Of a stretch of DNA of 34,187 nucleotides, positions 1-34,187 are shown piece after piece. Made by a program: the position numbers and the translations under genes. The notes below the pieces were generated by a model. The model made no database searches and had not been told where the DNA came from. It was given only the letters and a program-made list of their open reading frames with translations. Source of the DNA: a virus; the IMG/VR virus record IMGVR_UViG_3300009684_000092, positions 1-34,187 of that record; one strand, 5' to 3'. Every line of letters begins with the position of its first letter. Position 1 is the first letter of the stretch.

Positions 1-148
1 GTTTTGAGACATAGGAATAACCTTCATCGTCATCCCTAGAGAAATTATTAGGAGCTACTTCACGACATACATTACAGTCAATACATTGACTATCAACATA
101 GAATTTACCTTCGACATTAGGAGCATTTTTATCAGTATTATCAGCCAT
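1..148 (-). CDS. Ferredoxin, [4Fe-4S] type (C-terminus outside window)
   Basis: Only the first 49 codons are present; the gene runs off the left edge. The start is the ATG at 148. The visible part reads FYVDSQCIDCNVCREVAPNN, a CxxCxxC cluster-binding motif followed by the typical REVAP segment of small bacterial ferredoxins that use a [4Fe-4S] cluster. The remaining cysteine(s) would lie beyond the edge. Such proteins carry electrons to reductases or desaturases; which partner is used here cannot be told. It is the last visible gene of the leftward accessory cluster, 11 bp downstream of the next gene. Recognition rests on the cysteine spacing and context. Confidence 0.85.
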   Translation of the reverse strand, partial: MADNTDKNAPNVEGKFYVDSQCIDCNVCREVAPNNFSRDDDEGYSYVSK

Positions 149-159
149 ATTTTTATTTG

Positions 160-432
160 TTATATTTCTTTTAGTTTTAATAATAGATCTTCGTTCACGC
201 ATTGTTCTCCATAAAAAGGATCGGGAGCCCCCAAGGTATATTCAGAACCAGATGAGACAACAATCTTACCATTTCGTTTTCCAACAATCTTAGGTGTTAT
301 AATAATACGGCAATCAGGATGTGTAGGATGATCGGTAATAACACCTATTAGGCAAAATTCAGGAGCAGCTGCTGGATTTGTCTTTTTATAAAGAGTGCTC
401 CAATTATTAACGGTCAAATCCTTTGTGATCAT
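160..432 (-). CDS. Hypothetical protein, 90 aa
   Basis: Not recognised with confidence. The protein is soluble, with no signal peptide or membrane segment. Its middle has a beta-rich pattern: GVITDHPTHPDCRIIITPKI, then KNGKIVVSSGSEYTLGAPDP. Its ATG overlaps the stop of the gene upstream (ATGA at 429-432), which indicates translational coupling in the small-gene operon. The gene is complete and reads in the operon direction; the function is unknown. Confidence 0.75.
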   Translation of the reverse strand: MITKDLTVNNWSTLYKKTNPAAAPEFCLIGVITDHPTHPDCRIIITPKIVGKRNGKIVVSSGSEYTLGAPDPFYGEQCVNEDLLLKLKEI

Positions 433-650
433 ACTAAATCAGATTTTGTTAAATGATTCATCAAACATGCTTTACTACAGAAATCAAAATCTCTTTTCTT
501 TTGTAATTCTGATAATGCAGAAGAACCTCCTCTAAACTTCAGAACAATCCAACCATTGAATGGGTGACCACCATAATAGGTTTGCCCTTTATCGGAACAT
601 TCCTTTTTACAGAAATCACAAACTAAAACTTGTTCAGAACGGATACTCAT
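429..650 (-). CDS. Small zinc-ribbon-like protein, 73 aa
   Basis: The protein has two cysteine pairs: CDFCKKEC near residues 11-18 and CSKACL near residues 58-63. This spacing fits a treble-clef or zinc-ribbon fold binding one zinc ion. The segment between them is short and aromatic. It could bind nucleic acid or protein, but the sequence gives no specific partner. It shares ATGA overlaps with both neighbours (429-432 and 647-650), so it is part of a tightly coupled operon. The family is not recognised. Confidence 0.75.
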   Translation of the reverse strand: MSIRSEQVLVCDFCKKECSDKGQTYYGGHPFNGWIVLKFRGGSSALSELQKKRDFDFCSKACLMNHLTKSDLV

Positions 651-1264
651 AGAACTTGATCTATTATTAAGTCGATAAGTTTATTATATGTTTTCTCAAG
701 TTCTAGCTTTAGAAACAGATTGTCTTCACGAAGCAACTCAATTTGTTCATGCTCATTGCCCGACCAACCTAAAGTTTTATTTGCAAGTTCCTTTGAATGC
801 CGAGTTCCGTTTTTAATATATGTAAGAGCATCTTTAAATTTAGAATTTTCTGCTTTCATTTCCGTTGCAGCTTCAATAACTTCTTCATAGGAATCACATT
901 CAAATATATCAGTTAGTGTATCCTCTACATCACACATCTTAGAATATTCTTGAATATACCAGCCGATTCGTCCAGCAATAAATTCGGGAGTATGATAATC
1001 AATATTTCCAACTGGAACTTCCCGCATAATAGCAGCAATAATATCATCTTTCTCATCAATAATAATATCCTGTCTTTCTAGTTCAACAAGGCGAGTTCTA
1101 TTTTCCTCAACCATATTTGCAATGTGTTGAGGAATGTTTTCTACGAAATGTCCTGGAGATTCATCTCCCAAAAGCGCCTTGAGTGATTTATCTAGGAGTA
1201 ATTGTTGACTAACAATTACTTTACATAGGTCATAATACTGTTCATTTGTCACTGTGTTTTTCAT
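647..1264 (-). CDS. Hypothetical protein, 205 aa, coiled-coil rich
   Basis: Not recognised. The sequence is acidic and mostly helical, with heptad-like stretches at residues 50-85 and near the C-terminus (around EQIELLREDNLFLKLELEKT), so it probably forms coiled coils. There is no catalytic motif, signal peptide or membrane segment. It overlaps its downstream neighbour by 4 bp (ATGA) and follows the 62-aa gene by 2 bp, which places it in the accessory operon. The function is unknown. Confidence 0.75.
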   Translation of the reverse strand: MKNTVTNEQYYDLCKVIVSQQLLLDKSLKALLGDESPGHFVENIPQHIANMVEENRTRLVELERQDIIIDEKDDIIAAIMREVPVGNIDYHTPEFIAGRIGWYIQEYSKMCDVEDTLTDIFECDSYEEVIEAATEMKAENSKFKDALTYIKNGTRHSKELANKTLGWSGNEHEQIELLREDNLFLKLELEKTYNKLIDLIIDQVL

Positions 1265-1266
1265 AT

Positions 1267-1455
1267 TTAATTATAGTTTTCGTTGTTTCTGAATAGAATG
1301 TCAATGGATTTCATTTGTTCTAAAATGGTATCTGCATTTAGTGTAATATTTCGAGCGATATAAATTTTATGACAAATATCCTTAAGGATCATAAGTTGAC
1401 CCAATGTATCATATTTTGTAATATACTTTAGATCTTCTTTTTTAGGATGATTCAT
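1267..1455 (-). CDS. Hypothetical protein, 62 aa
   Basis: This is a small basic/helical protein starting MNHPKKEDLKYITKYDTLGQ. No motif is recognised. Its start lies inside the last codons of the HAD-like gene (14 bp overlap), and the next gene starts 3 bp after its stop, as expected for a coupled operon gene. The reading frame is supported by this packing rather than by homology. Confidence 0.65.
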   Translation of the reverse strand: MNHPKKEDLKYITKYDTLGQLMILKDICHKIYIARNITLNADTILEQMKSIDILFRNNENYN

Positions 1456-1966
1456 GTTTATCTTTCAAAAAGGTTTTACAATCATTCTCAAAGGACTCGT
1501 CTATATAATTCACGCCATAATAATCATCACAGGTCATATACCGATCCTTAGTAATTCCGATTAAATCCATCTTATGAAAATTATAGTTCCACGGAAGATT
1601 ATCTATAAGACAATTTTGTTTACTAGCTAATGCATGGGGAAGAATACCTTCTCCGCTATATGCCATAGAATATTTGTGATTCTCAATTGTTCCACGATGA
1701 AGAATATGATCTTCATCAAATCTAAAACCTGCCAGTTCATTTACCTTTAGAGCATAATCTTGGGTCGCAGTGGTAAGAATATACACATTCTCTGATCCAA
1801 TAAGATCACGAGAAAATGTAATCAAAGCTAATGCACATGGGCGAATAATAGTGAAGTATCCAGTAGGATCATCGTCAAGTATAAAATGAATATGATCTTG
1901 ATTTGGATCATTAATTTCGGTATAAATCAATGTTTCATCAATGTCCCAGAAGATTCGTTTAATCAT
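1442..1966 (-). CDS. HAD-superfamily phosphatase-like protein, 174 aa
   Basis: The N-terminus reads MIKRIFWDIDETLIYTE, the HAD motif I DxDxT, with Asp8 as nucleophile and Asp10 as general acid/base. TTA in YILTTATQDYA (about residues 68-78) fits motif II, and LIDNLPWNY supplies a motif IV-like aspartate. The family removes phosphate from small molecules, proteins or nucleic-acid ends; the substrate cannot be told. An in-frame TTG at 1984 exists, but the ATG at 1966 is chosen: the HAD motif follows it directly and the -10 element TATAAT ends 6 bp upstream, so the mRNA should begin at or next to this ATG. It is the first gene of its transcription unit. Confidence 0.85.
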   Translation of the reverse strand: MIKRIFWDIDETLIYTEINDPNQDHIHFILDDDPTGYFTIIRPCALALITFSRDLIGSENVYILTTATQDYALKVNELAGFRFDEDHILHRGTIENHKYSMAYSGEGILPHALASKQNCLIDNLPWNYNFHKMDLIGITKDRYMTCDDYYGVNYIDESFENDCKTFLKDKHESS

Positions 1967-1972
1967 ATCAAT

Positions 1973-2001
1973 ATTATACCACAAAAATGAGACTTTGTAA
2001 A
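1973..2001 (-). promoter_or_regulatory. Early promoter for the HAD-like gene
   Basis: On the minus strand the -35 is TTTACA (1996-2001), the spacer is 17 bp and the -10 is a perfect TATAAT (1973-1978). Only 6 bp separate the -10 from the ATG at 1966, so transcription should start at the start codon (leaderless mRNA). The preceding G gives the GTTTACA form typical of T4 early promoters. Confidence 0.85.
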
Positions 2002-2027
2002 CAAAATAATGTATTAATTTTTACCCA

Positions 2028-2243
2028 TCAAGAATCAAGGGTTACGACATCCCATTGATGTAGAAAATCAGCGAAACTTCCAACCCACTCTACATTATTA
2101 GAATCTCTCAATACGAAATCCCCATCAATATCAGCCGCTATTAGCATAGCCTCCATTTGAGGATCTAGATCCCATGACGAATAATTTCGTCCAATAAGAA
2201 TTGGATACTTTTTACATAACTCAATTTTGTCAATAGGTTTCAT
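2028..2243 (-). CDS. Hypothetical protein, 71 aa
   Basis: Not recognised. The protein has an SH3-like beta pattern at its C-terminus: ADIDGDFVLRDSNNVEWVGS. There is no membrane segment or signal. The ATG overlaps the stop of the preceding gene (2240-2243). It is the last gene before the promoter at 1973-2001, which starts the next unit. Confidence 0.65.
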   Translation of the reverse strand: MKPIDKIELCKKYPILIGRNYSSWDLDPQMEAMLIAADIDGDFVLRDSNNVEWVGSFADFLHQWDVVTLDS

Positions 2244-2488
2244 ACTAATTTCATATTAACTTCGATTTTTCGTAATTCAAATTCTAGGAAGTTCTCGGCT
2301 GCATAATGATCACAATGTTCATTAATACTTTCAATAAGATTCTTTTCAATCAAATCAGAATTATAATAAAGAAAATTTGGTTTCAATTTCTTTTCTAATT
2401 TTAATATTATATCTCCATATTTGCCTTTATGGAGATTCACATAATCTCCGGTTGGACGATGCTGATAAACGTAGCCAAGTTCTTTCAT
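2240..2488 (-). CDS. Hypothetical protein, 82 aa
   Basis: Not recognised. The start MKELGYVYQHRPTGDYVNLH is followed by a basic middle and an acidic, helical C-terminus. ATGA overlaps with both neighbours (2240-2243 and 2485-2488) show translational coupling. No catalytic motif is seen. Confidence 0.65.
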   Translation of the reverse strand: MKELGYVYQHRPTGDYVNLHKGKYGDIILKLEKKLKPNFLYYNSDLIEKNLIESINEHCDHYAAENFLEFELRKIEVNMKLV

Positions 2489-2670
2489 ATATATTTATGT
2501 TTAGCCAATAATGCTTGTGCCTTAACCTGGAGTGCTTCTCTACAATTATTAAATGTTCCATCTGAACGAATCGGTGTTGCAACTAATGAAATGAATTCAA
2601 AGAAGTCTGCTATGATTGCTTGTGCTTTAATTAGATCTGCATTCGCTTTATATAGTTCTTCCATATTCAT
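2485..2670 (-). CDS. Hypothetical protein, 61 aa
   Basis: This is a small, mostly helical protein, MNMEELYKANADLIKAQAII at its start. No domain is recognised. ATGA overlaps at 2485-2488 and 2667-2670 place it in the coupled operon between the cREC-domain gene and an 82-aa protein. Confidence 0.65.
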   Translation of the reverse strand: MNMEELYKANADLIKAQAIIADFFEFISLVATPIRSDGTFNNCREALQVKAQALLAKHKYI

Positions 2671-3113
2671 ACTTTATAGGAGTTCAAAAGGGTTGAGATA
2701 TTAGCGCCGCCCCATTCATTAGCTGAGTGAACATACCATTTTGGAAATTGTGTTTTTTCTGTATTATTAGTAATACACATATCAATAAGAAGTTGAGCAC
2801 ATGCAAGCCCTGTCTTATTCTTTAGATTTCCATATTCAACAATACCTGAATTTATAGTATCATTAAAATAATGACGGATGTGTTCGAGATGAAGATCGTG
2901 GTCAAATGATACCATAGAAGGAATGCCAGCACTACGGAGCATAAATTCAAATTCATCATAATTACGAACTACAACCCAGTCTACTGGAATTGTACCAGTT
3001 AGATCTAATAATGATGTAGTAGATACAATTCCAATATCTTTAGTTCTTACGCCAGGAACAAAAGCATCCTCTGGTCGGCGCATATCATCCAGGAATAATC
3101 GGTAGGGTTTCAT
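2667..3113 (-). CDS. cREC-like (cyclic-phosphate processing receiver) domain protein
   Basis: The 148-aa protein matches the pattern of the stand-alone cREC family: an N-terminal LFLDDMRRPED, then VVVRNYDEFEFMLR, the central GIPSMVSFDHDLH with an acidic/His cluster, KTGLACAQLLIDMC, and a C-terminal YVHSANEWGGANI. This receiver-like family has been predicted from comparative genomics to act on cyclic phosphates during RNA repair; that role is a family prediction, not proven here. It sits between a small gene and the split SLOG gene with ATGA overlaps at both ends (2667-2670, 3110-3113), so it is probably co-translated with the SLOG protein. Confidence 0.8.
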   Translation of the reverse strand: MKPYRLFLDDMRRPEDAFVPGVRTKDIGIVSTTSLLDLTGTIPVDWVVVRNYDEFEFMLRSAGIPSMVSFDHDLHLEHIRHYFNDTINSGIVEYGNLKNKTGLACAQLLIDMCITNNTEKTQFPKWYVHSANEWGGANISTLLNSYKV

Positions 3114-3316
3114 ATATTATGCCAAATTTCTAACTGATTTTTTAATTGCTGGACATTATATTCAAACATATTATATATCGGAATATTATGATCGCTTGCA
3201 ATTCTTAGAGCTTGCCCTGTACCACCAACTGGTTTTCCTTCTTTAGTCCAGCAAATTACGAATTCCGAATTTGATTCATTATCTCTACCAATCACTTGTC
3301 TAAAATTTCGCGCCAT
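3110..3316 (-). pseudogene. SLOG/DprA-like protein, C-terminal part (68 aa)
   Basis: The sequence MARNFRQVIGRDNESNSEFV followed by ICWTKEGKPVGGTGQALRIA is the second half of phage SLOG-domain (DprA-like) proteins, where it normally continues one chain with the N-terminal half encoded at 3322-3642. Here the frames differ: the upstream part stops with TAA 5 bp before this ATG. The frame of this piece stays open upstream of its ATG (reading AIKLMARN), as expected if a one-base change broke a single gene. It may still be translated by re-initiation (stop and start are 5 bp apart) and could complement in two pieces. A sequencing error in the window is also possible. Confidence 0.7.
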
Positions 3317-3321
3317 TAGTT

Positions 3322-3642
3322 TTATGGCGCAGCATGGCCCAATGATTTTGGTTTGGGGTGATATTTCTCAATAGATGAATATGCATCTATATCGTCTGTA
3401 TTAATTACAGCATACTCATGTTTAGGGTATGATAGAGAGAACCATTGATTAAACTCCATCCAAGGCAACCAAATCTGTGCTGCTCTTTTTACCCCCTTTG
3501 CGAAAGCCTGGTCAGCCCCATTAGCATTGCCTGAACGAAGCATATATCCCTTATCTTCAAGATATGATGCAATTTCTGTCATCATATCTTGAACTTCTTC
3601 AGGAGTCTCACGACTTCCTATTCCTGCATAGAATTTACTCAT
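3322..3642 (-). pseudogene. SLOG/DprA-like protein, N-terminal part (106 aa)
   Basis: The start MSKFYAGIGSRETPEEVQDM and the later LRSGNANGADQAFAKG are the Rossmann-like nucleotide-binding signature of the SLOG superfamily (DprA/LOG-like; phage members are called DNA recombination-mediator A-like). The chain ends KYHPKPKSLGHAAP and stops, whereas homologues run on into the segment encoded at 3110-3316 in another frame. The ATG at 3642 is preferred over one 15 bp upstream because it matches the start of the fold. It overlaps the end of the upstream gene. SLOG proteins bind or process nucleotides and nucleotide-derived signals; the ligand here is unknown. Confidence 0.75.
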
Positions 3643-4072
3643 TGCATAAATATGCAAACTCGTGAGAACTCTGCCCGAATACTTCAGAAATATCTTCTGT
3701 TAGATATGACCAGTGTTCACCATTCTCCAAATTTTGAAGTGTAAAATATAATTCTTCTGTATTTTCAAAGGCGTGAGTACAGACAATAAAGATGTCTCCA
3801 TAGTACTCAGTCCCTTGACTAAGATATTGATACCGATCACCGATCTTAGGACTATGCACAGGATCTTTCTCAAACAAATGTTCTTCGGCTAAATCGGGAT
3901 TGCAAGTCGGATTCATACAGAGATCCCATAACCATCCTTCATTTTCTTCAGAGAGATCATCACCAAGATCATTTACCAAGAATCTGTATTTTTGATCAAT
4001 GATTTGATTAAAAATAATTAGTTCTTCTTGAAGTGCTAATACTTTATTTTTTTGTTCTTTATTTAGTTTCAT
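3635..4072 (-). CDS. Hypothetical protein, 145 aa
   Basis: Not recognised. The N-terminus is a helical, charged segment (MKLNKEQKNKVLALQEELII), followed by an acidic region (LGDDLSEENEGWLWDLCMNP) and a beta-rich half (PKIGDRYQYLSQGTEYYGDI) that looks like a small barrel. A longer frame back to 4111 exists, but the ATG at 4072 lies 4 bp after the stop of the upstream 47-aa gene, which fits the tight packing of the operon. The function is unknown. Confidence 0.7.
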   Translation of the reverse strand: MKLNKEQKNKVLALQEELIIFNQIIDQKYRFLVNDLGDDLSEENEGWLWDLCMNPTCNPDLAEEHLFEKDPVHSPKIGDRYQYLSQGTEYYGDIFIVCTHAFENTEELYFTLQNLENGEHWSYLTEDISEVFGQSSHEFAYLCNE

Positions 4073-4076
4073 ATTT

Positions 4077-4220
4077 TTATTTAATTTTGATATAGCGATC
4101 TGCCACTCCATTCATGGATAAGGCATTGTTAAGAATTTGAATTGTATTTTTATCACAGAGGAATTTCTTTCTGCGGAATTTATACATTTCTTCAGTTTGT
4201 TTTTGTGTAATTTCGGTCAT
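4077..4220 (-). CDS. Small hypothetical protein, 47 aa
   Basis: Reading from the ATG at 4220, the frame gives MTEITQKQTEEMYKFRRKKF and ends LCDKNTIQILNNALSMNGVA followed by DRYIKIK. It is a basic, helical mini-protein. The start overlaps the end of the upstream 238-aa gene by 29 bp and the next gene starts 4 bp after its stop; that packing is the main support. No function is recognised. Confidence 0.6.
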   Translation of the reverse strand: MTEITQKQTEEMYKFRRKKFLCDKNTIQILNNALSMNGVADRYIKIK

Positions 4221-4908
4221 GTTTTTCTCTATATGTGCGAATTAATTCTTTAATGGAACTAAGTTTATGAATTAAATCATCCTGATCAAAGATAGCAGTC
4301 TCAATACGCAGGCTTGCCTCTATAGAATCAATTAATTTTTGTTCTGGAGTTGGGAATTCAATGCGATTCTTTTTATTCTCAATATCACGATCTGCCCGGG
4401 CTTTATCCCACTGTTTAATATTTTCTGTAACCTCGTCTTCGGTATATTCCACGGGATCTTCAGCAGATACCAATTCAAGTGAAACTACCTTTCCCAATAG
4501 AAAAACAGCACAATATTCTATCCATCCATATTTGAACTTATAATGAGATTCGTCATCATGTGTATAATTCTTATGTTTCCAGGAATCGTAGAAATTAATA
4601 GTTCCGGTGAATCCGATTACATCTTCCCAAACTACACTGGTCTTATTAAAGTGCCCCATGGCTGCCATTCGATCTAACCATGTTGCATTTTCTGGATCGT
4701 CGAGTGGTTCACCTGCAATCCATTCACCCTCAACCTTTTCAAATTGAAGAATTCCATCTTCGGTAATTTTATAAGATGACAGATATTGATTCGGAGTATC
4801 TTTAGTTTGCCAACCTATTTTATGAGAATTGCCTCCATGATATTCTAGAAATTCTGATGGAAGAGACGGCAGCGCCATATCTAAAAAAATGTTATCATAC
4901 ATGCCCAT
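4192..4908 (-). CDS. Hypothetical protein, 238 aa
   Basis: Not recognised by a named domain. It starts MGMYDNIFLDMALPSLPSEF, a beginning shared by phage and bacterial proteins of unknown function that open with MYDN and contain a compact, aromatic beta-rich body (here FEKVEGEWIAGEPLDDPENA, then VVWEDVIGFTGTINFYDSWK). The last 60 residues are helical and charged. An upstream extension to 5019 would add a cysteine-rich stretch that is not like coding sequence and overlaps a membrane-protein gene in another frame, so the ATG at 4908 is chosen. The leader before it is AACAACAAAACATAAT, with no Shine-Dalgarno motif. Confidence 0.75.
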   Translation of the reverse strand: MGMYDNIFLDMALPSLPSEFLEYHGGNSHKIGWQTKDTPNQYLSSYKITEDGILQFEKVEGEWIAGEPLDDPENATWLDRMAAMGHFNKTSVVWEDVIGFTGTINFYDSWKHKNYTHDDESHYKFKYGWIEYCAVFLLGKVVSLELVSAEDPVEYTEDEVTENIKQWDKARADRDIENKKNRIEFPTPEQKLIDSIEASLRIETAIFDQDDLIHKLSSIKELIRTYREKHDRNYTKTN

Positions 4909-4940
4909 ATTATGTTTTGTTGTTAAAGTATATATTATGT

Positions 4941-5111
4941 TTATTTTGATGTCATTACAACAGCAATCAATCCTGCATTTGCAGCAGCATAGGAAAACCA
5001 TACAGATGCCCAAGCCCATTGATGTTTTAGAGTGTATGAAATTCCAACTACAGCATAGAGTACAAAGACTATTGCAACTATAATATTTTCAAGTGTTAAT
5101 AGATTATTCAT
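4941..5111 (-). CDS. Small membrane protein, 56 aa
   Basis: The frame reads MNNLLTLENIIVAIVFVLYA, then VVGISYTLKHQWAWASVWFS and YAAANAGLIAVVMTSK. It contains two hydrophobic segments (about residues 9-26 and 38-53) separated by a short polar turn, so it should span the inner membrane twice as a hairpin. Its start forms an ATGA overlap with the stop of a second mini membrane protein upstream (5108-5111). Phages of this type often carry such small membrane proteins; the role is unknown. Confidence 0.6.
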   Translation of the reverse strand: MNNLLTLENIIVAIVFVLYAVVGISYTLKHQWAWASVWFSYAAANAGLIAVVMTSK

Positions 5112-5200
5112 AGTAATATTTTACCAATTAACAGGATGGCAAATAGAATTGTAGCTACGATTATAGTTATAATGGTTTCAAGTATTTCCAATTTGATCAT
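5108..5200 (-). CDS. Very small membrane protein, 30 aa
   Basis: The frame reads MIKLEILETIITIIVATILF followed by AILLIGKILL, a single transmembrane helix with a short charged N-terminus. Its stop overlaps the start of the next small membrane gene (ATGA, 5108-5111), which is the main reason to call it. With 30 codons, chance cannot be excluded. Confidence 0.45.
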   Translation of the reverse strand: MIKLEILETIITIIVATILFAILLIGKILL

Positions 5201-5204
5201 ATAA

Positions 5205-5282
5205 TTAGGATTTGACGTTGATAGAATATCCTATAAGGATAAGGATACAGCCAGCAATAAATAAAGTTAACTCTATATTCAT
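5205..5282 (-). CDS. Very small membrane protein, 25 aa
   Basis: The frame reads MNIELTLFIAGCILILIGYS followed by INVKS, one hydrophobic helix with a short polar tail. It sits 4 bp before the next mini membrane gene and 4 bp after the 55-aa gene, so three predicted single- or double-span peptides are in tandem. The call rests on packing and hydrophobicity only. Confidence 0.4.
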   Translation of the reverse strand: MNIELTLFIAGCILILIGYSINVKS

Positions 5283-5286
5283 GAGG

Positions 5287-5454
5287 CTAGGCTAATTCTA
5301 GGATTTGAGATTCTATTACTTCAAAAACATCACCATCTTCATCTTCCATGATATAAAGTTGTGTTTCTTTATCGTAGTCAATAATCATAGCTTCAAATTC
5401 AAAGGGGCAGTCGCCATCATCAACGATAACGTTATCAAAAATTTGGTATTTCAT
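5287..5454 (-). CDS. Small acidic protein, 55 aa
   Basis: The frame reads MKYQIFDNVIVDDGDCPFEF, then EAMIIDYDKETQLYIMEDED and GDVFEVIESQILELA. It is strongly acidic and predicted beta-rich. Its ATG overlaps the stop of a probable upstream mini-gene (5451-5454). No family is recognised. Confidence 0.6.
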   Translation of the reverse strand: MKYQIFDNVIVDDGDCPFEFEAMIIDYDKETQLYIMEDEDGDVFEVIESQILELA

Positions 5455-5535
5455 AGTTCAATCAGTTTGTATTTCTTACCATCAATCTCGACAACGATCT
5501 TACCGGCACATGAAGAGGGCTTTTTGCGGTTTCAT
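5451..5535 (-). pseudogene. Tiny gene, probably frameshifted
   Basis: From the ATG at 5535 the frame stops after MKPQKALFMCR. One base over, the frame reads KKPSSCAGKIVVEIDGKKYK followed by LIEL and stops in an ATGA overlap with the next gene (5451-5454). The second frame has no usable start codon after its upstream stop, yet looks like a small beta protein and has the coupling overlap of a real gene. A one-base slip in the five-A run (TTTTT at 5521-5525 on the plus strand) would join the two parts. This may be a decayed gene or a sequence error. Confidence 0.35.
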
Positions 5536-5539
5536 AATT

Positions 5540-5671
5540 TTATTTGGTTCGGCAGGCTTTGCGCTTAGAATCCTTCTTACGATCCTTGAAGGAGAAGGAA
5601 GGCGGAGCAACCTTATGGCGAACTAATTTTCGTAGGGCAATAGGTGAGTAGTCAAAGGTTGCAGTTTTCAT
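5540..5671 (-). CDS. Small basic protein, 43 aa
   Basis: The frame from the ATG at 5671 reads MKTATFDYSPIALRKLVRHK and ends in a highly basic tail, KDRKKDSKRKACRTK. It could bind nucleic acid, but no family is recognised. It begins 4 bp after the stop of the upstream gene. A longer frame to 5746 overlaps that gene and is not preferred. Confidence 0.55.
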   Translation of the reverse strand: MKTATFDYSPIALRKLVRHKVAPPSFSFKDRKKDSKRKACRTK

Positions 5672-5675
5672 ATTA

Positions 5676-5879
5676 TTAGGAAAAGGAAGGATTTGTGGTG
5701 GATGTATTTTGAAGAGCGGCGAACTCCTCGGCGATAACGGTATCATATTCGGAGCAATTTTCAGTGCTCAGCTTAACAGCGGTCGACTTAATAAATTCGC
5801 GTTCAGCAGCATGCCGTTGGGCAATTTGCGCGATCAGGTTCTTACGGGCGGAAAGGGCGGTAGTCTTAGTAGGAGTCAT
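5676..5879 (-). CDS. Hypothetical protein, 67 aa
   Basis: Not recognised. It is a helical, alanine-rich protein, with SARKNLIAQIAQRHAAEREF in its first half. It is the first gene after a good early promoter (5912-5940) with a leader of about 25-30 nt, which supports it as a real early gene and argues against the overlapping plus-strand frame. Confidence 0.65.
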   Translation of the reverse strand: MTPTKTTALSARKNLIAQIAQRHAAEREFIKSTAVKLSTENCSEYDTVIAEEFAALQNTSTTNPSFS

Positions 5880-5911
5880 TATAGTATGTGGGAAGTGTTG
5901 CTTACGGCTTT

Positions 5912-5940
5912 ATTGTACCATAAAATAAGCAGTTTGTACA
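5912..5940 (-). promoter_or_regulatory. Early promoter, accessory small-gene operon
   Basis: On the minus strand the -35 is TGTACA (5935-5940), the spacer is 17 bp and the -10 is TACAAT (5912-5917). The bases upstream of and through the -35, GAATTTAGTTATGTACAAA, are identical to those at the promoter of the CobT-like gene (23782-23787), so the two belong to one promoter subtype. Confidence 0.8.
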
Positions 5941-6186
5941 TAACTAAATTCGCTAAAGTTGAAAATAGTTTGGCTATTACAAACCAACCGCTTAGGAGGA
6001 TGTTGAAATACCGATGTAGGCTGAAATCATGAAATCTTCACTCAAACAACGGAATCCATTAGGTAAGTTGTTGGTTTGCAATAGCCGAATCCGCCATTTT
6101 TAGCCTAAACCCATAAGGTCTTCAATTCCTTCATCCTATTGGGGAATCTACCATCTAAGGCCGTAGGTGGCCTCAAATCGGGCTCA
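5941..6186. repeat. Intergenic region with long inverted repeat
   Basis: No gene is supported between the promoter and the stop of the primase-like gene at 6187. The region holds a 17-bp inverted repeat with one mismatch: GGCTATTACAAACCAAC (5972-5988) and GTTGGTTTGCAATAGCC (6070-6086), separated by 81 bp. A 15-base word, AAACCAACAACTTAC (minus strand, 6063-6077), recurs exactly at 23959-23973. A smaller stem AGGCC/GGCCT lies just after the upstream gene. It may be a regulatory or replication element; no function is shown. Confidence 0.6.
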
Positions 6187-7128
6187 TCATAATGACCGAC
6201 AGGCAAAATCCAACGCCCGGGATGCCTCAGTTTCAAGAGGGCGATTTTTGTACCATCCTCCGGTATCTGCATCAATTTCCGAACAAAGGACTGCAATCTC
6301 ACGAGATGAGATTGGATACCCTCGGCGCATAGCTGATGATGCAATTGACATCATTATTTGATACATCTTTGCATACCAACCACTCTCCGATATGGATCGG
6401 TATTCAGCAATAAGTGTACGATTAACGAAAGGACAATCCGAGTATGACTTCCAAGAATATGAGGTATTTGTTAATTTCTCTTTTCGATATGCCATAATAC
6501 GTTCACGCATTTCAGGCGATAGACTATCGGCAAATGAATTTGAACTCCCAGAAATGAATGGATGTTTTTCCATGAGTTTCTTAGGATCAATCATAGGAGC
6601 ATCAGCATGGGAGAATATGAATTGATATGAATCGGGATACTGTGCCGGAATGTAATACATCCTAGATAGGTCCTTTGTTTGTGGGTCTCCAATTGATTTA
6701 AACTCTTTATTAAGGGCATACCACAGATGACGAATATCAGATGCAACCACATTGGAAGTTAAAGGGAGAATAATTCTAAATTTTGGTTTCTCCTTTGTAC
6801 TTGATGCAGACGAGTAACAGACGAACCTGTTTGACCGAAATACGTTTACGGCATCTTCAAAGTTTCCAGTATAGTCATCAACATCAATCGCAGCCCAGCC
6901 AGACCAGTTTTGAACATTTGCATTTTTCCTGGTTTCTCCGTCTGTGAATATTGCGGGGGTAATGAGGGGGGATCCATTTTTTACATATTCTCCTTTCTTC
7001 GGTTTATAACCTGGTTCCTTTGCCAACTTATATAGTAGATTCTCAAACTCATCAAAAGAATCAAATGTCATCTTACGATGCGTTTTATTATCAAATATGG
7101 TTTTGAAGATTGTCAAAGAATACTTCAT
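6187..7128 (-). CDS. AEP primase-like (PrimPol-type) protein, 313 aa
   Basis: The N-terminal half resembles archaeo-eukaryotic primase domains found in phage and plasmid replication proteins. WSGWAAIDVDDYTGNFEDAV (about residues 78-97) supplies the DxD metal-binding motif, and CYSSASSTKEKPKFRIILPL (about 110-130) matches the S-x-H/S and basic strand that follow it. The C-terminal part (about 225-313) is helical and resembles a PriCT-like module. The usual histidine of the second motif is not obvious, so catalytic activity is uncertain. It follows the pyrophosphohydrolase gene by 1 bp and is downstream of DNA polymerase. It could prime DNA synthesis or be a regulatory homologue. Confidence 0.55.
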   Translation of the reverse strand: MKYSLTIFKTIFDNKTHRKMTFDSFDEFENLLYKLAKEPGYKPKKGEYVKNGSPLITPAIFTDGETRKNANVQNWSGWAAIDVDDYTGNFEDAVNVFRSNRFVCYSSASSTKEKPKFRIILPLTSNVVASDIRHLWYALNKEFKSIGDPQTKDLSRMYYIPAQYPDSYQFIFSHADAPMIDPKKLMEKHPFISGSSNSFADSLSPEMRERIMAYRKEKLTNTSYSWKSYSDCPFVNRTLIAEYRSISESGWYAKMYQIMMSIASSAMRRGYPISSREIAVLCSEIDADTGGWYKNRPLETEASRALDFACRSL

Positions 7129-7129
7129 A

Positions 7130-7633
7130 TTAAGCTGTATGATTTAGAGCATCTTGAATTACTCCTAAGTTATCCTTATGGCACGGAGCTTGCCAATCTT
7201 CGGGTTTTATCAAATCTGGTAATGAAAGCGGATTCGGTCTACTTGCCTTTATACCCACCTTTTTATTCATATTAGCACTCAATACTGAATTCCATGCTGT
7301 TTTAAAGTCAACACCAAGAAGATCGAGAGTTCCTACTGCGACAACAACAAGGTCAATAATGCTATCAACAATGCCGTCTCCGTCCTTTTCATCAATTGCC
7401 TTAAGACCTTCATTTACTTCCTCTTGAAGAAATCTAAATCTGAATGAAATAAATTCCTTTAGCTGTTCGGGACTTAGTTTTTCTATTGCTTCATGAATGC
7501 CATAAAAAGCATGCATTAATTTCATATCATCTTGTGGTATAGCAGGATTCACAATACTATTCTCCCATGTATCATTTTCAATAAGAGCATCTTTTTTATA
7601 ACCCCACATTATTTTTGCTTGTTCGTTTGTCAT
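7130..7633 (-). CDS. MazG-like all-alpha NTP pyrophosphohydrolase
   Basis: The 167-aa protein has the helical, acidic core of the MazG/phosphoribosyl-ATP pyrophosphohydrolase superfamily: FRFLQEEVNEGLKAIDEKDG gives the E-x-x-E pair and VDSIIDLVVVAVGTLDLLGV gives the second metal-binding helix. VLSANMNKKVGIK fits the substrate loop. These enzymes hydrolyse nucleoside triphosphates to monophosphate and pyrophosphate; in phages they adjust nucleotide pools or alarmone levels. It lies 10 bp after the C-terminal polymerase gene and 1 bp before the primase-like gene. The family call is firm; the exact substrate is unknown. Confidence 0.8.
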   Translation of the reverse strand: MTNEQAKIMWGYKKDALIENDTWENSIVNPAIPQDDMKLMHAFYGIHEAIEKLSPEQLKEFISFRFRFLQEEVNEGLKAIDEKDGDGIVDSIIDLVVVAVGTLDLLGVDFKTAWNSVLSANMNKKVGIKASRPNPLSLPDLIKPEDWQAPCHKDNLGVIQDALNHTA

Positions 7634-7643
7634 ATATTATGTA

Positions 7644-8582
7644 TTAAGAGAAAAAATCCTCAAGTGATGCAATGGGGAGTGATTTCCATCCGATTGCGGT
7701 GAGGATTAATTGTAAAGGCTCAATAAAGGTTTTAGTGAATAATAGGTCTCGATCAATATAGGTGTCCAAGCCAAATTCTGGTGGCAGTTTATCAAGGAAT
7801 GCAATTACATTTTCCCCAGTTGGATTGCCTTTACGAAGGAAGATGTATTTGATTCGGTCACCACCTTTAATATATTGATATTTAGTATTTAACCCCATAG
7901 TTTTTATTAAGTGATTATACATAATAGATGCTCTACTATTCATAGGAGTGCCTTTTATATATGGAACCTTACGTCCATCGGCTCCTACCTTCTGAATATA
8001 TTTTTTAATACTAGTAAGACCACGAGGGAATGCCATCTTTTCAATTGGTTCTTTTTCAAACTCTTCTCGGAATCTTTCAACCTCTGCTTGAATTTCAGAT
8101 TCGGATACCACCATAAGAAGTTTGAATAACTTTTTAAATTCTGTTCGACATATTTTAGGTGTTGAAGATTTAATAGCCTCAATACCTTTCATAACAAGTT
8201 TAGGTTCTTTATATACTACACCTTCACTTGAAATTACATTGAATATGTATCTTTTTTTCGCCTGGATAATTCCAACAGAACAAATTTTTTCTGTTTTCAT
8301 AACCATGGTATTTTTATATGCATTAGTTATGATTTCTAAATTTTTATATCCCCGAGCAATAATAGGTTCAAGGGATGTCTTACCAAAATTTAAAAGAAAC
8401 TCATGTGGATCTTTTGGTTTGCATTTATCAATAACGTCAGATAAACCAATCATAACAGAGTTATGCACACATATATTATTACCAAAAAAATTATGATTGT
8501 TATCTACTTCTATATCATAAACATCATTTTCTATAATTCCTAAATCTTCAATTGTGAAGTTTGATGTGCTTTGTAATCTCAT
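7644..8582 (-). CDS. 43: DNA polymerase gp43, C-terminal part with C-intein
   Basis: Residues 1-41 form the C-terminal fragment of a split intein: NDVYDIEVDNNHNFFGNNIC followed by VHN is intein block F and G with the terminal Asn. The extein then begins with Ser (SVMIGLSDVIDKC) and runs 271 residues as the thumb and C-terminal end of family B polymerase, similar to T4 gp43 (EPIIARGYKNLE, AKKRYIFNV, EPKLVMKGIEAIKSSTPKIC, LRKGNPTGENVIAF). Protein trans-splicing with the product of 9682-11823 would rebuild ...SDTD-SVMIGL..., the catalytic motif C, giving about 856 residues against 898 in T4. Without splicing the polymerase lacks an intact motif C. The start overlaps the endonuclease gene by 35 bp. 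Confidence 0.93.
   Translation of the reverse strand: MRLQSTSNFTIEDLGIIENDVYDIEVDNNHNFFGNNICVHNSVMIGLSDVIDKCKPKDPHEFLLNFGKTSLEPIIARGYKNLEIITNAYKNTMVMKTEKICSVGIIQAKKRYIFNVISSEGVVYKEPKLVMKGIEAIKSSTPKICRTEFKKLFKLLMVVSESEIQAEVERFREEFEKEPIEKMAFPRGLTSIKKYIQKVGADGRKVPYIKGTPMNSRASIMYNHLIKTMGLNTKYQYIKGGDRIKYIFLRKGNPTGENVIAFLDKLPPEFGLDTYIDRDLLFTKTFIEPLQLILTAIGWKSLPIASLEDFFS
8460..8582 (-). other. C-intein of split gp43 intein (41 aa)
   Basis: This covers the 41 codons from Met to the terminal Asn of the C-terminal intein fragment (last residues FFGNNICVHN). The next codon, at 8457-8459, is Ser, the +1 extein nucleophile. The length is typical of canonical split inteins cut at the endonuclease insertion site. 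The partner is the N-intein at 9685-10068. Confidence 0.9.
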
Positions 8583-9672
8583 TTTGTAATCTCTTGTATA
8601 AGTCTGTTTTATTTGTATTGTAATCTGATTCCCAGATAGCTATTGTATCATATCCTCGTTCATTGTAAATAACATTTTTCTTTATTTCATCTAATTCCCA
8701 TACATCCTTGGCAGTACGTTTACCTTGTCCTCTACCTTTTAGAAAATCATTAGGACCATATATCAATGGATTTCCATGATAATGATCCCCTTGAAATTCT
8801 ATAACTAATTTATAGGTTGAACACACAAAATCATAGAAAAAACCTCTTTTATATTTTTCAGAATAAACCCCATACTCTTTATTATACGTAGCATAATAAC
8901 ATTTAGTATTGTTAAATAAACCCCATGTAATTATTTCATTAAATAATTCTTGGCTTATTTTGGAATACCCTTTACGATTAATATTTTTTATATAATCATC
9001 AAATTTTAGATCACCAAGTTCTCCATAAGTTGATATGTAATTCTCTCTAGTTCTTTTGATGAAATGTTTAGATATTTTTTTAAGGTAATCAGTAAATTTT
9101 TTATGACCAAGTTCTCCGTATATCCTTATATAATTTTCTAATGTTTGCCCTTTTTCTGAATTAACCTTAATATATTTTTCAGTCCCAAGATATTCTTCAC
9201 TATTAGTGTATCTTTGTTTTTCACAATACTTATTCCATTTAATAAGTCCTAGTTCTTGCCCATGTCTTTTTACACATAATTCTAAAGTAACTGATCTAGA
9301 TTTATTAAAATCTAAGAAATCCTGTTCACTAAAACCATATTTTTCTTTTTTATAATCAAATGTATTAGTATTGGATTGTTTTTCACAATATTCTTTCCAT
9401 CTTATAGAGCCTTCTTTATTACCATATGTAAATGTGAAACTATCTAAGGTTTGAGCTTTTCCGAACTCTTGAGCTTTTCTTAAAATATACTCAAGTTCTA
9501 TAAAACTGTTAGGTGGTCTATACGTCATTATAGCTTTAAATCTACTAGTGTGTCTCCTAGATAAAATATAAGTAAAATCACAAACTTTCGTACTATCTAA
9601 AATAGGATAGTTCTTTTTTATAAAAAATTTTAACAATTTACCACCATCAGATTGAGTCTGTATCGCTTGCAT
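8548..9672 (-). CDS. Free-standing Vsr-like (EDxHD-type) homing endonuclease, 374 aa
   Basis: The C-terminal 110 residues have a Vsr/PD-(D/E)xK-like nuclease core: FYDFVCSTYKLVIEFQGDHY then HGNP supplies Asp281, Glu292 and His297/His299, and KDVWELDEIKKNVI with IAIWESDYN completes the fold (Asp328, Glu348). Residues 80-235 hold about four repeats of a YG-x-x-G-x-x-K-(W/F)-x-x-Y unit, including EYCEKQ and YTNS motifs, typical DNA-binding modules of phage homing endonucleases. The gene lies between the two halves of split-intein gene 43, the fractured-gene arrangement known from marine phages. It should cleave intein-free 43 alleles to spread the cassette. A late promoter octamer ends 6 bp before its ATG. 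Confidence 0.85.
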   Translation of the reverse strand: MQAIQTQSDGGKLLKFFIKKNYPILDSTKVCDFTYILSRRHTSRFKAIMTYRPPNSFIELEYILRKAQEFGKAQTLDSFTFTYGNKEGSIRWKEYCEKQSNTNTFDYKKEKYGFSEQDFLDFNKSRSVTLELCVKRHGQELGLIKWNKYCEKQRYTNSEEYLGTEKYIKVNSEKGQTLENYIRIYGELGHKKFTDYLKKISKHFIKRTRENYISTYGELGDLKFDDYIKNINRKGYSKISQELFNEIITWGLFNNTKCYYATYNKEYGVYSEKYKRGFFYDFVCSTYKLVIEFQGDHYHGNPLIYGPNDFLKGRGQGKRTAKDVWELDEIKKNVIYNERGYDTIAIWESDYNTNKTDLYKRLQNEITKHIKLHN

Positions 9673-9678
9673 ATAATG

Positions 9679-9686
9679 TATTTATA
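9679..9686 (-). promoter_or_regulatory. Late promoter (TATAAATA) for the Vsr-like endonuclease
   Basis: The minus strand carries the exact T4 late octamer TATAAATA, overlapping the stop codon of the N-terminal polymerase gene (9682-9684). It ends 6 bp before the ATG at 9672, so the endonuclease mRNA should be leaderless or nearly so. Late expression of homing endonucleases is also known for T4 intron-encoded enzymes. Confidence 0.75.
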
Positions 9687-11823
9687 CAAACGGGAGTTTT
9701 AATGAAAGTATTTTATGCTTTTGAGAATTTAATTCTTCTGGAGTAATCTCTAAAATTTTTCCATCTATAATATTTTCAACAATAATAGAATGGTCCTTTG
9801 TTACAACTACCGTATTACCAGTATCATCTGTAATTTTAAACATTCTTTTTTTAACAGTATGCTTCATAACATACTGTACTTTTTTAGTTTCTATCTGTTT
9901 AGTTTTTTTATTCAATGATATTGTATAATCATTATTTTTAGATATATCCTTTACATAATTTCTATTAAATGAATCATTTTTTATCATTAAACCTATGCTA
10001 GAATTATAATAATCCTCAATGGTAATATTTTTATTATTAATAGAAATAATCGTATCACCTGTAACGGAATCTGTGTCTGACATAATTATTCGATCTTTTG
10101 CAGTAGTATCTTCAAGCGCCAAAGAAAGAAATTTATTAAGTTCACGCTCTGCTGTTTGAACTGCTAATTGGCCTGATAGTGTGATCGCTTCTGCCAATTC
10201 AATATTATAGTATCTACACCAAATATTTGCAAGAGCGCCATAACAGGAATTAAGTAGAATTTTAATTCCCATCTGCTCATTGGAGGCTCGATCAATTTCA
10301 ATGAGAAGTTCAGCATATCGGTTTGACTTCTTATCTGTTACTTCTTTTTCTTTCTGAGCCGTAATCATCAGTTGTTTAATAGTAACACGCTTATTATACA
10401 ACTCTTCCATAAGAGCAGGAAGAAATCCTTGTTTATCTTTTCTAAAACATGCACCATTTGCAGCAATAGCCAAATTGTCTTCTGGATACCATTGATTAAT
10501 ATTAGGATTATCCAAAATCTTTTCAGGTGTTAGACCTTGAACTTTCATATGAGGAACAATAGTTTCTGGACTAATGTTATACTGGACAATTAACATAGGA
10601 TACAATGAGTTAAGGTCATATGTCACAATCCATTCATGCCTACCTGACTGCGCATCTTTAACAAAACCTCCTGCATATTCAGTCTTAAAGGACATTTTAT
10701 TTTGAGGAATCGCAATATGTTTCTTTGCAAGATACCTAAAGATAATAGCGTCCCAAATAGCAACAGTTCCTAATGCATCATTATAATTAGTTCCTGCATA
10801 GTAAGCCAAAGTAAATACAAGCGCAAGTAGTCCCAGTTTTTCTTCAAGTTTAATAATTAACTCGATATCAACAATATTATAGTCAGCATATAAGGTATGA
10901 TTTTTTTCATATAGTTCAGTTAAATTGGAATAACCAGATTCACCATAGTTAATCTTTCCTTCTCCAAGAACCAGATCTGCAATAAAATCTAACTTATAAG
11001 ATTCTTGAGCCCCATATGTATTCAAACAGAATTTCTTAAATAGATCAATATAATCAAGTTGTTGAATACCTGAAATATTAAAGTATGTACATTCCTTTCC
11101 TTTAATAATAACTGATTTTTGTTCAATATTATTCCAAGGGGATAATCGTTTTGCTTCATCGCTTCCAAGAATTCTAGATAAGCGATTTACTAAATATGGA
11201 ATATCATATAGTTTTGTATTCCAACCTGTAATAACATCGGGCGTATTCATTGGGTCGTTCCACCATAAAATAAAATCCGATAGCATTTCGTGCTCAGAAT
11301 CAAATTGATGATACTCAACTTCAATGTGAGAAACTATAGATTTATTTTGATCAAATGGTTTTAGACCCCATTGGATGTAGTTAGAGCTCTTTGAGGATTT
11401 AATGCCAATTAGTGTAATTGTCTCGGTTGCTTCAGTTGCTTCTACAAAGACCCCAGATTTAGCAATCTGTGTTTCAATATCCAGATAGCAGATATCAATT
11501 TGCTTTGCTTTATATTTAATTTCATTTGGAAATTCTGCCTGGATAAATGCAGGTATATGATTTGAATTACCGAATATTTTAAATGACTTAATGTCTTCAT
11601 ATTGCTTCATAAAAGCACGGCAATCACTCATCGAGTCAAATCGCATAGGATCGACGGGGACATCATCAAGTGTTTTCCATTTAGCATTTGGATCTTTAGA
11701 TTCCAAAAACATCTGAGGCCTAAATTTGTAAGTATTATAGATCTTACGACCATCATCATCATATCCTCTATAAAGAAGAGAATTCATCTTTCTTGAAACA
11801 TCTGTATAAAAGCCATTTAGCAT
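9682..11823 (-). CDS. 43: DNA polymerase gp43, N-terminal part with N-intein
   Basis: The 713-aa product has an N-extein of 585 residues with family B polymerase motifs: exonuclease I ICYLDIETQ (Asp115, Glu117), exonuclease II TGWNTKLYDIPY, exonuclease III YNIVDIELI, polymerase motif A TYDLNSLYPMLI, motif B KILLNSCYGALAN and the first part of motif C, IIMSDTD. At that point the chain turns into a 128-aa N-intein (SVTGDTIISI...) and stops. The N-terminus aligns with the T4 gp43 start, so the ATG at 11823 is firm; it lies 6 bp after an early -10 element. The gene heads a unit with the endonuclease and the C-terminal half. It replicates the phage genome with the gp45 clamp and gp44/62 loader. 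Confidence 0.95.
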   Translation of the reverse strand: MLNGFYTDVSRKMNSLLYRGYDDDGRKIYNTYKFRPQMFLESKDPNAKWKTLDDVPVDPMRFDSMSDCRAFMKQYEDIKSFKIFGNSNHIPAFIQAEFPNEIKYKAKQIDICYLDIETQIAKSGVFVEATEATETITLIGIKSSKSSNYIQWGLKPFDQNKSIVSHIEVEYHQFDSEHEMLSDFILWWNDPMNTPDVITGWNTKLYDIPYLVNRLSRILGSDEAKRLSPWNNIEQKSVIIKGKECTYFNISGIQQLDYIDLFKKFCLNTYGAQESYKLDFIADLVLGEGKINYGESGYSNLTELYEKNHTLYADYNIVDIELIIKLEEKLGLLALVFTLAYYAGTNYNDALGTVAIWDAIIFRYLAKKHIAIPQNKMSFKTEYAGGFVKDAQSGRHEWIVTYDLNSLYPMLIVQYNISPETIVPHMKVQGLTPEKILDNPNINQWYPEDNLAIAANGACFRKDKQGFLPALMEELYNKRVTIKQLMITAQKEKEVTDKKSNRYAELLIEIDRASNEQMGIKILLNSCYGALANIWCRYYNIELAEAITLSGQLAVQTAERELNKFLSLALEDTTAKDRIIMSDTDSVTGDTIISINNKNITIEDYYNSSIGLMIKNDSFNRNYVKDISKNNDYTISLNKKTKQIETKKVQYVMKHTVKKRMFKITDDTGNTVVVTKDHSIIVENIIDGKILEITPEELNSQKHKILSLKLPFV
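9685..10068 (-). other. N-intein of split gp43 intein (128 aa)
   Basis: It begins SVTGDTIISI (block A, with Ser instead of Cys as residue 1) and contains a KKVQYVMKHTVKKRMFKI strand pair and VVVTKDHSIIV (block B, with the conserved T-x-x-H). It resembles the archaeal family B polymerase inteins inserted at the same DTD motif. No endonuclease domain is present; the break comes where that domain normally sits. Confidence 0.92.
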
Positions 11824-11829
11824 AAAATA

Positions 11830-11858
11830 ATTATAACAAAAAAGGTCACATTTGTAAA
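11830..11858 (-). promoter_or_regulatory. Early promoter for gene 43
   Basis: The -35 is TTTACA (11853-11858), the spacer is 17 bp and the -10 is TATAAT (11830-11835) on the minus strand. The -10 ends 6 bp before the gene 43 ATG, so the transcript should start at the ATG. Confidence 0.85.
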
Positions 11859-11866
11859 TAACAAAG

Positions 11867-11874
11867 TATAAATA
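11867..11874 (+). promoter_or_regulatory. Late promoter (TATAAATA) for GIY-YIG endonuclease 1
   Basis: An exact TATAAATA stands on the plus strand 61 bp upstream of the ATG at 11936. The leader between them has a 6-bp stem GTGGTT/AACCAC (11880-11885 and 11905-11910) and then the words CTTTACACTAGCC and ATTACAACTACTATG, which are shared with the leader of the second endonuclease at 16110. Confidence 0.75.
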
Positions 11875-11935
11875 AAATTGTGGTTCACTGATCTATCAAA
11901 TCCTAACCACTTTACACTAGCCAATTACAACTACT

Positions 11936-12976
11936 ATGCAACAAGAAAAAGCATTAAAATTATTTATACCTGAAGGATTAACCTATAAAAGCCCATTCAC
12001 ATATTTCGTAGAACTGATACCACTAAAACTTCTATATTACGGGTGTAAATGGGCCGATTATAAAGGGAGCCCATGCGATTCCTCTATATTTATGACGGAA
12101 TCTGGTTATCAAACTTCATCGGTTCAAATGAAGGAGTTGATAAAAGAATACGGACTAGATGCGTTTAATGTTCTTTGTATTCAACACTATACAACTGGGC
12201 AAGAAGCTCGGGAAGCAGAAGAAAAACATCTTAAGAATGTTAATGCTAGAACTAACCCAAGATATATTAATAAATCTAATGGCGGAACTAATTTCTACGG
12301 CGGCCCACATTCAGAGGAGACTAAACAAAAACTGAGTATAGCTGCTAAAAATAGACCGGCTATAACAGAAGAAACAAAAACTAAAATAAGTATAGCGTTA
12401 ACTGGAAAACCGGGGCATCCACAAACAGAGGGTACAATAAGAAAAATAAGTGAAAAACAAAAGGGTGTACCAAGGGTACCTTTAAGCTTAGAATCTTGTG
12501 ATAAAATATCTAAAAAGTTAATGGGTAGACCAAGGCCTGAAGAGGTAAAAAGAAAGATCAGCAAAACTAAGAAAAACAAAATAGCTTTTAATAATGGTAT
12601 TAAAACAATTTTTGCTGATAAATTACCAATAGGAGATGAGTGGGTTCCTGGTGTATTTTTAATAGATAAATTAAGAGAACTTTGTGGTAATTCAACTAGA
12701 GGTAAATTATGTTTCAATAATGGAGTTAAAACTATAATATCTAAAGAAAAACCAGAAGGAGATGAGTGGGTTCCTGGTAGGCATAAACAAAAATCCTTAA
12801 CACAAGAAGAAAAATTACAAAAAAAGGCAAATAGAAAGAAACGACCTATTTGTAAATGGTATACTAATGGAATCATTAATAAGCTTTGTGAAAATCAACC
12901 GGAAGGAGCAGAGTGGAAACCCGGTATAACTAAACACAAACTTATTATTTCTGATCCTTCTTTACAAAATTCTTAA
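11936..12976 (+). CDS. GIY-YIG homing endonuclease with NUMOD3 motifs, 346 aa
   Basis: The N-terminal domain has a GIY-YIG-like start (SPFTYFVELIPLKLLYYGCK, residues about 19-38) and the second core GYQTSSVQMKELIKEYGLDA with the conserved Glu in EAEEKHL. GPHSEETKQKLSIAAKNRP and the next three similar helices (about 120-220) are NUMOD3 DNA-binding motifs. The C-terminus holds three repeats of NG-x(8-9)-P-x-G-x-EW-x-PG (around 220, 262 and 314), probably further DNA-binding units. The gene is on the plus strand, opposite to everything around it, between gene 43 and the Ntn-hydrolase gene, whose 3' end it overlaps by 32 bp. It is a likely selfish intergenic insertion. Confidence 0.85.
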   Translation: MQQEKALKLFIPEGLTYKSPFTYFVELIPLKLLYYGCKWADYKGSPCDSSIFMTESGYQTSSVQMKELIKEYGLDAFNVLCIQHYTTGQEAREAEEKHLKNVNARTNPRYINKSNGGTNFYGGPHSEETKQKLSIAAKNRPAITEETKTKISIALTGKPGHPQTEGTIRKISEKQKGVPRVPLSLESCDKISKKLMGRPRPEEVKRKISKTKKNKIAFNNGIKTIFADKLPIGDEWVPGVFLIDKLRELCGNSTRGKLCFNNGVKTIISKEKPEGDEWVPGRHKQKSLTQEEKLQKKANRKKRPICKWYTNGIINKLCENQPEGAEWKPGITKHKLIISDPSLQNS

Positions 12977-13859
12977 AACTTAAAAGTTTGCGGCTAGAAA
13001 TAATCTCAAAGAATGTTTTATTGGTTTCATTAGATAATTTATTATAATCAAATTCTACCTTAGAAAAGATAGGACGGTAATGCAAAGTACATTCGGACGG
13101 TACTAATAGTAGAGTACCTGTGGTGCACATATCGCCTTTCTTAGGATCTCCCATACGAATAGGATTCATGAATACGTCCGTATTAGGAGATTGTGACATA
13201 GCATCGAGAAGACCGCTTGGCTCTACTATTTTGGTATCACGTAAATAATTATTAACAATCTTCCATCGTTCTTCTGAACTAGCTCTTGCCTTTTTTACAC
13301 TAGGATCATCGGAATTTTCAGAATAACCTAACATAGGCATATCAATACCATGATTGGTACGAACAGCATATCTATCCTTCTTTGTAATCTCCTTAAGATT
13401 ATAGACATACTCACGAGGTACTTCCTTTGTAGAAGCTGCTTTCTTTATAGTAAAGCCGCCTTCTAATAGATAACAAGTATCACGATTAAATATAAAGGTA
13501 GCACCTGCAAGTTCATTATCAATGAGATATTTTGCAGCCGTTTTTGGATCTTTGAGTAATAAAGCACTACGTATTGCAAGACCATCAGGAGAAACCATAG
13601 GCTTCTTAGATTTTTTCTTTGAAAGAACCTTCTCTCCTTCTTTTTCATCAGACTTTACTGAGAATGATGCAGATATAATAGAAAGCCCGTGTTCATTAAT
13701 ACCCTCAGTCCAACGGGTCATCTGGTCATCAATATATAACCGTTGAACATCATTTCGGTTAGAATTGATTACTTTAATTTCCGTTGCATAATTTCTGTCC
13801 CTATTTTTGGAACCGCAAAATCCGAACCCCTTAATATATCGAATGGCAACTACACACAT
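12945..13859 (-). CDS. Ntn-hydrolase-like protein (C45/choloylglycine-hydrolase type), 304 aa
   Basis: The protein begins MCVVAIRYIKGFGFCGSKNR. Removal of Met1 would expose Cys2 as an N-terminal nucleophile. The NEHGLSIISASF strand, TFIFNRDTCYLLEG and RYAVRTNHG are typical of the C45/acyltransferase and bile-salt-hydrolase branch of Ntn hydrolases, where the Asn of RTNHG helps form the active site. Such enzymes cut amide bonds (penicillin, N-acyl groups, peptides) or mature themselves. The phage substrate is unknown. A late promoter ends 6 bp before the ATG, so it should be expressed late from a leaderless mRNA; a role in lysis, signalling or virion maturation is only conjecture. Confidence 0.65.
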   Translation of the reverse strand: MCVVAIRYIKGFGFCGSKNRDRNYATEIKVINSNRNDVQRLYIDDQMTRWTEGINEHGLSIISASFSVKSDEKEGEKVLSKKKSKKPMVSPDGLAIRSALLLKDPKTAAKYLIDNELAGATFIFNRDTCYLLEGGFTIKKAASTKEVPREYVYNLKEITKKDRYAVRTNHGIDMPMLGYSENSDDPSVKKARASSEERWKIVNNYLRDTKIVEPSGLLDAMSQSPNTDVFMNPIRMGDPKKGDMCTTGTLLLVPSECTLHYRPIFSKVEFDYNKLSNETNKTFFEIISSRKLLSFKNFVKKDQK

Positions 13860-13865
13860 ATGTTA

Positions 13866-13873
13866 TATTTATA
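13866..13873 (-). promoter_or_regulatory. Late promoter (TATAAATA) for the Ntn-hydrolase gene
   Basis: The exact octamer lies on the minus strand, with 6 bp to the ATG at 13859. Because Cys2 must directly follow Met1 for an Ntn enzyme, the start codon is well fixed, which makes this a good case for a leaderless late mRNA. Confidence 0.75.
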
Positions 13874-13889
13874 CATATTGATATTTATC

Positions 13890-14123
13890 CTAGTACTTTA
13901 GATGCCGATTATTATGTATAGGTGGGGAAGTATGACACCGATATGGAGAATTATATAATTCATATCGAGTGCGGGTATGACCAAAATCATCATACGGAGA
14001 ATAGTATCGTCTTGGGGAATAATAGATTGGAACTACAATTGGAGTTGGCCCATAATAATACGGGTCAATTTCACAGGATACTGATGCAAGGATTAATGCT
14101 GTCAAACAGATTACTTTTTTCAT
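13890..14123 (-). CDS. Probable lipoprotein, tyrosine-rich, 77 aa
   Basis: The N-terminus MKKVICLTALILASVSCEID is a signal peptide with a lipobox-like ending (SVS-C), so Cys17 could be lipidated after export; the -3 residue is Ser instead of Leu, which weakens the box. The mature part is short and rich in Tyr, Pro and Arg (YYYGPTPIVVPIYYSPRRYY). The ATG overlaps the regA stop (14120-14123). In T4-like phages small exported lipoproteins are candidates for superinfection exclusion or lysis control, but nothing here proves it. The signal implies a Gram-negative host envelope. Confidence 0.6.
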   Translation of the reverse strand: MKKVICLTALILASVSCEIDPYYYGPTPIVVPIYYSPRRYYSPYDDFGHTRTRYELYNSPYRCHTSPPIHNNRHLKY

Positions 14124-14548
14124 ACTTTTTTGGTTCCGATACTATATTTTGGACGAAGGTCCCATTCTTTCTTTTCCTTATGAGGAATGATCTTAATTCT
14201 TTTTAGGTCTGTTACTTCAGACAGAGATGCAACATTAACAATCTTTAATAGTCCCCAATCTGATAAGAGTATTGTTATAGTATTACGTCTCGCTAGATCA
14301 TCCTTAGTAAATGTTGAAGGTTTTTCATCAAGTAAGAATAATTCTTTAAAATGAACTATATAATAACGTCCTCTCTTATGTAAGATATGACAGCTCTGAA
14401 ATAAAACGTTTACCTCTCGCTTTGATTCAACACCAATTCGAGATAATGTTTCCTTCACCTTAAGAAAATCATCAGGAGTTTCAAGATACACCTCCGCCAT
14501 ATCTGCTGGAGTCCATTTAATAATGTCAGTAGGATCAATAATATTCAT
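14120..14548 (-). CDS. regA: RegA translational repressor
   Basis: The segment DFLKVKETLSRIGVESKREV is followed by LFQSCHILHKRGRYYIVHFK and ARRNTITILLSDWGLLKIV, all close to T4 RegA. This small RNA-binding protein blocks translation initiation of many early mRNAs by binding near their start codons. At 142 residues it is slightly longer than T4 RegA (122), mainly by an N-terminal extension. It lies between gene 62 and the lipoprotein gene, the same order as T4 (44-62-regA-43) but with accessory genes inserted before 43. Because ribosome-binding sites here lack Shine-Dalgarno motifs, its targets may be defined mainly by the AUG region. Confidence 0.95.
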   Translation of the reverse strand: MNIIDPTDIIKWTPADMAEVYLETPDDFLKVKETLSRIGVESKREVNVLFQSCHILHKRGRYYIVHFKELFLLDEKPSTFTKDDLARRNTITILLSDWGLLKIVNVASLSEVTDLKRIKIIPHKEKKEWDLRPKYSIGTKKV

Positions 14549-14563
14549 ATTATATACTATTAT

Positions 14564-15025
14564 TTATCGGCCGCCATGATCAACTCTCTTCCGCAATTGA
14601 ACCAATTGATCTTCTGATAATAGAGTTAATGCCTCTCGTGCTTTTACAGAGGAGTATTGATATAACTCAATTAGCATTTGAACATCCTTAGAATCATCTC
14701 CTGCTTTACCCCATTTTGCAAATCGCTTACATGGACGAATAATATGCCGTAGAAAATCATATTGCATTTTGGTAGGAAGCGTTGGATATTTATTCATTTC
14801 ATTTACCAAAAGAACCGTATCTTGAAAATTAGAAAACCCTCGATTTATGATAAATGAATTATACAACTTTTCAATTTCATTTTTTACATCTTCGGATTTA
14901 TCTGCTTTACAATTATCAAATAAATTCTTACCGCGGGCACCTTCATTGATATTATTAATAATATCAAATACACCCATTGGTTTTATTTTTGGGGGCAGTT
15001 GAATTTTATCTTTTTTTACAGCCAT
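14564..15025 (-). CDS. 62: Clamp loader small subunit gp62
   Basis: The position directly after gene 44 and the sequence (GVFDIINNINEGARGKNLFD, then YPTLPTKMQYDFLRHIIRPC and KRFAKW) identify the T4 gp62 equivalent. It forms the gp44(4)/gp62(1) ATPase complex that opens and loads the gp45 sliding clamp. The length, 153 aa, is shorter than T4 gp62 (187). It starts 6 bp after the gene 44 stop and ends 15 bp before regA. Confidence 0.9.
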   Translation of the reverse strand: MAVKKDKIQLPPKIKPMGVFDIINNINEGARGKNLFDNCKADKSEDVKNEIEKLYNSFIINRGFSNFQDTVLLVNEMNKYPTLPTKMQYDFLRHIIRPCKRFAKWGKAGDDSKDVQMLIELYQYSSVKAREALTLLSEDQLVQLRKRVDHGGR

Positions 15026-15031
15026 AATAAT

Positions 15032-15979
15032 TTATTTCCAATTAATATTAGCAGCAAGTTCAACACAGGCTGCTACCATATTTAATTCTCGGTCCGTCAT
15101 CTGACCTGATTTAAAACTATACTCAGCAAGGATTAGTACAGCTGATGGGATTGAACCGGGTTCTACAGCATTAGATAGCGCATCATAAATCTTATGAAAA
15201 ATGGCTGTGCTGTCCATTGAAGAATTAGTTGTCACCCAAGAGCGCATATTTTTGAAATCCTTTGTTTTCAAAAAACCAATAAGTTCATCCACATTCTCAT
15301 CTGAAGCACCAATAAGAATTTCTGTTGGAATTTCTCCTGTTACTGAATATCTTTGACATTCTCCAATTACCCGCCTCCAGTCGGGAGCGTGACGAATAAT
15401 CAGTTCTGCGATAGTTTTATCTTCATGTTTAATGCCTTCATTTTTAAGAATAAATACAAGGCGCTTCATAAATAATTGAGCAAGAACTGCTAATTCCTTT
15501 TTTGTTGTATTAAATTCAATAATTGAACATCTACTATGAAGGGCTTCAATGATCCTATTTTTAAAGTTACATGTAAAGATGAACCGACAATTTGAAAATT
15601 CTTCAATAAAGCCGCGCATTGCTACCTGTGTAGAATTTGCTTGTAAATAATCAGCCTCATCGAGAATAACAACCTTCAATCCACCTGAGAGGGAAACTGT
15701 TGAAGCAAATTGACGAATCTTATTTCGCAAAATATCAATGCCTGAATCTTCACTTGAATTAATAAAAATAGAATCTAAATTCAATTCATTGCATAATGCT
15801 TTAGCGGAAGTAGTTTTACCAAGACCAGCAGTTCCTACCAACATAAGATTTGGCATATCGTTAGATTTTACAATAGCTAATAGAATATCCTTGATATTTC
15901 TTGGTAGAATACAATCTTCAATTATTTGCGGTCTATATCGTTCGACCCACAATGATTCATTTAAGTTAATTTTTTTCAT
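15032..15979 (-). CDS. 44: Clamp loader large subunit gp44 (AAA+ ATPase)
   Basis: The 315-aa product has WVERYRPQIIEDCILPRNIK at its N-terminus, Walker A VGTAGLGKTTSAK (residues 48-60), Walker B KVVILDEADYL (102-112), sensor 1 FTCN (135-138) and the arginine finger in HSRC (148-151). This is the replication factor C/gp44 layout. Four copies with one gp62 use ATP to load gp45 on primer junctions. The gene has its own early promoter (15997-16025), with a leader of about 11 nt. The plus-strand endonuclease gene upstream is divergently transcribed. Confidence 0.96.
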   Translation of the reverse strand: MKKINLNESLWVERYRPQIIEDCILPRNIKDILLAIVKSNDMPNLMLVGTAGLGKTTSAKALCNELNLDSIFINSSEDSGIDILRNKIRQFASTVSLSGGLKVVILDEADYLQANSTQVAMRGFIEEFSNCRFIFTCNFKNRIIEALHSRCSIIEFNTTKKELAVLAQLFMKRLVFILKNEGIKHEDKTIAELIIRHAPDWRRVIGECQRYSVTGEIPTEILIGASDENVDELIGFLKTKDFKNMRSWVTTNSSMDSTAIFHKIYDALSNAVEPGSIPSAVLILAEYSFKSGQMTDRELNMVAACVELAANINWK

Positions 15980-15996
15980 ATTGTTTGTATAAATAG

Positions 15997-16025
15997 ATTA
16001 TATACTAGTTTATGTGATTTGTAAA
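15997..16025 (-). promoter_or_regulatory. Early promoter for genes 44-62-regA
   Basis: The -35 is TTTACA (16020-16025), the spacer is 17 bp and the -10 is TATAAT (15997-16002). The -10 ends 17 bp before the gene 44 ATG. The leader contains CTATTTATACAAACAAT and no Shine-Dalgarno motif. Confidence 0.85.
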
Positions 16026-16035
16026 TAACATTTTA

Positions 16036-16043
16036 TATAAATA
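16036..16043 (+). promoter_or_regulatory. Late promoter (TATAAATA) for GIY-YIG endonuclease 2
   Basis: An exact octamer stands on the plus strand 66 bp before the ATG at 16110. A second TATAAATA at 15988-15995 also points rightwards. The leader has a stem GCTG...GCG/CGC...CAGC (about 16053-16083), then CTTTACACTAGCC and ATTACAACTACTATG as in the other endonuclease leader. Confidence 0.7.
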
Positions 16044-16109
16044 GAATATAGATGCTGACCGCGATACTACAAATATCCGCCAGCTTTACACTAGCCCATT
16101 ACAACTACT

Positions 16110-16907
16110 ATGCAACCTATAAAATTATTTATACCTAAAGGATTAACATGTAAAAGTCCTTTTACTTATATTATCGAACATATTCCATCCTATAGACTAT
16201 ATTTTGGATGTAAATATGGAAAACGGGTAATAAAAGAATGTGATTCATTAATCTTAATGACTGAAGAAGGATATCAAACTTCTTCTAAAGCTATTAAAGA
16301 ATTAATTAAAGAATACGGAATAGATTCATTTAGAATTCTTTATATTCGCCATTATATGACTGAACAAGAAGTAAGAATAGCAGAATCTAAATTTCTTCAT
16401 ACAGTGAATGCAAAAAATAATCCGAGATATATTAATAATTCAAATGGAAACGAAGGATTTTATCGTAATGGACCGCATTCTGAAGAATCTAAGAAGAAAA
16501 TGAGTAATGCTAAATTAGGTAAAATATTATTGCCGTCACATTGTAAAAATATAAGTCTTGCAGTTATAAAAAGATACCAAGAAATGACTCCTGAAATAAA
16601 AGAAGAATTATTTCAAAGTATGAGTATTGCTCAATTAAAACGGCGAGAAATCGAAACTATTGAACAAAAAGAAATGGCTAGTAAAAATATAAGTATAGCT
16701 AAAATAGGTTCAACTTTATCAGATGCTCATTGTCAAAATATAAGTATTGCCCATCAAAATAAATCTCCAGAACAAAAAGAAAGAGAACGCCAATTTAAAA
16801 AATCTAATGCAACTGGAAATAAACTTTATGATAAGATTGGAGAAAAATCCAGAAGATTCAAAGAACAACCCGAAGATCCTTTATGGATTCCAAGAATACC
16901 TATATGA
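16110..16907 (+). CDS. GIY-YIG homing endonuclease, paralogue 2, 265 aa
   Basis: It is clearly related to the protein at 11936-12976 over the first 130 residues: KLFIPKGLTCKSPFTYIIEH, then YRLYFGCKYG, GYQTSSKAIKELIKEYGIDS and NPRYINNSNG. The core GIY-YIG elements and the conserved Glu (RIAESKFLH) are present. NUMOD3-like helices follow (GPHSEESKKKMSNAKLGK and repeats with NISIA). The C-terminus keeps only a degraded version of the PG repeats (LWIPRIPI). It lies between gene 44 and a small gene, on the opposite strand. A 7-bp stem-loop ATGACTG/CAGTCAT (16904-16920) overlaps its stop and may end or protect the transcript. Confidence 0.8.
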   Translation: MQPIKLFIPKGLTCKSPFTYIIEHIPSYRLYFGCKYGKRVIKECDSLILMTEEGYQTSSKAIKELIKEYGIDSFRILYIRHYMTEQEVRIAESKFLHTVNAKNNPRYINNSNGNEGFYRNGPHSEESKKKMSNAKLGKILLPSHCKNISLAVIKRYQEMTPEIKEELFQSMSIAQLKRREIETIEQKEMASKNISIAKIGSTLSDAHCQNISIAHQNKSPEQKERERQFKKSNATGNKLYDKIGEKSRRFKEQPEDPLWIPRIPI

Positions 16908-16920
16908 CTGTGACAGTCAT

Positions 16921-17067
16921 AAGTATATTTATTATTAGGGCTTAATAATAGCACCATACAAATTCTTTATTTGTCCATAAGAAAATGTATCGGGTGCGGA
17001 CTGGAGAAGCCCCCCCCCCCGACTCTGCATGATTAACCCATTAATATACAGCATTAGATATTTCTCA
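16921..17067. other. Intergenic region with an eleven-C tract
   Basis: No gene is supported. The striking part is a run of 11 C (17010-17020) in otherwise AT-rich DNA, inside a GC-rich patch CGGGTGCGGACTGGAGAAG just before it. It could be a slippage-prone tract, a structural RNA element in the 3' region of the minus-strand unit, or an assembly artefact. No tRNA cloverleaf could be fitted. Confidence 0.5.
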
Positions 17068-17322
17068 TCAAGGAAGAGTGATTGCAGAGTACAAATCTGT
17101 AATCTCATTTACTTCTTCGGTAAAAGCAGCTGCTGTACGGCTATGATATAGCTTGGCAACTTTCCTCAATGTTTTTTTCTCAATTTCAAATGCAGCAACC
17201 GCAGAAACTAGAATTTCGTTTATCTGTATACGAGCTTCATCAGCCTTCGTCATCTCCTCTGAGATTTCCTTAATGGCATCCAAAACGGCTTTCTGTTTGT
17301 CTTTATCGGCTAGGTCAATCAT
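17068..17322 (-). CDS. Hypothetical helical protein, 84 aa
   Basis: Not recognised by family. The protein is almost all helix with heptad-like spacing (DKDKQKAVLDAIKEISEEMT, then ARIQINEILVSAVAAFEIEK), so a coiled-coil dimer is likely. The leader is ACTAACACACACAT, A/C-rich and without Shine-Dalgarno. It lies 9 bp downstream of the next small gene. Confidence 0.65.
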   Translation of the reverse strand: MIDLADKDKQKAVLDAIKEISEEMTKADEARIQINEILVSAVAAFEIEKKTLRKVAKLYHSRTAAAFTEEVNEITDLYSAITLP

Positions 17323-17331
17323 ATGTGTGTG

Positions 17332-17520
17332 TTAGTCTGTAATGTCAAAGTGGATTCCTTCATCTAGACCGAAGGTTTTTAGTGTTAGGACTGCATCGGT
17401 AATAGCGCCTATAGTAAAAAACTTCAAGGCTAGTTCTGAGTTATAGTTATCAAAATCACTTCCCTCTAGAGAAGTTTTTCCTGTGTTAAAGTTTTTTTCG
17501 TTAGTAAATGTAATGTACAT
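17332..17520 (-). CDS. Hypothetical protein, 62 aa
   Basis: Not recognised. The sequence MYITFTNEKNFNTGKTSLEG suggests a small mixed alpha/beta fold. It is preceded by the stem-loop at 17541-17566 and followed at 9 bp by the helical 84-aa gene. The frame is consistent with the operon direction. Confidence 0.6.
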   Translation of the reverse strand: MYITFTNEKNFNTGKTSLEGSDFDNYNSELALKFFTIGAITDAVLTLKTFGLDEGIHFDITD

Positions 17521-17540
17521 ATTTTATTTGATTTAGAAAG

Positions 17541-17566
17541 GGCGGGCATCATTTCTAATGCCCGCC
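17541..17566 (-). terminator. Strong stem-loop, possible terminator
   Basis: A 9-bp GC-rich stem (GGCGGGCAT/ATGCCCGCC) with an 8-nt loop lies just after the stop of the 94-aa membrane-protein gene. Reading leftward it is followed by CTTTCT, a weak T-tract; rightward by TTTAGG. It may terminate partially or act as an mRNA 3'-end stabiliser. Confidence 0.6.
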
Positions 17567-17573
17567 TTTAGGT

Positions 17574-17858
17574 TTACTTATCAAGAGCACCGGTTGCCCA
17601 AATATATGCGGCGCCACTGACAACAGCCCAAAAAACAAGGGAGTAGATAATGGTTACTGCATGACTGCTTGCTTGACGGGCAGATCCCGAGACGGCATCA
17701 AACCCAGAACCAGGCCACATATACTTTACCCAGAGATATGATCGGCCTGGAAAAGTAAATGTTTCATAAATGAATCCACCCTTAGTGCTACCATCAAGAC
17801 GAGTCTTGGCGGGCTTATCAATTGTAATGTCAATATCGTTCATATTATTGTTGTTCAA
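17574..17858 (-). CDS. Small membrane-anchored protein, 94 aa
   Basis: Not recognised. The first 65 residues are polar and contain GGFIYETFTFPGRSYLWVKY. The C-terminus has one strong hydrophobic segment, VTIIYSLVFWAVVSGAAYIW (about residues 68-87), which should anchor it in the inner membrane with a short tail. The start overlaps the upstream gene by 14 bp. The leader is AACAACAATAAT. Confidence 0.65.
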   Translation of the reverse strand: MNNNNMNDIDITIDKPAKTRLDGSTKGGFIYETFTFPGRSYLWVKYMWPGSGFDAVSGSARQASSHAVTIIYSLVFWAVVSGAAYIWATGALDK

Positions 17859-18090
17859 TGAAATCTACAGCTTCTCCCACAAGTTCCTTCTTATCATCTG
17901 ATGCTGAGCCCATATGTTCTTCTCGGAATAATTCAAACGCCTTTTGTTTTCCATGAATCGCCATAGAATCTTGTAATGCTTCTGGATTGTATTGAAAAAT
18001 CAGTTTATCTTCTGTATCAATAACTGCAAACATTGGCACAAAAGAGGGAGTAATGAATCGGGTTACTCTAAATTTTGATATTGTATTCAT
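17845..18090 (-). CDS. Hypothetical protein, 81 aa
   Basis: Not recognised. The first half is beta-rich (FRVTRFITPSFVPMFAVIDT) and the second half is helical and acidic at the end. There is no membrane segment. It is located between the 87-aa gene (11 bp upstream) and the membrane protein it overlaps. Confidence 0.65.
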   Translation of the reverse strand: MNTISKFRVTRFITPSFVPMFAVIDTEDKLIFQYNPEALQDSMAIHGKQKAFELFREEHMGSASDDKKELVGEAVDFIEQQ

Positions 18091-18101
18091 ATTATTGTAT
18101 G

Positions 18102-18365
18102 TTAGGCTTTTGCTTCACTAAAATCAACTGTAATTTGATTTTCTGGAACCGCTTCTACTTCAGTGGAAGTATTTGCGGTTACAGCTTCTCCGGTTTCTTC
18201 AGCTTCTGGCTCTGGTAGAAAACTTTTCAATTTCTCGAAAAGAGTTCCTACGATTTTGAACTCAGCAGGTTCAAATGCACCTCGGCGTGAGGCAGTGTAA
18301 ATGATATTAGTCATAAGAGCAATATCATTTAGATCCAATTGTGTGTTTGTTGTTTCTGTTTCCAT
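18102..18365 (-). CDS. Conserved small T4-like phage protein, 87 aa
   Basis: The core DLNDIALMTNIIYTASRRGA followed by FEPAEFKIVGTLFEKLKSFL looks like a small helical protein often found beside replication genes of T4-like cyanophages and relatives (pattern RGAF-x(5)-VG-x-LY/F-x-KL). The C-terminal 40 residues are acidic and low complexity. Its role is unknown. It sits directly downstream of the sliding clamp. The leader ACACAAACAAACAT is A/C-rich. Confidence 0.65.
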   Translation of the reverse strand: METETTNTQLDLNDIALMTNIIYTASRRGAFEPAEFKIVGTLFEKLKSFLPEPEAEETGEAVTANTSTEVEAVPENQITVDFSEAKA

Positions 18366-18386
18366 ATGTTTGTTTGTGTTTATAGA

Positions 18387-19061
18387 TTATAGATTGAATG
18401 TTGACGTCTTCTCTAAGGCAATAAAATATTCAATAGAAAGTGAAGAACTAACCCAATGTGAAATTAGTTTAGATGAAATATCTACCTTATAATCGCCTCC
18501 GATTACCTTTAAATTGGCAATGAGAAACTGCAAATCAAAATCAGCTGTTTGCGCATTCTTCTCATCTATAATAATAGAAAAAGTATTGCTTGACGAATTC
18601 TTGGGATCAACAACCGATAGCGAAACTGCTCCATTCTTACCTTGAATGGATACAATGGAGTGACCGATTACACTTGCCGCCTTACGAACTTGGATAAGAT
18701 TATCAGCTGTGATTGTAATAGTTAGATCAGATGATGGCATTTTTACTGCTGACTTAGGAGTTGTAAGAATACTTTGATCTGCAAAGCGATAAGTTGCTTT
18801 ACTACGCCCTGAAGAAAATTGTACGGATTCGGTTGAGAAAGTCAATTCTGGTTCCGTTCCAACTAGATTATGCATACCTAGGAATTCCGACAAATCATAA
18901 ATTCCAAACTCTTGGTCAAATGATTCAGGGGTAGTTGCAATAGCAATTACATTCTTAGCCTCTGCGATTGTAGTTAGTTGATTACCTTGTTTGACAACGA
19001 GGTTGGAATTAATTGTGCTAAAATTCTTAAGAATTTCTTGCGTTTGTGTACTTAGTTTCAT
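18387..19061 (-). CDS. 45: Sliding clamp gp45
   Basis: The 224-aa protein matches T4 gp45 in length (228) and layout: MKLSTQTQEILKNFSTINSN at the N-terminus, FGIYDLSEFLGMHNLV in the first domain, and FSIIIDEKNAQTADFDLQFL with SSSLSIEYFIALEKTSTFNL at the end. Three copies form the ring that tethers gp43 and, in T4, also activates late transcription with gp33/gp55. It has its own early promoter (19075-19103) with a predicted leader of only about 7 nt. It is separated from 44 by a plus-strand endonuclease gene and five small genes, whereas in T4 genes 45 and 44 are adjacent. Confidence 0.95.
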   Translation of the reverse strand: MKLSTQTQEILKNFSTINSNLVVKQGNQLTTIAEAKNVIAIATTPESFDQEFGIYDLSEFLGMHNLVGTEPELTFSTESVQFSSGRSKATYRFADQSILTTPKSAVKMPSSDLTITITADNLIQVRKAASVIGHSIVSIQGKNGAVSLSVVDPKNSSSNTFSIIIDEKNAQTADFDLQFLIANLKVIGGDYKVDISSKLISHWVSSSLSIEYFIALEKTSTFNL

Positions 19062-19074
19062 ATTGTTATTATGT

Positions 19075-19103
19075 ATTGTATATTAAAATTGTATGGTTGT
19101 AAA
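19075..19103 (-). promoter_or_regulatory. Early promoter for gene 45
   Basis: The -35 is TTTACA (19098-19103), the spacer is 17 bp and the -10 is TACAAT (19075-19080). The -10 ends 13 bp before the ATG at 19061, which predicts a leader of about 7 nt. Confidence 0.8.
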
Positions 19104-19105
19104 TA

Positions 19106-19405
19106 TTAAACTTTATTAAGTTCAAAAAGAAACATCATGCTAGCCATTGCATGGGCAATATGAGATAGACCCGATTCAGGATCTAACTCTTCTCCACGGC
19201 GCAATGCCCACATATGTCTCATTGAAGCTGCAAAATACCTATTATTAGCATCAGTTAATTGCTTCCAATTATCTCGGGAGTATTTATTAGCTCCGTATGT
19301 AAGCACTTTTACCAATTCCTCTAAGGCATCAGGCGCAAGTAAAGAATAATCCGGTTTTTCCGAATCATATTTAATGCCAACTTCTTTTGTAATTACAGAT
19401 TGCAT
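19106..19405 (-). CDS. dATP/dGTP diphosphohydrolase N-terminal-domain-like protein, 99 aa
   Basis: The pattern KYDSEKPDYSLLAPDALEEL, then VLTYGANKYSRDNWKQL and RHMWALRRGEELDPESGLSH with IAHAMASMMFLFEL, matches the DUF5664/dGTP_diPhyd_N family. This is a small all-helical NTP pyrophosphatase-like domain common in phages; some relatives hydrolyse dATP/dGTP in phages with modified purines. Modified DNA is not shown here. The start is the ATG at 19405: the longer frame would begin inside the terminator stem at 19417-19445. Confidence 0.8.
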   Translation of the reverse strand: MQSVITKEVGIKYDSEKPDYSLLAPDALEELVKVLTYGANKYSRDNWKQLTDANNRYFAASMRHMWALRRGEELDPESGLSHIAHAMASMMFLFELNKV

Positions 19406-19410
19406 ATTCA

Positions 19411-19445
19411 ATAAAAGGCGGCAGGTACACCACATACCTGCCGCC
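19411..19445 (-). terminator. Intrinsic terminator
   Basis: An 11-bp perfect stem GGCGGCAGGTA/TACCTGCCGCC (19417-19427 and 19435-19445) with a 7-nt loop is followed on the minus strand by TTTTAT. It stands 16 bp after the stop of the winged-helix-like gene and just before the ATG of the dNTP hydrolase-like gene, so it should end or attenuate the transcript from the 19797-19825 promoter. Confidence 0.85.
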
Positions 19446-19461
19446 AATGTTTTCCCATTGC

Positions 19462-19716
19462 TTAGCCGTTCTTACGAGCGGTGCCAAGACGATAGCGACG
19501 AACGGTTTCTCCCGTAGTCAGAGTGCGATCATTAAGGTAAACTGGGAAGCCAAGGTCACGGAGTTGATTAACAACTCGGCGAGGATCAGCACAACCAGCA
19601 TTAATGGCATCGGCAACGGTAAATTCGTGGCCGGCTTCTAGGAATGAATAAAGCGCCTCCTTTTGTGTAGTTTTGCCTAGGAGTGATGTCAACTTCTTCA
19701 TGTTTGTCTTTGTCAT
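19462..19716 (-). CDS. Small winged-helix/HTH-like protein, 84 aa
   Basis: The sequence ALYSFLEAGHEFTVADAINA followed by GCADPRRVVNQLRDLGFPVY and GETVRRYRLG fits a winged helix: helix-turn-helix with PRRVVNQLRDLG as the recognition helix and a C-terminal beta wing. It is basic at both ends and probably binds DNA. A second in-frame ATG six codons in (MKKLTSLLGK) is an alternative start. The gene has its own early promoter, a long structured leader and a strong terminator, so it appears to be expressed as a single-gene unit, fitting a regulator. Confidence 0.7.
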   Translation of the reverse strand: MTKTNMKKLTSLLGKTTQKEALYSFLEAGHEFTVADAINAGCADPRRVVNQLRDLGFPVYLNDRTLTTGETVRRYRLGTARKNG

Positions 19717-19745
19717 ATTTGTGTATGTGTTTTGTTTTGTTTTGT

Positions 19746-19778
19746 TTGGTCTATGTTTAATTTTAGCGTGTAGACCAA
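19746..19778 (-). promoter_or_regulatory. Leader stem-loop before the winged-helix-like gene
   Basis: A perfect 8-bp stem, TTGGTCTA/TAGACCAA, with a 17-nt loop lies within the 5' leader, starting about 11 nt after the predicted transcript start. After it comes an A/C-rich stretch (AAACAAAACAAAACAAAACA) up to the ATG. It may stabilise the mRNA or be a binding site for the encoded protein or RegA. Confidence 0.55.
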
Positions 19779-19796
19779 TCGCTAAAGTATAATCAT

Positions 19797-19825
19797 ATTA
19801 TATACCGTATCGGATGAAATGTAAA
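19797..19825 (-). promoter_or_regulatory. Early promoter for the winged-helix-like gene
   Basis: The -35 is TTTACA (19820-19825), the spacer is 17 bp and the -10 is TATAAT (19797-19802) on the minus strand. The predicted leader is about 75-80 nt, much longer than at other promoters in the window. Confidence 0.85.
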
Positions 19826-19832
19826 CAAAAAG

Positions 19833-19973
19833 TTACATGGCCATGGCATTATTTTTTAATGCGGCATCCATATAGCGTTCCGCCTGCTCTAATTCTCGCT
19901 CAAGAATATGAATATTGCCGATGTCATTGACATCAGCCGGAACGTTCTCTGTTTGTGGAGTTTCAGTTTTCAT
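19833..19973 (-). CDS. Small acidic protein, 46 aa
   Basis: The frame reads MKTETPQTENVPADVNDIGN, then IHILERELEQAERYMDAALK and NNAMAM. It has a polar start followed by one amphipathic helix. The ATG overlaps the stop of the next small gene upstream (ATGA, 19970-19973). No function is recognised. Confidence 0.6.
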   Translation of the reverse strand: MKTETPQTENVPADVNDIGNIHILERELEQAERYMDAALKNNAMAM

Positions 19974-20086
19974 AGATCGTTGGTCGTGTTAGGTGAGTCT
20001 TGCGCCCCTGGCTGTGCCAGCGCACGGGCGATTCCTGAAAATGGTGATACCTTGCTTATTTCAATTGGAATTCGGTTTTTCTTCAT
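19970..20086 (-). CDS. Small basic protein, 38 aa
   Basis: The frame reads MKKNRIPIEISKVSPFSGIA followed by RALAQPGAQDSPNTTNDL. The IARALAQPG segment is short and helical; there is no membrane segment. The stop overlaps the next start (19970-19973), and the start is 6 bp after the stop of the CobS-like gene, so it is probably co-expressed with it. Confidence 0.55.
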   Translation of the reverse strand: MKKNRIPIEISKVSPFSGIARALAQPGAQDSPNTTNDL

Positions 20087-20092
20087 GGGTTT

Positions 20093-21310
20093 TTACATTA
20101 TATTTTGTAGAGTGTCGAGGTCGGTCACAACTTCGGTGACATCAGCATCTGCTTTAATAACACCAGAATCAATTTTGGTATAGAGATCAAGGAATGCTTC
20201 GCGAGTTTCAGCTTCAAAGCGGGCAATACACATGCTAATGGAAGCAAGTCGATCTTGGAAAACCGAGTAGGCTTTCACAATGTGGCAAAGGCGGCGAGTG
20301 CTGATAAGTTCATCAACACCTTCGGCGTCATAGGTTTTACGAATAACTGAAGCCCAAGAGACAAGCTTGTCGGTAAATTCTTCATCATTAACCCCGTATG
20401 CTTCCATGTGTTTAGCAACAATATTACGCTCAATCTTAAATCCGGGAAACGGTTGGTCAATAGTGGCGACAAATCGCTCAATGAAAGCCTCATCAATAAT
20501 ATTGGCGGCTGAATATCGGCCATCATCGGATCCTCGACCCTTTGTATTGGCAGTAGCAATAACATTAAAGCCAGGCTGAGGGATGATCATTTCTCCCGTT
20601 TGGGGAATCAAAATTGGCTTACCTTCAAGAACGCCTTGAAGGCACATAATCTTATTGGAGCCGCGGTCGAGCTCATCAATCAAAAGGATTGCTCCGGCTT
20701 CCATAGCCTTAACAACAGGACCTTTATGGAAAACCGTTTCACCATTAATAAGGCGAAAACCACCGAGCAACATATCGGAATCGGTCTCAGGTGAAATCTG
20801 AACGCGGATATATTCGCGCTTCAGTTTCGCACAGGCTTGCTCACACATCAGAGATTTGCCGTTGCCGGACATACCTGAGATATAAACCGGGAAGAACATT
20901 CGTGCTTCAATGATTTTGCGGATTGTCTTATAATCACCCCATGCGATGAAGGTAGGATCAACATCAGGCACAAAGCATTCACCCGAGGAAATCGAAGTAA
21001 TTTTTGGGGTGGGCTTGGTAGTAAGTTCAAATGCAGGAGCAGTCTTAACGAATGCTGCCTTTTTAGCAGATTTGACCTTTATTACCTTTTCATTAGTACT
21101 ATCAACAAAGGTCTGTCCGACCATAGAAGTTAAAGTAAACTTTCCGCGACCGACCTTATAGGAGTCCTTGAGGAAAATCGAATGGATTTTAGCAAAAGTA
21201 ATACCGTATGAACGGGCAACCGACTTAATTTCGGTTGAGGATAACCAGGTAAGAGATCCGCGTTTAGTAAGAATATCCAGGGTAGCGGCAATTTTATCAG
21301 ATTCAGTCAT
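20093..21310 (-). CDS. cobS: CobS-like MoxR-family AAA+ ATPase, 405 aa
   Basis: Walker A is SGMSGNGKSLMCEQ (residues 145-158), followed by RVQISPETDSDMLLGGFRLI, Walker B AILLIDELDRG (about 207-217), sensor 1 FNVIATANTKGRGSDD and an arginine finger in IDEAFIERFVATI. This is the MoxR/CobS group. Residues 1-60 form a small helical domain (TEIKSVARSYGITFAKI). CobS works with CobT in cobalt insertion in bacteria, and cobS homologues are common in T4-like cyanophages. Here the next gene upstream encodes a CobT-like VWA protein, the usual partner pair. A true role in cobalamin synthesis is not shown; chaperone-like remodelling of a phage or host complex is equally possible. It has its own promoter (21349-21377). 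Confidence 0.85.
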   Translation of the reverse strand: MTESDKIAATLDILTKRGSLTWLSSTEIKSVARSYGITFAKIHSIFLKDSYKVGRGKFTLTSMVGQTFVDSTNEKVIKVKSAKKAAFVKTAPAFELTTKPTPKITSISSGECFVPDVDPTFIAWGDYKTIRKIIEARMFFPVYISGMSGNGKSLMCEQACAKLKREYIRVQISPETDSDMLLGGFRLINGETVFHKGPVVKAMEAGAILLIDELDRGSNKIMCLQGVLEGKPILIPQTGEMIIPQPGFNVIATANTKGRGSDDGRYSAANIIDEAFIERFVATIDQPFPGFKIERNIVAKHMEAYGVNDEEFTDKLVSWASVIRKTYDAEGVDELISTRRLCHIVKAYSVFQDRLASISMCIARFEAETREAFLDLYTKIDSGVIKADADVTEVVTDLDTLQNIM

Positions 21311-21348
21311 AATGTAGTGGTGTTTGTGGTTTCAAGCAGTACATAGAT

Positions 21349-21377
21349 ATTGTACCATATTTTCATCGGTTTGTAAA
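21349..21377 (-). promoter_or_regulatory. Early promoter for the CobS-like gene
   Basis: The -35 is TTTACA (21372-21377), the spacer is 17 bp and the -10 is TACAAT (21349-21354). The leader is about 32 nt and ends GAAACCACAAACACCACTAC before ATTATG, A/C-rich and without Shine-Dalgarno. Confidence 0.85.
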
Positions 21378-21382
21378 CAACT

Positions 21383-23752
21383 TTATGCAATTATTTCAAC
21401 AAATTTGTTGAGAAATACCCGTGAAATCTTCTTTTCAGCATTGAATTTAGTGAAATCCTTGGCTAGTTTATTTTGTGAGGTAGTTTCAGCAAAATTGCCG
21501 TCTTCAGACTCAACATCTGAGTCAAAATCCATATCGGAGGCATCATCTAATGACTTACTTCCATCAAAAACAAAGTATGCATCATAGCGGAAACCATTCT
21601 TAATAACCATGCAACGTTCCTTTTTAGCAGCTTTTTTCTTAATTTGGAAAATATCAGATGCCTCACCCCAGTTTCCAACAACGCCATTTTTATCCGAGTG
21701 GCGAATTGCATTGATTCCTGAAGTGTTATAGTCAGAGGTTCTATTGGCAATGAAGAAACCAATGACCGTAGTGTCACAAGTAACTTTAAGATTTTCAATC
21801 AGAGCAGCATATAATGCATTGCGTTGTTGAACGCCCCATTGACTTCCGGATGGAATAGTAACATATTTACCACCATTAATTCTTACCTTAGTAGGAGTCG
21901 AATAAATCGAAGTGCTCAAAGCATTCATATGCTCAATATGGGCATCATTTCTACTAATGGGCATTGAGCATGCATCCCCATCGGTAAGAAAGATTGTGTT
22001 CATCTTTTGAACATTATGTTTTGCACGAAATTGTTTCACAAGCTCGTGGGCGATAATAATGGTTTCAATAAGAGGAGTCAAATACATATACTCGTATTTG
22101 CCGCCGAATGGCATATCCCCATTACCACTGTGGGAAAATTTGAAGGATTGAGCCTTGAGTTCACGGGCAGCCAAATCAAAATCAGCTTTCTTCATAGTTG
22201 AGTTAATAAGCTCAAAAATGTTAGTCCCAGCAAAGGAAATATTATGGCCTGGAGCTTGAGGAGTAGTATTATCATAGTTTCGACCCCCGCTAGGGCTAGA
22301 AAAGCCGTAAACTGAGAAGGGAATGCCAACAGCCTTACAGAAGAAAACCAACTGTAAAGTTTGATTGAGCACCCGCTGAATGCTTCCACGCATCGAACCT
22401 GAATAATCAATGAAGAACATCATACCGTGATTCTTGGCATCGGCCAGATTCATAACACTCTTAAATATTTTATCATCAAATTTGTAGGAATAGAGGCGAT
22501 TAGCATCAATAGTTCCCGTTGTAGATTGTTGAGCTCGACTATATTGAAATGCTGCCTTACGACGTTCAAATTCCTTAACAAGGACTGCGAGATGCTTTTT
22601 AGTCGATACCCGAAAGGCTTTCCAATCATTAAGGGCGGCGGGATCGGACATAATATTAGCATATCGAATTTCCTTCACCTTGCGCTCGGCCATAACCTTA
22701 TGAACAGGGATGACAACCTCCATCATTTCGGCATGGGTAGGAACATTACCGACATTGTAGTCAATGATGTTTTCCTTTAAAGAATCGAGATTCTGTGATA
22801 ATGCATCAGCAGTCTTGGACTCAAATTGATCTTGTGAGGAATAATCAGGTTTCCACTCTTTTTCAATATTTCCGCCGGAGGTATTTCCCGTAGGAGCATT
22901 TGTGTCAGAAGAATCAGTACCTTCGGTAGAATCTTCATTTTCTCCTAGGGCGGTGGCATCATCATCATCATCATCATCATCAGAAGGTTTAGATTTCGTA
23001 GAATCACAATCCTCACCTTCTTTACCGGAAGGTTTACCGTCGTCTTCATCATCTCCATTACCGTCAGATTCGTCAGATTCAAAACCATTGCCTAAAGTTG
23101 GGTCTTCATTAGGCTTCTGCTTTGATTTAGAAGGTTTCTTTTCTTCGGCTTCCTTTTCTTCGGCTTCCTTTTCAAGCTCATCCTTAATCATTGCATAAAT
23201 GTCATTACAAATGACAAGGACCTCATCGAAAGTCTGAGCAGCAAGGCATCGGTCATAGATTGCCTTTTCATTTTTAGAAAGCGGAACCTTAACGAAACCT
23301 CCTGCCTTAGCATGAATATTTAGACGGTCGGCAAAATTCCTTGCCATAAGAGAAGTTTTGCCGATTTCAAAGAAATCCTTTTCAATAAAGTTTTTATAGC
23401 CTTCCTTGAAGGAATATACAAGACCTGGATAGTTTGATTGAACCATCCGCTCAATGCGAATATCTTCAACGATGTTAGCAACACAGAAAGGAACGCCGGG
23501 GCATTTAGCCCTGAATTGTTCAACAGAATCAACGGGAGTATAAAGAGCATGCCCGACTTCATGACCGATCAATAGGTCACTCACATGCTTCGAATCAGTA
23601 TTCCAGGTCGGAAGACCTAGGATCCGATTTTGTACATCAAAAAATGCAGTTTTATAGTTACCGATCTGAACGGTCACGTTTTCCTTAGCCAAAAGTTTGG
23701 CCAGCATTTTCTGGGACTCAGCATTAATTCGTGTGGTGGTTCCGATTGCCAT
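21383..23752 (-). CDS. cobT: CobT-like VWA-domain protein with HExxH motif, 789 aa
   Basis: The N-terminal domain carries SDLLIGHEVGHALYTPVDSV with HEVGH at residues 64-68, a zinc-metallopeptidase motif, and NIVEDIRIERMVQ further on, which may give the third ligand. A long acidic, Ser/Asp-rich linker follows (about 195-310, with an eight-Asp run). The C-terminal half is a von Willebrand A domain with MIDAS MFFIDYSGSMRGS and TIFLTDGDACSM. VWA plus acidic linker next to a MoxR ATPase is the CobT/CobS layout. The ATG at 23752 is chosen over frames back to 23839 because the promoter -10 ends 6 bp before it; the extra residues lack family features. It is probably remodelled by, or a substrate adaptor for, the CobS-like ATPase. 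Confidence 0.8.
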   Translation of the reverse strand: MAIGTTTRINAESQKMLAKLLAKENVTVQIGNYKTAFFDVQNRILGLPTWNTDSKHVSDLLIGHEVGHALYTPVDSVEQFRAKCPGVPFCVANIVEDIRIERMVQSNYPGLVYSFKEGYKNFIEKDFFEIGKTSLMARNFADRLNIHAKAGGFVKVPLSKNEKAIYDRCLAAQTFDEVLVICNDIYAMIKDELEKEAEEKEAEEKKPSKSKQKPNEDPTLGNGFESDESDGNGDDEDDGKPSGKEGEDCDSTKSKPSDDDDDDDDATALGENEDSTEGTDSSDTNAPTGNTSGGNIEKEWKPDYSSQDQFESKTADALSQNLDSLKENIIDYNVGNVPTHAEMMEVVIPVHKVMAERKVKEIRYANIMSDPAALNDWKAFRVSTKKHLAVLVKEFERRKAAFQYSRAQQSTTGTIDANRLYSYKFDDKIFKSVMNLADAKNHGMMFFIDYSGSMRGSIQRVLNQTLQLVFFCKAVGIPFSVYGFSSPSGGRNYDNTTPQAPGHNISFAGTNIFELINSTMKKADFDLAARELKAQSFKFSHSGNGDMPFGGKYEYMYLTPLIETIIIAHELVKQFRAKHNVQKMNTIFLTDGDACSMPISRNDAHIEHMNALSTSIYSTPTKVRINGGKYVTIPSGSQWGVQQRNALYAALIENLKVTCDTTVIGFFIANRTSDYNTSGINAIRHSDKNGVVGNWGEASDIFQIKKKAAKKERCMVIKNGFRYDAYFVFDGSKSLDDASDMDFDSDVESEDGNFAETTSQNKLAKDFTKFNAEKKISRVFLNKFVEIIA

Positions 23753-23758
23753 ATGAAT

Positions 23759-23787
23759 ATTGTAACATAAAATAGACAATTTGTACA
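23759..23787 (-). promoter_or_regulatory. Early promoter for the CobT-like gene
   Basis: The -35 is TGTACA (23782-23787), the spacer is 17 bp and the -10 is TACAAT (23759-23764), with 6 bp to the ATG at 23752, so leaderless initiation is expected. GAATTTAGTTATGTACAAA around the -35 is identical to that at 5912-5940. Confidence 0.8.
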
Positions 23788-24019
23788 TAACTAAATTCCA
23801 TTTTGTAAATTTAGTTCCTAACTCCATAGAAACCAACAAAAGGTCTTTTACTAAGGTTTTAGGCGTCCTAGGAGAGCTTTAATGGCCAATCCACCATAAA
23901 AGTTCAAAAAGAGGTGATTCCTGCAATTTTGTCCTAAAAGCTAAAGGTAACTCTATGGAAACCAACAACTTACTAAGTGCTAATTTGGAGTTTTTTCAAC
24001 TTTTTAGGTCTGTTTGAGT
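23788..24019. repeat. Intergenic region with direct and inverted repeats
   Basis: No gene is supported here. It contains a 21-bp direct repeat with two mismatches (TAACTCCATAGAAACCAACA at 23819-23838 and TAACTCTATGGAAACCAACA at 23948-23967, plus one more shared A). A 10-bp inverted repeat GGTGATTCCT (23913-23922)/AGGAATCACC (24022-24031) reaches into the end of gene 46. AAACCAACAACTTAC (23959-23973) also occurs inverted at 6063-6077. This may be a regulatory or replication-start element. Confidence 0.55.
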
Positions 24020-25750
24020 TTAGGAATCACCGTAGGTAATGTCATAAGAGGAGAAATTCCCTGGTTTTGTTACGGTAATCTTACGATCAAACCTTGAATC
24101 AGAAGTCTCTGTCTTATGACTAATGACAAATATCCGAACCTCAGGATCTAGGGAATTTAAGATTCTCATAAGATTTTCAGTACCTTCACCATCAACAGAC
24201 CCATCAAATACTTCATCCAAAATGAGCAAATTGGTGTTACTACTATTTTTCATCTTGGCAATATTCCGCCATGCAAATAGTAAGGCCAACGAAATACGAC
24301 TCTTCTCTCCTTCAGAAAAACTACCATAGCTAAAATCATCACGATGTCGTGATCGAATGGTTTCGGAAAAGTTTTCGTCCAACTCAAAACTAATAAAGAA
24401 ATCAAGGATATGAAGATATTGATTGATTAGCTTATTCATAATCGGTAGGTATTGCCTAATTACCTTGGTCTTAATTCCAGAATCTTTTAGTAATTCAGCA
24501 ATTGCATCATTATAGGTTCGTTCTTCAAGTTGAGTTGATTTGAGATCTGCTATAGTATCTCTTTGGTCTCTAAATAATGTAAGATTAGTTGTTGCTGCAG
24601 AAATATCAATTTGTTCTGATGCAGTTCCTTTAATTACAGTTAGATCGGATATACGCTTTTCAAAATTACCAATAAGGGTTTGGTTGGAGCGAACAGTATT
24701 CTGATTCCTAAGGAGCGATGATAATAATATTTCAAGTTCAGATAGTGTTGTTGTAGTATATGAAATAGAAGTCTTTAATTGTTCATACCCTTCAGATAAT
24801 GTAGTCTTTTTATGAGTACACTCTGTTATTTTAAGCCCTCGTAGATCATCGTCAATTAATTGAGAACATGTAGGACACTCCTTATTAATTTCATAAAAGG
24901 TAGAATCGGAATCAATTCGAGCAATATTATCCTTAATCTGTAATTCATATGAATGTAAGGTTGCCTTTGTTTTATTATTCTTATCAATTCTTAATTTTAT
25001 GCCTGGATAGTTTTGGTTATACTCATTAAGCAAAGCATCATTTACTATAAGCAGATCCGCAATTTGAGTTTGTAAATCAATGATTTCATCATCATATTTA
25101 GCAGATGCTGATGCAGATATGCTTTTCAGATTATCAATATGTTTGTTTTGTAGGGAAATCTTACCCTTTATTAAGGTTAATTGATGCTCAGTATCCTTAA
25201 TGGTTTCCTTAAGTTTAGCTTGGTTCTCTCTTAATAGTACATTCATTTTTGAGAAGATGCCAATATCCAATAGATCCTCAATAACCTCTCTGCGGTGTTG
25301 TGCCGGAAGTTGCATAAATGGAACAAAATTGCCAGAACCTAGAACAACAATCTGATGAAAACTTTTATGGTTTAGTTTAAGAATATTTGTCTCAAGAAGT
25401 TTTTGATAATCACGAACATGGGACTCTTGATTAATCATTTTACCATTACACCAAATCTCAAATATGCCTGGTTTAATTCCTCGAATAATTTTATATTCAG
25501 AAGGCCCCGTTGAAAATACAACTTCTACTACTAGGTTCTTTCCGTTAATACTATTAACCAACTGAGGTTTATTAATGGCTCTATGAGGTTTACCGAATAA
25601 CACGAATGATAATGAATCTAATAACAGACTTTTACCGACCCCATTTTTTCCAACAACCAAAGTAGTTCTTGTTGCATTAAGGTCATACTCCTGAGGAGTA
25701 TCCCCAACACTTAGAAAATTGCGTACTGTTAAAGTTTTAAAGATTAGCAT
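24020..25750 (-). CDS. 46: Recombination endonuclease subunit gp46 (Rad50/SbcC-like)
   Basis: The 576-aa protein has Walker A VVGKNGVGKSLLLDS (residues 32-46), the Q-loop region NFVPFMQLPAQHRREVIEDL, two coiled-coil arms around a CPTC zinc hook (292-295), the ABC signature FSEGEKSRISLALLFAWRNI and Walker B LLILDEVFDGSVD. With gp47 it forms the Mre11/Rad50-type nuclease that resects DNA ends for recombination-dependent replication and helps degrade host DNA. The length is close to T4 gp46 (560). It lies 3 bp after gene 47, as expected for co-expression. Confidence 0.97.
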   Translation of the reverse strand: MLIFKTLTVRNFLSVGDTPQEYDLNATRTTLVVGKNGVGKSLLLDSLSFVLFGKPHRAINKPQLVNSINGKNLVVEVVFSTGPSEYKIIRGIKPGIFEIWCNGKMINQESHVRDYQKLLETNILKLNHKSFHQIVVLGSGNFVPFMQLPAQHRREVIEDLLDIGIFSKMNVLLRENQAKLKETIKDTEHQLTLIKGKISLQNKHIDNLKSISASASAKYDDEIIDLQTQIADLLIVNDALLNEYNQNYPGIKLRIDKNNKTKATLHSYELQIKDNIARIDSDSTFYEINKECPTCSQLIDDDLRGLKITECTHKKTTLSEGYEQLKTSISYTTTTLSELEILLSSLLRNQNTVRSNQTLIGNFEKRISDLTVIKGTASEQIDISAATTNLTLFRDQRDTIADLKSTQLEERTYNDAIAELLKDSGIKTKVIRQYLPIMNKLINQYLHILDFFISFELDENFSETIRSRHRDDFSYGSFSEGEKSRISLALLFAWRNIAKMKNSSNTNLLILDEVFDGSVDGEGTENLMRILNSLDPEVRIFVISHKTETSDSRFDRKITVTKPGNFSSYDITYGDS

Positions 25751-25753
25751 ATG

Positions 25754-26833
25754 TTATAGTGCATCTTGATTTTGTGCTTCAATATATAATTCTTGTAATT
25801 TACTTTTAATACGATCCTTATCCAAATCAGTTTCAACTGCATCAACATATGTATTAAGTAATGTTGTAGTATTGGACATAACAATTACATCATCCTCTAC
25901 ATTTTCAGAATTATACTCACGTAGATTTTCCACTATCTTATAGTCAAATGGAGAAGATTGTACAATCTTATCAATATACTTATCAAATGCAAATGGATCT
26001 TTTTTTGATGCTACAATAACCTTTACGAATGATCCTTTTATGTATGACATATCTAGGTTTGCAATCTCTGCAACAGGATTATCATATAAGGTATCATCAT
26101 ACACCAATCTATTAAAAATACAAATATTATTTCGTATAGGTTTTAGTTTACGTGTTGAAGAGTCAAGAATGTGAAAATATTTTGGATCATTACAGTCTGA
26201 CCATGTATGCTCAAAAGCAACACCGAGATAGTGAATATTACCCTTTGCTGATTTTGTATGATAATGACCTGACATTACAGTTTCAAATCGTGAAAATAAT
26301 TCTGCATCCATACCATGAGAAGCTGCAGGTATACCTTTCATCATTTCAAAGCCCGATAATTCCAAATGAGCTCCTATTATAGGAGCAGCACATATTTGAA
26401 TAAACTCAATTGATGCTGCATAATTCTCTACATTAATCCACGGAATAACACCAATCTTTAAACCATCATAATCAAGGACTGTAGGCTCCATATGAACATT
26501 CACATTTTTTGGGCAGTATTTGAGAATTTCTGTTAATGAACATAGATCATTGGTAGCACGAAAGAAACAATCATGATTACCCGGAATAATATCCATAATT
26601 ATATCATATTCCTCAAGCTTTTCAAGGAACATTGTTCGATTACGATTTAATGCCTTATAGTTAACATACTTACGATGATCAAAATAATCGCCTAGATGTA
26701 AAATTCGTTTGATTTTATTCTTAATCAAATACGGAAAGAATATCTCAGAGTAAAACCTTTCGGCATAATCTAAGAATATATCAGACCCATTTTTAATTCC
26801 GCAATGGGTATCACATAAAATAGCTATTTTCAT
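25754..26833 (-). CDS. 47: Recombination endonuclease subunit gp47 (Mre11/SbcD-like)
   Basis: The 359-aa protein has the calcineurin-like phosphoesterase motifs: ILCDTHCG (residues 4-11), LHLGDYFDHR, IIPGNHDC, and the later GAHLE and SGHYHTK histidines that bind two metal ions. It cuts DNA as the nuclease partner of gp46. The size matches T4 gp47 (339). Its ATG overlaps the gene 55 stop (26830-26833), so sigma factor, gp47 and gp46 are translated from one early mRNA. Confidence 0.97.
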   Translation of the reverse strand: MKIAILCDTHCGIKNGSDIFLDYAERFYSEIFFPYLIKNKIKRILHLGDYFDHRKYVNYKALNRNRTMFLEKLEEYDIIMDIIPGNHDCFFRATNDLCSLTEILKYCPKNVNVHMEPTVLDYDGLKIGVIPWINVENYAASIEFIQICAAPIIGAHLELSGFEMMKGIPAASHGMDAELFSRFETVMSGHYHTKSAKGNIHYLGVAFEHTWSDCNDPKYFHILDSSTRKLKPIRNNICIFNRLVYDDTLYDNPVAEIANLDMSYIKGSFVKVIVASKKDPFAFDKYIDKIVQSSPFDYKIVENLREYNSENVEDDVIVMSNTTTLLNTYVDAVETDLDKDRIKSKLQELYIEAQNQDAL

Positions 26834-27456
26834 ATATCTTCAAATAATAAATCCAAAGGACTTTCCTTTTTTGCTGACCGTTTTTTAGCCATTCTGACTG
26901 GTTTTGGCACTTCAAAAATAGGTGCTAATTCATTTTCCTTCTTATAGAACATATCATTCTTCTGTCTCATACGCTCTACCATTGTTTCTCCGATCATTCC
27001 AGACCCATCACCAGAATCATCAAAATCCGCAAACATACCGATGCAACCCTGATCAATCATTTTCTGTTTAATATCATTTTGCTTTTTCTCTTTTGCAATT
27101 CGTCTAAGAAAGGCAAAATATGTAATTTGTGTAAAATATGCAAATGAATTGGGTTTGCCAGTTCGAGTAGATTTAGTAATATCATAATTGAGTACCGCCT
27201 TTAGGCAATTTTCAATGGCATCCATTACCATATCTTCCCGATATGAATATGTCATAAATGATGGGGATCGTGATAAACCATTACAAATTTTAATAAGACA
27301 CTCTGCTATATAGTTGGTTACCATAGAAGGTTCTATACCAGATTCAGTATCCTTTTTAGCCTGAATAACATATTCTGAAACTGCAGCAGAAAAATCTGCA
27401 TTATTTACATAGTCTTCGCCTCGTGATTTTCGTTTAGATATTTTTGCCTCTTGCAT
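26830..27456 (-). CDS. 55: Late-gene sigma factor gp55
   Basis: The 208-aa protein matches the T4-like gp55 family, a divergent sigma70 relative: NYIAECLIKICNGLSRSPSF, then YREDMVMDAIENCLKAVLNY and SFAYFTQITYFAFLRRIAKE correspond to the sigma region 2 helices that bind core polymerase and melt the TATAAATA box. Position between uvsW and 47 matches the T4-like order. It directs host RNA polymerase to late promoters, of which several with the exact octamer occur in this window. Its own early promoter -10 ends 5 bp before the ATG, so the mRNA is probably leaderless. Confidence 0.93.
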   Translation of the reverse strand: MQEAKISKRKSRGEDYVNNADFSAAVSEYVIQAKKDTESGIEPSMVTNYIAECLIKICNGLSRSPSFMTYSYREDMVMDAIENCLKAVLNYDITKSTRTGKPNSFAYFTQITYFAFLRRIAKEKKQNDIKQKMIDQGCIGMFADFDDSGDGSGMIGETMVERMRQKNDMFYKKENELAPIFEVPKPVRMAKKRSAKKESPLDLLFEDI

Positions 27457-27461
27457 AAGTT

Positions 27462-27490
27462 ATTATATACTATATTTTATTAATTGTAAA
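27462..27490 (-). promoter_or_regulatory. Early promoter for genes 55-47-46
   Basis: The -35 is TTTACA (27485-27490), the spacer is 17 bp and the -10 is TATAAT (27462-27467) on the minus strand, 5 bp from the ATG at 27456. Confidence 0.8.
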
Positions 27491-27538
27491 CAAAATAATA
27501 CATATAGTGAAGTATTTTTCAATTAGCCTATTTTGTTA

Positions 27539-27566
27539 TTTACAATGAAAAATAATATGGTATAAT
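27539..27566 (+). promoter_or_regulatory. Plus-strand promoter in the 55/27725 gap
   Basis: The -35 is TTTACA (27539-27544), the spacer is 16 bp and the -10 is TATAAT (27561-27566), preceded by TATGG as at several other early promoters here. It points rightward, away from gene 55, and no protein gene follows on that strand before the converging 138-aa gene. Confidence 0.7.
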
Positions 27567-27724
27567 AGATTCAGAATCAATTGCAGCAGATCAACCGACC
27601 TTAATTCAACCATCAAGGCAACAAAGGCTGAATAAATATTGAATAACAAATAAGGATAACCCGAAGGGTTGCCCGAAGGGCAAGATTAAGTTATGCTAAG
27701 GGTTGTGAAAGGGAAATTAGATAG
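27567..27724 (+). ncRNA. Candidate small RNA
   Basis: Downstream of the plus-strand promoter the sequence has no credible ORF (only MLRVVKGKLDS from 27694). It contains two adjacent hairpins, AACCCgaaGGGTT and GCCCgaaGGGC (about 27659-27682), and further GGG runs (AAGGGTTGTGAAAGGG). The 3' end would run into TTAATTTTT at 27724-27732 and antisense to the end of the 138-aa gene. A small or antisense RNA is the simplest reading; a replication origin or a short structured leader is also possible. Confidence 0.4.
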
Positions 27725-28141
27725 TTAATTTTTCCATGCATCCAGAATAGAATCCAAATAACCCTTTTGTTCAGTTGCATTAGATTTTGCCTGATCTTTA
27801 TTATCAGTTTCTGCAAGAATGTCTTCCATTAAAGCAATCTTATTATATATCAATTGATCACAGTATGTCTTTTTCAAACGAATATCAGCAATTGATGATG
27901 ATTCAATTGCTGAAGTATATAGCACTAAAGGCGATGTATTTTCAATAATTGGAGAAGTAAGAACAGTCATTACAATTCCAGTATCTGGATTTGTTCTTTT
28001 GACAAATTCCAAAGGTACACTTAAAATAATATAATTAGAAGATGAATCGGTAGATACTTCACCTATTAGTTGTCTTCCTGATATGGTATTATAAACACGA
28101 ATATCAAGTTTATCAATAGTTTCTAGTAATTCTTTACTCAT
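27725..28141 (-). CDS. Hypothetical protein between uvsW and 55, 138 aa
   Basis: Not recognised by name. The first half has a small-barrel pattern, DIRVYNTISGRQLIGEVSTD then NYIILSVPLEFVKR, similar to Sm-like or SH3-like folds found in a conserved T4-like marine phage protein next to uvsW. The C-terminus is helical (EDILAETDNKDQAKSNATEQ). The ATG overlaps the uvsW stop (28138-28141), so it is coupled to UvsW production. Confidence 0.7.
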   Translation of the reverse strand: MSKELLETIDKLDIRVYNTISGRQLIGEVSTDSSSNYIILSVPLEFVKRTNPDTGIVMTVLTSPIIENTSPLVLYTSAIESSSIADIRLKKTYCDQLIYNKIALMEDILAETDNKDQAKSNATEQKGYLDSILDAWKN

Positions 28142-29571
28142 GGTAGGTCAATTTCATATATCTTATAATCAAACTGTTCAGTATTATATATGGCTATTCT
28201 AGAAACTGCATGCTGTAAGGTATAATTCTTCTTAGATTTCCATGAAAAGTTATCGGATATATCATATAGAGTAGTTGGCTTACCATTATCTGATTTACGA
28301 AGACCACGACCAATTGATTGAAGAACTCTTATTTGAGATTTATTAGGAGCAGCAAAGATAATAGTATGAATGTTTCTAATATTCGTTCCTGTTGCGAAGC
28401 ATTGGCTAGAAGCACATATAATAGCATTTGTTTCTGTTTCTGTTATTGATCTAATTTCTTCTCTATCTTTTGCAGCAACTTCCCCAGAAACATAAAATAT
28501 TTTACGAGTAGGATCTGTTGAAGCACCAACTAATTTTTCATATAGGGGTTTACCATGTTTCTTAACAAGATTGAATAGTATTAATGTATTACCCTTTTGA
28601 TCAAGGGCTAAATTGGTTATAAAATCATTACGCCCATCATGTCCAACTATGACATTAATTTCATTTTGATAATCTAACTTTGATACCAGTTTCTTAAGTT
28701 CTTGATTATGATTCAATACAAGGCACTTAATTTTTAATTGTGCAATTGTATCGGAATCCATAAGTTGCTTTGTGGTAATAACTTTATTGACAGGACCAAA
28801 GTTACCAATCAGCACTAACTCATTACATTTGGCCCCATCAAGTGTACCAGTAGTACCAATTCTATACCTTGCATTAACAAGATTACCCATAATAGTATTA
28901 AGACTTTTTGCAACGAACTGATGGGCTTCATCACCAATTACCATACCAAATTGGGTAAACCATGCTTTAGGAAGATTGACGGCGGATTGCCAAGTTGAAC
29001 ATACTACCCGAGCTGATATATCAAGTTTCTCTTGGCCAGAATAAATTTGATGAATTTCTGATTCAGCATCAAAGTTTGGATCTGTTGAACTATAATCAGC
29101 AAAATCAGATTTCATTTGAGATGTAAGAGCAACAGTAGGAACTATAATAAGAACCTTGCCTTCAAAGTTATCAAGATACCATCTAATTATTGCATAAATA
29201 ATTAATGATTTTCCTGAATTATGATGTATAATATCATTTTGATAATAACATTCTTTATCATAATCTAAACTAAAATCATACCAATCCTGCGGTTTAACAG
29301 AAGTAACTTTTACTATTCTTGAATTTTTATTATCTAATATATCATTAACCTTTAATGATTGTAATGTAATAAATTCATTACCTTTTTGTACTTGATGAAA
29401 ATCCGAACCAATTATTTCAGTTCCATCATCAAATTGAATTTTAAGGCCTGGGCCATATTTCTTATATGCCCCGATAACAAGTTTTAGACCATTTGGAGTA
29501 GGAAGTTTTATAGTTTTACCTTTATGATAAGCATCATATAAATTCTTAAATGTGTGTTTTTTTAGCTCCAT
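28138..29571 (-). CDS. uvsW: UvsW helicase, C-terminal part with C-intein
   Basis: Residues 1-118 are the large C-terminal fragment of an atypically split intein: FKNLYDAYHKGKTIKLPTPN, the block B-like DDGTEIIGSDFHQVQ, and blocks F/G, YDFSLDYDKECYYQNDIIHH plus the final Asn. The extein then begins SGKSLIIYAIIRWYLDNFEG, the second half of Walker A, followed by DEAH box GDEAHQF, KVITTKQLMDSDTIAQL, FYVSGEV and SIGRGLRKS of the SF2 helicase (359 residues). Trans-splicing with 29692-30162 gives SPTA-SGKS and about 501 residues, against 503 in T4 UvsW. UvsW unwinds branched DNA and R-loops and shuts off origin replication. A GTG 36 bp upstream is a less likely start. Confidence 0.9.
   Translation of the reverse strand: MELKKHTFKNLYDAYHKGKTIKLPTPNGLKLVIGAYKKYGPGLKIQFDDGTEIIGSDFHQVQKGNEFITLQSLKVNDILDNKNSRIVKVTSVKPQDWYDFSLDYDKECYYQNDIIHHNSGKSLIIYAIIRWYLDNFEGKVLIIVPTVALTSQMKSDFADYSSTDPNFDAESEIHQIYSGQEKLDISARVVCSTWQSAVNLPKAWFTQFGMVIGDEAHQFVAKSLNTIMGNLVNARYRIGTTGTLDGAKCNELVLIGNFGPVNKVITTKQLMDSDTIAQLKIKCLVLNHNQELKKLVSKLDYQNEINVIVGHDGRNDFITNLALDQKGNTLILFNLVKKHGKPLYEKLVGASTDPTRKIFYVSGEVAAKDREEIRSITETETNAIICASSQCFATGTNIRNIHTIIFAAPNKSQIRVLQSIGRGLRKSDNGKPTTLYDISDNFSWKSKKNYTLQHAVSRIAIYNTEQFDYKIYEIDLP
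29218..29571 (-). other. C-intein of split UvsW intein (118 aa)
   Basis: This is the long C-terminal fragment, from Met to the terminal Asn at 29218-29220; the next codon is Ser (29215-29217). It contains everything except the first strand pair of the intein, the feature of N-terminally (atypically) split inteins. Confidence 0.87.
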
Positions 29572-29714
29572 TTTATTAATAATGTTTCTCCTGAAATTAT
29601 AGCCCACCCATGTAATCTAGAAATATTATCTTCATATAATAATCGTTCTAAATATTCTAAATGTTCGATTACATTAGAAGATTTAATAGAATCAATCGCT
29701 AATTTCAGCCTCAA
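29562..29714 (-). CDS. Small overlapping frame between the UvsW halves, 50 aa
   Basis: This third frame has no ATG but can start at TTG (29714). It reads RLKLAIDSIKSSNVIEHLEY, then LERLLYEDNISRLHGWAIIS and GETLLIKWS. It begins within the N-intein codons and ends inside the first codons of the C-intein gene, filling the 120 bp between the two. The composition is protein-like (one amphipathic helix and a beta end), but homology is unknown. It may be a gene, the relic of a lost endonuclease or spacer protein, or chance in AT-rich DNA. Confidence 0.35.
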   Translation of the reverse strand: MRLKLAIDSIKSSNVIEHLEYLERLLYEDNISRLHGWAIISGETLLIKWS

Positions 29715-30162
29715 TTAATGTATTACCATCTAAACATGCGGTAGGACTTATAGTTAAGCATCTGCCTTCCAATATAGCATGAACAAATGCGTCCAGTTGA
29801 TAATCTCTTAATTCTACTTCTGTTCCTCTAACAGTAATAGGAAGTGAATCTGCGTATTCAGCTAATTCTTCTCGTGTAATATTATGACGATATGTAACAT
29901 CCTTGGAAATATTAGAAGTATAATTTCGGGATTTGCAGAACTTTAAAAGATTAGGTAATAGACCGTATGGCAGAGTTCGTGTTCTAAGATTATAGATTCT
30001 AATTTTACCATCGAAGAGTTTTGCTCGTACGGATGGCATATATTTAGCATTTGGTAACTCAAAAGTAAAATACTCATTTATTTCTTGAAGAATACCAGAA
30101 TCATTTGAGTCAATTCTCAAATATACTTCATTGATCTTTGTTATCTGAATATCTTCATTCAT
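29692..30162 (-). CDS. uvsW: UvsW helicase, N-terminal part with very short N-intein
   Basis: The N-extein (142 residues) matches the T4 UvsW N-terminal domain: VYLRIDSNDSGILQEINEYF, then GKIRIYNLRTRTLPYGLLPN and VELRDYQLDAFVHAILEGRC with the Q-motif-like RDYQ. It ends TISPTA, the first half of Walker A. The next 14 residues, CLDGNTLIEAEISD, are intein block A starting with Cys1, and then the frame stops. The ATG at 30162 is chosen because it lies 4 bp after the uvsY stop; the longer frame to 30195 overlaps uvsY. Alone this piece cannot bind ATP, so trans-splicing with 28138-29571 is needed. Confidence 0.88.
   Translation of the reverse strand: MNEDIQITKINEVYLRIDSNDSGILQEINEYFTFELPNAKYMPSVRAKLFDGKIRIYNLRTRTLPYGLLPNLLKFCKSRNYTSNISKDVTYRHNITREELAEYADSLPITVRGTEVELRDYQLDAFVHAILEGRCLTISPTACLDGNTLIEAEISD
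29695..29736 (-). other. N-intein of split UvsW intein (14 aa)
   Basis: Cys1 is encoded at 29734-29736, and the fragment CLDGNTLIEAEISD ends with TGA (29692-29694). Only the first beta hairpin of the intein is present. At 14 residues it is at the short end of naturally split N-inteins. Confidence 0.85.
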
Positions 30163-30166
30163 ATTA

Positions 30167-30613
30167 TTAACATCCAGCCATAAATTTCTGAGCATCCAAA
30201 ATAGTCTTAATAGTAGAATGTCTCCACTTTATGTTATCCATAATATCCTTAAGAGCATCAACCAAAGTAGATTGATAATCCATTTGCATTTTCAATTTTG
30301 AAATATCCGGATCAGTTTCATAGAACATATCCATATCAGATTTTAAAGGTTTTGTAAGACCATTAAATGGATCATATGGCCAACCAAACTTATCCATTTC
30401 CTCCTTGGATAGTTTACCATTATAATACATCCACTTATCCTTTTTTAAAACAGCCATCATCCAATCTTGTCTTTTCAGTTGCAGTTTTGAAACAGAATAG
30501 ATTTCAAGATACTTAGCATGTAGTGATGCAGATTTAATAGAAGTCATATCTAGATTTTTTGCATCAATCTTTGAATCTTCTTTCCAACCCTCAATAATTT
30601 CATCCAACGTCAT
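30167..30613 (-). CDS. uvsY: UvsY recombination mediator
   Basis: The 148-aa protein (T4 UvsY is 137) has MTLDEIIEGWKEDSKIDAKN, then LHAKYLEIYSVSKLQLKRQD, DKWMYYNGKLSKEEMDKFGW and NIKWRHSTIKTILDAQKFMA, all typical of UvsY. It loads UvsX recombinase onto single-stranded DNA covered by gp32. The gene comes directly before uvsW, whereas in T4 uvsY follows uvsW, a local order change seen in other T4-like phages. The leader AAGATATAAATTAATAT lacks Shine-Dalgarno and holds only a near match to the late octamer (TATAAATT). Confidence 0.95.
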   Translation of the reverse strand: MTLDEIIEGWKEDSKIDAKNLDMTSIKSASLHAKYLEIYSVSKLQLKRQDWMMAVLKKDKWMYYNGKLSKEEMDKFGWPYDPFNGLTKPLKSDMDMFYETDPDISKLKMQMDYQSTLVDALKDIMDNIKWRHSTIKTILDAQKFMAGC

Positions 30614-30628
30614 ATATTAATTTATATC

Positions 30629-31078
30629 TTATTGGAATTCAAAAAAGTCATATCGAAATACGATGTCAACGTATGCATATTCAACATCAGTATTTTGAAC
30701 ATTTAATTCTATTGAACCTATACTTGATGGAAAGGCATTAACAAATTTAACAGCTCGTGATATATTGTTTTTGCTAGTAAGGAAATTCAACATAATATCA
30801 CAGGCTAACATTGTATTTGCAGTAGTATTTGCCATAATCCAACCGAATGCTTCATCATACACAACTAGATTTTCATCCATACCAACTCTGATAGTAAGAG
30901 TATCATATACAATATGATCAGACGAAACATAACCAGCAAAGTTTCGATAGGTTGCAGAAATTTCCCCAATAGAAACACCAGGAAAGGTTGCAGATACTGC
31001 AAACCGCTCAATTGTTTTAAATGTATCAGAGCCGATACTTAATTTAAAACCTGTAAGAGGTAATAGATTATTATTCAT
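30629..31078 (-). CDS. Tail-tube-like (gp19-family) virion protein, 149 aa
   Basis: The sequence LTGFKLSIGSDTFKTIERFA, then FPGVSIGEISATYRNFAGYV, VYDTLTIRVGMDENLVVYDE and a C-terminal FPSSIGSIELNVQNTDVEYA with YVDIVFRYDFFEF fits the beta-sandwich fold shared by T4-like tail tube gp19 and tube initiator gp54-like proteins. T4 places gene 19 elsewhere, so this copy between 23 and uvsY may be a second tube-like or tail-completion protein. It has a private late promoter with 6 bp to the ATG and a terminator upstream, so it is a separate late unit. Confidence 0.6.
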   Translation of the reverse strand: MNNNLLPLTGFKLSIGSDTFKTIERFAVSATFPGVSIGEISATYRNFAGYVSSDHIVYDTLTIRVGMDENLVVYDEAFGWIMANTTANTMLACDIMLNFLTSKNNISRAVKFVNAFPSSIGSIELNVQNTDVEYAYVDIVFRYDFFEFQ

Positions 31079-31084
31079 ATACTA

Positions 31085-31092
31085 TATTTATA
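31085..31092 (-). promoter_or_regulatory. Late promoter (TATAAATA) for the tube-like gene
   Basis: The exact octamer lies on the minus strand and ends 6 bp before the ATG at 31078. It lies just after the gene 23 terminator, giving a clean start of the next late unit and a leaderless mRNA. Confidence 0.8.
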
Positions 31093-31097
31093 GAGAC

Positions 31098-31125
31098 AAA
31101 AAAGGGGATCCCTTTCGGGACCCCC
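31098..31125 (-). terminator. Intrinsic terminator after gene 23
   Basis: On the minus strand the stem GGGGGTCCC/GGGATCCCC with a GAAA loop (31104-31125) is followed by six T (31098-31103). This is a classic Rho-independent terminator, 29 bp after the major capsid protein stop. Confidence 0.92.
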
Positions 31126-31154
31126 TCTCAGAGTTAACCTCTTACCTAACTAAA

Positions 31155-32513
31155 TTAATAGTTGGTTGGGATGTGTGCTCCATAACCTAGACCGGTTACA
31201 ACGAAGCGGCGGAAGTATGGATTACCTTGATTAGCACCAGTGCCGTTAAGTGATGTTGGATCACCAGCAAATGGATTACAAACAAGACCGTAACGGGTCT
31301 TGAAGCCAATTTTTGGTTGGAATGTGTTAGGATCGACTGCACGAACCATAGTTAGAGGAACGTATGGGCAGTAGAAAACACCTGCATCATATGCATTTGA
31401 ACCACGATAACCAACAGTGACATAATCTTCGACGGAGTATGGGTCAATGAAGACCTTGATACGACCGTTGATTAGACCTGCGAATACATTACCTGTGTCA
31501 TCAACATTCAAGTTGGTTGATAGAGCAGGAGCATAGTCCATAACGCCAGCAGCTGCAAGAGCAGAAGCAACGTTTGAGGAACAGATAACAATGTTACCCT
31601 TACCTCTACGAGTTGCTTTGGCAACGGCGTTAGCTTCGAGTTCGATCTGATAGATCAAGCTCTTGAACTTTTCAACGGCCCAACGACCATCGGCATCTTC
31701 ATTGATGTCGAATAGACCAGTTGCAGTACCGCCGGTACCGAAACCAGAGTAAACGCCGCCGACCTTAGCCTTGGCATTAACGGTGTTGATAACTTCACGA
31801 TTGATTTCCGCAAGGATTTCAACAGAGAGGATATTGGCAAGTTCAGCTTCGGCATCAAGACCGTGAACGGCTTTGAGGTCCTGAGCTAATTCCATGGTGT
31901 ACTCAGCCTTTAGAGCGCGAGTTTGAGCAGTAACAGTTGTTTTATCAACTGTGAAACCCATTTGACCGAAACCAGCAGCACCAGTGGTACGACCGATTTG
32001 GACTGGATTTGAACCGCCTGCATAACCGTTGGTGATGGATGGGTCGGTATAGCTACCGTTAACACCAGCACCAGTTAGAGCTTCACCCTGTGCAGTAGTA
32101 ACTGGTCCAGCAAATGCTGTATCAGGAACATTGTATAGAGCCTCTGCAGTGTTTGCACCAGCTGCATTTTGGTATTGGCTGCGCATTGCAAAGATCAAGC
32201 CTGTTGGCATGGTCATTGGCTGAACACCAGCAATATCATAAGCAACGATGTTAGGCATTGCACGGCGAACTAGTGAAATAAGAACTGGATCCCAGGTCTT
32301 AACTGCACCTGTACCACCACCAACATCGGAACCGCCAATGGCGTTACCTTCTGTGATGAATGAGGCATGTGAGTTTTCTTCACGTAGTGCCTTCTCCTGG
32401 TTTTCTAGAAGAACCGCAGTAATTGAACGACGGTAGTTATCTTTGAATGCCGGAGCGTCCTTGGCTTCCAAAACTGGAGCCCACTTCTTTTCGAGCTGTT
32501 CTGAATTGAACAT
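31155..32513 (-). CDS. 23: Major capsid protein gp23
   Basis: The 452-aa protein starts MFNSEQLEKKWAPVLEAKDA and continues with the gp23 core: VLISLVRRAMPNIVAYDIAG, QPMTMPTGLIFAMRSQYQ, KAEYTMELAQDLKAVHGLDA and RYGLVCNPF near the end. A processing site for the gp21 protease of the I/L-x-E type is seen at FITE-GNAIGG, so about 55 residues should be removed during maturation. It forms the HK97-fold hexamers of the head. The codon composition is less AT-rich than its neighbours, typical of a highly expressed gene. The leader ACAACAACACAAATAAATAT is CAA-rich and lacks Shine-Dalgarno. Confidence 0.97.
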   Translation of the reverse strand: MFNSEQLEKKWAPVLEAKDAPAFKDNYRRSITAVLLENQEKALREENSHASFITEGNAIGGSDVGGGTGAVKTWDPVLISLVRRAMPNIVAYDIAGVQPMTMPTGLIFAMRSQYQNAAGANTAEALYNVPDTAFAGPVTTAQGEALTGAGVNGSYTDPSITNGYAGGSNPVQIGRTTGAAGFGQMGFTVDKTTVTAQTRALKAEYTMELAQDLKAVHGLDAEAELANILSVEILAEINREVINTVNAKAKVGGVYSGFGTGGTATGLFDINEDADGRWAVEKFKSLIYQIELEANAVAKATRRGKGNIVICSSNVASALAAAGVMDYAPALSTNLNVDDTGNVFAGLINGRIKVFIDPYSVEDYVTVGYRGSNAYDAGVFYCPYVPLTMVRAVDPNTFQPKIGFKTRYGLVCNPFAGDPTSLNGTGANQGNPYFRRFVVTGLGYGAHIPTNY

Positions 32514-32563
32514 ATATTTATTTGTGTTGTTGTTGTTTGTTTTTGGTTTAGAACCTTATATCA

Positions 32564-34006
32564 TTAGAGGGATGACACTGATGCCTTCGCTTGTCTTGAT
32601 AGTGCGGTTAAATAGCGTGCCATAGATGGAGATGTTTCTCCGTCCATGTTATCATTTTCTACAATTGTTTCGGTACTAACATAGCGGCTGGTACTTTCAA
32701 CAAGTGTTTCTTCCTTATCTTTTCCAGAAATATAGAACTCCTTGATAGTTTCAATCTTCTTACGATAAGAAGACTCATCAACGAATTCGACATCCTCGAT
32801 AAGGCCTTTTAGTTTTTCTACCTGTGTATCGGCAAGATCTTTGAACGATTCAGTCATGATCTTTTCGCGAGTCAGAGTAATAACTCCGGCGGCTAGGGAT
32901 TCTGAAATGCGTTCAGCTTCAACTGCTTCACTTTTAAGTTTGGCAACTTCTTCTTCCAAATTGGCGAATAGGTCAACCTTACTGTCAGGTACTTCAATGT
33001 AATGTTCGACGAATACTGACTTAAGAGCTCCAATGAAGTTCTCAGCAATTTCGGTGCGTAGACTTGATTCAATAGCGACTTTGTTTTCTTCCACCCAGGA
33101 TTCAACTGCATAAGTTAGATAACTATCAATCTTTTCAGTTAGAGTTTCCTTAATGGTTTCGGTTTCTTCACTTAGACGTGTTTCATATTCTTCATCAAGA
33201 ACGGTCTTCATTTCAGAGATCTTAGAACGAACTGCAGCTTCAAAAATTGTAGTTGCGCGTTCTTTGAATTCTTCAGTTAGACCTTCTTCGTTTTCAACGA
33301 GGCGGGTAATGTCTGAATGATCAACATCAAATGATTCAGTTGCAGGAGTTGCTGTAACATCTTTCTTAATATTTTGCTTTAACTTAGTAAAGATAGAACT
33401 GTCTCCAGTTACCAAACCAACAAGTGAAAGGAATGTATCCGATACCAATTGACGTTGGGCATTTGAAATATTTTTACCATTTTTAATTAGATTTAAAGCA
33501 GATACAACCTTAGTAATATCAGCATTATCAAGTAATCCAGTTTGAGCAAGTTGTTTAAACCTGACCGCTATTTGATCTTCATCAAGTTCAACAGATTCTC
33601 CAAGTCCTGATGTTAGCATACCAATTGCTTCACCATAATCGCCATCTGCCTTTTTAAGGATTCCCTTAATAGTATCAGATGCTTTATCTTCATCATAGTC
33701 ATCACCATGTGCCTTTTTAAGAATCTTTTCAGCATATTCGGTAAACTCATCATCTGAATTTACTTCATCTTCTTTAATAGATTCTTTCATATCTTCTTCA
33801 TCTTCTGCTTCATCTTCGTCCTTAGGACCAAGTTTGGCATCAATTTCTGCGTCTGTATCTTCATCTTCTTCAGTGTCGTCACATTCTTCGTCTTCCTTCT
33901 TCATTTTTGCTTCTGCAATTCCTGCATCAAGCTCATCAAGAGAAAGTAATGTTTCTTCACTGATATCCTCAATGATATCCTCTTCAATTATTTGTTTGTG
34001 TTTCAT
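32564..34006 (-). CDS. 22: Prohead core scaffold protein gp22
   Basis: The 480-aa protein directly precedes gene 23 and is a long, charged helical scaffold. Residues 20-140 are highly acidic (EECDDTEEDEDTDAEIDAKL and similar), and the middle and C-terminal halves are predicted coiled coil (KTVLDEEYETRLSEETETIK, ANLEEEVAKLKSEAVEAERI). The C-terminus GETSPSMARYLTALSRQAKA matches the conserved end of marine T4-like gp22. Several I/L-x-E sites would allow gp21 cleavage. It is longer than T4 gp22 (269) because of the acidic N-terminal part, which may be the fused role of T4 gp67/gp68 core proteins. Confidence 0.85.
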   Translation of the reverse strand: MKHKQIIEEDIIEDISEETLLSLDELDAGIAEAKMKKEDEECDDTEEDEDTDAEIDAKLGPKDEDEAEDEEDMKESIKEDEVNSDDEFTEYAEKILKKAHGDDYDEDKASDTIKGILKKADGDYGEAIGMLTSGLGESVELDEDQIAVRFKQLAQTGLLDNADITKVVSALNLIKNGKNISNAQRQLVSDTFLSLVGLVTGDSSIFTKLKQNIKKDVTATPATESFDVDHSDITRLVENEEGLTEEFKERATTIFEAAVRSKISEMKTVLDEEYETRLSEETETIKETLTEKIDSYLTYAVESWVEENKVAIESSLRTEIAENFIGALKSVFVEHYIEVPDSKVDLFANLEEEVAKLKSEAVEAERISESLAAGVITLTREKIMTESFKDLADTQVEKLKGLIEDVEFVDESSYRKKIETIKEFYISGKDKEETLVESTSRYVSTETIVENDNMDGETSPSMARYLTALSRQAKASVSSL

Positions 34007-34090
34007 TTACTTTTGTTTTGTTTGAGTTGGAGAGGAAATTAAAGCAGATGCTTTTCTTTCAGTCTCATATATATTATTCAATAGGTCCAT
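34007..34090 (-). CDS. Very small protein before gene 22, 27 aa
   Basis: The frame reads MDLLNNIYETERKASALISS followed by PTQTKQK. The stop TAA touches the ATG of gene 22 directly (TAAATG), suggesting translational coupling. It may be a small core protein such as those found between 21 and 22 in this group, but 27 codons do not allow a firm call. Confidence 0.4.
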   Translation of the reverse strand: MDLLNNIYETERKASALISSPTQTKQK

Positions 34091-34129
34091 ACCAATGTTT
34101 CACTTCACAACAACGTTGTTAATCCATAT

Positions 34130-34187
34130 TTAAAGTTTTATGTTTATCTCATTTAGGAATTGAGCAAACAATTTAGTTTGTTGTTCA
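34130..34187 (-). CDS. C-terminus of an upstream gene (possibly 21), partial
   Basis: An open frame enters from the right edge and ends EQQTKLFAQFLNEINIKL before TAA (34130-34132). The T4-like order would put prohead protease gene 21 here, but too little is visible to recognise it. Confidence 0.35.
   Translation of the reverse strand, partial: EQQTKLFAQFLNEINIKL

What the first reader, a model, noticed from the sequence alone, without database searches (positions are those of the whole stretch)
28138..30162. UvsW helicase broken inside Walker A by an atypically split intein with a 14-residue N-part
Seen: the upstream gene ends SPTA-CLDGNTLIEAEISD-stop, and the next gene begins with a 118-residue intein C-part ending DIIHHN, followed by SGKS. 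Joined exteins give SPTASGKS, the Walker A of UvsW, and 501 residues (T4 503). Known: atypically split inteins with N-parts of about 16-25 residues have been described from environmental phage DNA and are valued for protein ligation. Inference: this is a natural trans-splicing intein at a helicase P-loop with one of the shortest N-parts, so UvsW activity depends on splicing.
Basis: partly seen in the sequence, partly recalled or inferred. Interest (0 to 1): 0.88.

Follow-up and report, generated by a model that had tools for sequence, protein, structure and literature searches.

The report
Split intein in phage helicase UvsW
A phage's DNA-repair helicase is encoded as two separate genes that must be joined at the protein level by a self-splicing split intein, whose first piece, as sequenced, is only 14 residues long, and close relatives carry the same intein in one piece, so the splitting event itself can be seen.

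Summary
In a T4-like phage, uvsW is two same-strand cistrons: an N-part ending SPTA|CLDGNTLIEAEISD-stop, and a C-part beginning with a 118-residue intein fragment ending DIIHHN|SGKS. Joined exteins give a 501-residue UvsW with an intact Walker A. The halves share a frame but are separated by TGA plus 120 nt holding five more in-frame stops, so no single sequencing error accounts for it. Two related lineages (five IMG/VR contigs) carry a contiguous 131-residue cis mini-intein, about 70% identical, at the same site. The window's allele equals that intein cut between residues 14 and 15 by a 126-nt insertion, with no intein residue lost. The best fold match is VidaL (6vgv), an atypical split intein cut at the homologous place. 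This is most likely a working class 1, S1-type split intein, at a host gene not found in the papers searched. Its encoded N-part is one residue shorter than the shortest characterised (PolB16, 15). Caveat: the gap is coding-like in the +1 frame (50-codon ORF overlapping both cistrons), so a 40-residue tail on the N-part may have been lost recently, or misread by one base. Splicing itself is untested. New member of a known kind.

The parts
29737..30162 (-). UvsW N-extein, 142 residues, ending ...LTISPTA
   Evidence: UvsW_N Pfam match E 4.9e-11; 63-68% identical to L083/L001 N-exteins; ATG 30162 preceded by TTAATAAT, like other starts in the window
29695..29736 (-). Intein N-fragment CLDGNTLIEAEISD, 14 residues, Cys1
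   Evidence: aligned without gaps to residues 1-14 of the cis inteins in L001 and L083
29692..29694 (-). Stop codon TGA ending cistron 1
29569..29694 (-). 126-nt insertion relative to the cis inteins (TGA + 120 nt + ATG); five further in-frame stops after the TGA
   Evidence: cis inteins are 131 aa = 14 + 117, window is 14 + insertion + 117; read-through
29562..29714 (-). ORF2, 50 codons in the +1 frame, no Met, overlaps the end of cistron 1 and the first 10 nt of cistron 2; separate mini-ORF or lost tail of the N-part
   Evidence: codon score of its gap part in the range of this phage's genes, 0.2% of shuffles reach it; no homologue found
29218..29571 (-). Intein C-fragment, 118 residues with start Met, ending DIIHHN (block B GSDFH, block G HHN)
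   Evidence: PDB profile matches CatC 6dsl E 4.3e-8 and VidaL 6vgv E 6.4e-5; 72-74% identical to cis inteins
28141..29217 (-). UvsW C-extein, 359 residues, beginning SGKS; Ser+1
   Evidence: ResIII E 5e-15, Helicase_C E 4.1e-7; phrog_9690 DNA helicase E 3.1e-88

Best explanation
A class 1 (Cys1, Asn at the end, Ser+1) mini-intein in the Walker A loop of a phage UvsW helicase has been broken into two cistrons by a 126-nt insertion between its residues 14 and 15. The upstream gene makes UvsW residues 1-142 plus a 14-residue intein N-fragment (strands beta1-beta2). The downstream gene makes the remaining 117 intein residues (plus a new Met) and UvsW 143-501. The fragments associate into one HINT fold, the intein excises itself through the usual thioester, branched ester and Asn cyclisation steps, and the exteins are joined as SPTA-SGKS to give 501-residue UvsW. 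Shown: the two cistrons, the split point, the catalytic residues, the homology and the contiguous cis relatives. Inferred: association, trans-splicing, and dependence of the helicase on it.
For: Contiguous cis versions at the identical site in L001 and L083-L086. No intein residue is lost in the split allele: 14 + 117 of 131. Catalytic residues kept: Cys1, block B His, penultimate His, terminal Asn, Ser+1. Codon changes fit purifying selection in all four segments, dN/dS 0.10-0.23, as in the cis-cis pair. Profile match to CatC and VidaL; the VidaL alignment starts at the start of the window's C-part, and VidaL is cut after the homologous strand. The AF2 read-through model puts residues 13-19 as a strand (block mean pLDDT 83), and VidaL is the top Foldseek hit (E 3.5e-7; VIA Z 12.6, 124 residues, 2.9 A). 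The cis L001 model also gives VidaL first (TM 0.81/0.79). Cistron 2 has a start context (ATTAATAAA-ATG) like the phage's other genes, which have no Shine-Dalgarno. The same genome carries a second, textbook split intein in its DNA polymerase.
Against: No expression or splicing data. Only one split allele was found; every relative found is cis or intein-free. The natural N-part may carry or have carried a tail (ORF2). AF2 models rest on three sequences, only the best of five is good, and the C-terminal junction is under pLDDT 50. The C-part alone gives no Pfam or NCBIfam intein match. The split could be too recent for decay to show.
Confidence: 0.8

Rival explanations
1. Split intein whose true N-part is longer: ORF2 is the C-terminal tail of cistron 1, put out of frame by a 1-nt indel (a recent mutation or, less likely, an assembly error), so that the N-part would be about 55 residues, 14 of intein plus a 40-residue tail, overlapping the start of cistron 2. 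It would still trans-splice.
For: ORF2 is open through the whole gap, ends 10 nt inside cistron 2, contains no Met of its own and its gap part scores like coding sequence; 0.2% of shuffles are open with such a score.
Against: The antisense frame of the gap scores as well, so the signal is not strand-specific. The tail has no homologue. Both cis lineages lack it. Short-read contigs rarely carry indels (general knowledge; the platform is not given here).
Confidence: 0.12
2. Dead allele: the insertion destroyed the intein and this phage has no functional UvsW, or uses the fragments as two separate proteins.
For: Only one such allele was found; other phages do carry uvsW broken in two with no intein in sight (L034, L047 and others).
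Against: Both halves are intact, keep all catalytic residues, and show dN/dS like the cis alleles. The cut is at a place where natural S1 splits are known to work (PMC13014065). A start codon in the phage's usual context stands exactly at the cut.
Confidence: 0.06
3. One polypeptide is made across the gap by translational bypassing or two opposite frameshifts, giving a cis intein with a 40-residue insert.
For: A +1-frame ORF bridges the two cistrons.
Against: Needs two recoding events in opposite directions, or a hop of 120 nt; no matching take-off and landing codons and no slippery site at GAT-TGA (read from the sequence). Cistron 2 has its own ATG in the phage's usual context.
Confidence: 0.02

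Closest known systems
VidaL split intein (PDB 6vgv; 16-residue N-part)
   Same: Inserted before an SGK motif, split immediately after strand beta2 (S1, PMC13014065), C-part starting with a similar stretch (MIEEKKVTVQELRELY against MELKKHTFKNLYDAY); best fold match
   Different: About 17-21% identical in fold alignments; its close relatives here (SCTP-2, PA5oct) are inteins of UvsX/RecA-type recombinases, not UvsW; N-part 16 rather than 14 residues
PolB16 OarG split intein (PMC10189870)
   Same: S1 split with a very short N-part (15 residues, the shortest characterised)
   Different: Cysteine-less (Ser1/Ser+1), in a PolB-type polymerase gene, C-part of 168 residues
CatN/CatC, AceL-TerL, GOS-TerL atypical split inteins
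   Same: Short N-part, long C-part; CatC is the best sequence match in the PDB (E 4.3e-8)
   Different: Split after helix alpha1 (S2), N-parts of 25-37 residues (PMC13014065, PMC11766414), in terminase genes
PA5oct-group phage UvsX split intein (NC_071039)
   Same: Split at the homologous place, N-part CLPETAKVKIRLSKKQS (17 residues), C-part MEYIEKEVTVSELK..., joined at SG|SGKS
   Different: A 477-residue gene, apparently an endonuclease, lies between the halves; here only 120 nt
Contiguous UvsW mini-inteins of L001 and L083-L086
   Same: Same site, 131 residues, about 70% identical to the joined halves
   Different: One reading frame, cis splicing

Membership tests
Class 1 intein | Cys/Ser1, block B His, penultimate His, C-terminal Asn, Ser/Thr/Cys+1 | tested here: met
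   C1, GSDFH, HHN, S+1, all conserved in two cis relatives
Class 1 intein | HINT fold | tested here: met
   AF2 models match inteins and HINT-fold proteins as the top hits, VidaL first; model confidence moderate
Class 1 intein | Sequence profile above curated cut-off for inteins | tested here: inconclusive
   TIGR01445 hits the L083 cis intein at 17.6 bits, E 0.0058, below its cut-off 24.5; no hit for the window C-part
Class 1 intein | Splicing activity | not testable with these tools
   needs expression
Atypically (S1) split intein | Two cistrons, cut right after strand beta2, giving a very short N-part and a long C-part | tested here: met
   cut between residues 14 and 15 of a 131-residue cis intein; homologous to the VidaL cut
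Atypically (S1) split intein | Fragments associate and trans-splice | not testable with these tools
   needs co-expression
Fractured gene with split intein and homing endonuclease between the halves | Endonuclease gene in the gap | tested here: not met
   gap of 120 nt, no endonuclease match
UvsW helicase (extein) | UvsW_N domain plus SF2 helicase domains, next to uvsY | tested here: met
   about 50% identity to phage UvsW C-exteins

The most novel reading that the evidence does not exclude
A natural split intein that works with a 14-residue N-part, the shortest known in nature, produced in one step from a contiguous intein by a small insertion that supplied a stop, a +1-frame coupling ORF and a new start codon, without a homing endonuclease, in the P-loop of a recombination helicase.
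Probability: 0.5. Interest if true: 0.66.

Novelty: new member of a known kind. Interest (0 to 1): 0.55.

Why it matters
Short-N split inteins are valued because the N-part can be made by peptide synthesis, and few natural ones are known. This one adds a 14-residue N-part and comes with unsplit relatives about 70% identical at the same site. That pairing lets one ask how a cis intein becomes a split one: the cis and split forms can be compared directly, and the inserted segment tested. No UvsW intein was found in the papers searched, so the insertion site may be new too; L112 shows that the same site also hosts a large endonuclease-bearing intein.

Tried and rejected
Searches for the inserted segment as DNA and as ORF2 protein found nothing credible. 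Genome contigs held no relative of the intein. Rfam found no intron in the window or in L034/L047. An early idea that AGGAG, 16 nt upstream, starts cistron 2 was dropped: no other gene start checked in this window has a Shine-Dalgarno. Bypassing and programmed frameshifting were considered and rejected for lack of sites. The Dassa 2009, Stevens 2018 and VidaL PNAS papers are not held, so prior reports of UvsW split inteins cannot be fully excluded. A read-through translation in the wrong frame was discarded.

Full report
What is there. On the minus strand of this T4-like virus record (34,187 bases), uvsW lies between uvsY and a small gene that precedes a gene in the usual place of the gp55 sigma factor. 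It is in two cistrons. Cistron 1, ATG at 30162, reads 142 UvsW residues and then CLDGNTLIEAEISD and TGA. Cistron 2, ATG at 29571, reads 118 residues ending DIIHHN and then SGKS and the rest of UvsW. Pfam finds UvsW_N in the first and the SF2 helicase domains in the second. The joined exteins have 501 residues, exactly as in two related phages.

Is the split real? The two halves are in the same frame, with TGA plus 120 nt between them, and six in-frame stops in all. One base error cannot produce this; two errors would leave a 40-residue extra segment that neither cis lineage has.

Cis relatives. Scans of viral contigs with the UvsW C-part and with the intein gave L001 and L083-L086. In all of them uvsW is one gene with an unbroken 131-residue intein between SPTA and SGKS. 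L083-L086 have the same sequence here, so these are two independent lineages. They are about 70% identical to the window's joined halves. Residues 1-14 and 15-131 align to the window's N-part and C-part with nothing missing; the window simply has 126 nt, TGA to ATG, inserted between codons 14 and 15. Most other loci fetched, 153 of 176 and not independent, have an uninterrupted Walker A. L112 has an intein of the large, LAGLIDADG-bearing kind at this same site, so the Walker A of UvsW is a repeated intein target.

What it resembles. A profile of the family finds CatC (E 4.3e-8) and VidaL (E 6.4e-5) in the PDB. The VidaL alignment begins at the start of the window's C-part: MELKKHTFKNLYDAY against MIEEKKVTVQELRELY. 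From the chain of 6vgv, aligned with the SCTP-2 intein, the VidaL N-part is the 16 residues up to that Met. PA5oct-type phages have a UvsX split intein cut at the same place with a 17-residue N-part and a separate endonuclease-like gene in the gap. AF2 on the read-through window sequence (mean pLDDT 64.5) and on the L001 cis intein (74.1) gives inteins as the top hits, VidaL first. These models rest on three sequences, and the C-terminal junction is poorly predicted.

Selection. dN/dS is 0.10-0.19 against L001 and 0.12-0.23 against L083 in N-extein, N-fragment, C-fragment and C-extein, close to the cis-cis comparison. Synonymous sites are near saturation, so this shows constraint over the long run, not since the split.

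Translation. Apart from cistron 2's distant AGGAG, none of the gene starts checked in the window has a Shine-Dalgarno; starts are preceded by AT-rich triplets such as AATAAT or AATAAA. Cistron 2's ATG has that context.

The gap. In the +1 frame the gap is open and its codons score like this phage's genes; 0.2% of shuffles of the same dinucleotide make-up are both open and score as high in any forward frame. ORF2 starts within the N-fragment, has no Met, and ends 10 nt inside cistron 2. The antisense frame scores as well, so the signal is not strand-specific. ORF2 has no detectable relative. It may be a coupling mini-ORF, a remnant of an inserted gene, or a tail of the N-part that a 1-nt change has put out of frame. 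This is the main open point about the '14-residue' claim.

Literature. The papers held say that natural atypical N-parts run from 15 to 37 residues, with VidaL at 16 and PolB16 at 15, and that S1 and S2 are the two natural atypical split positions (PMC13014065; PMC10189870). No paper held names both split inteins and UvsW. Six name both an intein and UvsW; in the two looked into, UvsW is not the intein's host (PMC3322345, PMC2988022). Key older papers are not held.

Verdict. The finding stands. It is a new member of the atypical split inteins, at an apparently new host gene, with the shortest encoded natural N-part in the sources read here, and with direct evidence of the cis-to-split step. 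The chemistry and the fold are known ones, and splicing itself has not been tested.

Noticed in passing
7644-11823 (-): DNA polymerase (family B) is also split: N-part 9682-11823 ending with an intein N-fragment of about 128 residues (SVTGDTII...), a separate gene 8548-9672 with a weak nuclease match between the halves, and C-part 7644-8582 starting with a 41-residue intein C-fragment ending VHN|SV. Ser1/Ser+1, closest to the cysteine-less Aes123 PolB1 split intein (9hth, E 7.9e-38).
   Followed up: partly
L034, L035, L039-L045, L047-L049: In these viral contigs uvsW is broken between residues 403 and 405 (second helicase domain) by about 330-345 nt with small ORFs and no recognisable intein or intron.
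   Followed up: partly
L112:2956-4961: UvsW with a large LAGLIDADG-type intein at the same Walker A site; reading frame broken at several places, possibly sequencing error.
   Followed up: partly
9670-9686, 13857-13873, 31076-31092 (-): T4-late-promoter-like TATAAATA lies 6 nt before the start codons of three genes, and the starts checked lack a Shine-Dalgarno at normal spacing; late transcripts may be leaderless. The motif count alone is not significant (5 against 1.7 expected).
   Followed up: partly
11936-12976 and 16110-16907 (+): Two genes on the opposite strand with NUMOD3 motifs (the second also a SegE-type GIY-YIG match) look like free-standing homing endonucleases.
   Followed up: no
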